From NCBI GenBank assembly GCA_039028635.1, contig JBCCHV010000029.1:1-64000 (forward strand): DNA of 64,000 nucleotides, given 5' to 3'. Below, piece after piece: positions 1-64,000 of the stretch. Below the pieces are notes generated by a model. That model had not been told where the DNA came from. It did not search any database and saw only the letters and a program-made list of their open reading frames with translations. The translations under genes were made by a program, and so were the position numbers. Numbering within the stretch: the stretch's first letter is position 1; every line of letters starts with the position of its first letter. This stretch comes from Acidobacteriota bacterium (GTDB lineage Bacteria > Acidobacteriota > Thermoanaerobaculia > Multivoradales > JBCCEF01).

Positions 1-33
1 CATAACCGCAATCGCTGGCAGGTTGCGGTTATG
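1..33. repeat. Perfect 11-bp inverted repeat
   Basis: Bases 1-11 (CATAACCGCAA) and 23-33 (TTGCGGTTATG) are exact reverse complements around an 11-base loop. The hairpin sits four bases left of the MITE-like element at 38-249. It may be a terminator of a gene outside the window or a further part of the repeat. No T-run follows, so the role is unknown. Confidence 0.6.
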
Positions 34-37
34 ATCG

Positions 38-249
38 CTAGCAGGTTGCTGTACATCTCATCGGCAACCTGCTTCCGGGCCCGGAAGGGCTGGGCGCCCC
101 CGGCCCAGCGGCGGCGGTGCCGCCGCGACGGGAGAGGAGGCCCACGAACCGCGCTTCGCGGGCCGGAGAGGGGCGCGTAGCCCCTCTCGGAAAAAACAGC
201 TAGCAGCGCTGGAAAAGTCGCAAAGCGGACTTTTTCAGCAACCTGCTAG
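38..249 (+). mobile_element. MITE/REP-like repeat element, copy 1
   Basis: The element is bounded by perfect 14-bp terminal inverted repeats, CTAGCAGGTTGCTG (38-51) and CAGCAACCTGCTAG (236-249). It contains no credible ORF. Two hairpins are visible: a left one pairing GCAGGTTGC (41-49) with GCAACCTGC (64-72), and a right one built on GGAAAAGTC / GGACTTTTT (about 199-249). The second copy at 62510-62724 lies in the opposite orientation and keeps both hairpins. The middle part differs more between copies than the ends. Non-autonomous, since no transposase or RAYT gene is in the window. The exporter start codon lies 33 bases downstream. Confidence 0.8.
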
Positions 250-281
250 GTCGCACTGCTGACCTGCCGGGAGCCTCCCCC

Positions 282-2144
282 TTGTCCGGAGAATCGAAAC
301 AAAAGTCGACCCGCCATCGCCTGACCGATGGCTGGCGAGAAGCGCGTCAGATCCTGTGGGCTCGACGCGGGCGTCTCACGGTCGGTTTCATGCTGATGAT
401 CATCAGCCGCCTCGCCGGCTTGGTGCTGCCGGGCAGCTCGAAGATCCTCTTCGACGAGGTCGTCGGCGCCGGCCGCGCCGAGCTCCTGATGCCCCTGGCC
501 GCCGCCGCCGGCATCGCCACGGTCGTCCAGGCCCTCACCTCCTTCGGCCTGTCGCAGCTCCTGGGGGTCGCCGCCCAGCGCTCCATCACCGACCTCCGGC
601 GCCGCGTTCAGGAGCACGTCAACCGCCTGCCGGTGAGCTACTTCGACTCCACCAAGAGTGGTGTCCTGATCTCGCGCATCATGACCGACGCCGAGGGCAT
701 TCGGAATCTCGTCGGCACCGGCATCGTCCAGCTCATCGGCAGCCTGCTCACCGCCGCCGTGGCCTTTGTGGTGCTGTTCTGGCTCAACTGGCGCATGACC
801 ACCATCACCCTCGCCGTCCTGGTGATCTTCGGCGCCATCATGGGCTTCGCCTTCAGCCGCCTGCGGCCGCTCTTCCGCGAGCGCGGCAAGCTCAATGCCG
901 AGGTCACCGGTCGCCTCTCGGAGGCCCTCGGCGGCATCCGCATCGTCAAGGTCTACACCGCCGAGAAGCGCGAGCAGCGCATCTTCGCCCGCGGCGTCCA
1001 CGGTCTGCTGCGCAATGTCGCCAAGTCGGTCACCGCCGTCGCCGGCGTCGGCTCCCTCGCCAGCGTGCTGTTCGGCGGCGTCGGCGTCCTCATGATGGTC
1101 CTCGGCGGCCGCGCCATGCTCTCCGGCTCGATGACCCTCGGCGACTTCATCATGTACATCTTCTTCACCGGCATGATGGTCTCGCCGGTGGTCCAGATCG
1201 CCTCCATCGGCACCCAGCTCAGCGAAGCCTTCGCCGGCCTCGACCGCATCCGCGAGCTGATGGCGGTGCGTGCCGAAGACGCCGAGGACGGCCGACGCCA
1301 GGGCTTGCCGGAGGTGCGCGGCGACATCACCTTCGACGATGTCTCCTTCGAGTACGACGAGGGCGTCCCGGTGCTGCAGGAGATCGACTTCCACGCCCCG
1401 GCCGGCACCACCACCGCCCTGGTGGGCTCGAGCGGCTCCGGCAAGAGCACTCTGATCGGCCTGGTGACGGCCTTCTATCGGCCCCTCGGCGGCAGCGTTT
1501 CGGTGGACGGCCACGACCTCTCGGAAATCCGCCTCCACGAGTACCGCCGCCACCTCGGCGTCGTGCTGCAGGAGAACTTCCTGTTCGACGGCACCATCGC
1601 CGACAACATCGGCTACGGCCATCCGGGAGCCAGCCGCGAGGCCATCGAAGAGGCGGCGCGGGTGGCCCACTGCGACGACTTCGTGCGCGGCTTCGAAGAC
1701 GGCTACGACACCGTCATCGGCGAACGCGGGGTCAAGCTCTCGGGCGGCCAGCGGCAACGCCTGGCGATCGCCCGGGCCATTCTGGCGGACCCGGCCATTC
1801 TGATCCTCGACGAAGCCACCTCGAGCCTCGACAGCGAGAGCGAAGGGCTGATCCAGGAAGCCCTCGGCCGGTTGCGCTCGGGCCGCACCACCTTCGTCAT
1901 CGCCCACCGCCTCTCGACCATCCAGAGCGCCGACCAGATCCTGGTGATCGAAGGCGGACGCATCGTCGAGCGCGGCACCCACGAGGAGCTGCTGGCGGCG
2001 GCCGGCCGCTACCGCGAGCTCTACGACAAACAACACCGCTTCGAGACCAATCGCTTCATCAATCCCGGCGAGGACTTCACCCCCGAGCCCGAGAAGGAAG
2101 AGCCACCGGCCGCGCCGCGCAGCTCGATCCTGCGACCGGGCTGA
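282..2144 (+). CDS. ABC exporter, fused permease-ATPase (MsbA-like)
   Basis: A 620-residue half-transporter of the ABC exporter type, expected to work as an inner-membrane homodimer moving a lipid, drug or peptide outward. The first ~310 residues hold the six-helix exporter domain. The nucleotide-binding domain has Walker A GSSGSGKST (382-390), signature LSGGQ (486-490), Walker B with D510-E511, and the H-loop histidine H542. The C-terminal tail is rich in Pro and Glu. The start is TTG, chosen because GGGAG (269-273) lies 8 bases upstream and the N-terminus fits the family; the frame stays open back into the repeat element. No partner half-transporter is adjacent, so substrate cannot be inferred. 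Confidence 0.9.
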   Translation: MSGESKQKSTRHRLTDGWREARQILWARRGRLTVGFMLMIISRLAGLVLPGSSKILFDEVVGAGRAELLMPLAAAAGIATVVQALTSFGLSQLLGVAAQRSITDLRRRVQEHVNRLPVSYFDSTKSGVLISRIMTDAEGIRNLVGTGIVQLIGSLLTAAVAFVVLFWLNWRMTTITLAVLVIFGAIMGFAFSRLRPLFRERGKLNAEVTGRLSEALGGIRIVKVYTAEKREQRIFARGVHGLLRNVAKSVTAVAGVGSLASVLFGGVGVLMMVLGGRAMLSGSMTLGDFIMYIFFTGMMVSPVVQIASIGTQLSEAFAGLDRIRELMAVRAEDAEDGRRQGLPEVRGDITFDDVSFEYDEGVPVLQEIDFHAPAGTTTALVGSSGSGKSTLIGLVTAFYRPLGGSVSVDGHDLSEIRLHEYRRHLGVVLQENFLFDGTIADNIGYGHPGASREAIEEAARVAHCDDFVRGFEDGYDTVIGERGVKLSGGQRQRLAIARAILADPAILILDEATSSLDSESEGLIQEALGRLRSGRTTFVIAHRLSTIQSADQILVIEGGRIVERGTHEELLAAAGRYRELYDKQHRFETNRFINPGEDFTPEPEKEEPPAAPRSSILRPG

Positions 2145-2187
2145 GCCGCGCCGCCCGGCCGATGCCGCCGGCGGGCACGGGAGCTGC

Positions 2188-5064
2188 ATGGGAAGCAACC
2201 CCATGAGAGCTCTCGCCGCCGCCCTCGGTCTCGTCCTCACCGTCTCCGTCGTCGCTCCGGCCCTCGGCCAGGTCCAGGTGGTGCTGCCGCGTGCCACCGA
2301 GCGCCTGGAAATCGCCGGCCAAGCTTGCCCCGAGCTGCGCCGGACGCCGGTGCGGGATTGGTTCACGGTGATCTACTTCGATCCCGCCATGCTGACCCCC
2401 GATGGCATGCGTCGGGCAGCTCTCGCCCTCGCCGACGAGGCCGATCGGCTGGCCGCCCGCGGCCCCGTCGAGGTCGTTCTCGTCGACCCCTATCCGACGC
2501 CTTACCTCGATGCCACCGGCGACGCGGCGGCGCTGCGCGAAGGGCTCGAGATCCTCGCCGAGGAGAGCGTGCTCGCCGGCGAGCGGGTCGAGATCCGCGA
2601 CGAGCGGGCCGCCCTCGGCGACGGTGACTCCGCCCTTCACCAGCAGCTCGCCGGCGAGGAGCAGGCCCTCTGGCGGCGCTCGCGGTCAGCCCTGCTCGAC
2701 TACCTGGCGATCTCGGCGGCGCGCGGGCCACGCGCGCTGCTGCTGATCGAGGACGGCTTCCCGACCCCAGCCGCCGAGCAACAAATCGCCGCCCACTGGG
2801 CCCGCAGCCTGGCCGCCGGCGGCTGGTCGACCCAGGCCGTCGCCCTGGGAGAAGTCCCGACAGCGCTCGCCCCCTCGACCGCGGACCTCGAAGCCCTCGC
2901 CGCCGAGAGCGGCGGCTCGGTAGCGACCACCGCGGCCGACCTCGAAGCCTGGCTGACCGCCAGCACCGACTACGACCTGGTGACCTGCGATCTCGCCAGC
3001 GAAGACGGTCGACCGGTGACCGTCGGCGCCGTACCGCTTGCGGGAAGCCCACGCTGGACCACCGCCGGGAGCCCGCGCAGCGTCTCCGAGCGGCGCGCCC
3101 GGCAGGCCCTCGAGGGCTCCCTCCGAGGAGCCGGCCGCGGCGAGACGCGGCTCCTCCTGAGCGGCGCCCTGCGAGTCGACCGAGAGCAGCGATCGGCCAG
3201 CGCTTCCGATCGCCTCGAGGTCTCCCTGCTGTGGTCGAATGCTGCCCCGGAGAGGGAGGAGTCCGAAGCCCTCCGGCCGGGCGCCGCCACCACCGCCCGT
3301 CTCACCCTGGTCGCCGAGCGTCTCGATGCCGAGCCCTTCGTTCTCCACGAGGTACACGCCATCGCCGAGCGCTCCGTCGGCACCGACTGGCTGTTCCAGC
3401 GGACTCTGTCCGTTTCCGAGGACGTTCGCGTCGTCGCCGTGGTCCTCGAAGACCTCACCAGCGGCGCCTGGGGAGCTCTCAAGCTGCCCTTCGTCAACTC
3501 GCCCTTCGCAGCTCCCGTCGGACGCAGCGTGATCACCGCCGGTGAACCGCTGGGATCGGGCACCCTTCAGCCACCGACGGCGGCGGCCGGCGGCGCAGCC
3601 GGCACCGCGCCGACGGCGGCGGCTTCGGCGACGGCCACCGAGAGTGACATCGCAGACCGCGTCATCGTTCTCCTGCCGCCCCGGCGAGCCGGGGCCGGCC
3701 GCTTTTCAGGGGCAGTGTCCGGCGCCATCAAGGGTCGGATTCGGCTCGAAACGCTGGCCACCAGCGACGCCATCGGTCGCGCCGTCTTCTACCTCGACGA
3801 CCGCGAGGTGGGACGCGACGAGAAGGCGCCCTTTTCGACCGTCGTGGACCTCGGGGACGAGGCTGTTCCGATGACCCTCAAGGTGGTCGCCGAGACCGTC
3901 GGAGGTCGCCCCCTCGCCGAGCACGCCATCGAGATCAACCGCGGCGCCCGCCCCTTCCGGGTGCGCTTCGCCGCTCTCGAAGGCGAGCCGGCAGCGGGCT
4001 CGGTGCGGGTGACGGCGGAGGTCCAGGTGCCGCCTCGCCGCCAGCTCGCCCGCGCCGAGCTCTATCGCAACCTGGAGCTGATCGAGACCTTTCCCGCCGC
4101 CGAGCTGCAGGACGGCACCCTCGCCGCCGAGGTCGCGACCCCACAGGTACGCCCTGAGGACTACCTGCGAGTGGTCGCCTACCTCGACGACGGCCAGTTC
4201 CTGGAAGACGTCGTCCTGCTGTCGGCGCCCGCCCTCTCGGACCGCGTCGACGTCAATCTGGTGGAGATCTACGCCGTCGTCTCGGACCGCGACGGCACCC
4301 CGGTTCAAGGCCTTTCCGCCGCCGATTTCGCGGTCGAGCGCAAGGGCGAAACGCTGACCATCGATCGCTTCCAGGTCGCCGACGAGGTGCCGCTGATCAT
4401 CGGTCTGCTGATCGACACCTCGGAGAGCATGTGGGGCCTGATGCCGGACACCAAAAAGGCCGCCGCCCGCTTCCTGACCGAGACCCTCGCCCCCAGCGAC
4501 GGCGCCTTCCTGGTCTCCTTCGATGATCGTCCGCGATTGGTCCACGGCGTCAGCCAGGACGTCTTCGACCTGCTGCGCAGCTTCGCCGTGCTCAATCCCG
4601 GCGGCAGCACCGCACTCTACGACTCGATCGTCTTTTCCCTCGCTCAGATCGAGGGCAATGCCGGCCGTCGCGCCCTGGTGCTGCTCACCGATGGTCAGGA
4701 CGCCGGCAGCCGCTTCGGCCACCGGCGCGCCATCGAGCTGGCGCGCAAGCAGGGGGTTCCGATCTATATCCTGTCCCTCGCCGGCCTGGGCAGCGCCAGC
4801 CTCGGCGGCCGCCCTGTTCGGCCCTTCCACTACTCGGACCTCGAAGCGGTCACCGCCCGCACCGGCGGCCGCCTGTTCGACATCGACCGCATCGAGCAGC
4901 TCGGCGAGGCCTATGCCCAGATCAACGCCGAGCTGCGCAACCAGTACATCCTCGGTCTGAACACCGAAAAGCCCCTCTCGGCTGAAGAGCTCGGAGAAAT
5001 CGAGGTCGCCGTCGAGGGTCGCGGCCGCCGAGTACGCGCCGCCATCGGATCCAGCGACCGGTGA
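2188..5064 (+). CDS. Secreted VWA-domain protein (acidobacterial VWFA-related type)
   Basis: A 958-residue exported protein with an N-terminal signal peptide (MRALAAALGLVLTVSVV... ending near ALGQ). The clear domain is a C-terminal von Willebrand factor A fold with a MIDAS motif DTSES at residues 743-747, followed by the TDG and later strands expected of the fold. It is preceded by a sandwich region (VSDRDGTPVQGLSAADF) typical of VWFA-related proteins abundant in Acidobacteriota. The first third also resembles a degenerate VWA fold. Likely a metal-dependent adhesion or protein-interaction factor in the periplasm or on the cell surface. Two starts are possible: ATG 2188 (GGGAG four bases upstream) or ATG 2203 (GGAAG seven bases upstream); both keep the signal peptide. 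Confidence 0.85.
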   Translation: MGSNPMRALAAALGLVLTVSVVAPALGQVQVVLPRATERLEIAGQACPELRRTPVRDWFTVIYFDPAMLTPDGMRRAALALADEADRLAARGPVEVVLVDPYPTPYLDATGDAAALREGLEILAEESVLAGERVEIRDERAALGDGDSALHQQLAGEEQALWRRSRSALLDYLAISAARGPRALLLIEDGFPTPAAEQQIAAHWARSLAAGGWSTQAVALGEVPTALAPSTADLEALAAESGGSVATTAADLEAWLTASTDYDLVTCDLASEDGRPVTVGAVPLAGSPRWTTAGSPRSVSERRARQALEGSLRGAGRGETRLLLSGALRVDREQRSASASDRLEVSLLWSNAAPEREESEALRPGAATTARLTLVAERLDAEPFVLHEVHAIAERSVGTDWLFQRTLSVSEDVRVVAVVLEDLTSGAWGALKLPFVNSPFAAPVGRSVITAGEPLGSGTLQPPTAAAGGAAGTAPTAAASATATESDIADRVIVLLPPRRAGAGRFSGAVSGAIKGRIRLETLATSDAIGRAVFYLDDREVGRDEKAPFSTVVDLGDEAVPMTLKVVAETVGGRPLAEHAIEINRGARPFRVRFAALEGEPAAGSVRVTAEVQVPPRRQLARAELYRNLELIETFPAAELQDGTLAAEVATPQVRPEDYLRVVAYLDDGQFLEDVVLLSAPALSDRVDVNLVEIYAVVSDRDGTPVQGLSAADFAVERKGETLTIDRFQVADEVPLIIGLLIDTSESMWGLMPDTKKAAARFLTETLAPSDGAFLVSFDDRPRLVHGVSQDVFDLLRSFAVLNPGGSTALYDSIVFSLAQIEGNAGRRALVLLTDGQDAGSRFGHRRAIELARKQGVPIYILSLAGLGSASLGGRPVRPFHYSDLEAVTARTGGRLFDIDRIEQLGEAYAQINAELRNQYILGLNTEKPLSAEELGEIEVAVEGRGRRVRAAIGSSDR

Positions 5065-5193
5065 TGTGCGCGCAAGACTAGGCAATGGTCTGGCCGCGGC
5101 CCAAAGGGATTAGATTGAGGCCTGCGATGCAGCCCATGGCTTCGCTGGGTCGGGTCCGTGAGGCGAGCTCTCGAACGCTCCAGAGGTGGCCCC

Positions 5194-6249
5194 ATGGCAG
5201 ATCGAAAGTCGCGGTTCCGGCGTTGGCTACGCACCCTCCTCATCATCGTCGCCGTCTTGGCGATCGTCTACCCGCTGAGCTTCTTCCTTCGCAGGTCGTG
5301 GATCGTCCATCAGCTCGCCTCCAGCAGCCGGTTGGCCAACACGCCCCGCGGGCCCGTCGAGTACCTGGAAGGCGGGCGCGGCCCCGCCACTTTGCTGATC
5401 CTCCACGGCACCCCCGGTGGCTACGATGAAGGACTGTTGCTGGCGCAGTGGATCCGCGCCGAGAGGTCTTTCCGCTTCATCGCCCCCTCCCGACCCGGAT
5501 ACCTCCGCACGCCGGTCGAAGTCGGCTCGAGCCCTGCCGAAGCGGCGGCGGCGATGATCGCTCTGCTCGACACCCTCGGCGCCACCCGCAGCTCGGTCCT
5601 CGCCTGGTCCGGCGCTGGACCGACGGCCCTCGAGCTCGCCGGCCGATACCCGCAACGCATCAGCGCCCTGGTCCTGCTTTCGACTCGGGTTCGCGGTGAC
5701 GACAAGTATCGCTTCGCCGACCCGTCGGATCGCGGCACGCCGATCGCTGCGGAATCGCTGAGACCAGACACCGGGATCTTCGGCCCCGATGCCAAGGGGT
5801 ACCTCGGCGCTGTGATGTTTCGGCTGCTGCCGAATCGCTTCTTCGAACGCTACTTCCCCGCCGAGACCCGCAGCATGGGGCTCGCCGTCGAGCGACTACG
5901 CCAGCTGAGGACCGTGACCAGCCCGCCGAGCCGCCGCTACCCCGGAAAGGCCAACGACCAGTGGCAGTTCGCATCGCTCGATCCCGAGCCCAGGATGGAC
6001 GTGCGCGTGCCAACGCTGATCGTCCACAGCCCTGGCGACGAAGCGGTCGATATCTCTCACGCCTACTGGGCCCGGGATCAGATTCCCGGCGCCGAGCTGC
6101 TGGAGGTCGAGTCCGAATCCCACTTCACCACCCTCAACCCCGCCTCGACCCGGATCGTCATGGAGTTCCTGCAGGCTCACGCCGAGGGTGACCCGGTCCT
6201 GCCGAACCGGCCGCAGCCCGCTCGCCCGGACCTCGGAGGCCCTCAGTAG
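5194..6249 (+). CDS. Membrane-anchored alpha/beta hydrolase
   Basis: A 351-residue alpha/beta-hydrolase-fold protein with one N-terminal membrane helix (about residues 11-31), so the catalytic domain probably faces the periplasm. The oxyanion loop is HGTPGG (71-76). The nucleophile elbow reads AWSGAG with S139, so the usual first glycine of GxSxG is alanine. D282 (PGDEAV) and H310 (ESHFTT) complete a plausible triad. Substrate unknown. ATG 5194 is preferred because AGAGGTGG (5182-5189) precedes it; a GTG at 5158 is the alternative. The last 7 bases overlap the end of the convergent adaptor gene. Confidence 0.8.
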   Translation: MADRKSRFRRWLRTLLIIVAVLAIVYPLSFFLRRSWIVHQLASSSRLANTPRGPVEYLEGGRGPATLLILHGTPGGYDEGLLLAQWIRAERSFRFIAPSRPGYLRTPVEVGSSPAEAAAAMIALLDTLGATRSSVLAWSGAGPTALELAGRYPQRISALVLLSTRVRGDDKYRFADPSDRGTPIAAESLRPDTGIFGPDAKGYLGAVMFRLLPNRFFERYFPAETRSMGLAVERLRQLRTVTSPPSRRYPGKANDQWQFASLDPEPRMDVRVPTLIVHSPGDEAVDISHAYWARDQIPGAELLEVESESHFTTLNPASTRIVMEFLQAHAEGDPVLPNRPQPARPDLGGPQ

Positions 6250-7466
6250 CGGACCGCGACGCCGTCGGTGAGCTCGCTCGGAGCCTCGAGAACGACCGTC
6301 TCGGCGGGCTCCAAGCCCTCGAGCACGTCGACCCGGCCGCTGCGCTCGCTGCCCAGGGTGACCGGCCGGCGGCGCGCCACGCCGTCCGCGACGACGAACA
6401 CGACGCTCTCGCCGTCGACGCGGCGCACTGCTCGGCGATCGAGCCAACGACGAGTCGGCTCGGCCGCCAACGCCGGCTCCTCGGCGGCACTCTCGAGGAA
6501 GGCCACCTTGACCCCCATCTCCGGCAGGATGCGGGGATCGAGCTCGTCGAAGGCGATCCGCACCCGCACCGTGGCGCGCTGCCGATCCGCCGTAGGCACG
6601 GTGGTAATCACCGAGGCCGGGATCGACCACTCCGGATAGGCGTTGAGAATCGCACGCACCGGCTGCGCCGGCCGCACCCGGTTGATGAAGGCCTCATTGA
6701 CGTCGACCTCGATCTCGAGGGACGACATGTCGACCAGCGTGCAGATGCCGGTGCGGGTGAAGCCACCGCCGGCGGACACCGGCGAGATCATCTCGCCCGG
6801 CTGGGCGTCCTTGGTCACCACGATGCCGTCGAAGGGCGCCCGCACCACCGTGTCGTCGAGGCTTTGGCGATCCACCGCCACGCGGCGCTCGGCGACGGCG
6901 ATCTGCTCGCGGCCGAGGGCGAGGCGCGCCTCGAGAGCATCGACCGCGGCGATATCGGCGTCGAGGTCCGACTGGCTGACGATCTCGCGCTCCGCCAGCG
7001 AGCGCGACCGCGCCAGGGTGCGCCGGGCGTCGGCGAGCAGCACGTCGGTCTCGGCGACGGCGCTGCGCGCCGATTCGACCTCCGCTTCGGCGAGGCGCAG
7101 GCGGCGCTCGGGGCTGGCCGGATCGAGGCGCGCCAACACCTGGCCTTGCTTCACCGCCAACCCTTCGTCGACCAGCACCTCGACGATCTTGCCGGTGATC
7201 TTCGACGACACCGTCGCCCGTCGCCGGGCCACCACGTAGCCGGAGGCATCGAGCACTGCCGCCGACGGGCGGCCCGCGCCTTCCACCGCGAGGGCCGTGG
7301 TGGTCACCTCGACGGCTCGAGGCCGCAGCCACCACCAGGCCACGGCGAGGGCGAGCACCAGCAGGAGCAGGGCGAGGCCCAGCCGCAGACCACGGCCGCC
7401 ACCGTCGCCGCGGCGATCCTGGTCATCGATGCGCAGGTCGCTCAGCTTGTCGGCTTGATCGTTCAA
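6243..7466 (-). CDS. Periplasmic adaptor (HlyD/MacA/RND-type membrane fusion protein)
   Basis: A 407-residue membrane-fusion protein: one N-terminal membrane helix (about 29-48), split lipoyl/barrel-sandwich regions, a long alpha-hairpin rich in Ala, Glu and Arg (about 105-195), and C-terminal beta-barrel domains. Such adaptors join an inner-membrane ABC transporter to an outer-membrane channel. It is the last gene of the TOMM cluster, so it most plausibly serves the split MacB-like transporter at the other end of the cluster or the ABC-2 pair beside it. No TolC-like channel is present in the window. The start is TTG with GAGGAG upstream. Its end overlaps the convergent hydrolase by 7 bases. 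Confidence 0.85.
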   Translation of the reverse strand: MNDQADKLSDLRIDDQDRRGDGGGRGLRLGLALLLLVLALAVAWWWLRPRAVEVTTTALAVEGAGRPSAAVLDASGYVVARRRATVSSKITGKIVEVLVDEGLAVKQGQVLARLDPASPERRLRLAEAEVESARSAVAETDVLLADARRTLARSRSLAEREIVSQSDLDADIAAVDALEARLALGREQIAVAERRVAVDRQSLDDTVVRAPFDGIVVTKDAQPGEMISPVSAGGGFTRTGICTLVDMSSLEIEVDVNEAFINRVRPAQPVRAILNAYPEWSIPASVITTVPTADRQRATVRVRIAFDELDPRILPEMGVKVAFLESAAEEPALAAEPTRRWLDRRAVRRVDGESVVFVVADGVARRRPVTLGSERSGRVDVLEGLEPAETVVLEAPSELTDGVAVRY

Positions 7467-7511
7467 GGTCTCTCCTCACCCTTCCCGCGGTCTGAACCGG
7501 AGGCGACGACC

Positions 7512-8123
7512 TCAGGAGCCGTCGAGCTCGCGAACGAACCGAATGTCGTCGATCTCGAAGGCGAAGGAGCCCACCGAGTTGCTCTGGAAACCGAAGCCCC
7601 AGAGATCTTCCGCCCCCCAGGGCACGCGCTGACCCCAAAACGCCGACTGTCGCAGGTCGGCGAACGGAATCGTCACCTCACTCCATTCGCTGCGCGCCAC
7701 GAAACGGTGGCGGAAATCGTTGTGATCCTCGACCGCCTGGCGGTAGACCGCCACCTCGTAGAGGTTGCCATCGCCCCGCACCCTGAACCTCAAGGCGCGG
7801 TAAGCGCCGAGATCCCGCGGCTCGCGGTCCTTCGGTCCCAGCGCGGTGACGCCGCCGGCGAAGGGGAACGAGAAGCCCGCCTTGACCTCACCCTGGATCG
7901 CAAGGGCCTTGCCGCCGTCGGTGGCGACCACCGAGACCTCGACCTCGGAAACTCCCTCGACCACCTGATCGGTCAGCGGGAGCCAGCGGCGCCCGAGCAG
8001 GGACTCGAGATCGCCGTCTTCGAAATCGTCGACCCACAGCTCACCAGCGGTCTTCTCCTCGGCGACCGCCGGGACGGCGCCGAGGCACGACAGGATCAAG
8101 AGCAGGGAGAGAAAGCGTGCCAT
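7512..8123 (-). CDS. Secreted CIA30-like / galactose-binding-fold protein
   Basis: A 203-residue protein with a clear signal peptide (MARFLSLLLILSCLGAVPAVA). The mature part begins with WVDDFEDGD and runs as a single beta-sandwich, with RALRFRVRGDGN and a late EIDDIRF strand. This matches the CIA30 (NADH:ubiquinone oxidoreductase intermediate-associated protein 30) family, which has a carbohydrate-binding-like jelly-roll fold. In bacteria such proteins are usually of unknown function. It lies 17 bases after the ABC-2 permease and 45 before the adaptor, so it is probably co-transcribed with the TOMM genes. It could bind the product or a cell-envelope ligand (immunity or export); that is inference. 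Family call is good, role unknown. Confidence 0.75.
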   Translation of the reverse strand: MARFLSLLLILSCLGAVPAVAEEKTAGELWVDDFEDGDLESLLGRRWLPLTDQVVEGVSEVEVSVVATDGGKALAIQGEVKAGFSFPFAGGVTALGPKDREPRDLGAYRALRFRVRGDGNLYEVAVYRQAVEDHNDFRHRFVARSEWSEVTIPFADLRQSAFWGQRVPWGAEDLWGFGFQSNSVGSFAFEIDDIRFVRELDGS

Positions 8124-8140
8124 CACAGGCGGCGAATCTA

Positions 8141-8875
8141 TCAGGATCGCCGACGCAGCAGATAGGCCGCACCGACTCCGCAGACCACCGTCCAGAGGAG
8201 CAGAATGGTGAGGTTCCAGAGCACCGATGGCGCTTCCCCCCAGCCGAGTGCCTCGGGCCGAATCAGCTGCACCAGGAAGGTCAGCGGAAAGGCCAACGAG
8301 ACGGTGTTCACCCACGGCAGCTCGGACTGGTAGAAAACGCCGCTGGTGAACAGCATCGGCAGAAAGATCAGGTTGATGGTGCTGGAGATCGACTGCGGGG
8401 TGCGCACCAGGCAGGCCAGCAGTCCGCCGAGGGCGGCGAAGGTCACGGCGCCGAGGAGAGCGTAGAGGAAGAGCACCAGCAAATTGCCGCGGACGCGAAA
8501 GTCGAATACCAGGTAGGCCACCAGCAGCAACATGGCGGCCACCGCCAGGATGCGCACGATGCGGCTCAAGGCGACGCCGGTGAGGTAGAGGCTCACCGGA
8601 ATCGGCGACACTCGCAGGCTGCGCAGGGTACCCCCCAGGCGCATCGTGCCGAGGGTGCTGCCGGCCGCCTGCATGGCGCTCGAGGAGAGAAACAGGGTGA
8701 GCAGGCCGGTGACCAGAAACCCCATGTACTCGGGATCGCCGCCGCGAATGAAGCCGAGCAGGAGCAGGAGAATACTCGGCAGGAGGAAGTTGTAGACCAG
8801 AACCTCCGGCACCCGGAAGCTCCACAGAAGCTCGAGGCCGGTGATGCGCAGCAGATTAGGCAGAGCGCGCGACAT
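8141..8875 (-). CDS. ABC-2 type transporter permease of the TOMM cluster
   Basis: A 244-residue integral membrane protein with six predicted helices and the ABC-2 layout, including a late hydrophobic pair around NLIFLPMLFTSGVFYQSELPW, the conserved region of this permease type. With the ATPase encoded just upstream it should form an exporter or immunity transporter for the TOMM product. ATG 8875 is chosen because AAGGAG lies 6 bases upstream; it falls inside the end of the ATPase gene, giving a 20-base overlap and probable translational coupling. A longer form starting at 8908 would add a Ser-rich stretch and has no better ribosome-binding site. Confidence 0.85.
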   Translation of the reverse strand: MSRALPNLLRITGLELLWSFRVPEVLVYNFLLPSILLLLLGFIRGGDPEYMGFLVTGLLTLFLSSSAMQAAGSTLGTMRLGGTLRSLRVSPIPVSLYLTGVALSRIVRILAVAAMLLLVAYLVFDFRVRGNLLVLFLYALLGAVTFAALGGLLACLVRTPQSISSTINLIFLPMLFTSGVFYQSELPWVNTVSLAFPLTFLVQLIRPEALGWGEAPSVLWNLTILLLWTVVCGVGAAYLLRRRS

Positions 8876-9815
8876 GACTGCTCCTTCCGGTGAGCTTGAA
8901 GAAGACATCGCGCAGCGAAACGTCGGCCATCTGGATCTGCACCAGGTCGCCGCGAATCGGCAGGCTCCGCAGCAGCTCCTCGGGCTGGTCGTGGTAGAGG
9001 ACCGTCTCGCTGCCGAAGACCATCACGTGGCGACGATCGATGCCGCCTCTGGCGAACAGCACTCGCGGCTCGACGCCGCGCAGGACGAGCTTGCGGCGCG
9101 GGCCGATGGCCTCGCGGCAGAGCTGCTCCGGCGAGCCACAGGCCACCACCCGGCCATCGTGCAGGATGCAGACCCGATCCGCCTGCTGCTCCGCTTCGAC
9201 CATGTCGTGGGTGGAAAAGAACAGCGTGCTGTCGCCGGCCGCCCGGCGGAGGATCTCCCACAGACGGCTCTGGGCCTTGGGGTCGAGGCCGGAGCTCGGT
9301 TCGTCGAGGAAGATCAGCTCCGGCTCTCCGAGCAAGGCGAGCAGCAGCGAAAGCCGCTGGCGCTGCCCCTTCGACAGGTAGCGCACGTAGTTCTCGGTGT
9401 CGAGCTGGAAGGCCTCGATCAGGGTCTGTGGGTCGAGGCCCCCGCGGTGGAAGCCCTGGTGCATCCAGATCACCTCCTTCACCTTGGCGAAGAAGGGGAA
9501 GGCGAAGCTCTCGAGCTGGACACCGCGACGCGCCTTGAGGGCGCCATCGGCGGGGTCCCGGCCGAGCACCCAGGCGCGACCAGAGTTGGGGGTCTTGAGG
9601 CCGGTGAGGATGTCGAGCAAAGTGGTCTTGCCGGTGCCATTGGGTCCCAACAGGGCGAAGGCCTCGCCCGGCTCGACGCGGAAGGAGACCTGGCTCAGGA
9701 CCGCCTTCTTGCCGTAGCCCTTGGTCAACCCCTCGGCGGCGATGGCAGCGCTGGTCGGGTCCTGCGGGACGATCGCGGCGGGCTCCTCGACGCGTTCCTC
9801 GAGGTCGGCGATCAC
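8856..9815 (-). CDS. ABC transporter ATP-binding protein of the TOMM cluster
   Basis: A 319-residue ATPase of the ABC-2 (drug/antibiotic export) class. Walker A GPNGTGKTT (57-65), signature LSKGQ (147-151), Walker B with D171-E172 and switch histidine H203 (STHDM) are all present, so it should hydrolyse ATP. About 25 residues precede the first strand. The GTG start shares the four bases GTGA with the stop codon of the B-protein gene, so it is translationally coupled to TOMM biosynthesis. It likely energises export of the modified peptide or self-protection. The C-terminal ~100 residues form the regulatory tail usual for this class. Confidence 0.88.
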   Translation of the reverse strand: MIADLEERVEEPAAIVPQDPTSAAIAAEGLTKGYGKKAVLSQVSFRVEPGEAFALLGPNGTGKTTLLDILTGLKTPNSGRAWVLGRDPADGALKARRGVQLESFAFPFFAKVKEVIWMHQGFHRGGLDPQTLIEAFQLDTENYVRYLSKGQRQRLSLLLALLGEPELIFLDEPSSGLDPKAQSRLWEILRRAAGDSTLFFSTHDMVEAEQQADRVCILHDGRVVACGSPEQLCREAIGPRRKLVLRGVEPRVLFARGGIDRRHVMVFGSETVLYHDQPEELLRSLPIRGDLVQIQMADVSLRDVFFKLTGRSSHVARSA

Positions 9816-10630
9816 GGCGTCGGTCGTCCCAGGATCATCGGCAACAAGGCCGCCTCGGTAAGGCCGTCGAGGCCGAGCAGGGCATTGAGCTGGTCATCGA
9901 GAAACCCTCCCATCAGGCAGCCGCCCCAGCCCATCTCGGTGGCCACCAGGCCGAGATTCTGAGCCACTGCGCCGGCCTCCATCAGGATCATCCGGTAGCC
10001 GCGGTCTTGATACTTGAAGGTCGAGCGCGAGAAGAACCCGCTGATCACGATGAGCGCCGAGGCGGTGTCGGTGGTCACCCCTTCGAGCAGCACGTACTCC
10101 TCCACTTGCGAGCGGAAATCGCCGCTGCGCAGCAAGTGGAGACGGTGATCCTCGGGGCCGTAGTGATAGATGCCGGCCTCGAGGTCCGCTCCAGAGAGCA
10201 CGATGGTGTAGATCTCGAGCGGAAAGAGGGCCCCACCGGAGGCCACCGCCCGAAAGTAGCCCGGCTTGTCGGTGCGCCCGTAAGCGAAGTGCAGCAACCG
10301 ACCGAGATCGTCCCGCGAGATCGCCTCCGAACGATAAGTGCGCACCGATCGCCGCGCTTCGATGGCCTGCTCGAGGCCGCTCTCCGCCGCCACCGGCGCC
10401 AGCTCGCAGGGCCGGCTCAGGGAATAGACCTTGTAGGGCTGAGAGATGGTCTGCACCATCTCCGGGTTGCGCGTGATGGCCGCGATGCGCTCGCCATACG
10501 AGCGCGTGTTGGCGGCGTGCAGCTTGGTGTTCTCGTGAAACAGCTCGCTGAGCGACGACTCGGTGACCAACGAGGAGACCTGCCGGTGATCGACCAGGTC
10601 GGTGAGGGCGGTCCATTCATCCTTGCGCAT
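9812..10630 (-). CDS. TOMM B protein: SagB-type FMN-dependent azoline dehydrogenase
   Basis: A 272-residue flavin enzyme of the nitroreductase fold, SagB-type. In this family it oxidises azolines made by the C/D complex to aromatic azoles. Visible marks are RRSVRTY (93-99) at the start of the flavin domain, the central GGALFPLEIY (132-141), the KY pair (206-207) and EAGAVAQNLGL (218-228). The first ~80 residues are an N-terminal extension. The gene begins 13 bases after the YcaO stop and ends in a GTGA overlap with the ATPase. A stand-alone nitroreductase role is possible by fold, but the position between YcaO and exporter makes the TOMM role far more likely. Confidence 0.9.
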   Translation of the reverse strand: MRKDEWTALTDLVDHRQVSSLVTESSLSELFHENTKLHAANTRSYGERIAAITRNPEMVQTISQPYKVYSLSRPCELAPVAAESGLEQAIEARRSVRTYRSEAISRDDLGRLLHFAYGRTDKPGYFRAVASGGALFPLEIYTIVLSGADLEAGIYHYGPEDHRLHLLRSGDFRSQVEEYVLLEGVTTDTASALIVISGFFSRSTFKYQDRGYRMILMEAGAVAQNLGLVATEMGWGGCLMGGFLDDQLNALLGLDGLTEAALLPMILGRPTP

Positions 10631-10643
10631 GGTGAGCTCTGCC

Positions 10644-12056
10644 TCAGGGAAAAGGATGGGGATAGGGGTTGATACCGGCCGTCGGATCCCAGCCGAAGCG
10701 CTGCCAGTCGAGGTCCCGAGGGATCGATTCGAGGCGCTGCTGGCCCAAGAAGGGCATGTTGTGGTCGCCGTGCAGGGGCACCAGTCCGGGCACGATCACC
10801 CGCACCACGTGGAAGCCGACCTCGGCGATATCGGGAGTCGTGATGTCCGCCACCACCACCTCGTAGCCGGCCTTGGCGAGCAGGCCGACGGTGCGCTCGA
10901 GATCCCCCAACGGGCGGCCGGTGGCGAGCTCCGGCAGGTCCGAAAGGACCACCCGGCGGTCGACCTCGCGGCAGAAACGGAAGGCCTCTTCCTTGAGCTC
11001 CGGACGCTTGATGTAGAGCAGCGAGTGCTCCTCGAAGTTGCGCAGGTCGGAGAAGTCCTCCGCCGGCTCCCAGTCGGCCAGGCGGTCGAGCTGAAAACGG
11101 AAGTAGGGCAACGCCTGGCTCGACTCGACCAGGGTCTTGTACACCGCGTCCCGGGCCGACAGGCGAGAAGCGCTGCCGACGCACAGCACGGTGCCGTACT
11201 CGGCCGGCCGGGTCAGGATGGTGAGCACCGAGGGAACACCGAGATCGAGGCTGACGTCGTAAACGGCGAGGTCGACGTCCGGGTGATCCGGGTAGTACCT
11301 CTCCCGCACCAGCCGGTCGATGGCCTCATCGTCGATCTCGATGCGCGGCCCCATGTGACGCTGCAGCCAGTGGATGGTGAAGGCATCGCGCTCGATCACC
11401 TCGTAGAGGCCGGAGAGAATGGCCTCCTCGAGGGTGCCACCGGCGGACAGACCGCTCGAGGCGTTGCGCCCGGTGACCGCCTCGCCGTCGCGATACTCGA
11501 ATCCCAGATAGACCAGCGTCGCCGGCACCAGCTTGGGCCGGTTCTCGGTCAGGGACCAGCCCCAGACCCACGACACCGGGGCGTCCTCGTCGAAATAGTC
11601 GGCGCGATAGCGCGGCGGCGGATTCTCCACCTGCGGGCGTGAGAACAGCCGCAGAAGCTCCGGCGCCACGGCATCGGCGGCGACCTCGCGATGGGGCGCG
11701 AAGATCATCTCGTCGCGGTCGTAGAACAGCATGCAGTAGCGCTCCGCCGCCTCGCCGATGGAGGCCGCCAGAGCGACCTCGAAGGTCGCTCCACCACCGC
11801 CGGACTTGATGCCGGAGTTGCCGCGCGAGGAGAAGCGCGAGGTGTCGCAGGCCGAGACGCCGAGGGAGAAACAGCGCGTATCCCCCTGGCGAAAGGCCCC
11901 GGGACCGACATGACGAATCAAGCCGGTACGCGAGGAGATCAAGCGCTTGCCCTTGCGCACCGTCTCGAAGGGGTCGCTCCAATCGACATCTCGCAGCTCG
12001 AAGGTCTGCCGCAGGTGGCGCGGCTCCCGCGGCTCGACGGCCGACCTACTTGCCAT
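10644..12056 (-). CDS. TOMM D protein: YcaO-domain azoline-forming cyclodehydratase
   Basis: A 470-residue YcaO protein. YcaO enzymes use ATP to activate the backbone amide so that a Cys (or Ser/Thr) side chain closes to a thiazoline (oxazoline). Family signatures are SRGNSGIKSGGGGATFEVA (77-95) followed by GEAAERYC (101-108), the EEAILSGLYEVIERDAF block (210-226) and ARDAVYKTLVESSQ (301-314). The C-terminus is PYPHPFP (464-470), the Pro-rich PxPxP tail characteristic of azoline-forming YcaOs and important for their active site. This separates it from thioamidating or ribosomal YcaOs. ATG 12056 is chosen because AGAGG precedes it and it overlaps the C-gene end by 11 bases; a longer form from 12110 would run deep into that gene. 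Confidence 0.95.
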   Translation of the reverse strand: MASRSAVEPREPRHLRQTFELRDVDWSDPFETVRKGKRLISSRTGLIRHVGPGAFRQGDTRCFSLGVSACDTSRFSSRGNSGIKSGGGGATFEVALAASIGEAAERYCMLFYDRDEMIFAPHREVAADAVAPELLRLFSRPQVENPPPRYRADYFDEDAPVSWVWGWSLTENRPKLVPATLVYLGFEYRDGEAVTGRNASSGLSAGGTLEEAILSGLYEVIERDAFTIHWLQRHMGPRIEIDDEAIDRLVRERYYPDHPDVDLAVYDVSLDLGVPSVLTILTRPAEYGTVLCVGSASRLSARDAVYKTLVESSQALPYFRFQLDRLADWEPAEDFSDLRNFEEHSLLYIKRPELKEEAFRFCREVDRRVVLSDLPELATGRPLGDLERTVGLLAKAGYEVVVADITTPDIAEVGFHVVRVIVPGLVPLHGDHNMPFLGQQRLESIPRDLDWQRFGWDPTAGINPYPHPFP

Positions 12057-13071
12057 AGGTGACCTCTTTCCAGGGATGGGCCTCGGGGGTGAGCGGGTGG
12101 CAGAAAGCACAACGCGGCAAGCGCAGCACCTCGTGAGGCTCGGCTCGCCAGCGACCGAGCTCGAAGGTCAGGTAGCGGCCGGCCAGCTCGACGGCGGCGA
12201 AGTCGGTCAAGAACTTCACGACCTCGGTGGCGGCGATGCCGGCAACGGCCTCGAAGAAGGGCTGCAGGCCGCCGCAGCGGGCCCCACCCTGACCGATCTC
12301 ACGCAACCGCTCGGCCAAGGCGCGGTGCTCGTCGAAGGAGCCGCGATGGCTCGCCTCGCGGGCCTCCAAGCACTGCAAGCAGGCGGTGCTGCCGGGCAGG
12401 AAGAAGGGACCGATGGCCGCCTCCCGCAAGCTCAGGATGCGCACCAACAACCAAGGGAAGCGCCGCTCCAGGGCGAAGCCGTTGATTGCCTCGACGAGCT
12501 CCGGATCGAAGCCTTCCTGGGTCACCAGCACCAGCTCTTGCGAGTCCTTCGGCAAGCCCTCTCCGGCCAACAGCGCCGGACGCCCGCCGCCGGCAAGCTC
12601 GAGGCGACGCACGCCGCCGATGCCGGCCCCTTCGAGCTGGCGCCCGAGGGCGCCGGCCAGGGCGCCCTCCCCGACCAGCGTCACGGTGGATTCGATCAGG
12701 CGCCGTTGGTGCCCCGCCCCGCCTTGATCGGAGAAGCGCGAGAAGAACGAGATCTGGTGCGAGAAGCGCTCCTCCACCTCGGCCGGTAGGCGGGCCCCAT
12801 CGCCTTCCTCGAGCAGACCGCGCTGGGCCAGACCGACGATCAGTTGGTCGACCTCGCCGGCGGTGATGCCCTGCTCGGCCACCGCTTGCTGGATCTCGGG
12901 ACGCGAGCGCTCGCCGGTGAGATGAGGCAGCACCGCCCCGAAGACGGCCAGGGCACGCTCGTTCTTGAGATCGAGGCGCCAGAGCTCGTGTTCACCGCCG
13001 CGCAGTCCCCAGGCGGTGCTCGAGATGGGAAAAATGGTGAGATAGGTCTTCAGCCTGGGTTTGTCGAGCAT
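12046..13071 (-). CDS. TOMM C protein: leader-binding E1-like cyclodehydratase partner
   Basis: A 341-residue protein of the TOMM ocin-ThiF-like class. Residues ~1-90 form a winged-helix RiPP recognition element (RRE), the part that binds the precursor leader and presents the core to YcaO. The rest is an E1/ThiF-like fold. Two CxxC pairs, C231/C234 (CLQC) and C321/C324 (CAFC), are the expected structural zinc tetrad. C and D are separate genes here rather than fused. The gene follows the precursor after 154 non-coding bases and overlaps the YcaO start (ACCTATGG junction). GGGGCGG precedes the ATG. The ThiF-like adenylation motifs are weak, as expected since ATP is used by YcaO. Confidence 0.92.
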   Translation of the reverse strand: MLDKPRLKTYLTIFPISSTAWGLRGGEHELWRLDLKNERALAVFGAVLPHLTGERSRPEIQQAVAEQGITAGEVDQLIVGLAQRGLLEEGDGARLPAEVEERFSHQISFFSRFSDQGGAGHQRRLIESTVTLVGEGALAGALGRQLEGAGIGGVRRLELAGGGRPALLAGEGLPKDSQELVLVTQEGFDPELVEAINGFALERRFPWLLVRILSLREAAIGPFFLPGSTACLQCLEAREASHRGSFDEHRALAERLREIGQGGARCGGLQPFFEAVAGIAATEVVKFLTDFAAVELAGRYLTFELGRWRAEPHEVLRLPRCAFCHPLTPEAHPWKEVTYGK

Positions 13072-13172
13072 CGTCCGCCCCGTCCCTGCAACCTTCGGTC
13101 AGCGATTGAGAGGGTGGCCACCCGCGGTGTCACCACGCTCTCGGCAGAGTCGAAAAAGGCCAGTCCCCGCGA

Positions 13173-13187
13173 CTCGGCCGGGCCGAG
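13173..13187 (-). terminator. Hairpin between precursor and C gene (possible attenuator)
   Basis: CTCGGCC (13173-13179) and GGCCGAG (13181-13187) pair perfectly around one base. On the minus strand a run of five T follows about 16 bases later (13153-13157), too far for a classical terminator. Its place just after the precursor fits a partial stop or mRNA stabiliser giving more precursor than enzyme transcript. A second palindrome, GGGTGGCCACCC, lies at 13112-13123. Confidence 0.35.
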
Positions 13188-13225
13188 CCGTCACGCCTTC
13201 AAATCGAGAATTCTGCGGTCTAGCT

Positions 13226-13390
13226 TTAACGCTCCGCCGCTGGCTCGACGTCGCAGCAACATCCACAGCAGTTGCAGCAGGCGCCGCCGGTGGCGGTCAG
13301 ATCGAAAGAAACGTCGGCCGGGAAGTCCTCCAGAGGGGTGACCTCGAAGAGAGAGTCCTGATCCACAGCACCATTGAAGAGATCGACCAT
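13226..13390 (-). CDS. TOMM precursor peptide with seven-cysteine core
   Basis: A 54-residue peptide, below usual gene-calling limits. The acidic leader (about 1-36, starting MVDLFNGAVDQDSLF) has two FxxxV stretches, F5-V9 and F23-V27, resembling the leader motif read by TOMM recognition elements. It ends in Gly35-Gly36. The core ACCNCCGCCCDVEPAAER has Cys at 38, 39, 41, 42, 44, 45 and 46 in a 2-1-2-1-3 pattern and no Ser or Thr, so only thiazoles can form. If all cyclise, two bithiazoles and one terthiazole result, separated by Asn and Gly. The start is fixed by a near-perfect ribosome-binding site (AAAGGAGG, 5 bases before ATG). It lies between transporter and cyclodehydratase genes. A metallothionein-like peptide is the alternative, disfavoured by the leader and context. 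Confidence 0.9.
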   Translation of the reverse strand: MVDLFNGAVDQDSLFEVTPLEDFPADVSFDLTATGGACCNCCGCCCDVEPAAER

Positions 13391-13599
13391 TGCAGCCTCC
13401 TTTGTTCTCAAAGGGTTGAAAATGCGAAACCTACTCCGGGGACTGGCCGAATCCCCTGATGGTGACCCCGGGAGGAACGGAGTAACTACTCCGAGACTGG
13501 CAAATTCAGATCGGCGAGGCGCCGACGACGAGGCGAGACGATGCAGGGTGCGGCCCGCGAATAGCTGCTGCTGCCGGGCGCCCCACGGGCACCGGCGGC
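13391..13599 (-). promoter_or_regulatory. Leader region of the precursor gene with 16-bp palindrome
   Basis: These 209 bases between the second permease and the precursor hold no gene. They contain a perfect palindrome CGGAGTA-n2-TACTCCG (13478-13493) and two direct copies of CTACTCCG-n-GACTGGC (13431-13447 and 13486-13501), the second overlapping the palindrome. This is a likely operator region. No convincing -35/-10 pair was found, so an alternative sigma factor or read-through from the transporter genes is possible. The site just before the ATG is AAAGGAGG. Confidence 0.5.
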
Positions 13600-14793
13600 T
13601 CAGAGCTCGCGCAGGGCGACGGACACCGGCAGGCGGGCCGCCCGCACCGCCGGGAAGAAGCCACCGACGAAGCCCATCATCAGAGCGTAGACGATGCCGG
13701 CGACCATCAGCGGCGGGGTCACCGCGAAGGCGAAGGCAACCTGGGAGAAGGTCTGGAAGTTCAGGGTCGCGGCCTGGAAACCGTTGAACAGGAGATAGGC
13801 CAGGGCCGCCCCCAAAACCCCGCCGCAGCCGGCGAGGAAGAGAGCCTCGGCCAGCACCGACACCACCACCGGTAGCGAGCCGAAGCCAAGGGCGCGCAGG
13901 GTGGCGATTTCGCGCGTGCGCGAGGACACCGCCGCGTAGAGTGTGTTGAGGGCGCCGAAGACGGCGCCGAAGCCCATCAACAGCGCCACCAGGGATCCCA
14001 GGCCGCGGATGATCGCGGTCATCACCGTCGACTGCTCCTGGTAGTAGTCGGTCTCCCGGATTACCTTGACGTTGAGCCGCGGGTCCGCCTCGAGCCCCTG
14101 CTGGAAGCTCTCGAAGGCGGCTGGCGATTCGAGCTTGGCGTGCACCGACTGGAAGGAGGTGCCGCGCTGGTAGGCGGGCTGCAGGACGCGGGCGTCGCAC
14201 CAGACCTCGGAGTCCTCGGCGGTGCCGCCGGCTTCGAAGATGCCGACCACCTGCCAGTCGATGTCGCTCCAGCGCACCGTCGACCCGAGGGTCAGGCCGG
14301 CGAACTCCTCAGAGGCGGCGCGGCCGACGATCAGCTCGTTGCGCCCCTCCTCGAAGAAGCGCCCATCGACCAGCTCGAACTCCTTGCGCACCGCGAAGGC
14401 CGCCGGCTCGACGCCACGCAGGGGCACGTTGGCGCCGGTGCCGGTCGAGCGCTTGGGCTGATCGACGACCACGAAGAGCTCGCCGGAGGCGATCGGTCGA
14501 CCGTCGCCATCACGGCGCACGGCCGGCTGATCGACGATGATCTGGACCGACTCGAGGGACAGCCCGCTGACCATCTCGGAGGTCGCCCCGGAGCGCATCA
14601 CCAGGACGTTGGAATCATCGCCGGTGCGCGCCAGGGTGGCCTGGAAGCCAGAGGCGATGGAGAGCACCCCGACCAACACCATGACGACGCCGCCGACGCC
14701 GACGATGGTGACCAGCGAAGATCCCACCCGCTGGGGCAAGCTGCGCAGACTGAAGGTGGTCACGGCGACCACCTGGGAGATCCAAGAAAACAC
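13600..14793 (-). CDS. ABC permease, MacB/FtsX type (second)
   Basis: A 397-residue permease with one N-terminal helix (about 22-50), a large periplasmic domain of MacB-PCD type and three C-terminal helices ending in the FtsX domain (ALGFGSLPVVVSVLAEALFL). MacB-type transporters work mechanically, driving periplasmic substrates through an adaptor and outer-membrane channel rather than moving them across the inner membrane. The GTG start lies one base after the stop of the preceding permease, so the two are coupled and probably form a heterodimer with the shared ATPase. It is immediately upstream of the TOMM precursor. Confidence 0.85.
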   Translation of the reverse strand: MFSWISQVVAVTTFSLRSLPQRVGSSLVTIVGVGGVVMVLVGVLSIASGFQATLARTGDDSNVLVMRSGATSEMVSGLSLESVQIIVDQPAVRRDGDGRPIASGELFVVVDQPKRSTGTGANVPLRGVEPAAFAVRKEFELVDGRFFEEGRNELIVGRAASEEFAGLTLGSTVRWSDIDWQVVGIFEAGGTAEDSEVWCDARVLQPAYQRGTSFQSVHAKLESPAAFESFQQGLEADPRLNVKVIRETDYYQEQSTVMTAIIRGLGSLVALLMGFGAVFGALNTLYAAVSSRTREIATLRALGFGSLPVVVSVLAEALFLAGCGGVLGAALAYLLFNGFQAATLNFQTFSQVAFAFAVTPPLMVAGIVYALMMGFVGGFFPAVRAARLPVSVALREL

Positions 14794-14794
14794 C

Positions 14795-15943
14795 TCAGGC
14801 CCGCCTCAGTGCATCCACGACCTTGAGCCGCAGGGCCTGCAGCGCCGGCGCCGCGCCGGTGATCAGACCGAGGCCGAGCACCATCGCGATGCCCAGCACC
14901 AGGGCATTGTTGGGCATGTAGAGGGTGGGCAAGAAAGCTCCGCCGAGGTCGAAGTTTCGGCTCAGGTAATAGATCAATCCGAGGCCGGCGCCACCACCGA
15001 GCAGGGCGAGGAGGCTCGACTCGAGAAGGACCAAGGCCATCACCTTGCCATCGCCGAAGCCGAGGGTCTTGAGCACTCCGATCTCGTGGATACGCTCGCG
15101 CACCGACTGCGCCATGGCGCTGCCGGCCACCAGCAGCAAGGTGAAGAAGACCACCGCCGCGACCCCGGTGACGATGGCGCCGATGTTGCCGGTCTGGTTG
15201 GCGAAGGCCTGGACGAAGGCCTTCTCGGTGGAGGTCTTGGTCTCCGCCGACGAGTTCGCGAACAGCTTGTCGAGGTTCTCGGCGATGGCGGCGGCGCGGT
15301 CCGGCTCGGCGACCTCGATGATGTACATGCCGACGGCGCCGAGCATTCCCATGCGCTCTTCGAGGTAGTCGTAGTGGAACAGGAAGAGGCTGTCGTCGGC
15401 GGTGCTGTCGGCACCTTCGTAGATGCCCTCGATGACGAACTCCCAGTAGGGGTCGTCCGGGGGCCGATAGATGGTGCCCTCGAAGGTCACTCGATCCCCG
15501 ACCTGCCAGTCGAAGCGCTTGGCCGTCGCGCGGCCGACGATGGCGCCGCCGCGGTTGTCGAACCAGGCCTGGCGACGCTCCTCCGGCAAGATGAACTCGG
15601 GATAGATGGCGAGATAGGCCTCCGGATCGACGGCGAACTGCGACATCTGGTTCTTGGGATCCTGGTAGATCCCGCCGAACCAGCTCGCCTGACTGACCTT
15701 CGCCACGCCGTCCTGGCCCTCGATGCGGTAGCGGTAGGCGAGGGGCAAGGGCTGGATGATCGACACCTTGTTGAGCATCACCAGCCGCTCCAGGCCATTG
15801 ATCTCGATTCCGGCACCGAAGGCCACCTTGATCGCCGTCAGCAAGCCGTAGAGGAAGAAAGCGACGAAGATCGACAGCACCGTCAGGCCGGTGCGCACTT
15901 TCTTGCGCGTCAGGTTGCGCCAGACGAGGTGGAGATACTTCAC
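14795..15943 (-). CDS. ABC permease, MacB/FtsX type (first)
   Basis: A 382-residue permease with the same layout as its downstream neighbour: N-terminal helix (about 19-40), a periplasmic domain, then three helices in an FtsX domain ([29 protein letters not shown]). The GTG start overlaps the ATPase stop as GTGA. Split ATPase plus two different permeases is a common bacterial arrangement, compared with the fused MacB of Escherichia coli. The adaptor expected for such a system is about 7 kb downstream at the end of the TOMM cluster, which ties the ends of the cluster together functionally (inference). Confidence 0.87.
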
Positions 15944-16629
15944 GCCACCGCCTCCTGAGCCAGCTTGCCCTGCTCGAGATGAACCGTCCGCTGGGCGCGC
16001 TCCGCCGCTCGCGGGTCGTGGGTCACCATCACGATGGTCTTGCCGAACTCGCCATTGAGGCGCTCGAGGAGATCGAGAATCTCGTCGCCGGCAACGCGAT
16101 CGAGGTCACCGGTGGGCTCGTCCGCCAGGATCAGGGTGGGGTCGGTGACGATGGCGCGGGCGATCGACACCCGCTGCTCCTGGCCGCCCGAAAGCTGGCG
16201 CGGATAGTGTTTGGCGCGGTCCGCCAACCCGACCACCTCGAGGGCGGTGCGGGCGCGCTGGCGACGCTCGGCCTTGCCCAAGCGGGTGAGCAACAGCGGC
16301 AGCTCGACATTGCGCTCCGCGGTGAGCACCGGGATCAGGTTGTAGAGCTGAAAGATGAACCCGACGTGGCGCCCCCGCCAGCGCGTCAGGCGCGCGTTCG
16401 AGGCGCGGTCGATGCGCTCCTCCCCCACCTGGATGGTGCCGGAGGTCGGGCGGTCGAGACCGCCGATCAAATTGAGCAACGTCGTCTTGCCGGAGCCGGA
16501 AGGCCCCATCAAAGCGACGAAGTCGCCGGCGTCGATGTCGGCCGTCAGGTGGTCGAGGACCTGAACCCGCTCGCTTCCCCGGCGATAGACCTTGGAGACT
16601 TCCCGCAACTGCACCAGTGGATTGGACAT
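15940..16629 (-). CDS. ABC transporter ATPase, LolD/MacB type
   Basis: A 229-residue ATPase. Walker [10 protein letters not shown] (42-50), signature LSGGQE (145-150) and Walker [13 protein letters not shown] with D169-E170 are all canonical; the last motif is diagnostic of the LolD/MacB/FtsE family. It supplies energy to the two FtsX-type permeases that follow with overlapping or near-overlapping starts. The ATG is 9 bases after the stop of the secreted metalloprotease gene, so transcription probably runs through from there. Confidence 0.93.
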
Positions 16630-16638
16630 TGCGGCGGA

Positions 16639-19197
16639 TTATAGCGGAGCGTCGAAGGCTCCCCCACAGAAGTCGTGCGCCCCACCGATGGGGCTCCCGG
16701 GAGGCGGCACCGGTGCTGCCGGCACCGCCATCGACGGCAGCTCGCGACGCTCCAGGAAGCGGCCGATCTCGCGCCCCAGGAAAGCATTCTGGGGGCTCAC
16801 CGGCTGGCGCCGGCCGGGCGGTTTCCGCAGCTCCCGGCGCAGCTCCTCGAGTTGGTCCTCGACTCGCCGCCGCACCTCCACCGCCACTGCCTCGTCGTGG
16901 GCCAGGCGGATCAGGCCCTGCACCACCAACCACTGCACCCGGTGCTCGATGGCGAGCTGCCGCGGCGAGCTCGCCGAGGCCTGCGGAAAGGCGACCGCCG
17001 AGAGCTCGTCCAGCACTTCTTCGAGGCCGGGCAAGGCGGGGTTGCGGCGATGCTGCTCGACCAGACGCAGGGCACGGGTGGGCTCGAGCACCTGGTCGAG
17101 GGTCAGGCCGGCGGCGGTGGCGGCGGCAGCGAGGGGGTCGAAGAGGCGGCCGAGATCGCCCTGGAACTGCTCTCGGTTGGCATCGAACCCGGCCGGCCGC
17201 GGCGGCAGCACGGCGAGCACGTGCTCACCGATGTCGAGCTCCGCCGCCCGCAGGGTCGAGAGCACGACCTCGAGGGCCCTGCGCTGATCTTCCCCGGGCA
17301 CCGCCCGCACCGCCGTTTGACCATCACCCCGCAGGGCATAGCGGTAGTCGACGCCGGCGAGCACCTTGGCGGCGGCGGCGAGCTGGAAGCGGTGATGCAG
17401 GTAGACGGTGGCGAGGACCTCTTCCAGCAGGGCGAGCGGCCGCCCCGGCGCCAACCGATCGGCACCGAAGTCGGCGAGGGCGATGCGGCGCACCGCCAGC
17501 GCCCGTTCGAGGGTCGCCACCGGATCCTCGCCGTCATCCCAAAGGCTGGCCCGGGGATGGAAGGATCCGCCGCGGGCATCCTCGTCGCTCAAGAACAGCA
17601 GGCCCCGCTCCTCGGCCTCGGTGACGCAGCGAGCGAGCATCTCCGCCTCCCCCTCCCCCGCCGCCGGCTCGCCATAGGCACAGGCCACGGCGTGCTTGTC
17701 CCAGCTGCCGATGCCGACGCCATAGACCTGCGAGAAGTCGAGCTCGCCGGCCGCCGTCACCCCGACCCGCGGTGGCGGATAGTCCATCACCGAGGCGCGA
17801 TCGTCATAGCTGCTGGCGGCGAAGTTGTGGGCCAGTCCGAGGGCGTGTCCGACCTCGTGGGCGGCGAGCTGGCGGATTCGAGCCAACGCCATCTCAACCG
17901 GATCGTCGGGCGCTCCGCTGCCGGTCTTCGCCACCCCGGCGAGGCCTTCGAAGAGCAGCCGGTCTTGGCGCACCCGCAGGGAACCGAGCCAGACGTGCCC
18001 CTTGATCATCTCGCCGGTGCGCGGATCGATCAGGCCGCCGCCATAGGACCAACCGCGGGTCGAGCGGTGCACCCACTGAATGACGTTGTAGCGCACGTCG
18101 AGGGGATGCATGTCCGGCGGCATGACCTCGACTCGAAAGGCGTCCTCGAAGCCCGCCGCGGCAAAGGCTTCACGCCACCAGGAGGCGCCCTCGACAAGGG
18201 CGCTGCGCACCGGCTCCGGCACCCCGGAGTCGACATAGAAGACGATCGGCTCGGTCACCGGCGAGGCGGCAGCCCCGGGATCGACCTTCTCGAGGCGGTG
18301 ACGCACCGCCCAACGGCGAATCAAGGGCTCGTCGAGGGGCGCCGCATAGTCCTGGAAGGAGATTTCGTAGGAACCCAGCCGGGGGTCGAAGGGGCGCGGG
18401 CGATAGTCGTCATCGGGCAGCCGCACCAAGCTCTGGTGCTGGACCAGGGTCACCGCCTCCGGCGCCGGCACGGTGGCCGAAACCAGATCGCCGGGCGCGC
18501 TCGAAGTGAAGGTGAGCCGCGCCTCGAGCACCAGATTGTCGGGAAAGGCGAGGCAGTTGTCGGCATCGACGGCGCTGCGCTCGAGGTCGAGGACGAAAGC
18601 GCCTTCCTGGCGTTCGCTCAACCGCGCCACCACCTGGTGGGCGTCGCGCAACGCGAAGGAAGTGATGTCGACGAGCGCCGTGCCGTCGGCGTCGAGGGCG
18701 GCGACGGGGCCGGCCCAAAGGACCGAAGGAGCGAACGACTCGCGCACCGCGCGGCGCTCCTCGGGATCTTCCGACAGGGCGCGAAAGCGTAGGTTCTCTT
18801 CCTCGATCAGGAGACGCCCGCCGAGGCGCCGGAGCTGGACCACCCGGCCGTCGCCGAGCTGGCCGCGGTCGAGACCGATGGGATTCGACCCCAGCCCCGT
18901 GAGCAGGGCCTCGAAGTACAGGTAACGACCCGCCACCCCGCGGTCATCGGCCGGCGGTACCCGCAGCCAGACGGCTCCCGCCGCCTCATCGACGAACAGG
19001 TCCAGCAGCCCCGAGCGCTCTTCGAGTCCGGCCGCTTCGATCTTCTCCTGCACGGTCGGCAGACCCTGATCTTTCTCGCCCTCGGCCCGAGCCGGAAGGA
19101 CCGCGACCAGCCAGGCGAGGCAGAGCAACAGCAACGGTAGGGCCCGCCATCCCTTGGCGAGGGAGGTCTCAGGGAAACTGGTCAAGGGCTTTCTCAT
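16639..19197 (-). CDS. Secreted zinc metalloprotease (HExxHxxGxxH, DUF5117/DUF4953-like)
   Basis: An 852-residue exported protease with a signal peptide ending near LPARA. The zinc site HEVGHALGLAH (H447, H451, H457; E448 catalytic) is a metzincin-type motif, followed by Asn-Phe and a likely Met-turn at VMDYP. The N-terminal half matches the DUF5118/DUF5117 layout and the C-terminal half the DUF4953 layout of large zinc-dependent metalloproteases common in Bacteroidota and Acidobacteriota. The role is unknown; general periplasmic or extracellular proteolysis is the default. Since it ends 9 bases before the transporter genes of the TOMM cluster, it is also a candidate for maturing or degrading the exported peptide (inference only). 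ATG 19197 has GGAAG upstream; a TTG at 19209 is possible. Confidence 0.85.
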   Translation of the reverse strand: MRKPLTSFPETSLAKGWRALPLLLLCLAWLVAVLPARAEGEKDQGLPTVQEKIEAAGLEERSGLLDLFVDEAAGAVWLRVPPADDRGVAGRYLYFEALLTGLGSNPIGLDRGQLGDGRVVQLRRLGGRLLIEEENLRFRALSEDPEERRAVRESFAPSVLWAGPVAALDADGTALVDITSFALRDAHQVVARLSERQEGAFVLDLERSAVDADNCLAFPDNLVLEARLTFTSSAPGDLVSATVPAPEAVTLVQHQSLVRLPDDDYRPRPFDPRLGSYEISFQDYAAPLDEPLIRRWAVRHRLEKVDPGAAASPVTEPIVFYVDSGVPEPVRSALVEGASWWREAFAAAGFEDAFRVEVMPPDMHPLDVRYNVIQWVHRSTRGWSYGGGLIDPRTGEMIKGHVWLGSLRVRQDRLLFEGLAGVAKTGSGAPDDPVEMALARIRQLAAHEVGHALGLAHNFAASSYDDRASVMDYPPPRVGVTAAGELDFSQVYGVGIGSWDKHAVACAYGEPAAGEGEAEMLARCVTEAEERGLLFLSDEDARGGSFHPRASLWDDGEDPVATLERALAVRRIALADFGADRLAPGRPLALLEEVLATVYLHHRFQLAAAAKVLAGVDYRYALRGDGQTAVRAVPGEDQRRALEVVLSTLRAAELDIGEHVLAVLPPRPAGFDANREQFQGDLGRLFDPLAAAATAAGLTLDQVLEPTRALRLVEQHRRNPALPGLEEVLDELSAVAFPQASASSPRQLAIEHRVQWLVVQGLIRLAHDEAVAVEVRRRVEDQLEELRRELRKPPGRRQPVSPQNAFLGREIGRFLERRELPSMAVPAAPVPPPGSPIGGAHDFCGGAFDAPL

Positions 19198-19254
19198 GGC
19201 TTCTTCCAAAGGTTCGTCGAAGTTCGAGGGGATCTCGGTGCGAGGGTCGCCACC

Positions 19255-21144
19255 TCAGGAGATGAAGATCGGGCTCGAGAAGGCCAGGCCACCATCGACC
19301 TGCACCACTCTCACATAGACGTACTCGCCGGAACGCAGTCCCGGCAGCGGCAGCGCGGCGCTGGCCTGCCGCCGGCCCTGCCCGGGCAGGGAGGTCACCA
19401 CCTCTCCGCTGCGCACGATGTCGACCCGCTCGACCACCGCCGCCGCCACCAGGGAGATTTCGAGACGGCCATCGCCGGCCTCGGCCTCACCTCCCATCGG
19501 CACCTCGCCGAGGTGGACCTCGAGCACGATGCGCGGCCCGCTGGTGGCATAGACGCGGCGCTGACGCAGCGCCTCGAGCACGCCCTGACGGGTGCGGTCG
19601 GCGGTGAGCAGGGCCACCAAGCCGCCGGTGCGAGAGACCAGGTGGGAGTGACCGGGATGGCCATCGTGACCATCGCCGCTGCCGATCAGGCCGAGACGGT
19701 AGCCGCGGTCGAGGGCGTCGCGCACCCAGTTGCCGGCCACCGGGTCATAGATCGGTGCCGGCGTATCGGCGGCCTCGCTACTGCCGTGGACGGAGACCAC
19801 CTCGGTGACCGGCTCGAGCTCCGCATCGGGCGGCACCGTCCAGTCGGTGGCGACCGGGCCACCGGCACTGTGGTGCGCCACCGTCAGGGCGTCCTGACCG
19901 CGCAGTCCCTGCCACAGCTCCTGAGGGGTGTCGTAGGCCTCGTCGACGGCGCTCAGGATCGAACCCTCGTCACCGAAGTAGAGGACGTGGCGATGGCCGT
20001 AGATCCAGCTCGTCCACTCGTAGCCCAACAGCGTGACGAATCGTCCGGGATCGTGGAAGGCGGCGACCTGGCGCTCGATCTCCTGCCAGAGGTCCGGGCG
20101 CTGATCGAGAAAAGGCAGACCCCAGTGATCGTGGTCGGTGAGGGACACGACGTCGAGGGCGGCGACGTCGCGGGCATAACGGAAATAGTCCTCGGGGGTG
20201 CCAGTGCCATCGGAAAAGGCCGAATGGCCGTGCAGGTCGCCCCACAGAAGGGCCGGCGCCCGCTCCGCCACCCACAGCGGGTTGCTCCACGCCTCGACAC
20301 CGTTCGAGGCCACCGCCCGCAGCCGATGGACCCCCGGCTGGCGAGCCGCCAGGGTCACCCGACGGCTGCCCCCGGCGAGCTCCAGGGGCTCTCCCGGGAG
20401 CTCCAGGCCCGGGGCTTCGCTGGTCAGCGTCACGGTGACGCCGGCGGCTTCGGTGGCGTTGCCGACGGCGTCGAGCCAGGCCAGCGAAAGGCTGACCTCG
20501 GCGCCGGGAGGAGCCGTCGATGGCAAGACCACCGCCAGCCTCACCGGCGGCCCCGCCAGCACGTCGACTCCAGGAGCATCTCGGATCCACTGACGGACGC
20601 CGTCGCCGTCGCCGTCGACGGCGATCCAGAAGCGCGACTCGCGCTCCGCGTAGGTGTCCGCCCGCAGCCCGGCGGGGCCGGCGCCGAGGTCGAAGCGCAG
20701 GCGCTCGCCGGCCCCCAAGGGACGCCCGCCGACGGTCACCGCGAGGAGCTGGGGGCCGAGGGTCCGAGGGCTCAGCTCGACGCCTTCGGCAGAGGTGGTG
20801 ACGCGGCTGTAGCCGGGCGCCTCCGGCACCTCGACCTGGGGCGTCCCCCAACCCCAAAAGGGCGATACCTGGAGGAAGACCATGCCGCCGACGGCGACCC
20901 CCTCGGGTCCCGCTTCGTAGTGCAGCTGCCAGCGTCCCGAGTCCCCGGCTCGCACCGCCGTCGCCTCCTCCAGCCAGGCCCGACCACCGCCATCGGAAGA
21001 ATGACGCGGGGCCTCGAGGTCCGCCGTCAGCTCGGCGGCGACGTCCAGGCGGGCGGTCTCCGGCGGCGCCACCGGCGTGGTGGGCTCAGCGCAGGACCAG
21101 GTGATGATCGCCAGCAGAGCGGCGAAGGGCAGAATCTTCAACAC
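19255..21144 (-). CDS. CehA/McbA-type PHP metallohydrolase, exported
   Basis: A 629-residue protein. The N-terminus is a hydrophobic signal with a possible but atypical lipobox (TWSC, Cys18). Residues ~30-290 form two beta-rich domains, one of them resembling an Ig-like repeat. The catalytic part is a PHP/amidohydrolase-like domain with GDLHGHS (H305, H307), SLTDHDHW (337-340), and later HHSAGG and GSGDGHDGHPGH. CehA/McbA relatives hydrolyse phosphoesters or carbamates such as carbaryl using two or three metals. The natural substrate is unknown. The GTG start lies 33 bases after the DUF3307 stop. A Gly/Asp-rich VDGDGDGVRQW stretch (177-187) looks like a Ca2+-binding loop. Confidence 0.8.
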   Translation of the reverse strand: MLKILPFAALLAIITWSCAEPTTPVAPPETARLDVAAELTADLEAPRHSSDGGGRAWLEEATAVRAGDSGRWQLHYEAGPEGVAVGGMVFLQVSPFWGWGTPQVEVPEAPGYSRVTTSAEGVELSPRTLGPQLLAVTVGGRPLGAGERLRFDLGAGPAGLRADTYAERESRFWIAVDGDGDGVRQWIRDAPGVDVLAGPPVRLAVVLPSTAPPGAEVSLSLAWLDAVGNATEAAGVTVTLTSEAPGLELPGEPLELAGGSRRVTLAARQPGVHRLRAVASNGVEAWSNPLWVAERAPALLWGDLHGHSAFSDGTGTPEDYFRYARDVAALDVVSLTDHDHWGLPFLDQRPDLWQEIERQVAAFHDPGRFVTLLGYEWTSWIYGHRHVLYFGDEGSILSAVDEAYDTPQELWQGLRGQDALTVAHHSAGGPVATDWTVPPDAELEPVTEVVSVHGSSEAADTPAPIYDPVAGNWVRDALDRGYRLGLIGSGDGHDGHPGHSHLVSRTGGLVALLTADRTRQGVLEALRQRRVYATSGPRIVLEVHLGEVPMGGEAEAGDGRLEISLVAAAVVERVDIVRSGEVVTSLPGQGRRQASAALPLPGLRSGEYVYVRVVQVDGGLAFSSPIFIS

Positions 21145-21177
21145 CGGCGAGCCTATCGGAAGCGCTGGCGAAAAGCC

Positions 21178-21948
21178 TCAGGGCCCCACCGCGAGCCAGA
21201 TCGGCAGACGAGCCAGGGCAAGGCCTCCGGCGGCCGCCAGGGCGACGCTCAGCAGGGTTCCGATCAGGAAGTACTCGGCGAAGCCACGATCGCGGCCGTG
21301 CTCCTTGAGCTCCGGGAAGCGAAAGACCGACTTGGCGGCCAGCACCAAGCCGAAGGTGGCCGGCCAATCGGCGACCACCGCCGTCAACAGCAAGAAGCGC
21401 TCGAGCCAGCCGATGTAGCGTCCCGCCAGGATCAGGCCCCGGCCTTCGGCCGTGGGCAGGTCGAGCTGGGCGGCGAAAGGGGCCAAGACGAGGGCGATCA
21501 AGTGTCCCCCACCGAAGATCACCAAGGCATAGATGGCGGCCGCCAGCAGAAGAGCCGGACCCTGATCACGACTGAGGGCGAGAAGCTCCGCCAGGCGGTC
21601 GCCCGGGGCACTGTCGAGCATCAGGGCGCTCACCAGCACCAGGACACCATGGACCGACTGGACGAGCAGGAAGGCCCGTGGACCGGTCTTCGCCAGCCGA
21701 CGGCGCGACACCAGATCGACCACCGCGTGTGCGCCGACGGCGGTGAGCAGCACGAGCTGAAAACGCAGCAGTCGGGGATCGTTGGCGGTGAACAGCGTCA
21801 GGACGAGGACGCTGAGCAGAAAACGCAGGAGCGCCGCACCGGCGACGCCGCGCAGACCGTTCGAAGGCGTGGCCGAGGGGCGCAGAAAGGCCACCATCCC
21901 GTGGACCAGGAGTAGCGCCAGGAAGTCGACCACGGTGACGGGCATCAT
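21178..21948 (-). CDS. DUF3307 polytopic membrane protein
   Basis: A 256-residue very hydrophobic protein with about seven membrane helices. The N-terminal half (DFLALLLVHGMVAFL, then HAVVDLVSRRR) matches the DUF3307 family, a group without a proven biochemical role. It begins 13 bases after the stop of the SatD-family gene. DUF3307 and SatD genes occur side by side in many bacteria, so the two probably act together at the membrane. Regulation is expected from the operator array in front of SatD. Confidence 0.75.
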   Translation of the reverse strand: MMPVTVVDFLALLLVHGMVAFLRPSATPSNGLRGVAGAALLRFLLSVLVLTLFTANDPRLLRFQLVLLTAVGAHAVVDLVSRRRLAKTGPRAFLLVQSVHGVLVLVSALMLDSAPGDRLAELLALSRDQGPALLLAAAIYALVIFGGGHLIALVLAPFAAQLDLPTAEGRGLILAGRYIGWLERFLLLTAVVADWPATFGLVLAAKSVFRFPELKEHGRDRGFAEYFLIGTLLSVALAAAGGLALARLPIWLAVGP

Positions 21949-21961
21949 GGCCGCGAGTTTC

Positions 21962-22639
21962 TCAGGTCGACGCCTGCGAGCGCCAGCGCCGATGCCAGTC
22001 GGCGAGCAGCTCGACCAGCGAGTCCCGCACCTCGATCATCTGCCAGTAGGCGCCGCGACGCAGATTGCGGCTGACAGTCGAAGGGCCCGCCAAACCGAGC
22101 CGCCGGGCCGCCTCCTCGCCATCGGCTGCGGCGCTCCAGGCGAGGATCGTCTCCCATTGGCGGCGACTGGTCTTGGCGGCCAGGGAGTCGTGCAAACCGT
22201 AGATCAGGTTGACCATCCGATCGAGCGCTCCATCGGGGCTACCGAAGCGGGTGCGAGTGGGGATCTTGCCAGTGGGTCCTGACAGGGCCTCGAGGGCGTT
22301 GCGGGCCCGCTCGAAGGCCGGCCCCGTCGCCGACAGGTTGAGCGATTCGGCAGAGCTGCGCTGCACCTCGCCGACGCCGAGCCCGATGCGCAGCTCGAGG
22401 GGCTGAAAACGCAGCCGCAGATCGAACACCATTCGAGGCAGATGCTGGGGACCGCTCGCAAGACCTTGGAACTCGTCCCAGGCGGTGACCGCATAGGGCG
22501 CTTCGATCCAGCCCTCTCGGCGGTGGTCGGTCGAGGCAGCGGCCAGCACGCGCTCGCGCACGGCGGCGAAGTCGCTCGCCCGACGCGAGGCGACGACGTC
22601 GGCGATGAGGACACCACGGACGGCGTTTCTTGCACCCAT
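21962..22639 (-). CDS. SatD-family protein, putative autoregulator
   Basis: About 225 residues. The N-terminus VRGVLIADVVASR and the central LELRIGLGVGEV are typical of the SatD family, named for a gene in a streptococcal acid-tolerance locus and otherwise uncharacterised. The C-terminal part contains a helix-turn-helix-like stretch (ARRLGLAGPSTVSRNLRR), so DNA binding is plausible. Starts at 22639, 22648 and 22651 are all possible; 22639 is chosen for the best family alignment. The 22639 start codon lies inside the first of three evenly spaced palindromes, fitting autorepression (inference). Confidence 0.75.
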   Translation of the reverse strand: MGARNAVRGVLIADVVASRRASDFAAVRERVLAAASTDHRREGWIEAPYAVTAWDEFQGLASGPQHLPRMVFDLRLRFQPLELRIGLGVGEVQRSSAESLNLSATGPAFERARNALEALSGPTGKIPTRTRFGSPDGALDRMVNLIYGLHDSLAAKTSRRQWETILAWSAAADGEEAARRLGLAGPSTVSRNLRRGAYWQMIEVRDSLVELLADWHRRWRSQAST

Positions 22640-22713
22640 GGGTGCCATCATAAGAAATTGCACACCAGAGTGCAAATATACAAAATTGCACCATCCGATG
22701 CAATTACTCCCAA
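22630..22713 (-). promoter_or_regulatory. SatD promoter with three 18-bp operators at 28-bp period
   Basis: Three palindromes of form TTGCA-n8-TGCAA lie at 22630-22647 (last half TGCCA, one mismatch), 22658-22675 and 22686-22703. Each is followed by a 10-base A/T-rich spacer, giving an exact 28-bp period. A sigma70-like promoter is embedded on the minus strand: -35 TTGCAT (22698-22703), 17-base spacer, -10 TATATT (22675-22680). The sites therefore cover the -35, the start point and the start codon. This is the layout of a tightly repressed promoter. Confidence 0.75.
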
Positions 22714-22733
22714 ACCTCTCGACCCAAACAAAG

Positions 22734-22764
22734 AGCCCGCTCCGCCGAAGCGAAGCGGGCTTTC
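22734..22764 (-). terminator. Rho-independent terminator of the M43 protease gene
   Basis: AGCCCGCT (22734-22741) pairs with AGCGGGCT (22754-22761) over a 12-base loop. Read on the minus strand the hairpin is followed by CTTTGTTT. It lies 25 bases after the protease stop codon and separates that gene from the SatD promoter. Confidence 0.75.
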
Positions 22765-22789
22765 GTCCAACAACGAGCTAGCGGAGCTT

Positions 22790-24145
22790 CTACGGACGAT
22801 CGAGGTAGAAGTCGTAGGAGCCGCTGCCGCTGTAGGAAACCACGCGCCAGTAGTAGTAACCGCGCGCGCCGTTGTAGGTGATCTGCTCCGACGACGTGCT
22901 GCTGACCGACTGGGCGACCCGCGTCCAGCGGCCGGTCCAGCGGTAGAGCTCGAGATCGAAGTCGGCCGAGCCCGGACCCTCGAGCCAACCCTGATGGGTG
23001 CCGGCGGCCGAGAAGTACCAGGTGCCGTTGGGCTGGGCATCGGCGTCGCCGGTGCCGGTCAGGTTGCCGCTGTACTGCTCGCAGTTGGTGCACGGCGCGC
23101 CACCACCGGGACCGCCGGTACCGCCCACCAGGGTGCTGCGGTAGTTGATCAGCGAGCAACGCATGCGGTTGGTCTGCTGACCGGTGAAGCGATCCATGCA
23201 GGTGTCCTGCGTGTAGTTCATGTAGTTCTCGATCGGATCACGACTGCTGCAGCTACTGGCGTTCGGGCAGTTGTAGTTCGGCGCGCTCTGACGCTCCGTG
23301 TCGGCGAGCAAGTCACCGGTGGTGAACGGCGAGCTGGCCGAGCCACAGCCACTCTGGAAGGTGTGGAACAGACCGAGGTAGTGACCGACCTCGTGGGTCG
23401 CCGTACGACCCTGGTTGTAGATACCACCGCCCGGGGAGTTGCGTCCGACGGACGAGTACAGCAACACCACGCCGTCATTGACGCTGCCCGCGTCCTGCTG
23501 CGGGAAGGTGGCATAGCCGAGGTTGCCGGCGGCATCGTTGGTGTAGATGTTGAGGTAGCGGGTGGTATCCCAGCGCAGCGCCTGCTTCATGTCGTTGAAG
23601 GCGCCCGGACCAGGGTCCGTGAAGTAGGCGTTGCTGGTCACCCGATTGATGCCCGACGTGGCATTGCCGTTGGGATCCGTGCTGGCGAGCACGAACTGGA
23701 TCTTGGTGTCCGTCCCTGGGCCACCGGGGGTGCCGGCGAGGGCGCGAAAATCCTCATTCAGGATGTCGACCTGGCTGGTGATCAAGGTGTTCGCGATGTT
23801 GCCCGTGCCGTTGGTGCGGGAAATAATGTGGAACACCACCGGAATGGTGTAGGTGTCCCCGTTGGACGGGTCGTACTCGGACTGGATGGTGGTCGAGCTG
23901 AAGGAGCAATCCGACGGCTGAGCCAACAAAATCCGCTCCTCGAGGGCGGTCAAGTCCTGGCTGGCGCAACGGTGGCCGCCACGCTTGAACTGCTCGGAGA
24001 GCTGGAACTCCAGCATATCCCCGTAGTACTGGCCTTTCACCTCGACGCTGCCATCTTCCCCGATCTTGAAATCACTCTTGTCGGCCAACGCCGCGCCGGC
24101 GAGCAACAGCGAAACGGCCACTAAAGAAATGCACTTGAGTCGCAT
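22790..24145 (-). CDS. Secreted M43 (pappalysin/cytophagalysin-like) zinc metalloprotease
   Basis: A 451-residue secreted protease: signal peptide (MRLKCISLVAVSLLLAGAALA), propeptide, and an M43 catalytic domain with HEVGHYLGLFH (H251, E252, H255, H261) and the Met-turn ENYMNY. Paired cysteines (NYNCPNASSCSS, QDTCMD) suggest disulfides as in M43 enzymes. The C-terminal ~90 residues form a pre-peptidase C-terminal-like beta domain (GTWYFSAAGTHQGWLEGPG to YDFYLDRP), often found on secreted proteases. ATG 24145 has AGGAGG 10 bases upstream; a longer frame from 24265 lacks a signal peptide at its start. Its A/T-richer leader and own terminator indicate a single-gene unit. Confidence 0.9.
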   Translation of the reverse strand: MRLKCISLVAVSLLLAGAALADKSDFKIGEDGSVEVKGQYYGDMLEFQLSEQFKRGGHRCASQDLTALEERILLAQPSDCSFSSTTIQSEYDPSNGDTYTIPVVFHIISRTNGTGNIANTLITSQVDILNEDFRALAGTPGGPGTDTKIQFVLASTDPNGNATSGINRVTSNAYFTDPGPGAFNDMKQALRWDTTRYLNIYTNDAAGNLGYATFPQQDAGSVNDGVVLLYSSVGRNSPGGGIYNQGRTATHEVGHYLGLFHTFQSGCGSASSPFTTGDLLADTERQSAPNYNCPNASSCSSRDPIENYMNYTQDTCMDRFTGQQTNRMRCSLINYRSTLVGGTGGPGGGAPCTNCEQYSGNLTGTGDADAQPNGTWYFSAAGTHQGWLEGPGSADFDLELYRWTGRWTRVAQSVSSTSSEQITYNGARGYYYWRVVSYSGSGSYDFYLDRP

Positions 24146-24445
24146 GAACAAATTCCTCCTGGGTGGTTCCATCGCGAGTCGGCCCACAACGGGCCTGGAA
24201 ATCCACCACGAGACCAAAGCTTGCCACCGGTCCCCCCGAACCGTGCCTCGTGGCGGCTTGAACACATCGAAACTCCATGATTTCTTTTAGTGTACAGATG
24301 CATACAATCTGGCGCAAGAAATAAAGCTCAATCTAGCATTCAGTAAGCGCTGAAAAGACCTCTCCCTCCCCTTGGCAAATCGACGGCACCAGCGCAGAAT
24401 CGCGCCCAACGTCGCTGGCAAACCCGACTCCGATGGGAGGGCAAC
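24146..24445. promoter_or_regulatory. Divergent intergenic region, M43 protease and LOG-family gene
   Basis: These 300 bases hold no gene. On the minus strand a sigma70-like promoter reads TTGCGC (24312-24317), 17-base spacer, TACACT (24289-24294), leaving a leader of about 140 bases before the protease ATG. The stretch around 24280-24345 is clearly more A/T-rich than the surroundings. For the plus gene only the GGGAGG ribosome-binding site near 24434-24442 is clear. Confidence 0.4.
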
Positions 24446-25558
24446 ATGAAGCACCGAGAAGTGGAGACCCTCCACGAGCTCGACCACCTGATCGCGCGAG
24501 GCGAAGATCTCGCCGACCACGTCTTTCAAGGCCTCGACCTGAGAGGCCGGGAGCATCTCTTCCGGGACCGCGACCTCCGCGGCACCGTTTTCCTCGGTTG
24601 TCGCTTCGACCAGGCGCCATCGCCGGCTTCCGGCGCGATCCTCTTGCCGACCCTCCCGGATCTCCCCTATCGCCCTTACCGCGGCACCCTCTACTCGCCC
24701 GAGGAGCTGCTCGCCGGCTACGACCGGCAACGCAAGGAGAGCTACCAGCAAACTCCCGATGGGCGCATCTGGCAGCACTATCGAGACACCGGTCGAGCCA
24801 ATCCCCCGAGCCTGACCGAGACCCTCGCCCGCCGTCTTCACGATCACGCCATGAGCGATGCCCTCGAAGAGGCCATCGCCGGTCACCGCGTCGTCGGCGT
24901 GATGGGAGGTCACTCGCTACAGCGCACCGATCCCAGCTTCCGGCAGGTGGCTCGTCTGACTCGGCGCCTGACCCGGCGCGGCTATCTGATGGTGAGCGGC
25001 GGCGGTCCGGGAGCGATGGAGGCTTGCCACCTCGGAGCCTGGTTCGCCGAGCGCTCTGCGGACGACCTCGACGAGGCCCTCGGCCTGCTGGCGCCGGCCC
25101 CCGGATACAAGCCCCGGGAGGCTTGGCTGGCGACCGCCTGGGAGGTGCGCGAGCGCTTCCCCCTCAGCCCGACCGACCTCGAGACCTGTCGCAGCCTGGC
25201 GGTGCCGACCTGGCTCTACGGTCACGAGCCGTCGACGGTCTTCGCCTCGTGGATCGCAAAGTACTTCGCCAACAGCGTGCGCGAGGACGGTCTGGTGACC
25301 ATCGCCCACCATGGCCTGATCTTCGCTCCCGGTGGACCCGGAACCATCCAGGAGATCTTCCAGGACGTCACCCAGAACCACTACCAGACCTTCGGCCCGC
25401 CGAGCCCCATGATCCTCCTCGGCGAGGCCTACTGGAGCGACGTCAAGCCGGTCTTTCCGCTGCTCCGAAGGCTCGCCGACGGCCATCCCTGGGCCCAGCA
25501 CCTGACCCTCACCGACTCCTCCGACGAGGCGCTGAGGACGATCGAGGCCTTCTCCTGA
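24446..25558 (+). CDS. LOG-family Rossmann-fold protein (nucleotide hydrolase-like)
   Basis: A 370-residue protein of the LOG/TIGR00730-like superfamily, whose members cleave nucleoside monophosphates to base and ribose 5-phosphate. The Rossmann core begins near VVGVMGGHS and has SGGGPGAMEA and PGGPGTIQE, the two phosphate-binding/catalytic motifs of the family. About 130 residues precede the core, longer than small plant LOG enzymes and closer to PpnN-like proteins. It starts 301 bases from the divergent M43 gene and has GGGAGG 6 bases upstream. Whether it is a true NMP nucleosidase is inferred from the motifs. Confidence 0.75.
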   Translation: MKHREVETLHELDHLIARGEDLADHVFQGLDLRGREHLFRDRDLRGTVFLGCRFDQAPSPASGAILLPTLPDLPYRPYRGTLYSPEELLAGYDRQRKESYQQTPDGRIWQHYRDTGRANPPSLTETLARRLHDHAMSDALEEAIAGHRVVGVMGGHSLQRTDPSFRQVARLTRRLTRRGYLMVSGGGPGAMEACHLGAWFAERSADDLDEALGLLAPAPGYKPREAWLATAWEVRERFPLSPTDLETCRSLAVPTWLYGHEPSTVFASWIAKYFANSVREDGLVTIAHHGLIFAPGGPGTIQEIFQDVTQNHYQTFGPPSPMILLGEAYWSDVKPVFPLLRRLADGHPWAQHLTLTDSSDEALRTIEAFS

Positions 25559-25624
25559 TCAGCGGCAGAAGGGACCGTTCCAGGACTGCTATCCTGCGCC
25601 CACCAAGCTCGCGGGAGGATTGAG

Positions 25625-27013
25625 ATGAAAGAGTCGCGTTTTCGCGTTCCCCACACCCTGGTTCTGCTCTTCGGGATGGTGGTGCTGGCCTACCTGATGA
25701 CCCTGGTTCTGCCGGCCGGAGAGTTCCAGCGGGTGACCAACGAGCAGGGCCGACAGCAGGTGGAGCCCGGCACCTACCAGGTGCTCGAAGAGCCGCCGAA
25801 TCTGTCGCCGATCACCGTCTTCTCGGCGATTCCGCGCTCTTTCGCCATCCACAGCACCGCCGAGATCATCTTCTTCATCTTCATCGTCGGCGGTTTCTTC
25901 GCCGTCTTTCGCGCCACCGGTGCCGTCGATGCCGGCATCAGCCGACTCATCGACCTGCTCGGCCACCGGCCCTTCTGGCTGGTCGCCGGCGCCATGGCGG
26001 CCTTTGCGGTGGGCTCCTCGACCATCGGCATGGCGGAGGAATACATCCCCTTCATCCCGGTCCTGATCACCCTCTTCGTCGCCCTCGGGTTCGACACCGT
26101 GACCGCCGTCGCGGTGGTCTGTATCGGCTACGGCGTCGGCTACGGGGCCGCCGCCATCAATCCCTTCACGGTGCTCATCGCCCAGGGCATCGCCGGCGTC
26201 GAGCCGGCGTCGGCCCAGGGTTTCCGCTGGATTCTGCTGGCGGTCTTCTTCGTCATCGGCCTACACCACGTCTGGCGCTACGCGCGCCGCATCAAAGCCG
26301 ATCCAGACCAGAGCCTGGTGGCCGGAATCCCGGTGCCTGCGAACATGAAAGCGCCCGAGAAGGCACCCCTCACGCTGCGCCACGTCCTGGTGCTGATCGC
26401 CCTCATCGCCGCCCTCGTGTTGTTGATCTGGGGCATCAAGGCGAAGGGCTGGTATTTGGTCGAGATGGGTAGCCTCTTCCTCGCCCTGTCGGTGCTCGTC
26501 GCCCTGCTCGGCGGCATCGCTCCCAGCAAGACCGCCAAGGCCTTCTGCGACGGCGCCGCCGAGCTCACCTCGACGGCCCTGATCATCGGCGTCGCGCGGG
26601 CCATCGAGACGGTCCTCAACGACGGCAAGGTCATCGACACGGTGATCCACGGCATCGCCGCACCGCTGCAACAGATGGGCGCCACCGGCGCCGCCATCGG
26701 CATGTTTCTGGTGCAGTCCCTGTGCAACCTGTTCATCCCCTCCGGCAGCGGCCAGGCCTTCGTCACCATGCCGATCATGGCGCCGCTCGCGGACCTGGTC
26801 GGCATCTCACGGCAGATCGCCGTCCTCGCCTACCAGTTCGGTGACGGCTTCACCAATATTCTGGTGCCGACCAACGCCGTTCTGATCGGTATCCTGACCC
26901 TCGCCGGGATTCCCTACGACCGCTGGGTACGACTCATCTTTCCCTTCATGATCAAGGTCTGGATCGCGGGCTCCATCGCCCTCGCCGTGGCCGTCGCCAT
27001 CGGCCTCAAATAG
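25625..27013 (+). CDS. YfcC/DcuC-superfamily membrane transporter
   Basis: A 462-residue polytopic transporter with about 12 helices. The start [29 protein letters not shown] is typical of the YfcC/ArgD-antiporter-like group of the DcuC superfamily (C4-dicarboxylate or basic amino-acid carriers). Repeated conserved loops such as [18 protein letters not shown] and [17 protein letters not shown] flank the two re-entrant regions. The substrate cannot be read from sequence. GGAGG lies 6 bases before the ATG. The next gene starts 24 bases later, so the two are likely co-transcribed. Confidence 0.85.
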
Positions 27014-27037
27014 GCGCCGACCCAAGGAGCATTTCTC

Positions 27038-28045
<1,008 letters not shown>

Positions 28046-28051
28046 CGGCCG

Positions 28052-30904
28052 CTATTCGGCGACCGGCTCGGCCGCTGCTTCGGCGACGGCCTCCGGTCGC
28101 AACACTCCCACCACGTAGCGCTCCGCATCGATGTAGCGCTTTGCCGCATCGAGCAGAATCTCGGGGGTCATGCGGCCGGTGAGCTGATCGAAGGCCAGGA
28201 TCAGCCGCGGATCGAGGCCGAGGGTCTCGTAGGACTTCAAAACCCCGATCCAGAAGCCATTCTGCTTGAGGAGCAGCTCCCGCTCCCGAGTCTGCGCTTC
28301 GATCACGTTGTCGAGCTCTTCCGCCGTCACCGCTTCCCGCTGTAGTCGGGCGATTTCGTCGAGCACCCGCTGACGCAGCTCGTCGGCCTTCTCCGGCGCA
28401 CAGCCGAAGGCGACCTGGAATACCGCCCGCTCCACCGGGCGGGCCTCGATCACTCCCGACACCTGGACGCCGTAGGTGGCGCCGAGATCCTCCCGCAGCA
28501 CCTCCCGCAGGCGGGTGCGAACGACCTCTTCGAGGGTCGCCATCTCATGGACCGACTCGCGACTCCAGCGGGCCGGACCGTTGAATATCATCTGTACCGT
28601 AGCCTTCGGCTCGAGCCCCTTCAGCACTTCGACCTCGACCACGCCGCCGGGTGCCCGAACGCCGACGTCGCGCCAGCTCTCCTCGCGGCCGGCCGCCGGC
28701 AGCGACGCCAGGAAGCGCTCCACCGGCGAGCGCAGCTCATCGGGCTCGAAGTTGCCCACCAGAATGAAGGTGAAGTCGCCGGCATCTCCGAAGCGATCGC
28801 GGTAGATGGCTTCGGCACGCCCGAGGTCGACGCGGTCGAGCATTTCCTGGGACGGTGGCTGGCTGCGCGGGTGGTCCTGGGTGAGGGCGGCGATCATGCG
28901 GTCGCCGAACACCGTGCCCGGGCTGGCGGCGCGATTCTCGAGCAGCGCCCGCCGGCGGGACAGATGGGTCGCCACCGCCGCGGCATCCACCCGCGGCGCC
29001 GTGAAGCGTAGGTAGACGAGCTCGAACATCTCCTCGAGGGCGCCCCCGGAAGCGGTCGCCGTCAAGCCCTCCTCGAGCTCGGTGATGAACACCTGGGCGC
29101 CGGCGGCCACCCCGGCCAGAGCTTTCGAAAGCTGGACCCGATCGAACTCGCCGAGACCGCCTTCGTCCATCAGGGTGGTGGCGAGCAAGCCTGAGGGCAA
29201 GTCTTCGTCGGCGACCAGGGAGTGGCCGCCCGGGCTGAAGCCGACCATCAAGATCTGATCGTTCTGGAAATCCGTCGGGCGCAGCAGCACCTTGGCGCCG
29301 TTGCTGAGGCGCCACTCGGTGAGGTCGATCTCGGCGACCCGCGACTCGGCGACGATGGTTCCCGGTTGCGGGCGTTCGGCGAGCAGAGGCCGATCGACCA
29401 CGGAATCCTCGTAGGGCTCGATCTCGGCCTCGGCCACGGCGGCCAAAACGCCGGCGAGCTCGGCCTCGCCGGGCAGCTCCGCCGCCGCCGACTCCGGCGC
29501 CGTCACCACCACCACTCGGCTGCCGCGACGAATCCAACGATCACCCACCGCCTGGACTTCGGCGGCGGTGATCTCCGGCAGATAGCGGCGCACCAGGTCG
29601 ACCTCGCGCGCAATCCCCGGAATCGGCTCGCCCTGCAGGAAGTGGCGGGTGTACTCCGAGGCAAACAGCGCCGACGGCGTCTTGGTGCGCTCGACCAAGG
29701 CCTGGTCGTAGAACAGCAAGACCTCCTCCTTGGCGCGCTCGAGCTCACCGGCGGTGATGCCGAAGCGGGTCGCCCGCTCGGCCTCCGTCAGGAGCGCCGC
29801 CAAACCCTTCTCGGCTCCTCCGGCCTCGACCCCCGCCGACAGCGAGAACAGACCACCGGCCCGCACCAGGCCGCCGCGCCCCGCGGAGGCCACCAAGAAG
29901 GGCGCCTCCGCCTCGCGGGCGGCGATCGCCAAGCGCTGATTGAAGATCCGCAGGTAGAGCAGCTCCACCAGGCCGCGGCGGTAGTCGCCATAGGTGCCAT
30001 CGCCCTCCGGCGGCAGCTTGAAGTGCACCGCCACGGCGTTGGTGGAGATCTCGGGATCGGACTCGATCGAGAACAGGGTCTCCTCGTGGGCCGGCACCTC
30101 GAAGCTGGGTCGCGGCCTGGGATCCGCGACCGCGGCGAGGCGACCGAAGCGCTGCTCGATGGTGGCCTCGATGGCCGCCGGATCGAAGTCGCCGACGGCG
30201 ATCACGGCCATCAGGTCGGGCCGGTACCAGTCGCGGTAGAAGCGCTCGAAGGCTTCCTTCGGCGCCGATTCGAGCACCGCGACCTCACCGATCGGCAGGC
30301 GCTCGATATGGCGCGAGCCCTGCAGCAGCACCGGCAGCTGCTTGTCCCGCAGCCGGGCACCGGCACCGCGGCCGAGGCGCCACTCTTCGATCACCACGCC
30401 GCGCTCCTTGTCGATCTCGGCGGGATCGAAAGCAATGCCGTGGGCCCAGTCTTCGAGGATCAAGAAGGCGCGATCGAGGATCAGGGGATCGTCCGTCGGC
30501 ACCGTCAGCATGTAGATGGTCTCGTCGAAGGAGGTGGAGGCGTTGATATCGGGCCCGAAGCGCATCCCGATCGACTCCAGGTAGTCCACCAGCTCCTGCT
30601 CTTGAAAGTGGCGACTGCCGTTGAAGGCCATGTGCTCCAAGAAATGCGCCAATCCCCGCTGATCGTCTTCTTCGAGGAGCGAGCCCGCATCGACAACCAG
30701 ACGAAGCTCGGCCCGGCCCTCGGGCTTGCCATTGGCCCGAATGATGTAGGTCAAACCGTTGTCGAGCTTGCCGACCCGCACCGCGGGATCCACCGGCAGC
30801 GGACTCTCCGCCGTCGGGGGAGCAACCGGCGCCGGAGCCAGGGATGTACAACCGAGAGCCAGGAAAATCGCCAACCCGGCCAACCACCGCAAATTCTTCA
30901 GCAT
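28052..30904 (-). CDS. M16 (insulinase/pitrilysin-like) zinc protease lipoprotein
   Basis: A 950-residue two-half M16 protease. The N-terminal half carries the inverted zinc motif HFLEH (87-91) followed by the downstream acidic ligand region. The C-terminal half is the inactive partner that closes the chamber. A lipoprotein signal with lipobox ALGC (Cys19) places it in the periplasm, attached to a membrane. Such PqqL-like proteins degrade peptides or process secreted proteins. ATG 30904 is chosen because it starts the lipoprotein signal and has GGAGGTG upstream; the frame extends to 30976 without a convincing start. It is divergent from the Cys/His-rich secreted protein. Confidence 0.88.
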   Translation of the reverse strand: MLKNLRWLAGLAIFLALGCTSLAPAPVAPPTAESPLPVDPAVRVGKLDNGLTYIIRANGKPEGRAELRLVVDAGSLLEEDDQRGLAHFLEHMAFNGSRHFQEQELVDYLESIGMRFGPDINASTSFDETIYMLTVPTDDPLILDRAFLILEDWAHGIAFDPAEIDKERGVVIEEWRLGRGAGARLRDKQLPVLLQGSRHIERLPIGEVAVLESAPKEAFERFYRDWYRPDLMAVIAVGDFDPAAIEATIEQRFGRLAAVADPRPRPSFEVPAHEETLFSIESDPEISTNAVAVHFKLPPEGDGTYGDYRRGLVELLYLRIFNQRLAIAAREAEAPFLVASAGRGGLVRAGGLFSLSAGVEAGGAEKGLAALLTEAERATRFGITAGELERAKEEVLLFYDQALVERTKTPSALFASEYTRHFLQGEPIPGIAREVDLVRRYLPEITAAEVQAVGDRWIRRGSRVVVVTAPESAAAELPGEAELAGVLAAVAEAEIEPYEDSVVDRPLLAERPQPGTIVAESRVAEIDLTEWRLSNGAKVLLRPTDFQNDQILMVGFSPGGHSLVADEDLPSGLLATTLMDEGGLGEFDRVQLSKALAGVAAGAQVFITELEEGLTATASGGALEEMFELVYLRFTAPRVDAAAVATHLSRRRALLENRAASPGTVFGDRMIAALTQDHPRSQPPSQEMLDRVDLGRAEAIYRDRFGDAGDFTFILVGNFEPDELRSPVERFLASLPAAGREESWRDVGVRAPGGVVEVEVLKGLEPKATVQMIFNGPARWSRESVHEMATLEEVVRTRLREVLREDLGATYGVQVSGVIEARPVERAVFQVAFGCAPEKADELRQRVLDEIARLQREAVTAEELDNVIEAQTRERELLLKQNGFWIGVLKSYETLGLDPRLILAFDQLTGRMTPEILLDAAKRYIDAERYVVGVLRPEAVAEAAAEPVAE

Positions 30905-30993
30905 CAAGGACACACCTCCGTTCGCACCAGATACGGACCGCCCGGAACGAGAGTTTCTCACCCTTCCGAAAGTCATGAGTTCGAAAATATGCT

Positions 30994-31006
30994 ATACTCC
31001 GAGTAT
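30994..31006. promoter_or_regulatory. 13-bp palindrome in divergent promoter region
   Basis: ATACTC-C-GAGTAT lies in an A/T-rich patch between the M16 protease (minus) and the secreted Cys/His-rich protein (plus). It overlaps TATACT on the plus strand and TATAGC on the minus strand, either of which could be a -10 element. A shared operator for both genes is plausible; no strong -35 was seen. Confidence 0.4.
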
Positions 31007-31023
31007 TCAATATCTCCGGAATT

Positions 31024-31044
31024 CCGAGACCACCGTGGTCTCGG
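31024..31044. promoter_or_regulatory. 21-bp perfect palindrome upstream of secreted protein gene
   Basis: CCGAGACCAC-C-GTGGTCTCGG forms perfect 10-bp arms with a one-base centre. It sits about 70 bases before the plus-strand ATG and 120 before the minus-strand ATG. It could be an operator or, in RNA, a strong leader hairpin stabilising the mRNA. No T-run follows, so a terminator is unlikely. Confidence 0.55.
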
Positions 31045-31115
31045 TCAGGACTCGGACCTCTTTCCGCCGCGAGAGGGCGAGTTTGAGTGTTCTCTAGTCC
31101 GTGAAAGGAGAAACC

Positions 31116-32045
31116 ATGTACAAGTCGACGAAGTGTTGGGCCTTCGGCATCGCCGTGCTCCTGCTGGTGGGAGCCCCGGTTCTGGCCGACGACATGATCT
31201 ACCGTGGCGCCGACGTCTGGAGCACGACCGCTGGTGGATTCACCTACTCGACCTTCGAGCACGACCCAATCCCGGCCGACTTCTTCTGTGAAGGCTCGCT
31301 GCCGTTCACCGGCAACATCGCCTTCGAGGGTGCGCCCCTGGCCACCGAGCCGGCCCGCCAGCTCGGCACCGTCGACACCATCGTCGAGCGGCTCGACGAC
31401 GCCCCCTTCGACCAGAACGGCGTCGCCGTGACCCGCATTCAGCTCCTCGCCATGTCGTTGGCCAGCCGTGACCTGCTCGAGAATGAGTGCGGCACCTACC
31501 ATGTCGCCGTCAGCCTCGATGGCAAGCAGCCGATCACCGAGATGAAGATCTTCAAGGACTCGGACTTCGGTGGTAGCTACGAAGCCCCCCTCGAGCTGCG
31601 CATCAAGATGGTCTTCACGCCGGTCGCCGGCGAGGGCACGACGCGCGAGCTGAGCCGCGACATCTCCCTCGGCCCCGGCACCTTCTCCGTGTGGTCGCAC
31701 CAGGAGCGTGATCTGCAGGCGGCCAAGGTCAAGGTCGACACCACCAACGACGGCATTCCCGATCAGTATCTTCCGGGTCCGTCGAACTTCGTGGCCGGCG
31801 TGGCACCGGTGGCCTTCACCGCCACCACCGCCGATCGCGCCAACTGCCCCTACACCTCCTGCCACTGCAACCCGGTGCCGACCGATTGGGACGCCATCAA
31901 CGACCCCAACGAGTGGGTCTGCCATCCGAGCCACAAGCACTGCATCGACACCTACGTGCCGTGCCATCTGATTCCGGACCGCGACCGTCCGAGGTTCGAG
32001 CCCTACGACAACGAGCCGTACGAACACGAGGGAGAGGCCCTCTAG
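31116..32045 (+). CDS. Secreted Cys/His-rich protein of unknown function
   Basis: A 309-residue exported protein with a signal peptide (MYKSTKCWAFGIAVLLLVGAPVLA). The mature part is predicted mostly beta and matches no family I recognise. The last ~75 residues are unusual: six cysteines and several histidines (CPYTSCHC, VCHPSHKHC, VPCH) followed by a charged tail rich in Asp, Glu, Pro and Tyr (RPRFEPYDNEPYEHEGE). A metal-binding or disulfide-stabilised tail is plausible. ATG 31116 has AAGGAG five bases upstream, much better than the GTG at 31101. It has a palindromic leader upstream and a strong terminator downstream, so it is probably well expressed as a single gene. Confidence 0.75.
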   Translation: MYKSTKCWAFGIAVLLLVGAPVLADDMIYRGADVWSTTAGGFTYSTFEHDPIPADFFCEGSLPFTGNIAFEGAPLATEPARQLGTVDTIVERLDDAPFDQNGVAVTRIQLLAMSLASRDLLENECGTYHVAVSLDGKQPITEMKIFKDSDFGGSYEAPLELRIKMVFTPVAGEGTTRELSRDISLGPGTFSVWSHQERDLQAAKVKVDTTNDGIPDQYLPGPSNFVAGVAPVAFTATTADRANCPYTSCHCNPVPTDWDAINDPNEWVCHPSHKHCIDTYVPCHLIPDRDRPRFEPYDNEPYEHEGEAL

Positions 32046-32070
32046 GACGACGAGGCCCCGCAGTGATTCC

Positions 32071-32100
32071 GGCGGCCCCTGCCCTGGGGCCGCCACTTCC
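32071..32100 (+). terminator. Terminator after the Cys/His-rich secreted protein
   Basis: GGCGGCCCC (32071-32079) pairs perfectly with GGGGCCGCC (32086-32094) over a six-base loop and is followed by the pyrimidine-rich ACTTCCCTTCTT. It lies 25 bases after the stop codon. The T-run is imperfect but the stem is very stable. Confidence 0.6.
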
Positions 32101-32202
32101 CTTCTTCCCCATTCCCGGGGACCCGGCGGCCTTCAGCCGTCTGATAGCATTTCGCGCATGTGATGGTTGTTGTTCTCTGAAGGTAGTTCAGAAAGTGAGC
32201 TG

Positions 32203-35200
32203 ATGAAGTCACCCCTTTGCCGATGGTGCGGCCTCCTCGCCCTCTTCCTCTTTCCTCCGAACCTGACCGCTGAATCGCCGCTGCTGCGCGGCAGTGCCAG
32301 CGGGTTTCCCAACGTTCCCCAGACCCCTGGAGCCCTGCTCAGCGGCCTCAACGCTCCCGAGCAAGGCCGCACGGCGATCATCGCGTACCACAACGGCCTG
32401 CTGTTCACCGTTCCGGAGCTACCCGCCAGCCAGCCGAACTCGGACTTTCAGGTGCGCACCTGGGACCTCTCCGATCCCAGCGATCCCCAGGTGACGAGCA
32501 CCTTGGGGATCTCGCCGATGCCGATCAACGCCCACGGCTACTTGAAGAGCGGTGACTACCTGGTGATCGGTCCCAACTGGCCGCCGGAAGCTCCCTGGTC
32601 CTTCCGCGCCACCACTCCGGGAGTGGTCGAACGCACCAGCTTCCCGCAGCTCGATGGCGCCGGCGTGCGCGGCTCCCTGTTCCAGCCCTGGTTCGCCGGG
32701 CCGACCTACTGGTCCTACGGTGAAGTCGGCGGCGATGCCGTGCTCGCCCTACGCGGCACGGAGCTGGCGCGCTGGGACCACCTCGGGCTCACCGGCGTCG
32801 TCGGTCACCCCTTCATTCTCGGCGATTTGCTGATCTTCGCCTCCGACCAGAGCCGCACCGGCGTCGCCACCTACGACATCAGCGACCCATCCAATCCGGT
32901 GCTCCTCGACGTCCTCACCACCGGCGGTCCCGGTGGCTATTGGCCCGAGCTGTGGGGTGGCGACGGCAAGCTCTACGCCGTCTTCCCCTACCGCACCGGC
33001 GGCAACGGCATGCGGGTGGTCGACCTCACCGATCCCACCGATCTGCGCTTCGTCACCGATCGCTCGCTGCCGGGCGACGCCTCCATGTACATCCAGTTCC
33101 AGGACGAGTTCGCCTTCATGGGCAGCCACAAGGTCGACATGCGCACCTTCGAGTCGGTGCTCGACCTCGATGGCGCCAACACCGTGCGCACCAACGACGG
33201 CGGTACCGGCATCGACACCAGTCAATTCGCTCTCCCGATCGGCAATCTGCTGGTCACCGGCGGCGTCGGACCACACCAGGGAATGGCCATCTGGGCTCAC
33301 CAGGCGGCACCGGACACGCGCGGACCGAGCGTCGGGTACCACATCCCCCGGGCCGGTCGTACCGGCTACCCGGTGGGAGCGCCGATCAGCCTGCTGATTC
33401 ACGAGACCCTCGAGACCTCGACCCTGGTGAACGGCGTCACTTTCATCCTGCGACCGGTGGGCGGAGGCGCCGTTGGCGGCCGCTTGACCTTCGCCTTCGA
33501 TGACGTCCTGACCTTCACGCCGGACCAACCCCTGCAGGCCGACACCACCTACGAGGTGATCCTGCCGGCGGGCGGCATCGAGGACGCCGCCGGCAACGGC
33601 ATGGTCGGCTACTCCTTCAGCTTTTCCACCGGCTCCACCCTCGGCGGCAACGATCCGCCGAGCCTCGACAGCCTGACCGCCTCCGCTTACCCCTTGGCAC
33701 CGGGCGAGAGCGTGACCTTGACCGCCAGCGGCAGTGATCCCGAGAGCGGCAGCCTCGAGTACCGCTTCGACTTCGGCGACGGCAGCCCCAAGACCGCCTG
33801 GTCGGCGACCCCTGCGGTGAGCCACACCTATGGCGCCAACGGCCACTATCAGGCCACCGCCCAGGTGCGCGACGCCGCCGGCTCGCTGGCCTCTCGGGCC
33901 CTCACCGTCACCGTCACCACCCCCGCCACCGGTCCCGCTCCGCAGGCCAGCGGAGCGCTGCTGTGCGACGTCGCCGGCCGCCGCGTCTGGACCGTCAACC
34001 CGGACAACGACTCGGTCTTCGCCCTCGATGCCGACTCCCTCACCGCCCAGGTCGAGACCGCCGTCTGCGATGGCCCACGCAGCCTCGCCCGTTCCGGCGC
34101 CGGCGAGATCTGGATCGCCTGCCGCGACGACGATACGGTGCGCATCCTCGGCCCCGGCGGCGGACTCCTCGAGACCCTCGGCCTGGGCTGGGGCAGCGCG
34201 CCGACGGGTATCGTCTTCTCGCCCGCCGGCGACACCGCCTACGTCGCCCTCGAGGGGCGCGGTGAAGTGCGCCGTTACAGCGCCAGTGGCCGCACTGAAA
34301 CGGGCCGTCTCGAGGTCGGTCCGACACCCCGCGCCCTCACCGTCAGCGGCGATGGTCAGACCCTGCTGGTGACCCGCTTCCTCTCCGCCAAGGACTGGGC
34401 CGAAGTCTGGGAGATCGACGCCGCGGCCTTCACCCTTCGCCGCGCCCTGCGCCTACCCAAGCTCGGCGGTGATCTCCACCGCGACGGCACCGCCTCCGGC
34501 CGCGGCGTGCCCAACTACCTGACGGCGATCGCTCTCGCCCCCGACTCCGCTTCCGCCTGGGTGACCTCGAACAAGCCCAACAGCGAGCGTGGCCTGGTCT
34601 TCGCCAACGACCTCGACCAGGACAACACCGTTCGCAACCTCCTCACCCGGGTCGATCGCAGCAGCGGCGAGGTGGTCGACAGCCTCGACATCGACAACAG
34701 CGACTCGGCCAGCGCGATCGCCTACTCGCCCCTCGGGGACTACCTCTTCCTCACCCTGCAGGGCAACGACGAAGTCTTGATTCTCGACGCCCTGGCGGCG
34801 GAGGGCTCCGGCAGCCTGGCGAGCTTCGTCACTCGCCTGGCGGTGGGCTCCGCTCCCCAAGGGGTCTGCCTCGACGGGGCGACGGAGCGCACCTTCGTCA
34901 AGAACTTCCTCGGCCGCAGCCTGACCGTGCTCGAGACCTCTGGACTGTTGCGTCGCGGAGAGCGCACGGTGGCCACCAGCGAAGTCGCCACCGTCACCAG
35001 CGAGACCCTTTCGAGCGACGTCCTCGCCGGCAAGCGCATCTTCTACAACGCCTCCGACCGGCGGATGAGCGCCGAGGGCTACCTGAGCTGCGCCACCTGC
35101 CACCTCGACGGTGGCCATGACGGCCGGGTGTGGGACTTCACCGGCCGCGGCGAGGGATTCCGCAACACCACCAGCCTGCTGGGCCGCGGCGGCATGGCCC

Positions 35201-36297
35201 ACGGCAACGTCCACTGGAGCGCCAACTTCGACGAGATCCAGGACTTCGAGAACGATGTCCGGGGCGCCTTCGGCGGCAGCGGCTTCATGGCGGACAGCGA
35301 CTTCGACGCCACCTCGGACCCTCTCGGCGCCGCCAAGGCAGGCCTCAGCGCGGCCCTCGACCAGCTCGCCGCCTATGTCGCCTCGCTCGGCCGCTCGAGC
35401 CTGCCCCGCAGCCCCTACCGCGCCGAGGACGGCAACTTGACCGCCGCAGCCATCGCCGGACGCAACGTTTTTCGACAGCAGGGCTGCGATGCCTGCCATC
35501 TCGGGACCGCCTTCACCGACAGCACCCGCAGCAGCGCCACCCTGCACGATGTCGGAACCCTGCGCACGACCTCCGGCGACCGCCTCGGCAACCCGCTGAC
35601 CGGCATCGATACACCGACCCTTCTCGGAGTGTGGGAGACCGCCCCCTACTTTCACGATGGCTCCGCGGCGAGCCTCGAAGAGGTCTTCGAGATCGCCGGC
35701 GGCGTCAACCTGCAGGCCGAGTCCGGCACCCCGACCAACGGCGCCCGTATCGTCGATCAGTATGTCGACCTCAACAACGACGACACCGTTCAGGGGCGCT
35801 CCTACGTCGAGCTCGATGGCAACGGCTCTCGCCTCACCCTCGCCGGCATCGACGGCGGCAGCGGTGGCGCCGGTGCCCTCGAGCTGCGCTACAGCTCGAG
35901 CGGCGAGCTCGAAGTCGAAGTCGCCGTCAACGGGACGATCCGCACCCTCACGCTGCCCGCGACCGGCAACGATCCCGGTTGGCGTCACACCAACTGGCGA
36001 CGCCAGCGCCTGGCGGGCCTGAGCTTCAACGCCGGGACGACGAACACCGTAGAAATCGTAAAGCTGCCGTCGTTCCAGAGCCTCAGCCTCGACGCGCTGC
36101 TGGTCTCGACGGTCGATGATCTCGCCCGCGCCCAGCCTCACCGCCGGGTCTCGGGTCTGCCCCAGGGTGAGGTCGACGCATTGCTCGCCTATCTCCGCCA
36201 GCTCGATCGCCGGCCGGAGCTCAACCCGGGGTCGACCCTGCTGGTCGACGGCTTCGAATCGGGAAACACTTCCGCCTGGTCGGCAACGGTCCAGTAG
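32203..36297 (+). CDS. Secreted multidomain propeller/PKD/di-haem cytochrome protein
   Basis: A 1364-residue secreted protein. After a short signal (MKSPLCRWCGLLALFLFPP) comes an LVIVD-like propeller region (about 20-375), a Big_5-type Ig-like domain (380-480), a PKD domain (about 485-575, DFGDGSP), a YVTN-type beta-propeller (about 585-930), and a di-haem region with CATCH (963-967) and CDACH (1095-1099). The last resembles MauG/cytochrome-c-peroxidase-like proteins. It is followed by a CBM-like beta-sandwich and the C-terminal motif DGFESGNTSAWS. The haem part suggests extracellular or periplasmic redox chemistry; the other domains suggest surface binding. ATG 32203 is preferred to an in-frame TTG at 32167 because it begins the signal peptide. 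Confidence 0.82.
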   Translation: MKSPLCRWCGLLALFLFPPNLTAESPLLRGSASGFPNVPQTPGALLSGLNAPEQGRTAIIAYHNGLLFTVPELPASQPNSDFQVRTWDLSDPSDPQVTSTLGISPMPINAHGYLKSGDYLVIGPNWPPEAPWSFRATTPGVVERTSFPQLDGAGVRGSLFQPWFAGPTYWSYGEVGGDAVLALRGTELARWDHLGLTGVVGHPFILGDLLIFASDQSRTGVATYDISDPSNPVLLDVLTTGGPGGYWPELWGGDGKLYAVFPYRTGGNGMRVVDLTDPTDLRFVTDRSLPGDASMYIQFQDEFAFMGSHKVDMRTFESVLDLDGANTVRTNDGGTGIDTSQFALPIGNLLVTGGVGPHQGMAIWAHQAAPDTRGPSVGYHIPRAGRTGYPVGAPISLLIHETLETSTLVNGVTFILRPVGGGAVGGRLTFAFDDVLTFTPDQPLQADTTYEVILPAGGIEDAAGNGMVGYSFSFSTGSTLGGNDPPSLDSLTASAYPLAPGESVTLTASGSDPESGSLEYRFDFGDGSPKTAWSATPAVSHTYGANGHYQATAQVRDAAGSLASRALTVTVTTPATGPAPQASGALLCDVAGRRVWTVNPDNDSVFALDADSLTAQVETAVCDGPRSLARSGAGEIWIACRDDDTVRILGPGGGLLETLGLGWGSAPTGIVFSPAGDTAYVALEGRGEVRRYSASGRTETGRLEVGPTPRALTVSGDGQTLLVTRFLSAKDWAEVWEIDAAAFTLRRALRLPKLGGDLHRDGTASGRGVPNYLTAIALAPDSASAWVTSNKPNSERGLVFANDLDQDNTVRNLLTRVDRSSGEVVDSLDIDNSDSASAIAYSPLGDYLFLTLQGNDEVLILDALAAEGSGSLASFVTRLAVGSAPQGVCLDGATERTFVKNFLGRSLTVLETSGLLRRGERTVATSEVATVTSETLSSDVLAGKRIFYNASDRRMSAEGYLSCATCHLDGGHDGRVWDFTGRGEGFRNTTSLLGRGGMAHGNVHWSANFDEIQDFENDVRGAFGGSGFMADSDFDATSDPLGAAKAGLSAALDQLAAYVASLGRSSLPRSPYRAEDGNLTAAAIAGRNVFRQQGCDACHLGTAFTDSTRSSATLHDVGTLRTTSGDRLGNPLTGIDTPTLLGVWETAPYFHDGSAASLEEVFEIAGGVNLQAESGTPTNGARIVDQYVDLNNDDTVQGRSYVELDGNGSRLTLAGIDGGSGGAGALELRYSSSGELEVEVAVNGTIRTLTLPATGNDPGWRHTNWRRQRLAGLSFNAGTTNTVEIVKLPSFQSLSLDALLVSTVDDLARAQPHRRVSGLPQGEVDALLAYLRQLDRRPELNPGSTLLVDGFESGNTSAWSATVQ

Positions 36298-36317
36298 ACG
36301 ACAGAGGCCAAGGAATC

Positions 36318-36437
36318 ATGAAAACCCAACCCACCGCCCTCATCTGGCGCCGACGGCTGCTCTACGGTGCCGTGACGGCGGTCATCGTGGCGTCTTTTCT
36401 GGCCCAGATTCTGCGCGGCGAGTGCCCGGTGCCGTAG
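36318..36437 (+). CDS. 39-residue single-helix membrane peptide
   Basis: A short ORF with AAGGA upstream, starting 20 bases after the stop of the di-haem protein. The peptide has a positively charged N-terminus (IWRRR), one hydrophobic helix (LLYGAVTAVIVASFLAQIL) and a short tail ending GECPVP. Topology would be N-in. It could be an assembly or stability factor for the upstream cytochrome protein (inference from position). Small size makes the call tentative, but the ribosome-binding site, spacing and clear membrane helix support a real gene. Confidence 0.55.
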   Translation: MKTQPTALIWRRRLLYGAVTAVIVASFLAQILRGECPVP

Positions 36438-36450
36438 GGGCCGGCGCGCT

Positions 36451-38394
36451 TCAGGAAGGCACGATACCGCTCGGGCCGCTGGTCGGCGCGATGCAGCGCA
36501 GCACCAGGAAGGTGGCGTCGTCGCCCGGCGCCTCCTGCAGCCCGGCCGCCCGCGACAGGGCATCGACGATCGTCTGCGGCTCTTCCTCCGCCAGGCCGTC
36601 GAACAGCTCCCGCGTGCGCTCGTAGCCCAGCGGCTCGCCGTCGGCGTCGAGTTGCTCCGGCAGGCCATCGGTGATCAGCAGCAGCGTGTCACCGGTCTCG
36701 AGGCGCAGCCTCGCCTCGCGGTACGGAAAGCCTTTCATCGCTCCCAGGGGCGTGCCCGGCAGCACGAGCTCTTCGGTCTCCCGGCGCGCCGCCCGATGTA
36801 GGAAGGCCGGCGGCATGCCGGCCGCCGACAGCACCAGGTCCCGACCGGCGACAGAGGCGACGCACAAGGACATGGCGCGCCGCCCCAGGCCCATCGCCTT
36901 GATGGTCTCCGTCGATTCCTGCAGGAAGACCGCCGGCGTGATTTCGGGCCGAGCCGCCACGAACAGACTCTTGACCACCGTCACCATGGTGCCGGCGGCG
37001 GCGCCATGGCCGGTGGCATCGCCGATGGCGAGCAGCAAGCGGCCATCGGGCAAAGCCCGAAAATCGTAGTAGTCGCCGCCGACCTCGGTCGCCGTGGTCA
37101 TGGCGACGGCGATCTCGAAATGGCGCAGCGCCGGCATGCGGGCCGGCAGCAACGAAAGCTGGAAGCGACGCGCCTCTTCGAGCTCCTCGCTCTTGCGATC
37201 GTGCTCGGCCGCCAGCAGGCGAGACTCGAGCTCCGCCTCCTTGCGTTCACGCTCCTGGGACAACAGGCGCTGCTGGTGATCGCCGAGGTCCGAAGCCATG
37301 CGATTGAAGGTCTGCGCCAGGCTGCCGATCTCGTCCTTCGAGCGCACCGGAACGCGCACCGTCAGGTCACCTCGCGCCAGCCGCTGGGCGCCGTCACCGA
37401 GTTGCTCGATGGAGCGGCTCATGCGGCTCGCGATCGGCAGGATACTGCCGATGCACAGGCCGATGACCACCAGGCCGTAGCCGAAATTGCGCGCCGCCGT
37501 CAGGCGGAGCTCGTCGAGGGAGCGCTGGATCGGCCGCGCGATGCCGTAGCGCACCCCCGACCGGCGGTCCTGGCGCGACGCCACCACCCAGCCCGGGTGG
37601 CCATCGTCGATGAGCTCCTGAACCCGCTCCCGATCGCTGCCGTCGAGCGTCAAGACGGTGCCATCGGCCTGCACCGCGAATGCGATCTCGCCGGCTTCGC
37701 GGCGCGTCTCGGAGACCACCGCCGGAAAGATCTCGGAAAGGCGGAGACTGGCCCGGACGTGGCCGACCACTTCGTCGCCCCGGCGCAGCGGAGTGCCGAC
37801 CATCCGCCCCGGCAGCGGCGCCTCGCCATCGGGCAAGGCGAGACCTTCGAGGCGCAGGTCCTCGTGCCGCAGGGCCGGCGGCGGTGGTGTTCCGGAGCGC
37901 AGTTGCTCGGCCACCGCGCGGCCTCGTTCCGCCAACAGCGCCTGGGCCGCCTGCACGACCCGCTCGACCTCCTCCTCCACCTCGTCCAGGCTTTCGAGAT
38001 CTTCGAGGCCTTCGAGCTTGGCGAGATCTTCGAGCTCCACCCGCATGCGGCTCGGCAACGAAGGCCGGTCCATCACCAGCTCGAGGGAGTCGACCAAGGC
38101 CATCCGCTCGCCGAGCAGCTCGCCGAGGCGACGACGCAGCTCGAGGCCATCGCCCTCCTCCGACTGCAGCCAGATTTCCGGTGGAATCTCGGCCAGGGCC
38201 GGGAGCTGGCGGTCGAGCTGGTCCGAGACCTCGTCCACCCGCCGCTCCATGCGGGCGGCGATCTCGTCCGCCTCGGACTCGACGGCCCGCTCGAGGGCCC
38301 GCTGGGAGTTGAAGTAGGAAAAGGACACGACGATGGCCAATGGCACCACCGACGACAGCAGCAACATCAGTGTCAGCTTGGTTCGCAGTCGCAA
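36451..38394 (-). CDS. RsbU/SpoIIE-type PP2C phosphatase with sensor and HAMP domains
   Basis: A 647-residue membrane protein: N-terminal helix, an extracytoplasmic sensor region of about 290 residues with an acidic coiled stretch (LEGLEDLESLDEVEEEVE), a second helix, a HAMP linker (about 320-370, with RSKDEIGSLAQTFNRMASDL), a coiled coil, and a PP2C/SpoIIE phosphatase (from about 415, with GGDYYDF, GDATGHG and LLLITDG). Such proteins dephosphorylate an anti-anti-sigma factor (STAS) and release a sigma factor in response to an external signal. No STAS or anti-sigma gene is adjacent. The start is TTG with GAGGGG upstream; the sequence MRLRTKLTLMLLLSSVVPL is the expected signal anchor. Confidence 0.88.
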   Translation of the reverse strand: MRLRTKLTLMLLLSSVVPLAIVVSFSYFNSQRALERAVESEADEIAARMERRVDEVSDQLDRQLPALAEIPPEIWLQSEEGDGLELRRRLGELLGERMALVDSLELVMDRPSLPSRMRVELEDLAKLEGLEDLESLDEVEEEVERVVQAAQALLAERGRAVAEQLRSGTPPPPALRHEDLRLEGLALPDGEAPLPGRMVGTPLRRGDEVVGHVRASLRLSEIFPAVVSETRREAGEIAFAVQADGTVLTLDGSDRERVQELIDDGHPGWVVASRQDRRSGVRYGIARPIQRSLDELRLTAARNFGYGLVVIGLCIGSILPIASRMSRSIEQLGDGAQRLARGDLTVRVPVRSKDEIGSLAQTFNRMASDLGDHQQRLLSQERERKEAELESRLLAAEHDRKSEELEEARRFQLSLLPARMPALRHFEIAVAMTTATEVGGDYYDFRALPDGRLLLAIGDATGHGAAAGTMVTVVKSLFVAARPEITPAVFLQESTETIKAMGLGRRAMSLCVASVAGRDLVLSAAGMPPAFLHRAARRETEELVLPGTPLGAMKGFPYREARLRLETGDTLLLITDGLPEQLDADGEPLGYERTRELFDGLAEEEPQTIVDALSRAAGLQEAPGDDATFLVLRCIAPTSGPSGIVPS

Positions 38395-38493
38395 CGCCCG
38401 CCCCTCGGTCGAACCGGCGAAAAACCCGGTCGGCCGTAGTTACGACCGACTCGGGAGATTGTTTATCCGGCCGCGGCGGTGGCCGGCGCTCGG

Positions 38494-40464
38494 CTACACC
38501 AGCTCGGGGTCGGTGAGGATCTCCACCAGGCTCGGGCCGCGATGGGCGAAGGCGCGCTCGAAGGCGCCATCGAGCTCGCCGGCGGTCTTCACCTGCAGGC
38601 CCTGGGCACCGCAGAGCTCGGCGTAGGCGGCGAAGCTGGGATTGTGCAGCGAGGTCTGCCAGACGTCCCAGTTGCCGGCCCGCTGCTCTTTGCTGATCTT
38701 GCCGAGCTGGCTGTTGTTGAGCAGCACATGGGTGATGTTCATGCCGTACTTGACGGCGGTGGTGAGCTCGGCCAAGTACTGCCCGAAGCCACCATCACCG
38801 GACACCGAGATCACCGACCGGCCGGCGAAGTCTGAATCCGCCTCCTGGGTGGCCGCCCAGGCCCCCATCGCCGCCGGGAAGGAGAACCCGATCGAGCCGA
38901 GGTAGCCGGACATCAGGACGGCCTGCCGACGGCATTCGAAGTAGCGCCCGAAGGAGTAGGTGTTGTTGCCGACGTCGACGGCGATGATGGCATCCTCGGC
39001 GGCCTGTCGAGTGAGGGCCGAAAAGACCGCCGCCGAGTGCACTCCCTCGCCCCGCTCTTCGTTCTCGCGGCGCGCCTTCTCGGCGCGCCAGATGGCCCAA
39101 CGCTCAGCGATCTCGGCCCGCGGGTCGAGGCTCGCCGCACGGCCCCCGAGGCGCTGCCGAAGCAACTGGGCGGTCACTCCGATCTCTCCCCACACGGGCA
39201 CCTTGACGGCGTGGAACTTGCCCAGGATCATCGGGTCGTAGTCGACCTGGATGATCGGCCGTTTGGGAGTGATCCCGGTGTGGTTCGAGAAGCTCGCTCC
39301 AAAGACCAGCAGCGAATCGGACTCGTTCATGAAGTAGGACGCCACCGGCGTACCGCTGCGCCCGAGGACACCGCAGGCCAGGGGATGATCGTCGGCGATC
39401 TGGCCCTTGCCCTTGAAGGTGGTGAGCACCGGGGCGTCGAGCTCCTCGGCCAGGGCCAGGACCTCGGCCATACGGAATCGCGCCCCGTGGCCAACGATGA
39501 TCACCGGTCGCCGGGACGCCCGCAGCACCGCCAGCGCCTGCTCCACGGACTCCTCCGGCGGAGCGATCTCGCGCGGCGTCAGGCGACCTTCCGGGCTCGA
39601 CGAGCGCACCCCCTCGGCCGGCATGGTCTGGACTTCGTCCGGAAAGATCAGGTGGGAGACGCCGCGATTGAGGATGGCACTCTTCATCGCCAGGTTGACC
39701 AGCTCGGCGGGCTTGCTGTCGTGCAGTAAGGGCTGGGACCACTGCGCCACCTTGCCGAAGGCACCCTGCTGGTCGATCTCCTGGAAGGCCCCGGGACCGA
39801 GCACCTGGGTATCCACCTGCCCGGTGAGGGCGAGCACCGGCGCACGATCGACGTTGGCGTCCCACAGGCCGGTGAGAAGGTTGGTCGCCCCGGGGCCGGC
39901 GATGGCGAGACAGGCGGCCGGCCGGCCGGTGAGCTTGCCGTAGGCGGAGCAGGCGAAGGAAGCGGCCCCTTCGTGGCGGATGCCGTAATAGGTCAGGCCG
40001 CCAGCCACCTCCTGCCGGCGCAGGGCGTCGGCGAGGCCGAGGTTGGAGTGGCCGACCATGCCGAAGACCTGGCGAATGCCCCAGGCAACCATGGTCTCGG
40101 CCACCACGTCGGTGACCGTCCGCACGTGAGGCTCTTCGAGCTGGAGCTGCACGTAGACGCCGTCGTCCCGCACATCCACCGGAAAGGTCTCGACACCGTC
40201 ATCGAAGCCCGGCGCCTTGCCGCTCAGCGGATGGTAGTCCCAACCGTGCCAGGGACAGCGCAGATTACCGTTCTCGATCGAGCCCTCGCCGAGCGGCCCG
40301 CCCTGATGGGGGCAGCGGTTGTCGAGGGCACCGTAGCGCCCCTCGAAGTGGGTCATGCAAACGGTGCGGTGGGAGCAGGTGACGGGCTTGACCCGCCCCT
40401 CCGGTAGCTCGCCGTGATCGAGCACCTTGAGCCAGCGAACCGCCGTCGGCGTGGATTCGTTCAT
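38494..40464 (-). CDS. Rieske-ThDP enzyme fusion (pyruvate-oxidase-like)
   Basis: A 656-residue fusion. Residues 1-110 are a complete Rieske [2Fe-2S] domain with CPH (C51, H53) and CPWH (C70, H73). Residues ~113-656 form a full thiamine-diphosphate enzyme: the N-terminal domain contains the HEG catalytic glutamate region (YGIRHEGAASF), then a central domain (GHGARF, GVLGRSGTPVAS) and a C-terminal ThDP/Mg domain (SGDGGFGQYLAEL, with LLNNSQLG). It most resembles pyruvate oxidase/acetolactate-synthase-like enzymes. A fused Rieske domain could pass electrons from the ThDP intermediate to an acceptor, giving a non-flavin or alternative oxidative decarboxylase (inference). The gene stands alone. 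GGGAGG is 11 bases before the ATG. Confidence 0.85.
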   Translation of the reverse strand: MNESTPTAVRWLKVLDHGELPEGRVKPVTCSHRTVCMTHFEGRYGALDNRCPHQGGPLGEGSIENGNLRCPWHGWDYHPLSGKAPGFDDGVETFPVDVRDDGVYVQLQLEEPHVRTVTDVVAETMVAWGIRQVFGMVGHSNLGLADALRRQEVAGGLTYYGIRHEGAASFACSAYGKLTGRPAACLAIAGPGATNLLTGLWDANVDRAPVLALTGQVDTQVLGPGAFQEIDQQGAFGKVAQWSQPLLHDSKPAELVNLAMKSAILNRGVSHLIFPDEVQTMPAEGVRSSSPEGRLTPREIAPPEESVEQALAVLRASRRPVIIVGHGARFRMAEVLALAEELDAPVLTTFKGKGQIADDHPLACGVLGRSGTPVASYFMNESDSLLVFGASFSNHTGITPKRPIIQVDYDPMILGKFHAVKVPVWGEIGVTAQLLRQRLGGRAASLDPRAEIAERWAIWRAEKARRENEERGEGVHSAAVFSALTRQAAEDAIIAVDVGNNTYSFGRYFECRRQAVLMSGYLGSIGFSFPAAMGAWAATQEADSDFAGRSVISVSGDGGFGQYLAELTTAVKYGMNITHVLLNNSQLGKISKEQRAGNWDVWQTSLHNPSFAAYAELCGAQGLQVKTAGELDGAFERAFAHRGPSLVEILTDPELV

Positions 40465-40552
40465 CGCGGTGGTTCCTCCCCTCGCCGCTTCTGCCCGCGG
40501 CGCTCGGCCTGACCTCCGGCGCCTTCGAGGCTCGCGGCCAATTCAAAGACAT

Positions 40553-41305
40553 CTACCCGGAGAAGACCGTACTACAGCGTTCTCGCGGGAGCAAAACGGG
40601 TTCTCCGAGGGGCGTTCGGCAGGGCGGACCCGCCGCATAGGCGAGGGCGATCCGCGGCCCGTCGATCACCACCTCACACTGGCTGACGGTGCGCGCATCG
40701 AGCCGGTGCATGCAGGGCGAAAGGGGACCGCGGGCGGGCCGATGGCTGCGCTGAAAGGCGGTCATGGCGGCGTCCGCCTCGGCACCCCCGGCAGCCTTCG
40801 AAAGCCGTTCCAGGAAGAGCCTCTGGCGGGCCGCCCGAGCCGCCGGCTCATCAAAGGAAGAGGAGGCGAGGAGGGGCTGTGGAGGCGATGCCAAGGGGGA
40901 GAGGCCGCGACCGTCGGAGGTCGCCACCCGGGCGCTTCCGTCGGCCGCCACGCAGAGCAGAGTGAAGGGCCGAAAGCTCTGCGCCTCGATGGCGGCCAGG
41001 CGCTCCGCGGCACCGGCGAAGGCACGCACGTCGGCCAAACCATCGACAATCCAGCCCCGGCTCTCGCGACGGCCCCAGCCGCCCGCCGGCGGCGCCACCT
41101 CACGGTTCAGCAAGCAAACCGTCCAACCGCAGTCGTTGACCGCCAGCCAAGTCCCACCGCGGTCGCCGTCGATCGGTGCCAACACCTGCCGCTCGCCGAC
41201 CCGCCGCCGCCGCGGCGGCTCCGCTGGCCGGCGAGTGCGCAGCTCGTCGCGATTGAAAATCAGCCGATAACCGCCATCCCGTCGCGCCCAGATCACCGTA
41301 CACAT
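40553..41305 (-). CDS. NRDE (TANGO2-like) family protein
   Basis: A 250-residue protein with the defining N-terminal cysteine (MCTVIW) and the NRDE motif in FNRDELRTR (17-25). This N-terminal nucleophile-like family includes eukaryotic TANGO2, linked to haem or lipid handling, but the enzymatic role is unproven. The middle contains GGTWLAVN, also conserved. It is transcribed away from the membrane Rieske operon and lies next to the Rieske-ThDP fusion. Confidence 0.85.
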   Translation of the reverse strand: MCTVIWARRDGGYRLIFNRDELRTRRPAEPPRRRRVGERQVLAPIDGDRGGTWLAVNDCGWTVCLLNREVAPPAGGWGRRESRGWIVDGLADVRAFAGAAERLAAIEAQSFRPFTLLCVAADGSARVATSDGRGLSPLASPPQPLLASSSFDEPAARAARQRLFLERLSKAAGGAEADAAMTAFQRSHRPARGPLSPCMHRLDARTVSQCEVVIDGPRIALAYAAGPPCRTPLGEPVLLPRERCSTVFSG

Positions 41306-41572
41306 AGGGGCTGCATTCTAAAGGCCACCGTCGCTAACCGGGAACCTCGCCCGGCGATGGTCGCCACGGACACCAGCCGATCACCCGCCATCCTCGACCA
41401 GGGTGCAGCGAATACCTCAAGACAACGTCACCAGAGGACCCCGAAGAGTGCCGATCAACACCTCTCCCTATGCTAGAGTGCCGGCGGTAGATGGCCTACA
41501 TTCCGCGAGCAAATCCTCCCTCCACGCGGTGAGCCCGGCGAGCTCGCAGGGGTCGCAGACTATGGAAATCTC
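41306..41572. promoter_or_regulatory. Divergent intergenic region before the Rieske operon
   Basis: These 267 bases separate the NRDE gene from the membrane Rieske operon. No convincing ORF, hairpin or repeat was found. TATGCT at 41468-41473 is a possible -10 for the plus operon; no matching -35 is clear. Confidence 0.3.
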
Positions 41573-41833
41573 ATGCTCCCGATCGTGAACTGGATGATCG
41601 CCGGCCTCCAGCTCTACCTCGCCCTCGGGCTGATTTTCGGGCTGCTCTTCGTCCTGCGCGGCGCCGCCACCATCGATCCCGCCGCACGCGGCGCGACCTG
41701 GGGCTTCAAGGTCGCCATCCTGCCCGCCGTCGCCGCCCTCTGGCCTTATCTCCTGCTGCGCTGGCGGCGGCGCACTCCGCCTCCGGAAGAGAGCTCACCG
41801 CACCGCTGCGCGGCTCGTCGGAGTACCCCTTGA
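41573..41833 (+). CDS. Small two-helix membrane protein of Rieske operon
   Basis: An 86-residue protein with two predicted membrane helices (about 7-28 and 45-62) and a basic, Pro-rich tail. No family recognised. The stop shares TTGA with the next gene, the first of several overlaps that tie this five-gene operon together. A role as a membrane subunit or assembly partner of the Rieske/ferric-reductase-like protein is likely from position. Confidence 0.6.
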   Translation: MLPIVNWMIAGLQLYLALGLIFGLLFVLRGAATIDPAARGATWGFKVAILPAVAALWPYLLLRWRRRTPPPEESSPHRCAARRSTP

Positions 41834-42261
41834 TCCGCCCCCTGCGCCGGCGTCACCGACTGATGATCGGATTGCTGGCAGTGAGCCTCCCGATCGCTTT
41901 CGCCCTCGCCCTCGGCGCCCGGCCGGATTTTCCCCGCAGCGCCGTGGCGATTTCCCCGCCGGCGCTCGGTGACGATCTCTTCCCCGACCTCGAGGTCGCC
42001 GTACGCCCGCTCTCCGGCGGCGCCCGGCTGCTGGTCGACGGAGCCGACAGCAACCACCCGGAGCTCCTCCTCTACCTCAGCTCGACTCCCGCGGCAGGGT
42101 TCGAGCTGCCGGCCGCTGCCCACCTGCTGGGGCCGGGTCAAGGGCTGCCGCCGCGCCTTCTCGACCTACCGCCGGACGCCCGGGGAACGCTGCTGCTCTA
42201 CAGCCTGGGCCACGGCCGCGTCATCGCGCAGCAATCCTGGCCGGGGGAGACGTCACCATGA
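41830..42261 (+). CDS. Periplasmic-facing protein of Rieske operon, unknown
   Basis: A 143-residue protein with one N-terminal membrane helix (about 12-30, MIGLLAVSLPIAFALALGA) and a soluble part predicted to be beta-rich. No family recognised and no cofactor motif is visible. The TTG start overlaps the previous stop by four bases and its own stop overlaps the next ATG as ATGA, so it is part of a coupled operon. If TTG is wrong, ATG 41863 would begin directly at the helix. Confidence 0.55.
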   Translation: MIRPLRRRHRLMIGLLAVSLPIAFALALGARPDFPRSAVAISPPALGDDLFPDLEVAVRPLSGGARLLVDGADSNHPELLLYLSSTPAAGFELPAAAHLLGPGQGLPPRLLDLPPDARGTLLLYSLGHGRVIAQQSWPGETSP

Positions 42262-43295
42262 GCCATGCCTACAAAGCGGTCGGCTGGAATCGCCAGAAGA
42301 AGGTCTACGACCTCACCCTGATCGGCGGCGTCGTCGCCTACCTCGCCCTGTTCGTCGTCCTGGGAGGCGTGCTCAAGCCCGAAGCGACGATCGAGACCCT
42401 GCTGATTCGAGCCCTCGGCACCGGTGCCTTGATGCTGCTCCACATCATCCTCGCCATCGGTCCCCTCAGTCGCCTCGACCGGCGCTTTCTGCCGTGGCTC
42501 TACAACCGCCGCCACCTCGGCGTGACCATGTTCTTCCTCGCCCTCGGCCACGGCGGCTTCTCGATCCTGCAGTTCCACGCCTTCGGTGACCTCCATCCCC
42601 TGGTCAGCGTGCTGGTGAGCAACGGTCGCTATGGCGATCTCGCCCAGTTTCCCTTCCAAGCCCTCGGCCTCGTGGCCCTCACCATCCTCTTCCTGATGGC
42701 AGCGACCAGCCACGACTTCTGGCTCGCCAACCTCACCCCACCGGTGTGGAAAGGCCTGCACATGATGGTCTACGTGGCCTACGGCTTGATCGTGATGCAC
42801 GTCGCTCTCGGTGTCCTGCAGACTGAGCGTCAGCCGCTGCTGGCGGTCTTGATGGGGCTCGGCTTCGTGATTCTGCTGGCGCTCCATCTCCTCGCCGGCT
42901 GGCGGGAGCGCGCCAAGGACCGACCGCTGGCGGCGCAGGGTCGCGGATTCGTGGCCGTCTGCCGAGCCTCGGAGATCCCCGAAAAGCGCGCCCACGTCGT
43001 CACCCTGAGCGGCGAGCGCGTCGCCGTCTTCCGCTACGACGGCAAGATCTCGGCGATCTCGAACGTCTGCCAGCACCAGAACGGCCCCCTCGGCGAAGGG
43101 CGCATCCTCGACGGCTGCGTCACCTGTCCCTGGCACGGCTTTCAGTACGACCCGGCAACCGGCGCCTCGCCGCCGCCCTTCGACGAGAAGGTCCCGACCT
43201 TCAATGTTCGCCTCGACGGTGATCAGGTGCTGGTCGACCCGCAACCCAACCCGCCCGGCACGCGCGTCGAGCCGGCGGTTCTGGAGCAGGGTTGA
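42258..43295 (+). CDS. Ferric-reductase-like membrane protein with C-terminal Rieske domain
   Basis: A 345-residue protein. The first ~220 residues hold about six helices of the ferric-reductase-like transmembrane type, with paired histidines in helices (LLHIILAIGPLS, ALGHGGFS, LHMMVYVAYGLIVMH) that could bind two haems. The C-terminal ~100 residues are a Rieske [2Fe-2S] domain with CQHQNGPLG and CPWHGFQYD. Together they form a transmembrane electron path between a soluble donor and the quinone or haem side. GGGGGAG lies 8 bases before the ATG. The Rieske core is similar to that of the Rieske-ThDP fusion at 38494-40464. Confidence 0.85.
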   Translation: MSHAYKAVGWNRQKKVYDLTLIGGVVAYLALFVVLGGVLKPEATIETLLIRALGTGALMLLHIILAIGPLSRLDRRFLPWLYNRRHLGVTMFFLALGHGGFSILQFHAFGDLHPLVSVLVSNGRYGDLAQFPFQALGLVALTILFLMAATSHDFWLANLTPPVWKGLHMMVYVAYGLIVMHVALGVLQTERQPLLAVLMGLGFVILLALHLLAGWRERAKDRPLAAQGRGFVAVCRASEIPEKRAHVVTLSGERVAVFRYDGKISAISNVCQHQNGPLGEGRILDGCVTCPWHGFQYDPATGASPPPFDEKVPTFNVRLDGDQVLVDPQPNPPGTRVEPAVLEQG

Positions 43296-43297
43296 TC

Positions 43298-44047
43298 ATG
43301 TCCCGGGACGACTTCTACATCGGCTATCAGCCCCAGGCGCCACCATCCCTCGGCCGCTATCTGCGCCGCTCCGTAATCGTCGTCGTGGCCTTGACGGTGG
43401 GCATCGCCGGAGCCCTGACGGCGCTGCAGGGCGCCTACGATCCCGGCACCTTCGAGTTCGGTGAATACCGGACCTTCGAGGGCCGGCTGCGGTTGCAGCC
43501 CTACCCCCATCTCGAGGTGCCGCGCCCGGGGAGCGACGGCGACCTGTCGCGCTTTGGCCTGGTGCCCTTCGGCAAGGCGGGAGTCGAGCCGCGGGTGGCC
43601 GGCCTCGATGGTCAGCGGGTGCGTCTTTCCGCCGCCCTGCTCTATCGCGAGGGCATCACTTTTCTCGAGCTCGCCGATGGCGACCTCGAAATCCTCGACA
43701 CCGACGCCATCGCGGGCCAGCCGCCGGAGGACCTCGGCGAGCAGGTGTTGCGCGGTGAGATCGTCGACAGCAAGTGTTTCCTCGGCACCATGAAGCCGGG
43801 CCGCCGCAAGCCGCACCGCGCCTGCGCCGCCCTCTGCATCCGCGGCGGCGCGCCGCCCCTGTTCACCGTCGAGGACACCGCCGGCCGCACCCGCTCCTAC
43901 TTCCTGACGGACGAGGACGGAGGAGCGATCAATCAGCAAATTCTCGACCGCGTCGCCGAACCCCTGGAGGTCACCGGCCGCGTTCAGCGCCATGGCGACC
44001 TCTGGACCCTCGCCGCGCCATCCCATGCCATTCGCCGTTTGGAGTAG
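43298..44047 (+). CDS. Membrane-anchored protein with conserved Cys/His motif, unknown
   Basis: A 249-residue protein with an N-terminal membrane helix (about 26-45) and a soluble C-terminal part. A distinctive segment, KCFLGTMKPG then HRACAALCIRGG, has three cysteines and a histidine in a pattern that recurs in uncharacterised proteins beside Rieske/ferric-reductase-like genes. It may bind a metal or iron-sulfur cluster (inference). The start is ATG 43298, two bases after the previous stop. Confidence 0.65.
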   Translation: MSRDDFYIGYQPQAPPSLGRYLRRSVIVVVALTVGIAGALTALQGAYDPGTFEFGEYRTFEGRLRLQPYPHLEVPRPGSDGDLSRFGLVPFGKAGVEPRVAGLDGQRVRLSAALLYREGITFLELADGDLEILDTDAIAGQPPEDLGEQVLRGEIVDSKCFLGTMKPGRRKPHRACAALCIRGGAPPLFTVEDTAGRTRSYFLTDEDGGAINQQILDRVAEPLEVTGRVQRHGDLWTLAAPSHAIRRLE

Positions 44048-44054
44048 AGAGACC

Positions 44055-44855
44055 ATGTTGACCAAGACTCGCTTCACTTCCGGCGGTGGCTATCCGCCTC
44101 ACCCGGAAGGAGTGCCGACAGGCATCATCCAGTACGGTCGCTACCGCGTGCGCTTCGCCTCCAGCCAGGAAGAGCTCGACACCATCCTGCGACTGCGCTA
44201 TCGAATCTTCAACCTCGAGCTCGGCGAAGGCCTGGCCTCATCGGAGATGACCGGGCGCGATGAAGACCCCTTCGATTCATGCTGTCACCACCTGCTGGTG
44301 GAGCACGAGCCGTCGCACTCGATCATCGGCACTTACCGTATTCAAACGGCGGCGATGGCCGAGGAGGGCCGCGGTTTCTACTCCGCCGGTGAGTTCGACC
44401 TCGCCGCCCTATCGCCGACCCTGGTGGCCAACGCCATCGAGATCGGTCGCGCCTGCATCTCCCGCGAGCACCGCAACCGGCAGGTCTTGTTTCTGCTCTG
44501 GAAGGGCCTGGCCCGCTACCTGCTCGCCAACGACAAGCGATTTCTCTTTGGCTGCTGCTCCCTCAACACCCAGGATCCGGCCGAAGGGGTGCGGGTGCTG
44601 CGTCACCTCGAGCGCCACGGCCACCTCCATGAAAGCGTCGCCATTCCGCCCCAGCCGGGCTTCGAATGCGTAGCCCCGGAGGCTCCCGAGGAGGACACCG
44701 TCGATCTGCCGGCCCTCTTCAAAACGTATCTCCGCTACGGCGCCAAGGTGTGCGGCGCCCCGGCCATCGACCGCGAGTTCAAGACCATCGATTTCTTCGT
44801 GCTGTTCGACATCCGGGCGATGGAAGAGCGGACCTACCGACTATTTTTCGAATGA
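44055..44855 (+). CDS. GNAT-like N-acyltransferase (OlsB/PEP-CTERM-associated type)
   Basis: A 266-residue protein of the Acetyltransf_5/OlsB-like group. The signature region is RLRYRIFNLELGEGL, followed by FDSCCHHLLVEH, the IGTYRIQ strand and EIGRACISREHRN. These enzymes use acyl-ACP or acyl-CoA to acylate ornithine or related amines, giving aminolipids or signals. It starts 7 bases after the preceding gene, so it is the last member of the Rieske operon. Substrate is unknown; a lipid-making step beside a membrane redox complex is suggestive but unproven. Confidence 0.8.
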   Translation: MLTKTRFTSGGGYPPHPEGVPTGIIQYGRYRVRFASSQEELDTILRLRYRIFNLELGEGLASSEMTGRDEDPFDSCCHHLLVEHEPSHSIIGTYRIQTAAMAEEGRGFYSAGEFDLAALSPTLVANAIEIGRACISREHRNRQVLFLLWKGLARYLLANDKRFLFGCCSLNTQDPAEGVRVLRHLERHGHLHESVAIPPQPGFECVAPEAPEEDTVDLPALFKTYLRYGAKVCGAPAIDREFKTIDFFVLFDIRAMEERTYRLFFE

Positions 44856-44988
44856 AGGCCTGAGGACCGACCAGCCCCTGCCCCGAGAAATCGAGCCCGC
44901 GGCACAGACGAACCTGGGAGACGCAACGACGGCGCTTCCCGGGGCCAGGGCTGCTAAGCTCTGTGGCGCAGGATCTGGTGGAGGGATC

Positions 44989-45516
44989 ATGAACCACGCA
45001 AACCTACTCACGGCAGGAAATCTCGCGCTTCTCGCCCAGGGGGCGGAGCTTCTCGAACGCCTCGACGACGAGCTCTTTTCGGCGAGTCCGCCGGTGCGCA
45101 TGGGCACCGTCGGCGGTCATATCCGGCACTGTCTGGACTTCTATCTCTGCTTCCTCGACGGCCTCGACCAGGGCCTGATCGACTACGACCAACGCCGGCG
45201 GGACGAGCGCATCCAGAGCGACCGGGGCTACGCCCTCGGACTGATCGCCGCCCTTCAGGAGCGCCTCGGCGAGCTCTCGCCGGAGATCGCCGAAACGCCC
45301 GTCGAAGTCGCCCTCGATCGGGCCTTCGAGGCCCCGGAAGCCCCCCTCGGACGCTCCACCGTGAGGCGAGAGCTGCAGTTCCTGTGCAGCCACACCACCC
45401 ATCACTACGCCCTCATCGCCGCCCAGCTGCGGCTCCACGGCTTCGACCCGGGGAATGGCTTCGGTGTCGCTCCCTCGACCCTCGAGCACGAGCGCACCGT
45501 CGGCCGCCGCGTCTGA
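44989..45516 (+). CDS. DinB-like four-helix protein
   Basis: A 175-residue all-helical protein of the DinB/YfiT-like superfamily. Metal-ligand histidines are in the expected places: GGHIRHCLDF in helix 2 and CSHTTHHYALI near the end. Many relatives are thiol-dependent transferases (bacillithiol or mycothiol) or have no known role. The bacilliredoxin gene at 58831 makes a bacillithiol link worth considering. GGAGGG precedes the ATG. Confidence 0.75.
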   Translation: MNHANLLTAGNLALLAQGAELLERLDDELFSASPPVRMGTVGGHIRHCLDFYLCFLDGLDQGLIDYDQRRRDERIQSDRGYALGLIAALQERLGELSPEIAETPVEVALDRAFEAPEAPLGRSTVRRELQFLCSHTTHHYALIAAQLRLHGFDPGNGFGVAPSTLEHERTVGRRV

Positions 45517-45607
45517 CCGCCCGGCGCCGACATCGGCCGCCCTCGCCGTGGCTCGGCAGCGGTCGCCCTTCTCCAGTCCAACCGCCGCCGGCCTGAGCTG
45601 AGCTCCG

Positions 45608-48169
45608 TTGGGACGTCGACGTCTACGCTGGTGGCTGCTGGTCGCCTACGGGCTCCTGCTGGCGGCCTCGACGGTGGCCCGCTGGCGCGCCCCGGAGCCC
45701 GCTCCGGCTGCCCATCTCGAGCTCACCGAGCTCGCCGTTGACGGCACCCCGCTGCGCCTCGCCTGGCGCCAATGGGGCGAGGCCAACGCCGCGGCTCCTC
45801 CCCTGGTCTTGCTTCACGGCAGTCCCGGCAGCCACCACGACTTTCGGCGCCTCGCCCCGGCGCTGGCCGACGACCGCCGAGTCATCGCCGCGGACCTGCC
45901 CGGTTTCGGCGCCAGCGATCGTCGGATCGACGACTACTCGGTGCGCTTTCAAGGAGCTGCGGTGCGGGCCTTGCTCGAGCACCTCGATATCGACCGCTAC
46001 CACCTCGCCGGCTTCAGCATGGGGGGCGGCGGCGTCCTGGAGATCTACCGCACCACTCCGGAGCGGGTGCTCTCCATCACCATGATCGCGGCCATCGGTG
46101 TCCAGGAGCTCGAGCTCCTCGGCGACTACCGGCTCAATCACGCCGTCCACGGTCTGCAGCTCGCCGCCATTCAAGGGGCGCGCTGGCTGCTGCCCCATTT
46201 CGGCGTTCTCGATCGCTTCCCGCTGGGCTACGAGTACGCCCGCAACTTCTACGACACCGATCAGCGGCCGCTGCGCGGTCTGCTCGAGACGTTCGAGCCT
46301 CCGATGTTGATCATCCACGGCGAGCACGATCCGCTGGTACCTGCCGCCGCCGCCCGCGAGCACCATCGAATCGTGCCTCAGAGCGAGCTCCAGATGCTCG
46401 ACACCAGCCACTTCTTCCTATTCAGCGCCAATCCCGACGTCGCTCCCCTGCTATCGGACTTTCTGGCGCGGGTCGACCGCGGCGAAGGCCGCCGGCGGGC
46501 AGCCGCCACCGCCGAGCGCTTGGCCGCCGCCGGCCGAGCCCTCGATGTGCCGCGCTGGCGCGGCACGGCCCTCTGGGTCGTGCTGCTCCTGCTCGCCCTG
46601 GCGACCTTGGTGAGCGAAGATCTGACCACCCTCGGTGCCGGCTTGCTGGTGGCCCAGGACCGACTCGACTTCTGGCCCGCCGCCGCTGCCTGCTTCGCCG
46701 GTATCTTCATTGGAGATCTGCTGCTCTTCGCCGCCGGCCGATTCCTCGGCCGACCGGCCCTGCGCTTACCGTTCCTGCGCTGGTGGCTCTCCGAGGACGC
46801 CGTCGTCCGCAGCTCCGCCTGGTTCGAGCGCCGCGGACCAGCGGTGATCCTGCTCAGTCGCTTCATGCCCGGGGCCCGGCTGCCGACCTACTTCGCCGCC
46901 GGCGTGCTGCGCACCAACGCCTGGCGCTTCGCCGCCTACTTTTTCGTCGCCGTGGCCCTGTGGACCCCCGCCCTGGTCGCCCTTTCAGCGACCCTCGGCG
47001 AGACCGCCCTCGAGCGCTTCGGCCGCGGCATCGGCTGGGCGGTGGTCGCTCTGCTGGTGTTTCTGGTGATCCTGCGCAAGCTGCTGCTCCCCCTCGCCAC
47101 CTGGACTGGCCGGCGCCGGCTGCTCGGCACCTGGCGGCGCTGGACGCGCTGGGAGTTCTGGCCGCCCTGGCTGTTCTACCCCCCGATCGCCCTCTACGTC
47201 CTCGGCCTCGGCCTGCGCCACCGCAGCCTCACCCTGTTCACCGCCGCCAATCCCGCCATTCCCACCGGTGGCTTCATCGGCGAGTCGAAATCCGCCATCC
47301 TGCAAGGGCTCGCCGGCGCCGGCGATGCGCTTCCGGCCTGGCGGCTTCTGCCGGCCTCGGCTCCGTTGGCGGAGCGCCTCGATCTGCTCGCCGAGTTCCT
47401 GGAGCGCCACCGGCTCGACTACCCGGTAGTCCTCAAGCCCGACGCCGGCCAACGGGGAACCGGCGTCGCGGTGATCCGCGATCACCCATCGGCGGCGGCC
47501 TATCTCGAGGCGGCCCACGGCGACCTCATCGTGCAGCAGTATGTTCCCGGGGTCGAGATCGGCCTCTTCTACGTGCGCCGGCCGGATGAGAGCGAGGGGA
47601 ACATCTTCGCCATCACCGAGAAGCAGTTGCCCGAAGTGCGCGGCGACGGCGAATCGACCCTCGAAGAGCTGGTGTTCGCCGACGACCGGGCCGTCGCCAT
47701 GGCCGAGCTCTACCTCGCCGGCAAGGACATCGAGCGGTTCGAGGTTCCCGCCGCCGGCGAGGCGCTTTCCCTCGCCGAGCTCGGCACCCACTGTCGCGGC
47801 GCGATCTTCCTCGATGGCGGCCATCTCGCCAGCCCCGCCCTGCGGGCGACCATCGACCGCATCAGCCAGACCTTCGAGGGCTTCTACCTCGGACGCTACG
47901 ACCTGCGCGCCGCGAGCTTCGAGGCCTTCACCGCCGGCGGCCCCTTCCAGGTCATCGAGCTCAACGGCGTGACCTCCGAAGCGACCAACATCTACGACCC
48001 GCGCTACTCCGTCTTCCAGGCCTGGAAAATTCTCCGCCGGCAATGGCGCCTAGCCTTCGAAATCGGTGCCGCCAACCGCCGTCGCGGCATCGCCCCGGCG
48101 AGCGTCGGTGAGCTCCTCCGGGCCACCCTCGCCTACCGCCGTGGGCTGCGAAGACCTACGCCGGGATGA
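45608..48169 (+). CDS. Alpha/beta hydrolase-VTT-ATP-grasp fusion protein
   Basis: An 853-residue protein joining three normally separate modules. Residues ~1-295: membrane helix then an alpha/beta hydrolase with HGSPGS (70-75), nucleophile elbow GFSMGG (S137), HGEHD and TSHFF. Residues ~310-510: a VTT (DedA/SNARE-associated) membrane domain, with GDLLLFAAGRFLGR and RFMPGARLPTYFAAG. Residues ~535-853: an ATP-grasp, carboxylate-amine-ligase-like domain (VVLKPDAGQRGTGVAVI, IVQQYVPGVEIGLFY, ELNGVTSEATNIYD). VTT proteins move lipids across membranes, so a lipid hydrolase/flippase/ligase machine is plausible (inference). The frame is continuous, not a sequencing join. The start is TTG; no strong ribosome-binding site was seen. 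Confidence 0.85.
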   Translation: MGRRRLRWWLLVAYGLLLAASTVARWRAPEPAPAAHLELTELAVDGTPLRLAWRQWGEANAAAPPLVLLHGSPGSHHDFRRLAPALADDRRVIAADLPGFGASDRRIDDYSVRFQGAAVRALLEHLDIDRYHLAGFSMGGGGVLEIYRTTPERVLSITMIAAIGVQELELLGDYRLNHAVHGLQLAAIQGARWLLPHFGVLDRFPLGYEYARNFYDTDQRPLRGLLETFEPPMLIIHGEHDPLVPAAAAREHHRIVPQSELQMLDTSHFFLFSANPDVAPLLSDFLARVDRGEGRRRAAATAERLAAAGRALDVPRWRGTALWVVLLLLALATLVSEDLTTLGAGLLVAQDRLDFWPAAAACFAGIFIGDLLLFAAGRFLGRPALRLPFLRWWLSEDAVVRSSAWFERRGPAVILLSRFMPGARLPTYFAAGVLRTNAWRFAAYFFVAVALWTPALVALSATLGETALERFGRGIGWAVVALLVFLVILRKLLLPLATWTGRRRLLGTWRRWTRWEFWPPWLFYPPIALYVLGLGLRHRSLTLFTAANPAIPTGGFIGESKSAILQGLAGAGDALPAWRLLPASAPLAERLDLLAEFLERHRLDYPVVLKPDAGQRGTGVAVIRDHPSAAAYLEAAHGDLIVQQYVPGVEIGLFYVRRPDESEGNIFAITEKQLPEVRGDGESTLEELVFADDRAVAMAELYLAGKDIERFEVPAAGEALSLAELGTHCRGAIFLDGGHLASPALRATIDRISQTFEGFYLGRYDLRAASFEAFTAGGPFQVIELNGVTSEATNIYDPRYSVFQAWKILRRQWRLAFEIGAANRRRGIAPASVGELLRATLAYRRGLRRPTPG

Positions 48170-48306
48170 ATTAGAGGAGCACTCCCAGGATGGCGTAGAC
48201 GGCGAGCCGCTGAACGCCTTCGCGACAGCTCGATTCGCCGTCGGAGGCGACCTGCTGGGGTCGAGCCAGCCCCGCAAGCCCTGGAGGGCAAAGCCCTTGG
48301 CCGGTG
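48170..48306. other. Intergenic, no supported gene
   Basis: 137 bases between the convergent fusion gene and folK. A short minus-strand open stretch ends in CTCTAA here but has no start codon or ribosome-binding site. Nothing else was seen. Confidence 0.4.
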
Positions 48307-48792
48307 CTACGGCAGCCGTTCGACGCCGGCCTGGTGGCGGAAGGGAGCGGCGATCTCGGCCAAGGGACGGCCGTCGACGGGATGCACGAGCTGCGGGGCG
48401 AGATCCGCCAGCGGCAAGGCGACGTGGGCGCGGGTGAGGATCTCGGGATCGGGGATCCGCAGGCCCGCCTCGCTCACCACCAGGTCGCCGTGGAGGGCGA
48501 TGTCGAGGTCGATGGTCCGGGGCGCATTGCGATCGGCCTGTCGAACCCGTCCGAGAGACTCCTCGAGGGGACGCAGCACCCGGTACTTGAGGTGCCTGGG
48601 CTCGAGAGCGGTCGCAAAGACCACCGCTGCGTTGTGAAAGGGAGGTCCGCTGCTGCCGACCGCTGCCGAGCGATAGAGGGGTGAAAGGCGCAGCTCCCCA
48701 AACTGCTGCCGTAGGCCTTCGACGGCCGCCGGAAGATGGATTTCGGGCTCGACGTTCGAGCCCAGGGCGACGAAGACCCGGTGGTGCGGCAA
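48307..48792 (-). CDS. folK: 2-amino-4-hydroxy-6-hydroxymethyldihydropteridine diphosphokinase
   Basis: A 161-residue HPPK, which transfers pyrophosphate from ATP to 6-hydroxymethyl-7,8-dihydropterin in folate synthesis. The family start VFVALGSNVEPEIHLPAAV and the NAPRTIDLDIALHGD motif, which binds Mg2+ and the pterin, are clear. It follows folB and a PTR1-like reductase on the same strand, forming a folate operon. The TTG start at 48792 lies 7 bases after the folB stop; no ATG fits, and any earlier start would overlap folB more. Confidence 0.88.
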   Translation of the reverse strand: MPHHRVFVALGSNVEPEIHLPAAVEGLRQQFGELRLSPLYRSAAVGSSGPPFHNAAVVFATALEPRHLKYRVLRPLEESLGRVRQADRNAPRTIDLDIALHGDLVVSEAGLRIPDPEILTRAHVALPLADLAPQLVHPVDGRPLAEIAAPFRHQAGVERLP

Positions 48793-48799
48793 AGCGGGG

Positions 48800-49165
48800 T
48801 CAGTCCCGCGAGCGTTCGATCTCGACGCCCACCGAATCGGCGAAGCGCAGAGCCCCCGGCTTCTCGATCCGAACCCGCACCCGCTCGGCAGCGAAATCGT
48901 CGAGGGCGATGGCGGCGATGCGCTCCGCCAGGGCCTCGACCAGCAGGTGGGACGACTCCTCGACATAGGCGATCACCGCCTTGGTCAGGGTGCGGTAGTT
49001 GAGGGTGTGAGCGACATCGTCGGTTTGGCCGGCCTGGCGGGTGTCGAAGGCCAGCTCGAGGTTGATCAGGATGTCCTGTCGCTTCACCCGCTCCCAGTCA
49101 TTGAGGCCGATGATGCCCCGCACCAGAAGGTCCTTGATCAAGATCTTGTCTTTCGTCGCCAACAT
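48800..49165 (-). CDS. folB: Dihydroneopterin aldolase
   Basis: A 121-residue FolB, which converts 7,8-dihydroneopterin to 6-hydroxymethyl-7,8-dihydropterin and glycolaldehyde, the step before FolK. Family marks are IGLNDWERVKRQDILINLE and LNYRTLTKAV followed by SSHLLVEALAERIA. Length is typical. ATG 49165 is chosen because GAGGAG lies just upstream. It starts 8 bases after the SDR stop. Confidence 0.9.
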   Translation of the reverse strand: MLATKDKILIKDLLVRGIIGLNDWERVKRQDILINLELAFDTRQAGQTDDVAHTLNYRTLTKAVIAYVEESSHLLVEALAERIAAIALDDFAAERVRVRIEKPGALRFADSVGVEIERSRD

Positions 49166-49173
49166 GCTCTCCT

Positions 49174-49941
49174 CTAGTGGTTCACCGGTCCCACCAGGTG
49201 CTCGCCACCGTCCACCGGCAGAACATGTCCGGTGACGTAATCGTTCTCGGCCAGAAAGACCACCGCCTCGCCAATGCGCTGCGGATCTCCGGGCCGCGCC
49301 AGCGGCACGCCGGCGGACATCCCATGCCACTCGGCGCTGTCCCGGGACATGCCCGGCGGCGGCAGAATTGGGCCCGGGACCACGGCGTTGACTCGCACCG
49401 CCGGCGCCAGCTCCCGCGCCGCAACCCGGGTGAGATGGAGTAAAGCCCCCTTGCTGGTGGCGTGATGGGCCATGCCCTGCCAGGCGAGCACCCCGGCAAG
49501 GTCGCCGATATTGACGATCACCGCCGGCTCCTCGGCCGGCCGCGACACCGCCGCCATGCGCTTCGCCGCCCCCTGCATGAGCAGAAAGGGCGCTCGCAAG
49601 TTGACTGCCAGAACCTCGTCCCAGGCCTCGGCGTCAATCTCGCCGAAGGCCTGATGGCGAAAGCTCGCCGCACTGTTGACCAGCATGTCGAGGCGGCCGA
49701 AGTGCTCGCTGACGGCGTCGAGCAACGGCTCGATCGCCGCGGGCTGGGCGAGGTTGGCGCTGAAGGCAGCCGCCTCGCTCCCCTCCTCCGCCAGCTCCTC
49801 GACGGTCTGCCGCGCCGCCTGCGCCGAGCTGCCGTAGTGAATCGCCAAGCGCGCGCCACGGGCCGCCAGGGCGCGCACGATGGCCTTGCCGAGGCGATGG
49901 GCTCCGCCGGTGACGAGGACGGTTTTTCCGGTCAAGTTCAA
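49174..49941 (-). CDS. PTR1/FolM-like short-chain reductase of folate operon
   Basis: A 255-residue SDR. The nucleotide motif TGGAHRLGK (11-19) has the TGxxxRxG form of pteridine reductases rather than the usual TGxxxGxG. The Asp in VNIGDLAG matches the position of the PTR1 catalytic aspartate. In place of YxxxK the sequence reads HATSK, so the catalytic Tyr is His. It leads the folB-folK operon, which supports dihydropteridine or dihydrofolate reduction, as in organisms lacking a classical FolA. Whether His can replace Tyr here is unknown; a substrate-binding rather than catalytic role is the alternative. Confidence 0.82.
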   Translation of the reverse strand: MNLTGKTVLVTGGAHRLGKAIVRALAARGARLAIHYGSSAQAARQTVEELAEEGSEAAAFSANLAQPAAIEPLLDAVSEHFGRLDMLVNSAASFRHQAFGEIDAEAWDEVLAVNLRAPFLLMQGAAKRMAAVSRPAEEPAVIVNIGDLAGVLAWQGMAHHATSKGALLHLTRVAARELAPAVRVNAVVPGPILPPPGMSRDSAEWHGMSAGVPLARPGDPQRIGEAVVFLAENDYVTGHVLPVDGGEHLVGPVNH

Positions 49942-50056
49942 TGCAGGTCACTTCCTTTCGAGGGCCGATGATCGCCGGACCGGAGCCGCGAGTCAATCTT
50001 CGCGGCGCGCCGCCCCCGCCGTGCTATTCTGCCGCCCTTCCCGCCGACGAGCTCCC

Positions 50057-50389
50057 ATGGCCAGCGAACCGATCTACCGCATCGTCTTCTCCCAACAGGG
50101 CAACATCTACGAGGTCTATGCGCGGCAGGTCTCCCAAGGTGGCCTCTACGGCTTCGTAGAGGTCGAGGAGCTGCTCTTCGGCGAGCGTTCTTCGGTGGTT
50201 CTCGATCCCTCCGAAGAGAAGCTCAAGAGCGAGTTTCAAGGGGTCGAGCGCTTCTACGTGCCACTCCACGCGGTGCTGCGCATCGACCAGGTGGAGCGCA
50301 AGGGCACGCCGCGGATCACCAAGTCCGACGGCGAGGGCCAGGTGGCGATGTTTCCGCTGCCGTCGGTGCCACCGCCGACTCAGGACTGA
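50057..50389 (+). CDS. DUF1820 family protein
   Basis: A 110-residue small soluble protein with the DUF1820 pattern: IYRIVFSQQGNIYEVYAR, then GLYGFVEVEELLFGE, then FYVPLHAVLRIDQVE. The family is widespread in Gram-negatives and of unknown function, with a compact beta fold suggested. It is divergent from the folate operon and is followed by a convergent small secreted protein and a terminator shared with it. Confidence 0.8.
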   Translation: MASEPIYRIVFSQQGNIYEVYARQVSQGGLYGFVEVEELLFGERSSVVLDPSEEKLKSEFQGVERFYVPLHAVLRIDQVERKGTPRITKSDGEGQVAMFPLPSVPPPTQD

Positions 50390-50408
50390 GCCACAGAAAC
50401 GAAAAAGC

Positions 50409-50434
50409 CCGGCCGCGACGGGACGCGCGGCCGG
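50409..50434. terminator. Hairpin terminator, convergent genes
   Basis: CCGGCCGCG (50409-50417) pairs with CGCGGCCGG (50426-50434). On the minus strand it is followed by GCTTTTTCG, a good termination signal for the DUF6289-like gene. On the plus strand only TTCC follows, so it is weaker for the DUF1820 gene, though the stem may still act in both directions. Confidence 0.75.
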
Positions 50435-50527
50435 TTCCAGAAGGCCTCGGAACAGCTCCGAGATCGATGAGCGTTGCGGACCGGACGGAGAAGCCCATGC
50501 GGTCCGGGTCGATGGGTCGAGGGTCGC

Positions 50528-50782
50528 CTAGAAGCAGGGGGTGGTGTAAGTGTCGCGATAGGCGGTGCGCTGGCCGTTCGAGTAGCGACTTCCCCAACAG
50601 GTCAGAAGCCAGCTTCCCACCACCTGAGTCTTGGCCGGGCTGCTGTAGTAGATGTGGAGGATCTCCTCCGCCGGGCCACCCTGAGCTTCGCCGGTGACGA
50701 AGCCGGTGACGGCGAGGGCGGTGAGCAACAGACCGAAGACGAATCCGAGGGCTCGCGGGGACTTGCGCAGTCGACTGAACAT
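50528..50782 (-). CDS. Small secreted DUF6289-like protein
   Basis: An 84-residue exported protein: basic start, membrane-spanning signal (ALGFVFGLLLTALAVTGFV) and a short mature part with two cysteines, a YYSSPAKTQVVG stretch and the end TTPCF. This resembles the DUF6289 family, small secreted proteins of unknown role found in RiPP-rich bacteria. AAGGAG lies 8 bases before the ATG and a terminator follows. Two cysteines likely form one disulfide. It is also the kind of peptide that could be a toxin or signal (inference). Confidence 0.7.
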   Translation of the reverse strand: MFSRLRKSPRALGFVFGLLLTALAVTGFVTGEAQGGPAEEILHIYYSSPAKTQVVGSWLLTCWGSRYSNGQRTAYRDTYTTPCF

Positions 50783-51014
50783 GGTGTTATCTCCTTGATC
50801 ACAGTTCTGATGTTTGGTTCGGTTCTCCGGTTGCCACCTGCCGAGGGCGGTCGCAACCGGGAGCGGGTTTGTCCTAGCGATCCCCAAGATCGAATTTTCG
50901 TGCCCGCTCGTTGATGGACTACGGAACCACCGCGAGAATCCCGCCACGGACGATTCGAGAATTCACCGAACGGGTGCCGGGAAACAGCCGACGGGGCGGT
51001 GATACGCTGCCGCG

Positions 51015-52529
51015 ATGAGCGCACTGTGGGAGGGCGTGCGGTCGGCCTTTCACCGTCCGGAAACGCGGCACTACCGCATCGTCCAAACGACGATCTGGTT
51101 ACTGATCGCCTTCTCCGTGGCGTTGCTCTTCGTGGAGCTGGCGGCAGCACCCGCGGAGCCCTGGGCGAGCCGTCTCCAGCGCATCGACATCGCCGTCCTC
51201 TGGTTCTTCGGTTTCGAGCTCATCCTGCGGGTGATGACCTTCCGGCCGCGCGGCCTGAGCTTCTACGACACCGCTTCCCTGGGGCGCTGGAAGCTGCACC
51301 TCACCGGCCGCCTGCGCTACTGCCTGCGGCCCCTGGTTCTGATCGACATCCTCACCGTGGCGGCCCTGGTGCCGGCCTTGAGGGGCTTGCGAGTCCTACG
51401 GCTGATGCGCCTCTTCCGCACCATTCGGGTGTTTCGCTACAGCAACCCCTTCCGCGGTCTCGAGCGCGCCTTCCGCGACAACACCCTGCTGTTCGCCTTC
51501 GCCTTTTCGACCCTCGCCGTCTCGGTGCTGATCGGCGGCGTCAGCCTCTACCTGATCGAGGCCGATCGCAACCGCAACCTCGACTCCCTCGGCGACGGCA
51601 TGTGGTGGGCATTGGTGACCCTCACCACCGTCGGCTTTGGCGACATCAGTCCGGTCACCACCATCGGGCGGCTGGTGGGCTCGGTGCTGATGATCGCCGG
51701 CATGTTCAATCTCGCCCTCTTTGCCGGCATCGTGGGCCGGACCCTTCTCACCTCCGTCTTCAGCATGCGGGAGGAGCAGTTTCGGATGAGCGGATTTATC
51801 GACCATGTGGTGATCTGCGGCTTTGACACCGGAGCCGCCATGCTTCTCGACGCCCTGCGCCAAGAGCTCGATGCCGATCGCGCCGGGCTGGTGATCTTCG
51901 CTCCCGGAGAACGCCCCGGCGACCTGCCGCCGGAGTTCATGTGGGTTCAGGGCGACCCCACCAAGGAAAGCGAGCTCGACAAGGCCCGCATCACCCACGC
52001 CAAGGCCGCCTTGGTGGTGGCGCCGCGGGACGTGCCGCCACATCACGCCGATGCCACCACCATCATGACCCTGTTCACGCTGCGCTCCTACCTCGAGGGT
52101 AGTGCCTTGAAGACTCCCCGCCGACGGCCGCTCTATCTGGTCGCCGAGATCCTCGATGCCGAGAACGTCGATCACGCTCGCACCGCCGGAGCCGACGAGG
52201 TCATCGAGACCACCCGCCTCGGCTTCTCCTTGCTCGCCCACGCGATCAAAGTACCGGGCACCGCGGCCATCCTGTCGAAGGTCGCTTCCACCGGCGCCAA
52301 CAGCCTGTTCGTCGGCAAGCTACCGGCCGGCCTGACGGAGGCGACGCGCTTCGCCGATGTCGCCTGCGAGGTCAAGAAGGCCGGCGGCCTGCTGCTGGGA
52401 GTTCGGGATCCGCGATCACGGGTCAACCTGGTCAATCCCGACGACGAGTACCTGGTGGATCCTTCGGCCCATCTCATCTACCTGGCGGAGATGCCGGTCC
52501 TCGGCCCCCTCGAGCCACAGCCGATCTGA
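51015..52529 (+). CDS. Voltage-sensor-type potassium channel with RCK/TrkA-N domain
   Basis: A 504-residue channel. Six helices include an arginine-rich S4 (LRVLRLMRLFRTIRVFR), with Arg every three residues as in Kv channels. The selectivity filter is TVGFGD (205-210). The C-terminal half is an RCK/TrkA-N Rossmann domain (HVVICGFDTGAA) with a second RCK-like region, which in relatives binds Ca2+ or nucleotides to gate the pore. It is likely an inner-membrane K+ channel involved in potential or osmotic control. It is transcribed alone, divergent from the DUF6289-like gene. Confidence 0.9.
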   Translation: MSALWEGVRSAFHRPETRHYRIVQTTIWLLIAFSVALLFVELAAAPAEPWASRLQRIDIAVLWFFGFELILRVMTFRPRGLSFYDTASLGRWKLHLTGRLRYCLRPLVLIDILTVAALVPALRGLRVLRLMRLFRTIRVFRYSNPFRGLERAFRDNTLLFAFAFSTLAVSVLIGGVSLYLIEADRNRNLDSLGDGMWWALVTLTTVGFGDISPVTTIGRLVGSVLMIAGMFNLALFAGIVGRTLLTSVFSMREEQFRMSGFIDHVVICGFDTGAAMLLDALRQELDADRAGLVIFAPGERPGDLPPEFMWVQGDPTKESELDKARITHAKAALVVAPRDVPPHHADATTIMTLFTLRSYLEGSALKTPRRRPLYLVAEILDAENVDHARTAGADEVIETTRLGFSLLAHAIKVPGTAAILSKVASTGANSLFVGKLPAGLTEATRFADVACEVKKAGGLLLGVRDPRSRVNLVNPDDEYLVDPSAHLIYLAEMPVLGPLEPQPI

Positions 52530-52634
52530 CCGGCGCCCGCGCGCCCCCCCTTGACCCGCAGCCGGCAGCATCGTCAGAGTCGGCGCCGAGCGCTTGCCAG
52601 GAGAGCGCCGAACAGATTTGGAGAGCGAACTGCG

Positions 52635-53213
52635 ATGAGCCCCGACAGAGTGCGCTGCGGCTGGGCCGGCAGCGAAGAGATCTACCAGGACTACCACGAC
52701 CAGGAATGGGGCGTCCCGCTGCACGATGAGGGACGCCTGTTCGAAATGCTGATTCTGGAAGGTGCCCAGGCCGGCCTCTCCTGGATCACCATCCTCAAGC
52801 GACGGCAGGGCTACCGTGAGGTTTTCGACGGCTTCGATGCCGCCACCATCGCCTCCTACGATCAGCCCAAAATCGAGCGCTTGCTGTCCGACACCCGCAT
52901 CATTCGCAACCGCCTCAAGGTCGAGGGCACCGTGAAGAACGCCCGCGCCTACTTGCGGCTGCGCGACGAGGGCAGCTCCCTCGACGCCTATCTGTGGGAT
53001 TTCGTGGACGGTGAGCCGATTCAGAATGCCTGGCCACAGCTCGCCGACGTGCCCGCCGAGACGACGCTCTCGAAGAGCCTCAGCAAGGACCTCAAGAAAC
53101 GCGGCTTCACCTTCGTCGGCCCGACCATCTGCTACGCCTACATGCAATCCATCGGCATGGTCAACGACCACACCACCGACTGCTTTCGGTACCGCGAGCT
53201 CAGCCCCCGGTGA
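52635..53213 (+). CDS. tag: DNA-3-methyladenine glycosylase I
   Basis: A 192-residue Tag glycosylase, which removes 3-methyladenine from alkylated DNA in base-excision repair. Family marks: RCGWAGSEEIYQDYHDQEWGVP, GAQAGLSWITILKRRQGYREVF and the C-terminal zinc snap with His and Cys (MVNDHTTDCFRY). Length is typical. ATG 52635 is the natural start. Its stop overlaps the start of the sulfatase-like lipoprotein gene by four bases. Confidence 0.95.
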   Translation: MSPDRVRCGWAGSEEIYQDYHDQEWGVPLHDEGRLFEMLILEGAQAGLSWITILKRRQGYREVFDGFDAATIASYDQPKIERLLSDTRIIRNRLKVEGTVKNARAYLRLRDEGSSLDAYLWDFVDGEPIQNAWPQLADVPAETTLSKSLSKDLKKRGFTFVGPTICYAYMQSIGMVNDHTTDCFRYRELSPR

Positions 53214-55867
53214 AGCACCGCCGGCGCCCTCGCTGGACCAGCCTGGCGCTGCTCGCGGTGGCCTGCAGTGGCCTCGCCGGCTGCGCCGGTCCAGTGGCGC
53301 CAAGGGACGGCCAACGGCAGCTTCACCAGCGCCTGATCCCGACCGCACCGGACCAGCGATTCGACGGCTCGGCGCTGATCGAGCTGGCCGCCGTCGAGTC
53401 CTGGAATCTCACGGACTGGACCGCCGATGGGGCCGACCTCGAGGACCGCCAGGGCACCGGCGGACGCTTTCTCAGATCCTCCCGTCAGTACCAGACGCTG
53501 AGCCAGCCGGTCACCCTCGACGCCGCCGAGGTCGATGCCTTCGAGCTCCTCCTCGGGCGCACCAAAGGGGCCAGCTTCAGCCTCCACTGGCACGGCCCGA
53601 ATCAAACCTTCGACCGCCGGCGGCGGGTCCGGGTGGCGGCCGACGATTTCGCCCGCGGCGCCGTCGGCCGGGTGCTCTTCGACCTGCGCCGGCACCCCCA
53701 CTGGCAGGGGCCGATCACGGCCCTGCGCATCGCCATCGGCGCACCGGCCGAGCAGCGCATTCAGCTTCGCCGCCTGCAGGCCTCCCGCGGCAACCTCGCC
53801 GCCGACCGCCTGACCGCCGCCCTGACCGGGCCGTGGATCGTCGAGATGGGGCGCGACGCGCGCTCCGCCTGGCTGGTCGCCCCGGGACTCGACGTCACCC
53901 GGTCCCTCGAGCTGCCCCCAGACGCCCGCCTCGAAGCCGCCTGGGCGCTGCCCGAGGGATATCCCTCGGGCAGCCGCGTGCAGCTGGTGTGGGAAGCCGC
54001 CGGCAGGAGCCCGGCAGTGCTTCTCGACCATGCCGTCGCCGCCGACGAGCACGGTCGCTGGCACCCCATCGAGGCCGACCTCGGCGACGCTGCCGGCCAA
54101 CGCGGCGAGCTCACCTTTCGCATCATCGGCCCGACTCCGGACGGCACCCTCCTGGGCGCCTTCGGGCATCCCGAGATCACCGTTCCACGAACTTCGCCGA
54201 AGCCGCCCGACGTCGTGCTGCTCTCCCTCGACACGCTGCGCGCCGACCGCCTCTCGGCCTATGGCTACCGGCTGCCGACCTCGCCGAAGATCGATGCCTG
54301 GGCGGCTCGCCGAGCTTTGGTCTTCGAGCAGGCCTTCTCCGCCGCTCCCTGGACCCTGCCGGCCCACGCGTCGATGTTCACCGGCCTCGACGCCCATCGC
54401 CACGGCGTCAATCACGACGCCCCGCTGCCCCCGCCCATGACCACTCTCGCCGAGCACCTGCGCCGCGCCGGCTACCGCACCCGCGCCGTCACCGGCGGCA
54501 GCTTCCTGCTGCCGGCCTACGGCATGGCGCAGGGCTTCGACCGCTTCGTCCACCATCCGTCGCGCAGCCCGGAGGAGAAGGCTGTCGAGCTCGAGCGCGG
54601 CCTCGACGTCGCCCTCGAGATGCTGCGGGAGGCCCCCGGTCAGCCGCTGTTCCTGTTGCTGCACACCTACGAGACCCATGCCCCCTACCGACCGCGGCAG
54701 CCCTTCTTCGAAGCCCTCCACGGCTATCCACCGCCCGACACCCCGGGGGTGCCGCGCCTCTTCCGGCCCGCCGCCGAGAGCGGCTTCGTCGATCGACGAG
54801 TGCCCGACATCCCGCAGGCGCCGCAGCTCGACGCCGCCGAAAAGGCCCGCCTGTCGAGCGATCTCTACGACAGCGGCGTCGCCCACCTCGACCACCAGCT
54901 CGGCCGGCTGCTCGAGGCCCTCGAGAAACGCGATCGTCCCCTGCTGGTGTTGACCTCGGACCACGGCGAGCTGCTCGGCGAGCACGGTCTGGCGGGCCAC
55001 GCCTACCTCTATGACGAGAACCTCCGCATTCCCTTGATCATCGCGACCCCGGACGGCCAGGGCGCCGGCGGCCGGGTCGCGGAGCAGGTGCGCTCGATCG
55101 ATCTCCTGCCCACCATGCTCGACCTCCTCGGCCTGCCGCCGGCACCGGACATCGACGGCGTGTCCCTCGCCGCCTTCTTCGCCGGCGAGCGCCCCTCGGA
55201 TCTGCCGGACACCGCCTGGTCCTATGCCGCCCGCACCAATCGTGGATTTTCGCTACGGCTGCGCAATCGCCTCAAGGTGGTGCTCGACAACTCGGTCTGG
55301 GAGCCGGTCGCCGGACGGGTCCGGGCCTTCGATCTGCGCCATGACCCCTCCGAAAGCCACCCCACGGCGCCACCGGAACAGGCGGTCCAGCGGTTGCGCC
55401 AGACCTTCGAAGACCTCCCGGGTCTATGGATCGAGCTCGAGAACTTCTCCGACCGCCCCCTCGACGGAGAGCTCGAGGGTCCCCTGGTCTCGGCTCCGGC
55501 CCTCAAGTCGGCCAGCCTGGGCGATAGCCGCTGGAGTCTGCCGGACCGCGATCAAGCGGTCTTCCATCTCCCCGCCGGCGGGCGGGCGAGAGTACGGGCC
55601 GAGGTGGTTCCGAACGGCAAGCTGACGATCAGCGCTCGCCTCGACGAGGATTCGGTCTGGCAGGTGACCCTCGATCGCACCGCCCTCGAGCAAGATCACC
55701 AATGGTGGCTCGCTGGGGGACGCTGGACCACCGAGCCCACCACCGGCTCGGTCCAGGCCCGCATCGGCCTCAGCTGGAGCGGCCCTCAGCGAGCTGCCGA
55801 CCGCGCCGTTTCGACCGAGGACGAAGACCTGCGCCAGCAGCTCCGCGCCCTCGGCTACATCGACTGA
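53210..55867 (+). CDS. Sulfatase-superfamily lipoprotein
   Basis: An 885-residue lipoprotein (lipobox LAGC) with an N-terminal beta-rich part (~25-330) and a sulfatase/alkaline-phosphatase-fold domain starting PPDVVLLSLDTLRADRLSAY. At the nucleophile site the usual C/SxPxR is TLPAH (in WTLPAHASMFTG), so formylglycine cannot form; Thr could serve as nucleophile as in phosphoethanolamine transferases and phosphatases of this fold. Later motifs TSDHGELLGEHG and metal ligands are intact. A C-terminal domain ends LRQQLRALGYID, common in acidobacterial sulfatases. It may be a phosphohydrolase or transferase rather than a sulfatase. The GTG start overlaps tag as GTGA, though functions seem unrelated. 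Confidence 0.82.
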   Translation: MKHRRRPRWTSLALLAVACSGLAGCAGPVAPRDGQRQLHQRLIPTAPDQRFDGSALIELAAVESWNLTDWTADGADLEDRQGTGGRFLRSSRQYQTLSQPVTLDAAEVDAFELLLGRTKGASFSLHWHGPNQTFDRRRRVRVAADDFARGAVGRVLFDLRRHPHWQGPITALRIAIGAPAEQRIQLRRLQASRGNLAADRLTAALTGPWIVEMGRDARSAWLVAPGLDVTRSLELPPDARLEAAWALPEGYPSGSRVQLVWEAAGRSPAVLLDHAVAADEHGRWHPIEADLGDAAGQRGELTFRIIGPTPDGTLLGAFGHPEITVPRTSPKPPDVVLLSLDTLRADRLSAYGYRLPTSPKIDAWAARRALVFEQAFSAAPWTLPAHASMFTGLDAHRHGVNHDAPLPPPMTTLAEHLRRAGYRTRAVTGGSFLLPAYGMAQGFDRFVHHPSRSPEEKAVELERGLDVALEMLREAPGQPLFLLLHTYETHAPYRPRQPFFEALHGYPPPDTPGVPRLFRPAAESGFVDRRVPDIPQAPQLDAAEKARLSSDLYDSGVAHLDHQLGRLLEALEKRDRPLLVLTSDHGELLGEHGLAGHAYLYDENLRIPLIIATPDGQGAGGRVAEQVRSIDLLPTMLDLLGLPPAPDIDGVSLAAFFAGERPSDLPDTAWSYAARTNRGFSLRLRNRLKVVLDNSVWEPVAGRVRAFDLRHDPSESHPTAPPEQAVQRLRQTFEDLPGLWIELENFSDRPLDGELEGPLVSAPALKSASLGDSRWSLPDRDQAVFHLPAGGRARVRAEVVPNGKLTISARLDEDSVWQVTLDRTALEQDHQWWLAGGRWTTEPTTGSVQARIGLSWSGPQRAADRAVSTEDEDLRQQLRALGYID

Positions 55868-55871
55868 TCGA

Positions 55872-56750
<879 letters not shown>

Positions 56751-56993
56751 GGCCAGACTCCGGCGCGCCGAAGGAGGTTTCGAGCCCTCCAGCGGGCGCG
56801 AAACAGGCGCTTCGGCAGTATGCGGCGAGGCCGCGTCATACGCCGTCAGATGTCCGTCAAAAAGCGGTCAGAAGGTGCCGAGATGGGTCAGACGGCCGTC
56901 TAACGCGCGGCCGGAGCGCTACAATCAAATCCTTCGGCCGGTAGCGCGGCGCCCATCCCCCGCCGTCCCGGCGCCCGCGGCTCGATCCCGATC
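56751..56993. promoter_or_regulatory. Divergent region before two-component system
   Basis: 243 bases with no gene. It contains a 12-bp perfect palindrome AGACGGCCGTCT (56890-56901) and nearby scattered GTCA motifs (CCGTCA, GGTCAG, GGGTCAG). These could bind the OmpR-type regulator encoded just downstream, but none is strong evidence alone. Confidence 0.35.
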
Positions 56994-57941
56994 ATGGCGA
57001 AAAAACGCACCTCCCATATCGTCACGGCCTACGTGCTGTCGCTCCTCGCCACCATCGCCCTGCTGGTTTTCTGGGTGATCTACACGGTGCGTTCGTCGGC
57101 CCGCCTCGACGAGCTCGGCAGCCGCGTCGGGGTGCGAACGGACAACTTCCAGTGGTACGTCTTGGCTCTCGGCTGCGCCCTCTGCGCGCTGATGATCGGA
57201 GGCGTCACCTACCAGCTCGCCCAGGCCTTGGCGGCGCGCCGCTACTCGGCCAAGCAGGAGGAGTTCATCTCCAACATCACCCACGAGATGAAGTCGCCCC
57301 TCGCCGCCATCAAGCTGCACGCCCAGACCCTGCTCGGTGAGCCGGCCGTCGACCCGCAGATCGGGCGCCGCTCCCTGGAGCGCATCCTGCAGCAGTCGGA
57401 CCGCATGACCAAGCTGGTCGACAACGTTCTCGAAAGCAGCCGCCTGGTGGCCCGTCGCAAGCGGCTGGCGCTTCATCCGCTGCAGCCGGCGGAGTTCTTC
57501 CCGACCTATCTCGAGGAGGCCGGCGAGCGCCTCGAGCAACATGGCGTGCGCCTGGTCAGCTTCGTCGAAAGCCGGCAACGGGTGATGGCGACGGAGGATG
57601 CCCTGCACCGCATCATGGACAACCTGCTCGACAACGCCGAGCGTTTCTCGCAGCGCGACGGGCAGATCCGTTGCCGCATCAGCGACCAGGAGACGACCGT
57701 CGTCATCGAGGTCGAGGACGACGGTGAAGGGGTGCCCAAGAAGGAGCTCGGCAAGATCTTCGATCGCTTCTATCAGGCCGCCCGCGAAGGCGGCGGACGA
57801 CGCGGCGGCAGCGGACTGGGTCTCTCCATCGTCTCTCAACTGGTCGGCCAGATGGGTGGCGAGATCCGCGCCTACTCTCACGAAGGACGGCCCGGAACTC
57901 GCTTCGTCATCGAGCTGCCGATCCTCGAGGAGGCGACGTGA
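56994..57941 (+). CDS. Sensor histidine kinase
   Basis: A 315-residue kinase: two membrane helices (about 9-30 and 55-77) with a very short periplasmic loop, then HisKA with ITHEMKSPLAAIK (phospho-accepting H97) and an HATPase domain with N box (DNLLDNAERF), G1 (VEDDGEGVP) and G2 (GSGLGLSIV). The short loop suggests it senses membrane or intracellular signals. Its stop overlaps the regulator gene as GTGA, so the pair is translationally coupled. Located upstream of the thiol/sulfur operon, whose regulation by it is possible but unproven. Confidence 0.92.
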   Translation: MAKKRTSHIVTAYVLSLLATIALLVFWVIYTVRSSARLDELGSRVGVRTDNFQWYVLALGCALCALMIGGVTYQLAQALAARRYSAKQEEFISNITHEMKSPLAAIKLHAQTLLGEPAVDPQIGRRSLERILQQSDRMTKLVDNVLESSRLVARRKRLALHPLQPAEFFPTYLEEAGERLEQHGVRLVSFVESRQRVMATEDALHRIMDNLLDNAERFSQRDGQIRCRISDQETTVVIEVEDDGEGVPKKELGKIFDRFYQAAREGGGRRGGSGLGLSIVSQLVGQMGGEIRAYSHEGRPGTRFVIELPILEEAT

Positions 57942-58657
57942 GCGCCGCTTCCGACACTCCGAGAGTGCTGGTGGTCGAGGACGAAGAGGCGATCGCCGAA
58001 GGCCTGGTCCTCAATCTCGAGCGCAAGGACTACGAGGTCGAAGTGGCGCCGGACGGCGAAGACGCCCTGGCCAAGGCCGAGGCCCGCAGATTCGACCTGA
58101 TCGTCCTCGACGTCCGTCTCCCCAAGGTCGACGGCTTCGAGGTCTGTCGCCGGCTCCGCGATCAGCGCAACTTCACCCCCATCCTGATGCTCACCGCCCG
58201 TTCGCAACCGGATGACATCGTCTACGGCCTCAAGCTGGGGGCCGACGACTACGTCACCAAGCCCTTCGACCTCGCCGAGCTGTTGGCGCGGGTCGAGGGA
58301 CTGCTACGGCGGCGCGCCTGGGGCGGTCGCGGCGACGACGTCGTCGAAGCCGAGGTCGAGCGCTTCGAGTTCGGCGAGTTCTGGGTCGACTTCCAGAGCT
58401 ATCGGGCGCAGACCCGAGAAGGAGTCGTCGAGCTCTCCCACAAGGAGCTCGCGGTGATGCAGATCTTCGCCTCGCGACCGGGCCAGGTGATCTCCCGCCG
58501 GGAGCTGCTGACGGAGGTCTGGGAGCTCCCCAACCATCCCAATACGCGGGTGGTGGACAACGTCATCCTGGCCCTGCGCCGGGCCTTCGAGGAGAACTCC
58601 TGGCGACCGCGCCACATCCACTCGGTACGCGGCGTCGGCTATCGCTTCGAGATTTGA
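57938..58657 (+). CDS. OmpR/PhoB-type response regulator
   Basis: A 239-residue regulator with a receiver domain (phospho-acceptor D58 in IVLDVRLPKVDG, then LTARSQ and the KPFD lysine) and a C-terminal winged-helix DNA-binding domain (SHKELAVMQIF, VVDNVILALRRAFEE, IHSVRGVGYRF). It is the partner of the kinase encoded immediately upstream and should bind direct-repeat sites in target promoters. GTG start within the kinase stop. Confidence 0.94.
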   Translation: MSAASDTPRVLVVEDEEAIAEGLVLNLERKDYEVEVAPDGEDALAKAEARRFDLIVLDVRLPKVDGFEVCRRLRDQRNFTPILMLTARSQPDDIVYGLKLGADDYVTKPFDLAELLARVEGLLRRRAWGGRGDDVVEAEVERFEFGEFWVDFQSYRAQTREGVVELSHKELAVMQIFASRPGQVISRRELLTEVWELPNHPNTRVVDNVILALRRAFEENSWRPRHIHSVRGVGYRFEI

Positions 58658-58830
58658 AGACGGCGGGCCGCGCGATCGCTGATCGGCTGCGCCGCTCCGG
58701 ACATCCATCTCCCGCTCACGAAACGGACAGCACGCCGCGGTCACCCCAAATTGAGCGGCCACCCCATTCGGTGAGGCGGGTCGTTTTGGTTGTAGCATCG
58801 CCACTGATCACCAACTCACGGAGACCATCC

Positions 58831-59175
58831 ATGGCGCAGATAGAAAACCTCGCCCACGGGGGCGACCTGGAGGCCGCCTTCGAGCGCTCGCAACAGACCC
58901 CGGTGTGGCTTTTCAAGCACAGCCTCACCTGCCCGATCTCGCGCCGTGCCTGGCGCCAGTTCGAGGAATTCGTCGCCGGCCGGCCGGCGGACGACACCGC
59001 CTTCTACGGCGTGGTGCGGATCCAAGAGGCTCGCCCCCTGAGCCAACAGATCGCCGAGCGCACGGGCATCCGCCACGAATCGCCGCAGGCCCTGTTGCTC
59101 TGCCACGGCCAGGTCGAATGGCACGCCAGCCACGGCGCCATTCGGGTGGCCAGCCTCACCGAGGCCGCTCCGTGA
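58831..59175 (+). CDS. Monothiol bacilliredoxin (YtxJ/BrxC-like)
   Basis: A 114-residue thioredoxin-fold protein with the YtxJ signature KHSLTCPISRRAW and a single active Cys34 (TCPI). In Firmicutes it removes bacillithiol from mixed disulfides. Its presence suggests bacillithiol or a related thiol in this organism, which fits other acidobacteria. ATG with GGAGA upstream. The stop overlaps the next gene by four bases. Confidence 0.88.
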   Translation: MAQIENLAHGGDLEAAFERSQQTPVWLFKHSLTCPISRRAWRQFEEFVAGRPADDTAFYGVVRIQEARPLSQQIAERTGIRHESPQALLLCHGQVEWHASHGAIRVASLTEAAP

Positions 59176-59579
59176 TCCACCAGCTGGCGCTCAAGGTTCC
59201 GGGTCAGGGGCTGCACGAGATCACCTCGGAGATCGCCGCCGTGGTGCGGCGCAGCCAGGTCCAGGAGGGCCTCTGTACCCTGTTCATTCGTCATACCTCG
59301 GCCAGCCTGACGATTCAGGAGAATGCCGATCCGGCAGCGCGCCACGATCTCGAGGCCTGGTTCAACCGCCTGGTTCCGGAGGGTGACCGGCTGTTCACCC
59401 ATACGGAAGAGGGCCCCGACGACATGCCGTCGCACATCAAGGCCGCGCTCACCGCCACCTCCCTGGCGATTCCCCTGGTCGAGGGCCGCCTCGCTCTCGG
59501 CACCTGGCAAGGAATCTTCCTCTGGGAGCACCGCCACCACCGCCACGAGCGCCAGCTCGTCATCCATATCGCCGGCTGA
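59172..59579 (+). CDS. YjbQ/UPF0047 family protein
   Basis: A 135-residue protein of the YjbQ (UPF0047) family, described as a secondary thiamine-phosphate synthase. Signature: GLCTLFIRHTSASLTIQEN and the end GTWQGIFLWEHRHHRHERQLVIHI, with clustered histidines forming the active or metal site. The GTG start overlaps the bacilliredoxin stop as GTGA, and the MBL-rhodanese gene follows 10 bases later, so the three are one operon. A role in sulfur metabolism is possible from this context. Confidence 0.85.
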   Translation: MIHQLALKVPGQGLHEITSEIAAVVRRSQVQEGLCTLFIRHTSASLTIQENADPAARHDLEAWFNRLVPEGDRLFTHTEEGPDDMPSHIKAALTATSLAIPLVEGRLALGTWQGIFLWEHRHHRHERQLVIHIAG

Positions 59580-59589
59580 GCAAGACGCC

Positions 59590-61002
59590 ATGATCCTGCG
59601 CCAGATCTTCGACCCTCACCTCGCTCAGTACGCCTACTTGGTGGGCTGTCCGCGCAGCGGTGAAGCGCTGTTGATCGATCCCCAGCGCGACATCGACCGC
59701 TATCTCGACGAGGTGGCGCGGGCCGGCCTGCGCCTGACGGCGGTGGCCGAGACGCACATTCACGCCGATTTCCTGACCGGCACCCGCGAGCTAGCGATGG
59801 CCGGAGGGGTGACCGCCTACCTGTCGGCGGAGGGCGGCGACGAGTGGCAGTACGAGTGGGCCCGGGGCGGCTCCGTCGCGGTTCACCTGCTGCACCACGG
59901 CGACCGCTTCCGCCTCGGCGGGGTCGAGCTGCAGGCTCTCCACACCCCCGGCCACACCCCGGAGCATCTATCCTTCGCGATCACCGATCGCGGCGCCGGG
60001 GCCACCACCCCGTGGGGTCTGCTGAGCGGCGATTTCGTCTTCGCCGGCGACCTCGGCCGTCCCGATCTGCTGGAGTCGGCGGCAGGCGCCGCCGGAGCCG
60101 CGCAGACCTCCGCACGGCAGCTCTATGGTTCCCTCGACACGCTGCGCGAGCTGCCCGAGTTTCTGCAGGTCTGGCCCGGTCACGGCGCCGGCAGCGCCTG
60201 CGGCAAGGCCCTGGGAGCGGTTCCCAGCTCGACCATCGGCTACGAGCTGCGCTGCAACCCGGCGATCGCTGCCGCCGGCGAGGGCGAGGAGGCCTTCGTC
60301 CGCGCCATGGTCGACGGTCACGCGGCACCGCCGCTCTACTTCGGCCGCATGAAACGGCTCAATCGTCTGGGACCGCCGGCCCTGCCGGAGCTGCCTCGAC
60401 CGATCCCCCTGGAGGCCTCCCAAGTCGCCGCCGAAGGAGCCCGGGGAGCCGCCGTTCTCGACACTCGCCGGGACCGCGCCGCCTTCATGGCCGGGCACCT
60501 GCCGAACAGTCTCTGGACGCCGTGGAACAACACCTTTCCAACCCTCGCCGGCTGCTACGTGGAGCCCGATCAGGAGATCTTCTTGGTGATCGACGAGGAC
60601 CATCTCGACGCCGCCGTGCGGAATCTGGTGCGGGTCGGTCTCGACCGCGTTCGGGGGTGGTGCTCGCCGGCTTCCCTGCCCGCCGAGGGCGCCCGCCTCG
60701 AGGTCATCGACTTCGACCAGGCGGTCGAACGACAGGCCCGCGGCAGCCATCTGGTGGTGGACGTTCGCCGGCGCGACGAGTACGCCGCCGGTCACCTGGC
60801 GGGCGCTCTCCACATTCCCCACACCCGCCTCGCCGCCGAGCTCGATCGCATTCCGCGGCAGCGCCCCCTGATGGTGCATTGCGCCAGCGGCATTCGCGCC
60901 GCCGCCGCCTGCTCCTTGCTGGCGCGCCAGGGCTATCGCGTCGCCCACGTCGACGACCGCTTCCAGCGCTTGCCGGCGAGCGCCGTCGAACCAATCGGCT
61001 GA
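59590..61002 (+). CDS. MBL-fold/rhodanese fusion hydrolase (persulfide dioxygenase-like)
   Basis: A 470-residue fusion. The metallo-beta-lactamase domain (1-~260) has THIHADF, HTPGHTPEH, GDFVF and WPGHG, the metal ligands of ETHE1/CstB-like persulfide dioxygenases and glyoxalase II-like enzymes. Two rhodanese domains follow: the first lacks the catalytic Cys (degenerate), the second has VHCASGIRAAA with the active Cys. The layout resembles CstB-type proteins, which oxidise low-molecular persulfides to sulfite and thiosulfate. With the bacilliredoxin beside it, bacillithiol persulfide is the likely substrate (inference). Confidence 0.85.
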   Translation: MILRQIFDPHLAQYAYLVGCPRSGEALLIDPQRDIDRYLDEVARAGLRLTAVAETHIHADFLTGTRELAMAGGVTAYLSAEGGDEWQYEWARGGSVAVHLLHHGDRFRLGGVELQALHTPGHTPEHLSFAITDRGAGATTPWGLLSGDFVFAGDLGRPDLLESAAGAAGAAQTSARQLYGSLDTLRELPEFLQVWPGHGAGSACGKALGAVPSSTIGYELRCNPAIAAAGEGEEAFVRAMVDGHAAPPLYFGRMKRLNRLGPPALPELPRPIPLEASQVAAEGARGAAVLDTRRDRAAFMAGHLPNSLWTPWNNTFPTLAGCYVEPDQEIFLVIDEDHLDAAVRNLVRVGLDRVRGWCSPASLPAEGARLEVIDFDQAVERQARGSHLVVDVRRRDEYAAGHLAGALHIPHTRLAAELDRIPRQRPLMVHCASGIRAAAACSLLARQGYRVAHVDDRFQRLPASAVEPIG

Positions 61003-61108
61003 TAGCGCGGCGATTGGGGAATCATTTGCCTTCGACAATAGGTCATGGCAACATGAAGACAGCGCGCGAGCGCCGTCAGGGGCCATCCAATCACTGCTGG
61101 AGGTCGTC

Positions 61109-62464
61109 ATGAACCGTCATCTGATCCGGTCCGTGCTGGTCGTGCTGCTGCTCATCACTCCCTCCGCCTACAGCGATTGGCTGGAATTCACCGACGAGTC
61201 GGCGACTCGTCTGGTGACCGACGAAGACGCCCTCGACCCGGTGGGCCTCGATGATCCGTTCGAGAAAGACTTCGGAGTCGCCGATCTCGACCTCGACGGC
61301 GATCAGGATCTGGTGGTCTTCCGCAAGGTGCGATTCTCGACCCCCGGCGGCAAGCGCAACGCTCTCTTCCTCAACGAGAACGGCGTGCTGGTGGATCGCA
61401 CCGCCGAGTTCGCGCCGGAGTTCGCCGACCTCACCGATGACCGCGACGTCGCCCTGGTCGACGTCAACAGCGACCGCTGGATCGACATCGTCACCGTCAC
61501 CACCTTCTCGGATCAACCGCGCATCTATATGAATCTGAAGCGCGACGACGACGGCAACTGGCTCGGCTTCGACTGGGAGCCGAGCGACAACCGGCTACCG
61601 ACCTTCAACCCGGCACCCAAGTTCTGCGCCATCGGCGTCGGCGACATCGACAACGATCTCGACCTCGACCTGTTTTTCGTCGACTACTCGAACAATCTCG
61701 AGGATCGTCTGCTGATCAACGACGGCGACGGCTTCTTCACCGACGAGACCGCCAGCCGCATGACCGCCGCCATGTCGCAGTCGGCCTTCGGAACCGATGC
61801 CCAGATTCTCGACATGAACGGCGACGGCGCCGCCGACATCGTCAAGATCTCGACCCTCGACGATTTCCCCAACTCGGTGCGCATCCTGTACAACGCCGGC
61901 GGTGACGATATCGGCACCTTCGACGACCTCCACCACGCCTACGAAGGGCAGCCCTACATGATGGAGGTCGGCGACCTCAACAACGATGAGCGACCGGACA
62001 TCTACGTCGTCGACGATCTCCAGGACTCCTACCTGATCAACACCGGCACCGCCGCCAACGGTCGCGCCACCTTCACCACCATCGCCCAGACGACACCGGT
62101 GACCAGTGACTTCGGTGGCAACACCTACCTGGTGGACTTCGATCGTGACAATTACCTCGACGTGCTGGTCGCCGACGTCGACACCGACTTCCAGATCTGC
62201 GACGGCATTCGCCCGGCGATTCTGCGCAATCGCGGCAACACCCCGAACGTCGCCCTCGACGATCCCTTCAATCAGATCCAGCCACCGTGGCTGCCGGGAG
62301 GAGTCTTCGATTTCGCCGTCATCGACCTCAATGGCGACGAATGGCCGGACCTGGTGGCCGGCACCTGCACCGGCAATCGTGTCTTGATGAACCCCGGCCC
62401 GCGCATTTTCGAGGACGGTTTCGAGAGCGGCGACCTCAACGCCTGGAGCACCTCGGACTCCTGA
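61109..62464 (+). CDS. Secreted FG-GAP/VCBS repeat protein
   Basis: A 451-residue secreted protein with a signal peptide (MNRHLIRSVLVVLLLITPSAYS). The mature part is a beta-propeller of FG-GAP/VCBS-like repeats. Ca2+-binding loops of DxDxDG type recur: DLDLDGDQDL, DIDNDLDLDL, DMNGDGAAD, DLNNDERPD, DLNGDEWPD. It ends in EDGFESGDLNAWS, the C-terminal motif also found on the di-haem protein at 32203-36297. Function is probably surface binding or scaffolding. Nothing nearby is clearly related. The right-hand MITE-like copy starts 46 bases after the stop. Confidence 0.85.
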   Translation: MNRHLIRSVLVVLLLITPSAYSDWLEFTDESATRLVTDEDALDPVGLDDPFEKDFGVADLDLDGDQDLVVFRKVRFSTPGGKRNALFLNENGVLVDRTAEFAPEFADLTDDRDVALVDVNSDRWIDIVTVTTFSDQPRIYMNLKRDDDGNWLGFDWEPSDNRLPTFNPAPKFCAIGVGDIDNDLDLDLFFVDYSNNLEDRLLINDGDGFFTDETASRMTAAMSQSAFGTDAQILDMNGDGAADIVKISTLDDFPNSVRILYNAGGDDIGTFDDLHHAYEGQPYMMEVGDLNNDERPDIYVVDDLQDSYLINTGTAANGRATFTTIAQTTPVTSDFGGNTYLVDFDRDNYLDVLVADVDTDFQICDGIRPAILRNRGNTPNVALDDPFNQIQPPWLPGGVFDFAVIDLNGDEWPDLVAGTCTGNRVLMNPGPRIFEDGFESGDLNAWSTSDS

Positions 62465-62509
62465 TCGACGGGCTGCCCGGGACCACGCCAAGGCGGCCGA
62501 TCACGGCTG

Positions 62510-62724
62510 CTAGCAGGCTGCTGAAAAAGTCCGCTTCGCGACTTTTTCAACGCTGCTAGCTGTTTGTTTCAGGGGCGCCCGGCGAGGAGGCTGAGCGCCC
62601 CCTCGGCCGAAAAAGTGCGATTTTCGGCGGCCCGCGTAGGGGCTCACCCCGTCTCACGGCTTCGCCGCCGGGCCCGCGCGGGCCCGGAAGCAGGCTGCCG
62701 ATGAGTATTTCAGCAGCCTGCTAG
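62510..62724 (-). mobile_element. MITE/REP-like repeat element, copy 2 (inverted)
   Basis: A second copy of the element at 38-249, in opposite orientation, bounded by perfect 17-bp inverted repeats CTAGCAGGCTGCTGAAA / TTTCAGCAGCCTGCTAG. Both hairpins are conserved: GCAGGCTGC (62690-62698) with GCAGCCTGC (62713-62721), and a long one at 62509-62560 on GAAAAAGTC / GACTTTTTC. Compared with copy 1, paired T:A positions have become C:G on both sides, that is, compensatory changes. Its last bases CTAG provide the TAG stop of the adjacent minus-strand SDR gene. Confidence 0.8.
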
Positions 62725-63410
62725 AGGGAGCGCGCCTCGCCATTGTCGTCGGGGCCGAAGGCGAGCAGCCGCGGAACCGCCCGGCGGGCCCACTCCTCCG
62801 GCCCCGGGTAGCTCGCCGCCGCCGGGCCAAAGCAGCTCGCCAGCATCTCCGTGTGGATGATGCCGGGATTGAAGGGCACCGCCGCCATCCCGGGCGGTAG
62901 CTCCTGGGCCAGGGCTCGGGTCAACCCTTCGATGCCCCACTTACTGGCACAGTAGGGCGCCACCTCGGGTGCCGTCGAGCGGCCCCAGCCGGAGCTGAAG
63001 TTGACCACCACTCCCCGCCGACGCTCGACCATCGCCGGCAGAAACGCCCGCAGGACGTGGCAAACGCCCGCCAGGTTGATCCGGAACAGGCTCTCGATCT
63101 CCTCTCCCGGAACCTCCCAGAGCGGCGCATTGCGATTGATCACCGCGGCATTGTTGATCACCAGGTCGGGCACCCCGAGGCGAGCCTCCACGGCCCGTCC
63201 CCAGGCCTCGACCTGGGCGCCGTCGGCGAGGTCGACGGGCTGCCAGAAATGGTCCTCGATGCCGAGCTCGGTCGCGACCTCGTCGAGGGCGCCACGATCG
63301 CGGCCGCAGCCAGCCACCCGATGTCCGCCAGCCGCGAAGGCCTCCGCCATCGCCCGGCCGAGCCCCCGGGTCACCCCGGTGACCACGATCACTCTATGCT
63401 CTATTGACAT
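62721..63410 (-). CDS. Short-chain dehydrogenase/reductase (3'-end remade by repeat)
   Basis: A 229-residue classical SDR with TGVTRGLGRAM (nucleotide motif), NNAAV, the catalytic Ser (NFSSG) and YCASK. Substrate unknown. The stop codon TAG lies within the terminal CTAG of the repeat copy, and the protein ends GPDDNGEARSL with little of the tail usual for the family. The insertion probably replaced the last few residues; the catalytic core is intact, so the protein is likely functional. The ATG at 63410 starts MSIEHRVIVVTG. Confidence 0.82.
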   Translation of the reverse strand: MSIEHRVIVVTGVTRGLGRAMAEAFAAGGHRVAGCGRDRGALDEVATELGIEDHFWQPVDLADGAQVEAWGRAVEARLGVPDLVINNAAVINRNAPLWEVPGEEIESLFRINLAGVCHVLRAFLPAMVERRRGVVVNFSSGWGRSTAPEVAPYCASKWGIEGLTRALAQELPPGMAAVPFNPGIIHTEMLASCFGPAAASYPGPEEWARRAVPRLLAFGPDDNGEARSL

Positions 63411-63614
63411 TTTAATGCTCCTTCAGCATAATCCTCTCGTTGTTTCTGGCTCGCCGATTCCGAGCACTCATCGCCTCCGCTCGATCCTTCCCGACCCAGA
63501 AACGAACTCGGGGCATCCTCCCTCGAGCCCGCCGGCCGCGGAGCTCGTCTTCGCGGCCGGCGGGGAACTCTCCCCCGCCAGACGGCCGAAAGGCGCCTTG
63601 ATAGGCTTGCCTCC
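63411..63614. promoter_or_regulatory. Divergent intergenic region, SDR and CoxS-like gene
   Basis: 204 bases without a gene. Next to the SDR ATG is TATGCTC followed by CAGCATAA, somewhat A/T-rich and a likely promoter zone. GGCTTGCCTCC just before the plus ATG is a poor ribosome-binding site. Nothing else was seen. Confidence 0.3.
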
Positions 63615-64000
63615 ATGGCCCAGCAAGGCTCGATGCCCCAACCGGAGGAGCTCGTCACGGCCCGCTTGAGGGTCAACGGCGAAGACCACGCGGTGGTTTT
63701 CCCGACCCACCACACGCTGCTCGAGGTGTTGCGCGAGGAGTGTGGCCTGACCGGCACCAAGCACGGTTGCGAGCTCGGCGAGTGCGGTACCTGCACGGTG
63801 CTCGTCGATGGCCGGCCGGTGCTTTCCTGCCTGATGCTGGCGGCAGACCTCGAAGGTCGTCCCATCGAGACCGTCGAAGGCCTGCAGGAGGGCAACGACC
63901 TGCACCCTCTGCAGGCCGCCTTCGCCGACTTCGGCGCGGCCCAGTGCGGTTACTGTACTCCCGGCATCCTGATGACCGCCAAGGCGCTGCTGGCGGCGGA
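63615..64000 (+). CDS. CoxS/XdhC-type [2Fe-2S] subunit, cut by window end
   Basis: The first 128 residues of a molybdenum-hydroxylase iron-sulfur subunit. The plant-type ferredoxin motif CELGECGTCTVLVDG with a later LSC, and the start of the second cluster motif CGYCTPG, match CoxS, the XDH small subunit and isoquinoline oxidoreductase alpha subunits. It carries electrons from the molybdopterin subunit in oxidation of aldehydes, purines, nicotinate or CO. About 35 more residues and partner subunits are expected beyond the window. About 18 N-terminal residues precede the fold. The gene runs off the right edge. Confidence 0.9.
   Translation, partial: MAQQGSMPQPEELVTARLRVNGEDHAVVFPTHHTLLEVLREECGLTGTKHGCELGECGTCTVLVDGRPVLSCLMLAADLEGRPIETVEGLQEGNDLHPLQAAFADFGAAQCGYCTPGILMTAKALLAA

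Follow-up and report, generated by a model that had tools for sequence, protein, structure and literature searches.

Does a short, cysteine-dense ORF in acidobacterial DNA encode the precursor of a linear azol(in)e-containing peptide (LAP/TOMM), or does its cysteine pattern have another explanation? The ORF lies in a stretch of 64,000 nucleotides (the window), which corresponds to bases 1-64000 of a 72214-base contig (C29) from a genome that is 95% complete. Our analysis indicates that the ORF is very probably such a precursor, with a product that is predicted to be secreted. The original prediction for the locus was, taken as a whole, partly supported.

The small ORF and its neighboring genes

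The original prediction placed a 54-residue ORF at 13226..13390 and left its strand unstated. Translation confirmed this ORF and assigned it to the minus strand, where 13390-13226 reads MVDLFNGAVDQDSLFEVTPLEDFPADVSFDLTATGGACCNCCGCCCDVEPAAER; the plus-strand frame over the same bases is unrelated. The core, ACCNCCGCCCDVEPAAER, was taken to start at residue 37, a leader/core border that we infer. As originally described, it carries seven cysteines in the order 2-1-2-1-3 with no Ser or Thr, and Gly35-Gly36 stands directly ahead of it. Residues 1-36, the putative leader, include 6 Asp and 2 Glu but lack Lys, Arg, and His altogether, in keeping with the description of an acidic leader. The two FxxxV stretches attributed to this region are present (FNGAV and FPADV), but relatives share a different element, [L/F][F/I]x[V/I/L].

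The codon pattern of the core is rare. TGY TGY NNN TGY TGY NNN TGY TGY TGY occurs once in the whole 6.28-Mb genome (control pattern, 0), and when up to one mismatch was allowed, the CCxCCxCCC codon pattern had a single match in the window, whereas none of 100 dinucleotide-shuffled versions of the window contained it. Among 512 small ORFs of the window (30-130 aa), cysteines are packed most tightly in this one, with 7 in 12 residues, against 5 in the runner-up. GC by codon position is 0.65/0.48/0.72, the ranking expected of a coding frame, although the third-position value is below the 0.85-0.92 of neighboring genes.

The E1-like gene starts 154 bases downstream of the ORF on the same strand, and we inferred a single transcript because the genes agree in strand and spacing (Table 1). 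Pattern searches for sigma-70 promoters and terminators found none, an Rfam scan of the window gave no matches, and the RNA fold of the 154-base spacer gave no signal (z, 0.72). A perfect palindrome, CGGAGTAGTTACTCCG, was noted at 13478-13493, in the gap before the ORF; a half site (CGGAGTA) lies some 45 bases closer to the gene. This palindrome has one perfect copy genome-wide; with up to two mismatches there are 11 matches per strand, against 20 for the control, and no regulon was inferred because near-copies are not above control.

Table 1. Features of the locus, in window coordinates
Feature	Coordinates	Strand	Basis
Predicted precursor peptide gene, 54 aa	13226..13390	-	Translation; pattern uniqueness in genome; leave-one-out profile rank
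Ribosome-binding site region, AAAGGAGG ahead of ATG	13391..13410	-	Sequence; orthologs also have one
E1-like C protein, RRE-like N-terminus, predicted leader binder	12046..13071	-	TIGR03882, 61.1 bits (cutoff 36.9)
YcaO cyclodehydratase (D protein), SagD-type, ends PYPHPFP	10644..12110	-	TIGR03604, 302.6 bits (cutoff 219.25); PF02624
SagB-type FMN dehydrogenase, predicted azoline oxidase	9812..10630	-	TIGR03605, 140.3 bits (cutoff 78.4)
ABC transporter ATPase, predicted exporter	8856..9815	-	PF00005; DrrA/NodI-like, below NCBIfam cutoffs
ABC-2 permease, predicted exporter	8141..8908	-	PF01061
CIA30-like protein	7512..8123	-	PF08547, E 2.5e-15 on longer frame
HlyD/RND-type membrane-fusion protein	6243..7466	-	TIGR01730, 165.6 bits (cutoff 94.9)
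MacB/LolCDE-like ABC set, two permeases and one ATPase, directly upstream	13600..16629	-	
DUF5117/DUF4953 metzincin-like protein, upstream	16639-19209		

The C, D, and B proteins beside the ORF are intact. The YcaO protein, the sole one in the genome, was matched by profile to LynD, TruD, and MusD, and the solved relatives of the SagB-type dehydrogenase include McbC. A structural model of the E1-like protein (pLDDT, 85.3) had TruD and LynD as its best matches and predicts an RRE-like fold at the N-terminus. Against plasmid records the E1-like protein gave 8 matches, none of them more than 32.8% identical or covering more than 44% of its length. Among 27 relatives, it alone keeps all four Cys at residues 231, 234, 321, and 324 (present in 6, 1, 1, and 1 of the 27 rows, respectively), an arrangement reminiscent of the zinc site of E1 enzymes.

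The neighborhood fits the LAP/TOMM class as outlined in PMC4603692, where the cyclodehydratase consists of an E1-like C protein and a YcaO D protein; TIGR03882 and TIGR03604 were both matched above cutoff, and the predicted RRE domain on the C protein would be a further feature of membership. The precursor criterion in the same source is a short peptide encoded within 10 kb of the D protein, with a core of 45-65% Gly, Cys, Ser, and Thr. The ORF lies 1.1 kb from the YcaO gene, and Gly and Cys make up 10 of the 20 residues from Gly35 on. Neither NCBIfam nor Pfam showed an NHLP or Nif11 leader domain in the peptide at E 0.1.

The CIA30-like protein starts with a hydrophobic stretch that we interpreted, on inspection, as a signal peptide, and it is 32% identical to the product of L033:14114-14743 in the operon of the related genome G044; it was found in two of four loci only, the window and G044, and this apparently exported protein is a candidate immunity or product-binding part. 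The MacB/LolCDE-like set and the metzincin-like protein are only possible members of the cluster; the permeases of the former had no homolog in the stretches examined of three ortholog loci (E 1e-6).

Orthologous operons and their small ORFs

Some YcaO match was present in 21 of 98 genomes searched (the source genome included) and a close match in two besides it, G029 (52% identical) and G044 (49%), both from the same order as the window genome. A third close YcaO (51%) lies on JAPOPC010000040.1 (L037), a MAG contig filed as Acidimicrobiaceae. An alignment-based scan of genome contigs returned 176 YcaO relatives, and we retained the 80 best. In an 81-row tree, built by a quick method and midpoint rooted for drawing, the YcaOs of the window, G029, G044, and L037 form one clade (SH-aLRT, 99). 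None of the 14 pattern matches from a single-sequence YcaO scan of genome contigs was confirmed.

Wider searches yielded no further close ortholog. These covered 72 genomes of the order (four matches in three genomes, one of them, at 228.6 bits, in a second, distant cluster of G029), 396 genomes of the phylum (matches in four, the three besides the source genome at 215-230 bits), and, with E1 as the query, 148 genomes of the class (matches in three). Among 198 relatives of the Acidimicrobiaceae MAG, the one match was in the MAG itself. L037 is filed under Actinomycetota, and its YcaO groups with those of Acidobacteriota, pointing to horizontal transfer or misbinning.

All four operons share the gene order small ORF, E1, YcaO, SagB. 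The original prediction had tied precursor identity to short ORFs beside orthologous YcaO genes and to conservation of the ORF and its ribosome-binding site; in 3/3 orthologous operons, a small ORF with its own Shine-Dalgarno sequence stands directly before the E1 gene, with a related leader and a different core. The encoded peptides are MEENELFEIELVENTSLEAGRIAPSVDIGGGGGGGQSNSNSSNNAADMP in G029, MDNETLIEIERLYDSADELDAEAVCPCGFCMCACVICIIPNDDQ in G044, and MPRDNTSGKQLFALERHPDPKSDLHPSFDVLGGCSSSNSNSGCCNSNASGVGDNP in L037. For G029, the start was placed at an ATG inside a longer mechanical frame because that ATG has the Shine-Dalgarno sequence. One ortholog core is Cys-free and built of Ser and Asn, one has alternating Cys, and one is mixed Cys/Ser. 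The expectation of a conserved leader with variable Cys-rich cores thus held for the related leader and the variable cores and failed for the Cys-free core.

A search with an alignment of the four precursors gave 10 rows at E ≤10 among 12 candidates. Judged by E-value, three of these rows are weak (7.9e-3, 0.18, and 0.57), and for four, the window's own included, the longest contig is as long as that of an E1 row. The core types are CSSNSN(S/T)GCCNSNAS, QSNSN(C)SSNNA(A/S)DMP, the G044 type, and the window singleton; cores are alike within a type and dissimilar across types. In the alignment, read by eye, the leaders share mainly the hydrophobic [L/F][F/I]x[V/I/L] element followed by acidic residues (12/12 rows), in the form LFE[V/I] in six.

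Kinship of the window leader was assessed with profiles. A profile of 11 relatives, built without the window peptide, placed that peptide at the top of 512 ORFs with 17.0 bits and E 1.8e-4 (runner-up, E 0.28); its score was reached by 0 of 2000 whole-peptide shuffles and by 15 of 2000 leader-only shuffles (1916 scored). This test is not fully independent, because 8 of the 11 rows were recovered solely through a search whose seed alignment included the window peptide. A profile restricted to the three precursors that position alone had identified did not single out the window peptide (rank 2, E 2.6), and a single-sequence homology search with it returned only itself. Given the failure of the three-row profile and the partial independence of the larger one, position and the Shine-Dalgarno sequence outweigh leader sequence in our assessment.

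Several further observations concern these loci. A pair of M16 peptidases stands beside the operon in G029 and G044; in the latter, a GMC oxidoreductase and the two M16 peptidases (L033:3667-5346 and 5343-8068, plus strand) lie directly before the precursor gene. The G029 operon also encodes a TPR protein of 1003 residues whose C-terminal domain is PqqD-like (L032:5000-8011, minus strand) and which is possibly a second leader-binding part. Tandem small ORFs were seen in Actinomycetota and Myxococcota MAGs (L050:8348-8685, L057:3988-4456, and L060:7029-7568); their leaders resemble FLxIExLEDR, their cores alternate Cys, Ser, and Thr (for example, CACTTSCGCTSCSCVVWW), and they match the precursor profile weakly (E 0.012 to 0.32).

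Proposed pathway and alternative readings

Because of the enzyme families present, we propose a pathway of leader binding, cyclodehydration, and oxidation. The E1-like protein would engage the acidic leader through its RRE-like N-terminal domain, up to seven core cysteines would be cyclodehydrated by YcaO, and SagB would oxidize the resulting thiazolines to thiazoles. The product would then carry Ala-(Thz)2, Asn-(Thz)2, and Gly-(Thz)3 units followed by an unmodified tail, DVEPAAER; the originally proposed two bithiazoles and a terthiazole are arithmetically correct for the case of full cyclization. Leader removal is expected near Gly35-Gly36, and no protease for this step was seen in the immediate operon. 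PMC10885120 describes the M16 family as removing leaders of class III lanthipeptides and names TldD/E (M103) as the peptidase family for LAPs. The genome has 12 M16 matches, of which the single one on C29 (30383-30736) lies about 17 kb off across opposite-strand genes; seven matches to PF02517 (CaaX-like) and two to C39 peptidases were found genome-wide, none on C29. Export would proceed through the adjacent ABC-2 transporter, possibly with MacAB-like parts, and the most likely role of the product would be that of a secreted antagonist of competing microbes.

A bolder proposal, which we regard as doubtful, is that one enzyme clade and one leader type swap cores, from a Ser/Thr-free heptathiazole in the window to a Cys-free Ser/Asn core in one relative, which could yield oxazoles, and an alternating-Cys core in another, so defining a new LAP family in which the window product would be rigid, stack, and bind metal or nucleic acid.

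It is very unlikely that the ORF instead encodes the precursor of a membrane-acting cytolysin of the streptolysin S type. The C, D, B, and ABC gene types are the same as in cytolysin clusters, as is a Gly before a Cys-rich core (PMC4603692), and in NCBIfam the peptide matches TIGR03602 alone, over residues 33-46. This match scores 19.6 bits against a cutoff of 35, however. All identified cytolysin clusters are described in that text as having a CaaX-like protease and a Gly followed by at least 10 heterocyclizable residues, whereas none of the PF02517 matches is on C29, the seven Cys of the window core are spread over 9 positions and broken up by Asn and Gly, and the cores of relatives are dissimilar to it.

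We give equally little credence to a Cys-rich peptide that binds metal and is left unmodified or is modified only in part. Seven clustered cysteines and an acidic leader could bind metal, and the original prediction itself had named strong homology to metallothioneins as evidence against a precursor. No Pfam family, metallothioneins included, matched the peptide at E 0.1 or better, and the place before E1, YcaO, and SagB in 3/3 orthologs, together with the Cys-free core in one of them, argues against this function. Least credible is a chance frame with the true precursor elsewhere in the genome: the ORF lacks a single-sequence homolog, its third-position GC is below that of its neighbors, and some TOMM precursors are distally encoded according to PMC4603692, but the Shine-Dalgarno sequence and position as in 3/3 orthologs, the pattern's uniqueness in the genome and absence from 100 window shuffles, and the leave-one-out rank of 1 all speak for a real gene.

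Relationship to known systems

In the literature searched, we found no description of the window YcaO clade or of a CC-N-CC-G-CCC core, and no described clade whose cores range from Cys-only to Cys-free; within that literature, we could assign the LAP family proposed here to no described group. Four unlike cores beside one enzyme clade offer a direct test of YcaO/E1/SagB tolerance to core replacement, and the window gene would be a short, gene-encoded route to contiguous thiazoles. Within Acidobacteriota, the Tha/The pathways are also thiazole-forming RiPP pathways but make the thiazole by a GMC oxidase rather than YcaO (PMC13083261); GMC matches were found in 0 of 20 window proteins scanned with Pfam. 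That paper, from 2026, presents its work as the first experimental characterization of Acidobacteriota RiPP modifications; a YcaO-dependent family from the phylum would therefore break new ground.

Hakacins, as summarized in PMC4603692, resemble the window system in their discrete C and D proteins, B protein, and ABC transporters and, by description, in near-identical leaders joined to three different core groups; unlike it, they come from Bacillus cereus/thuringiensis, and their clusters also encode a protease and a group-specific protein. Gallolytisins and faecalisins, in the same source, have a discrete cyclodehydratase, ABC transporters, and Cys-block cores, and the faecalisin Cys block follows a Gly linker, as in the window peptide. 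They belong to other phyla, their cores are Cys4-Xaa-Cys4 or Cys repeats, in contrast to the CC-N-CC-G-CCC core of the window, and their summaries there name no dehydrogenase, whereas the window has SagB.

A second TOMM-type locus in G029 (L035:10527-10946, plus strand), between two YcaO genes of contig C46, encodes a 139-residue precursor ending in VSCCCCTPCCCCAATDVQPFAA, close to the gallolytisin Cys4-Xaa-Cys4 core. Three near-identical Nocardiopsis alba ORFs (L112:6348-7475, plus strand) end in CCSCCSCCPCCCCS after a Gly linker. As in the window peptide, Cys pairs split by single residues follow that linker (GGGCCSCCSCCPCCCCS), but the associated YcaO is distant in the tree, Ser occurs among the spacers, and the leader is dissimilar. 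With hakacins, gallolytisins, faecalisins, and the Nocardiopsis alba ORFs as precedents, both Cys blocks and core swapping are thus known in kind.
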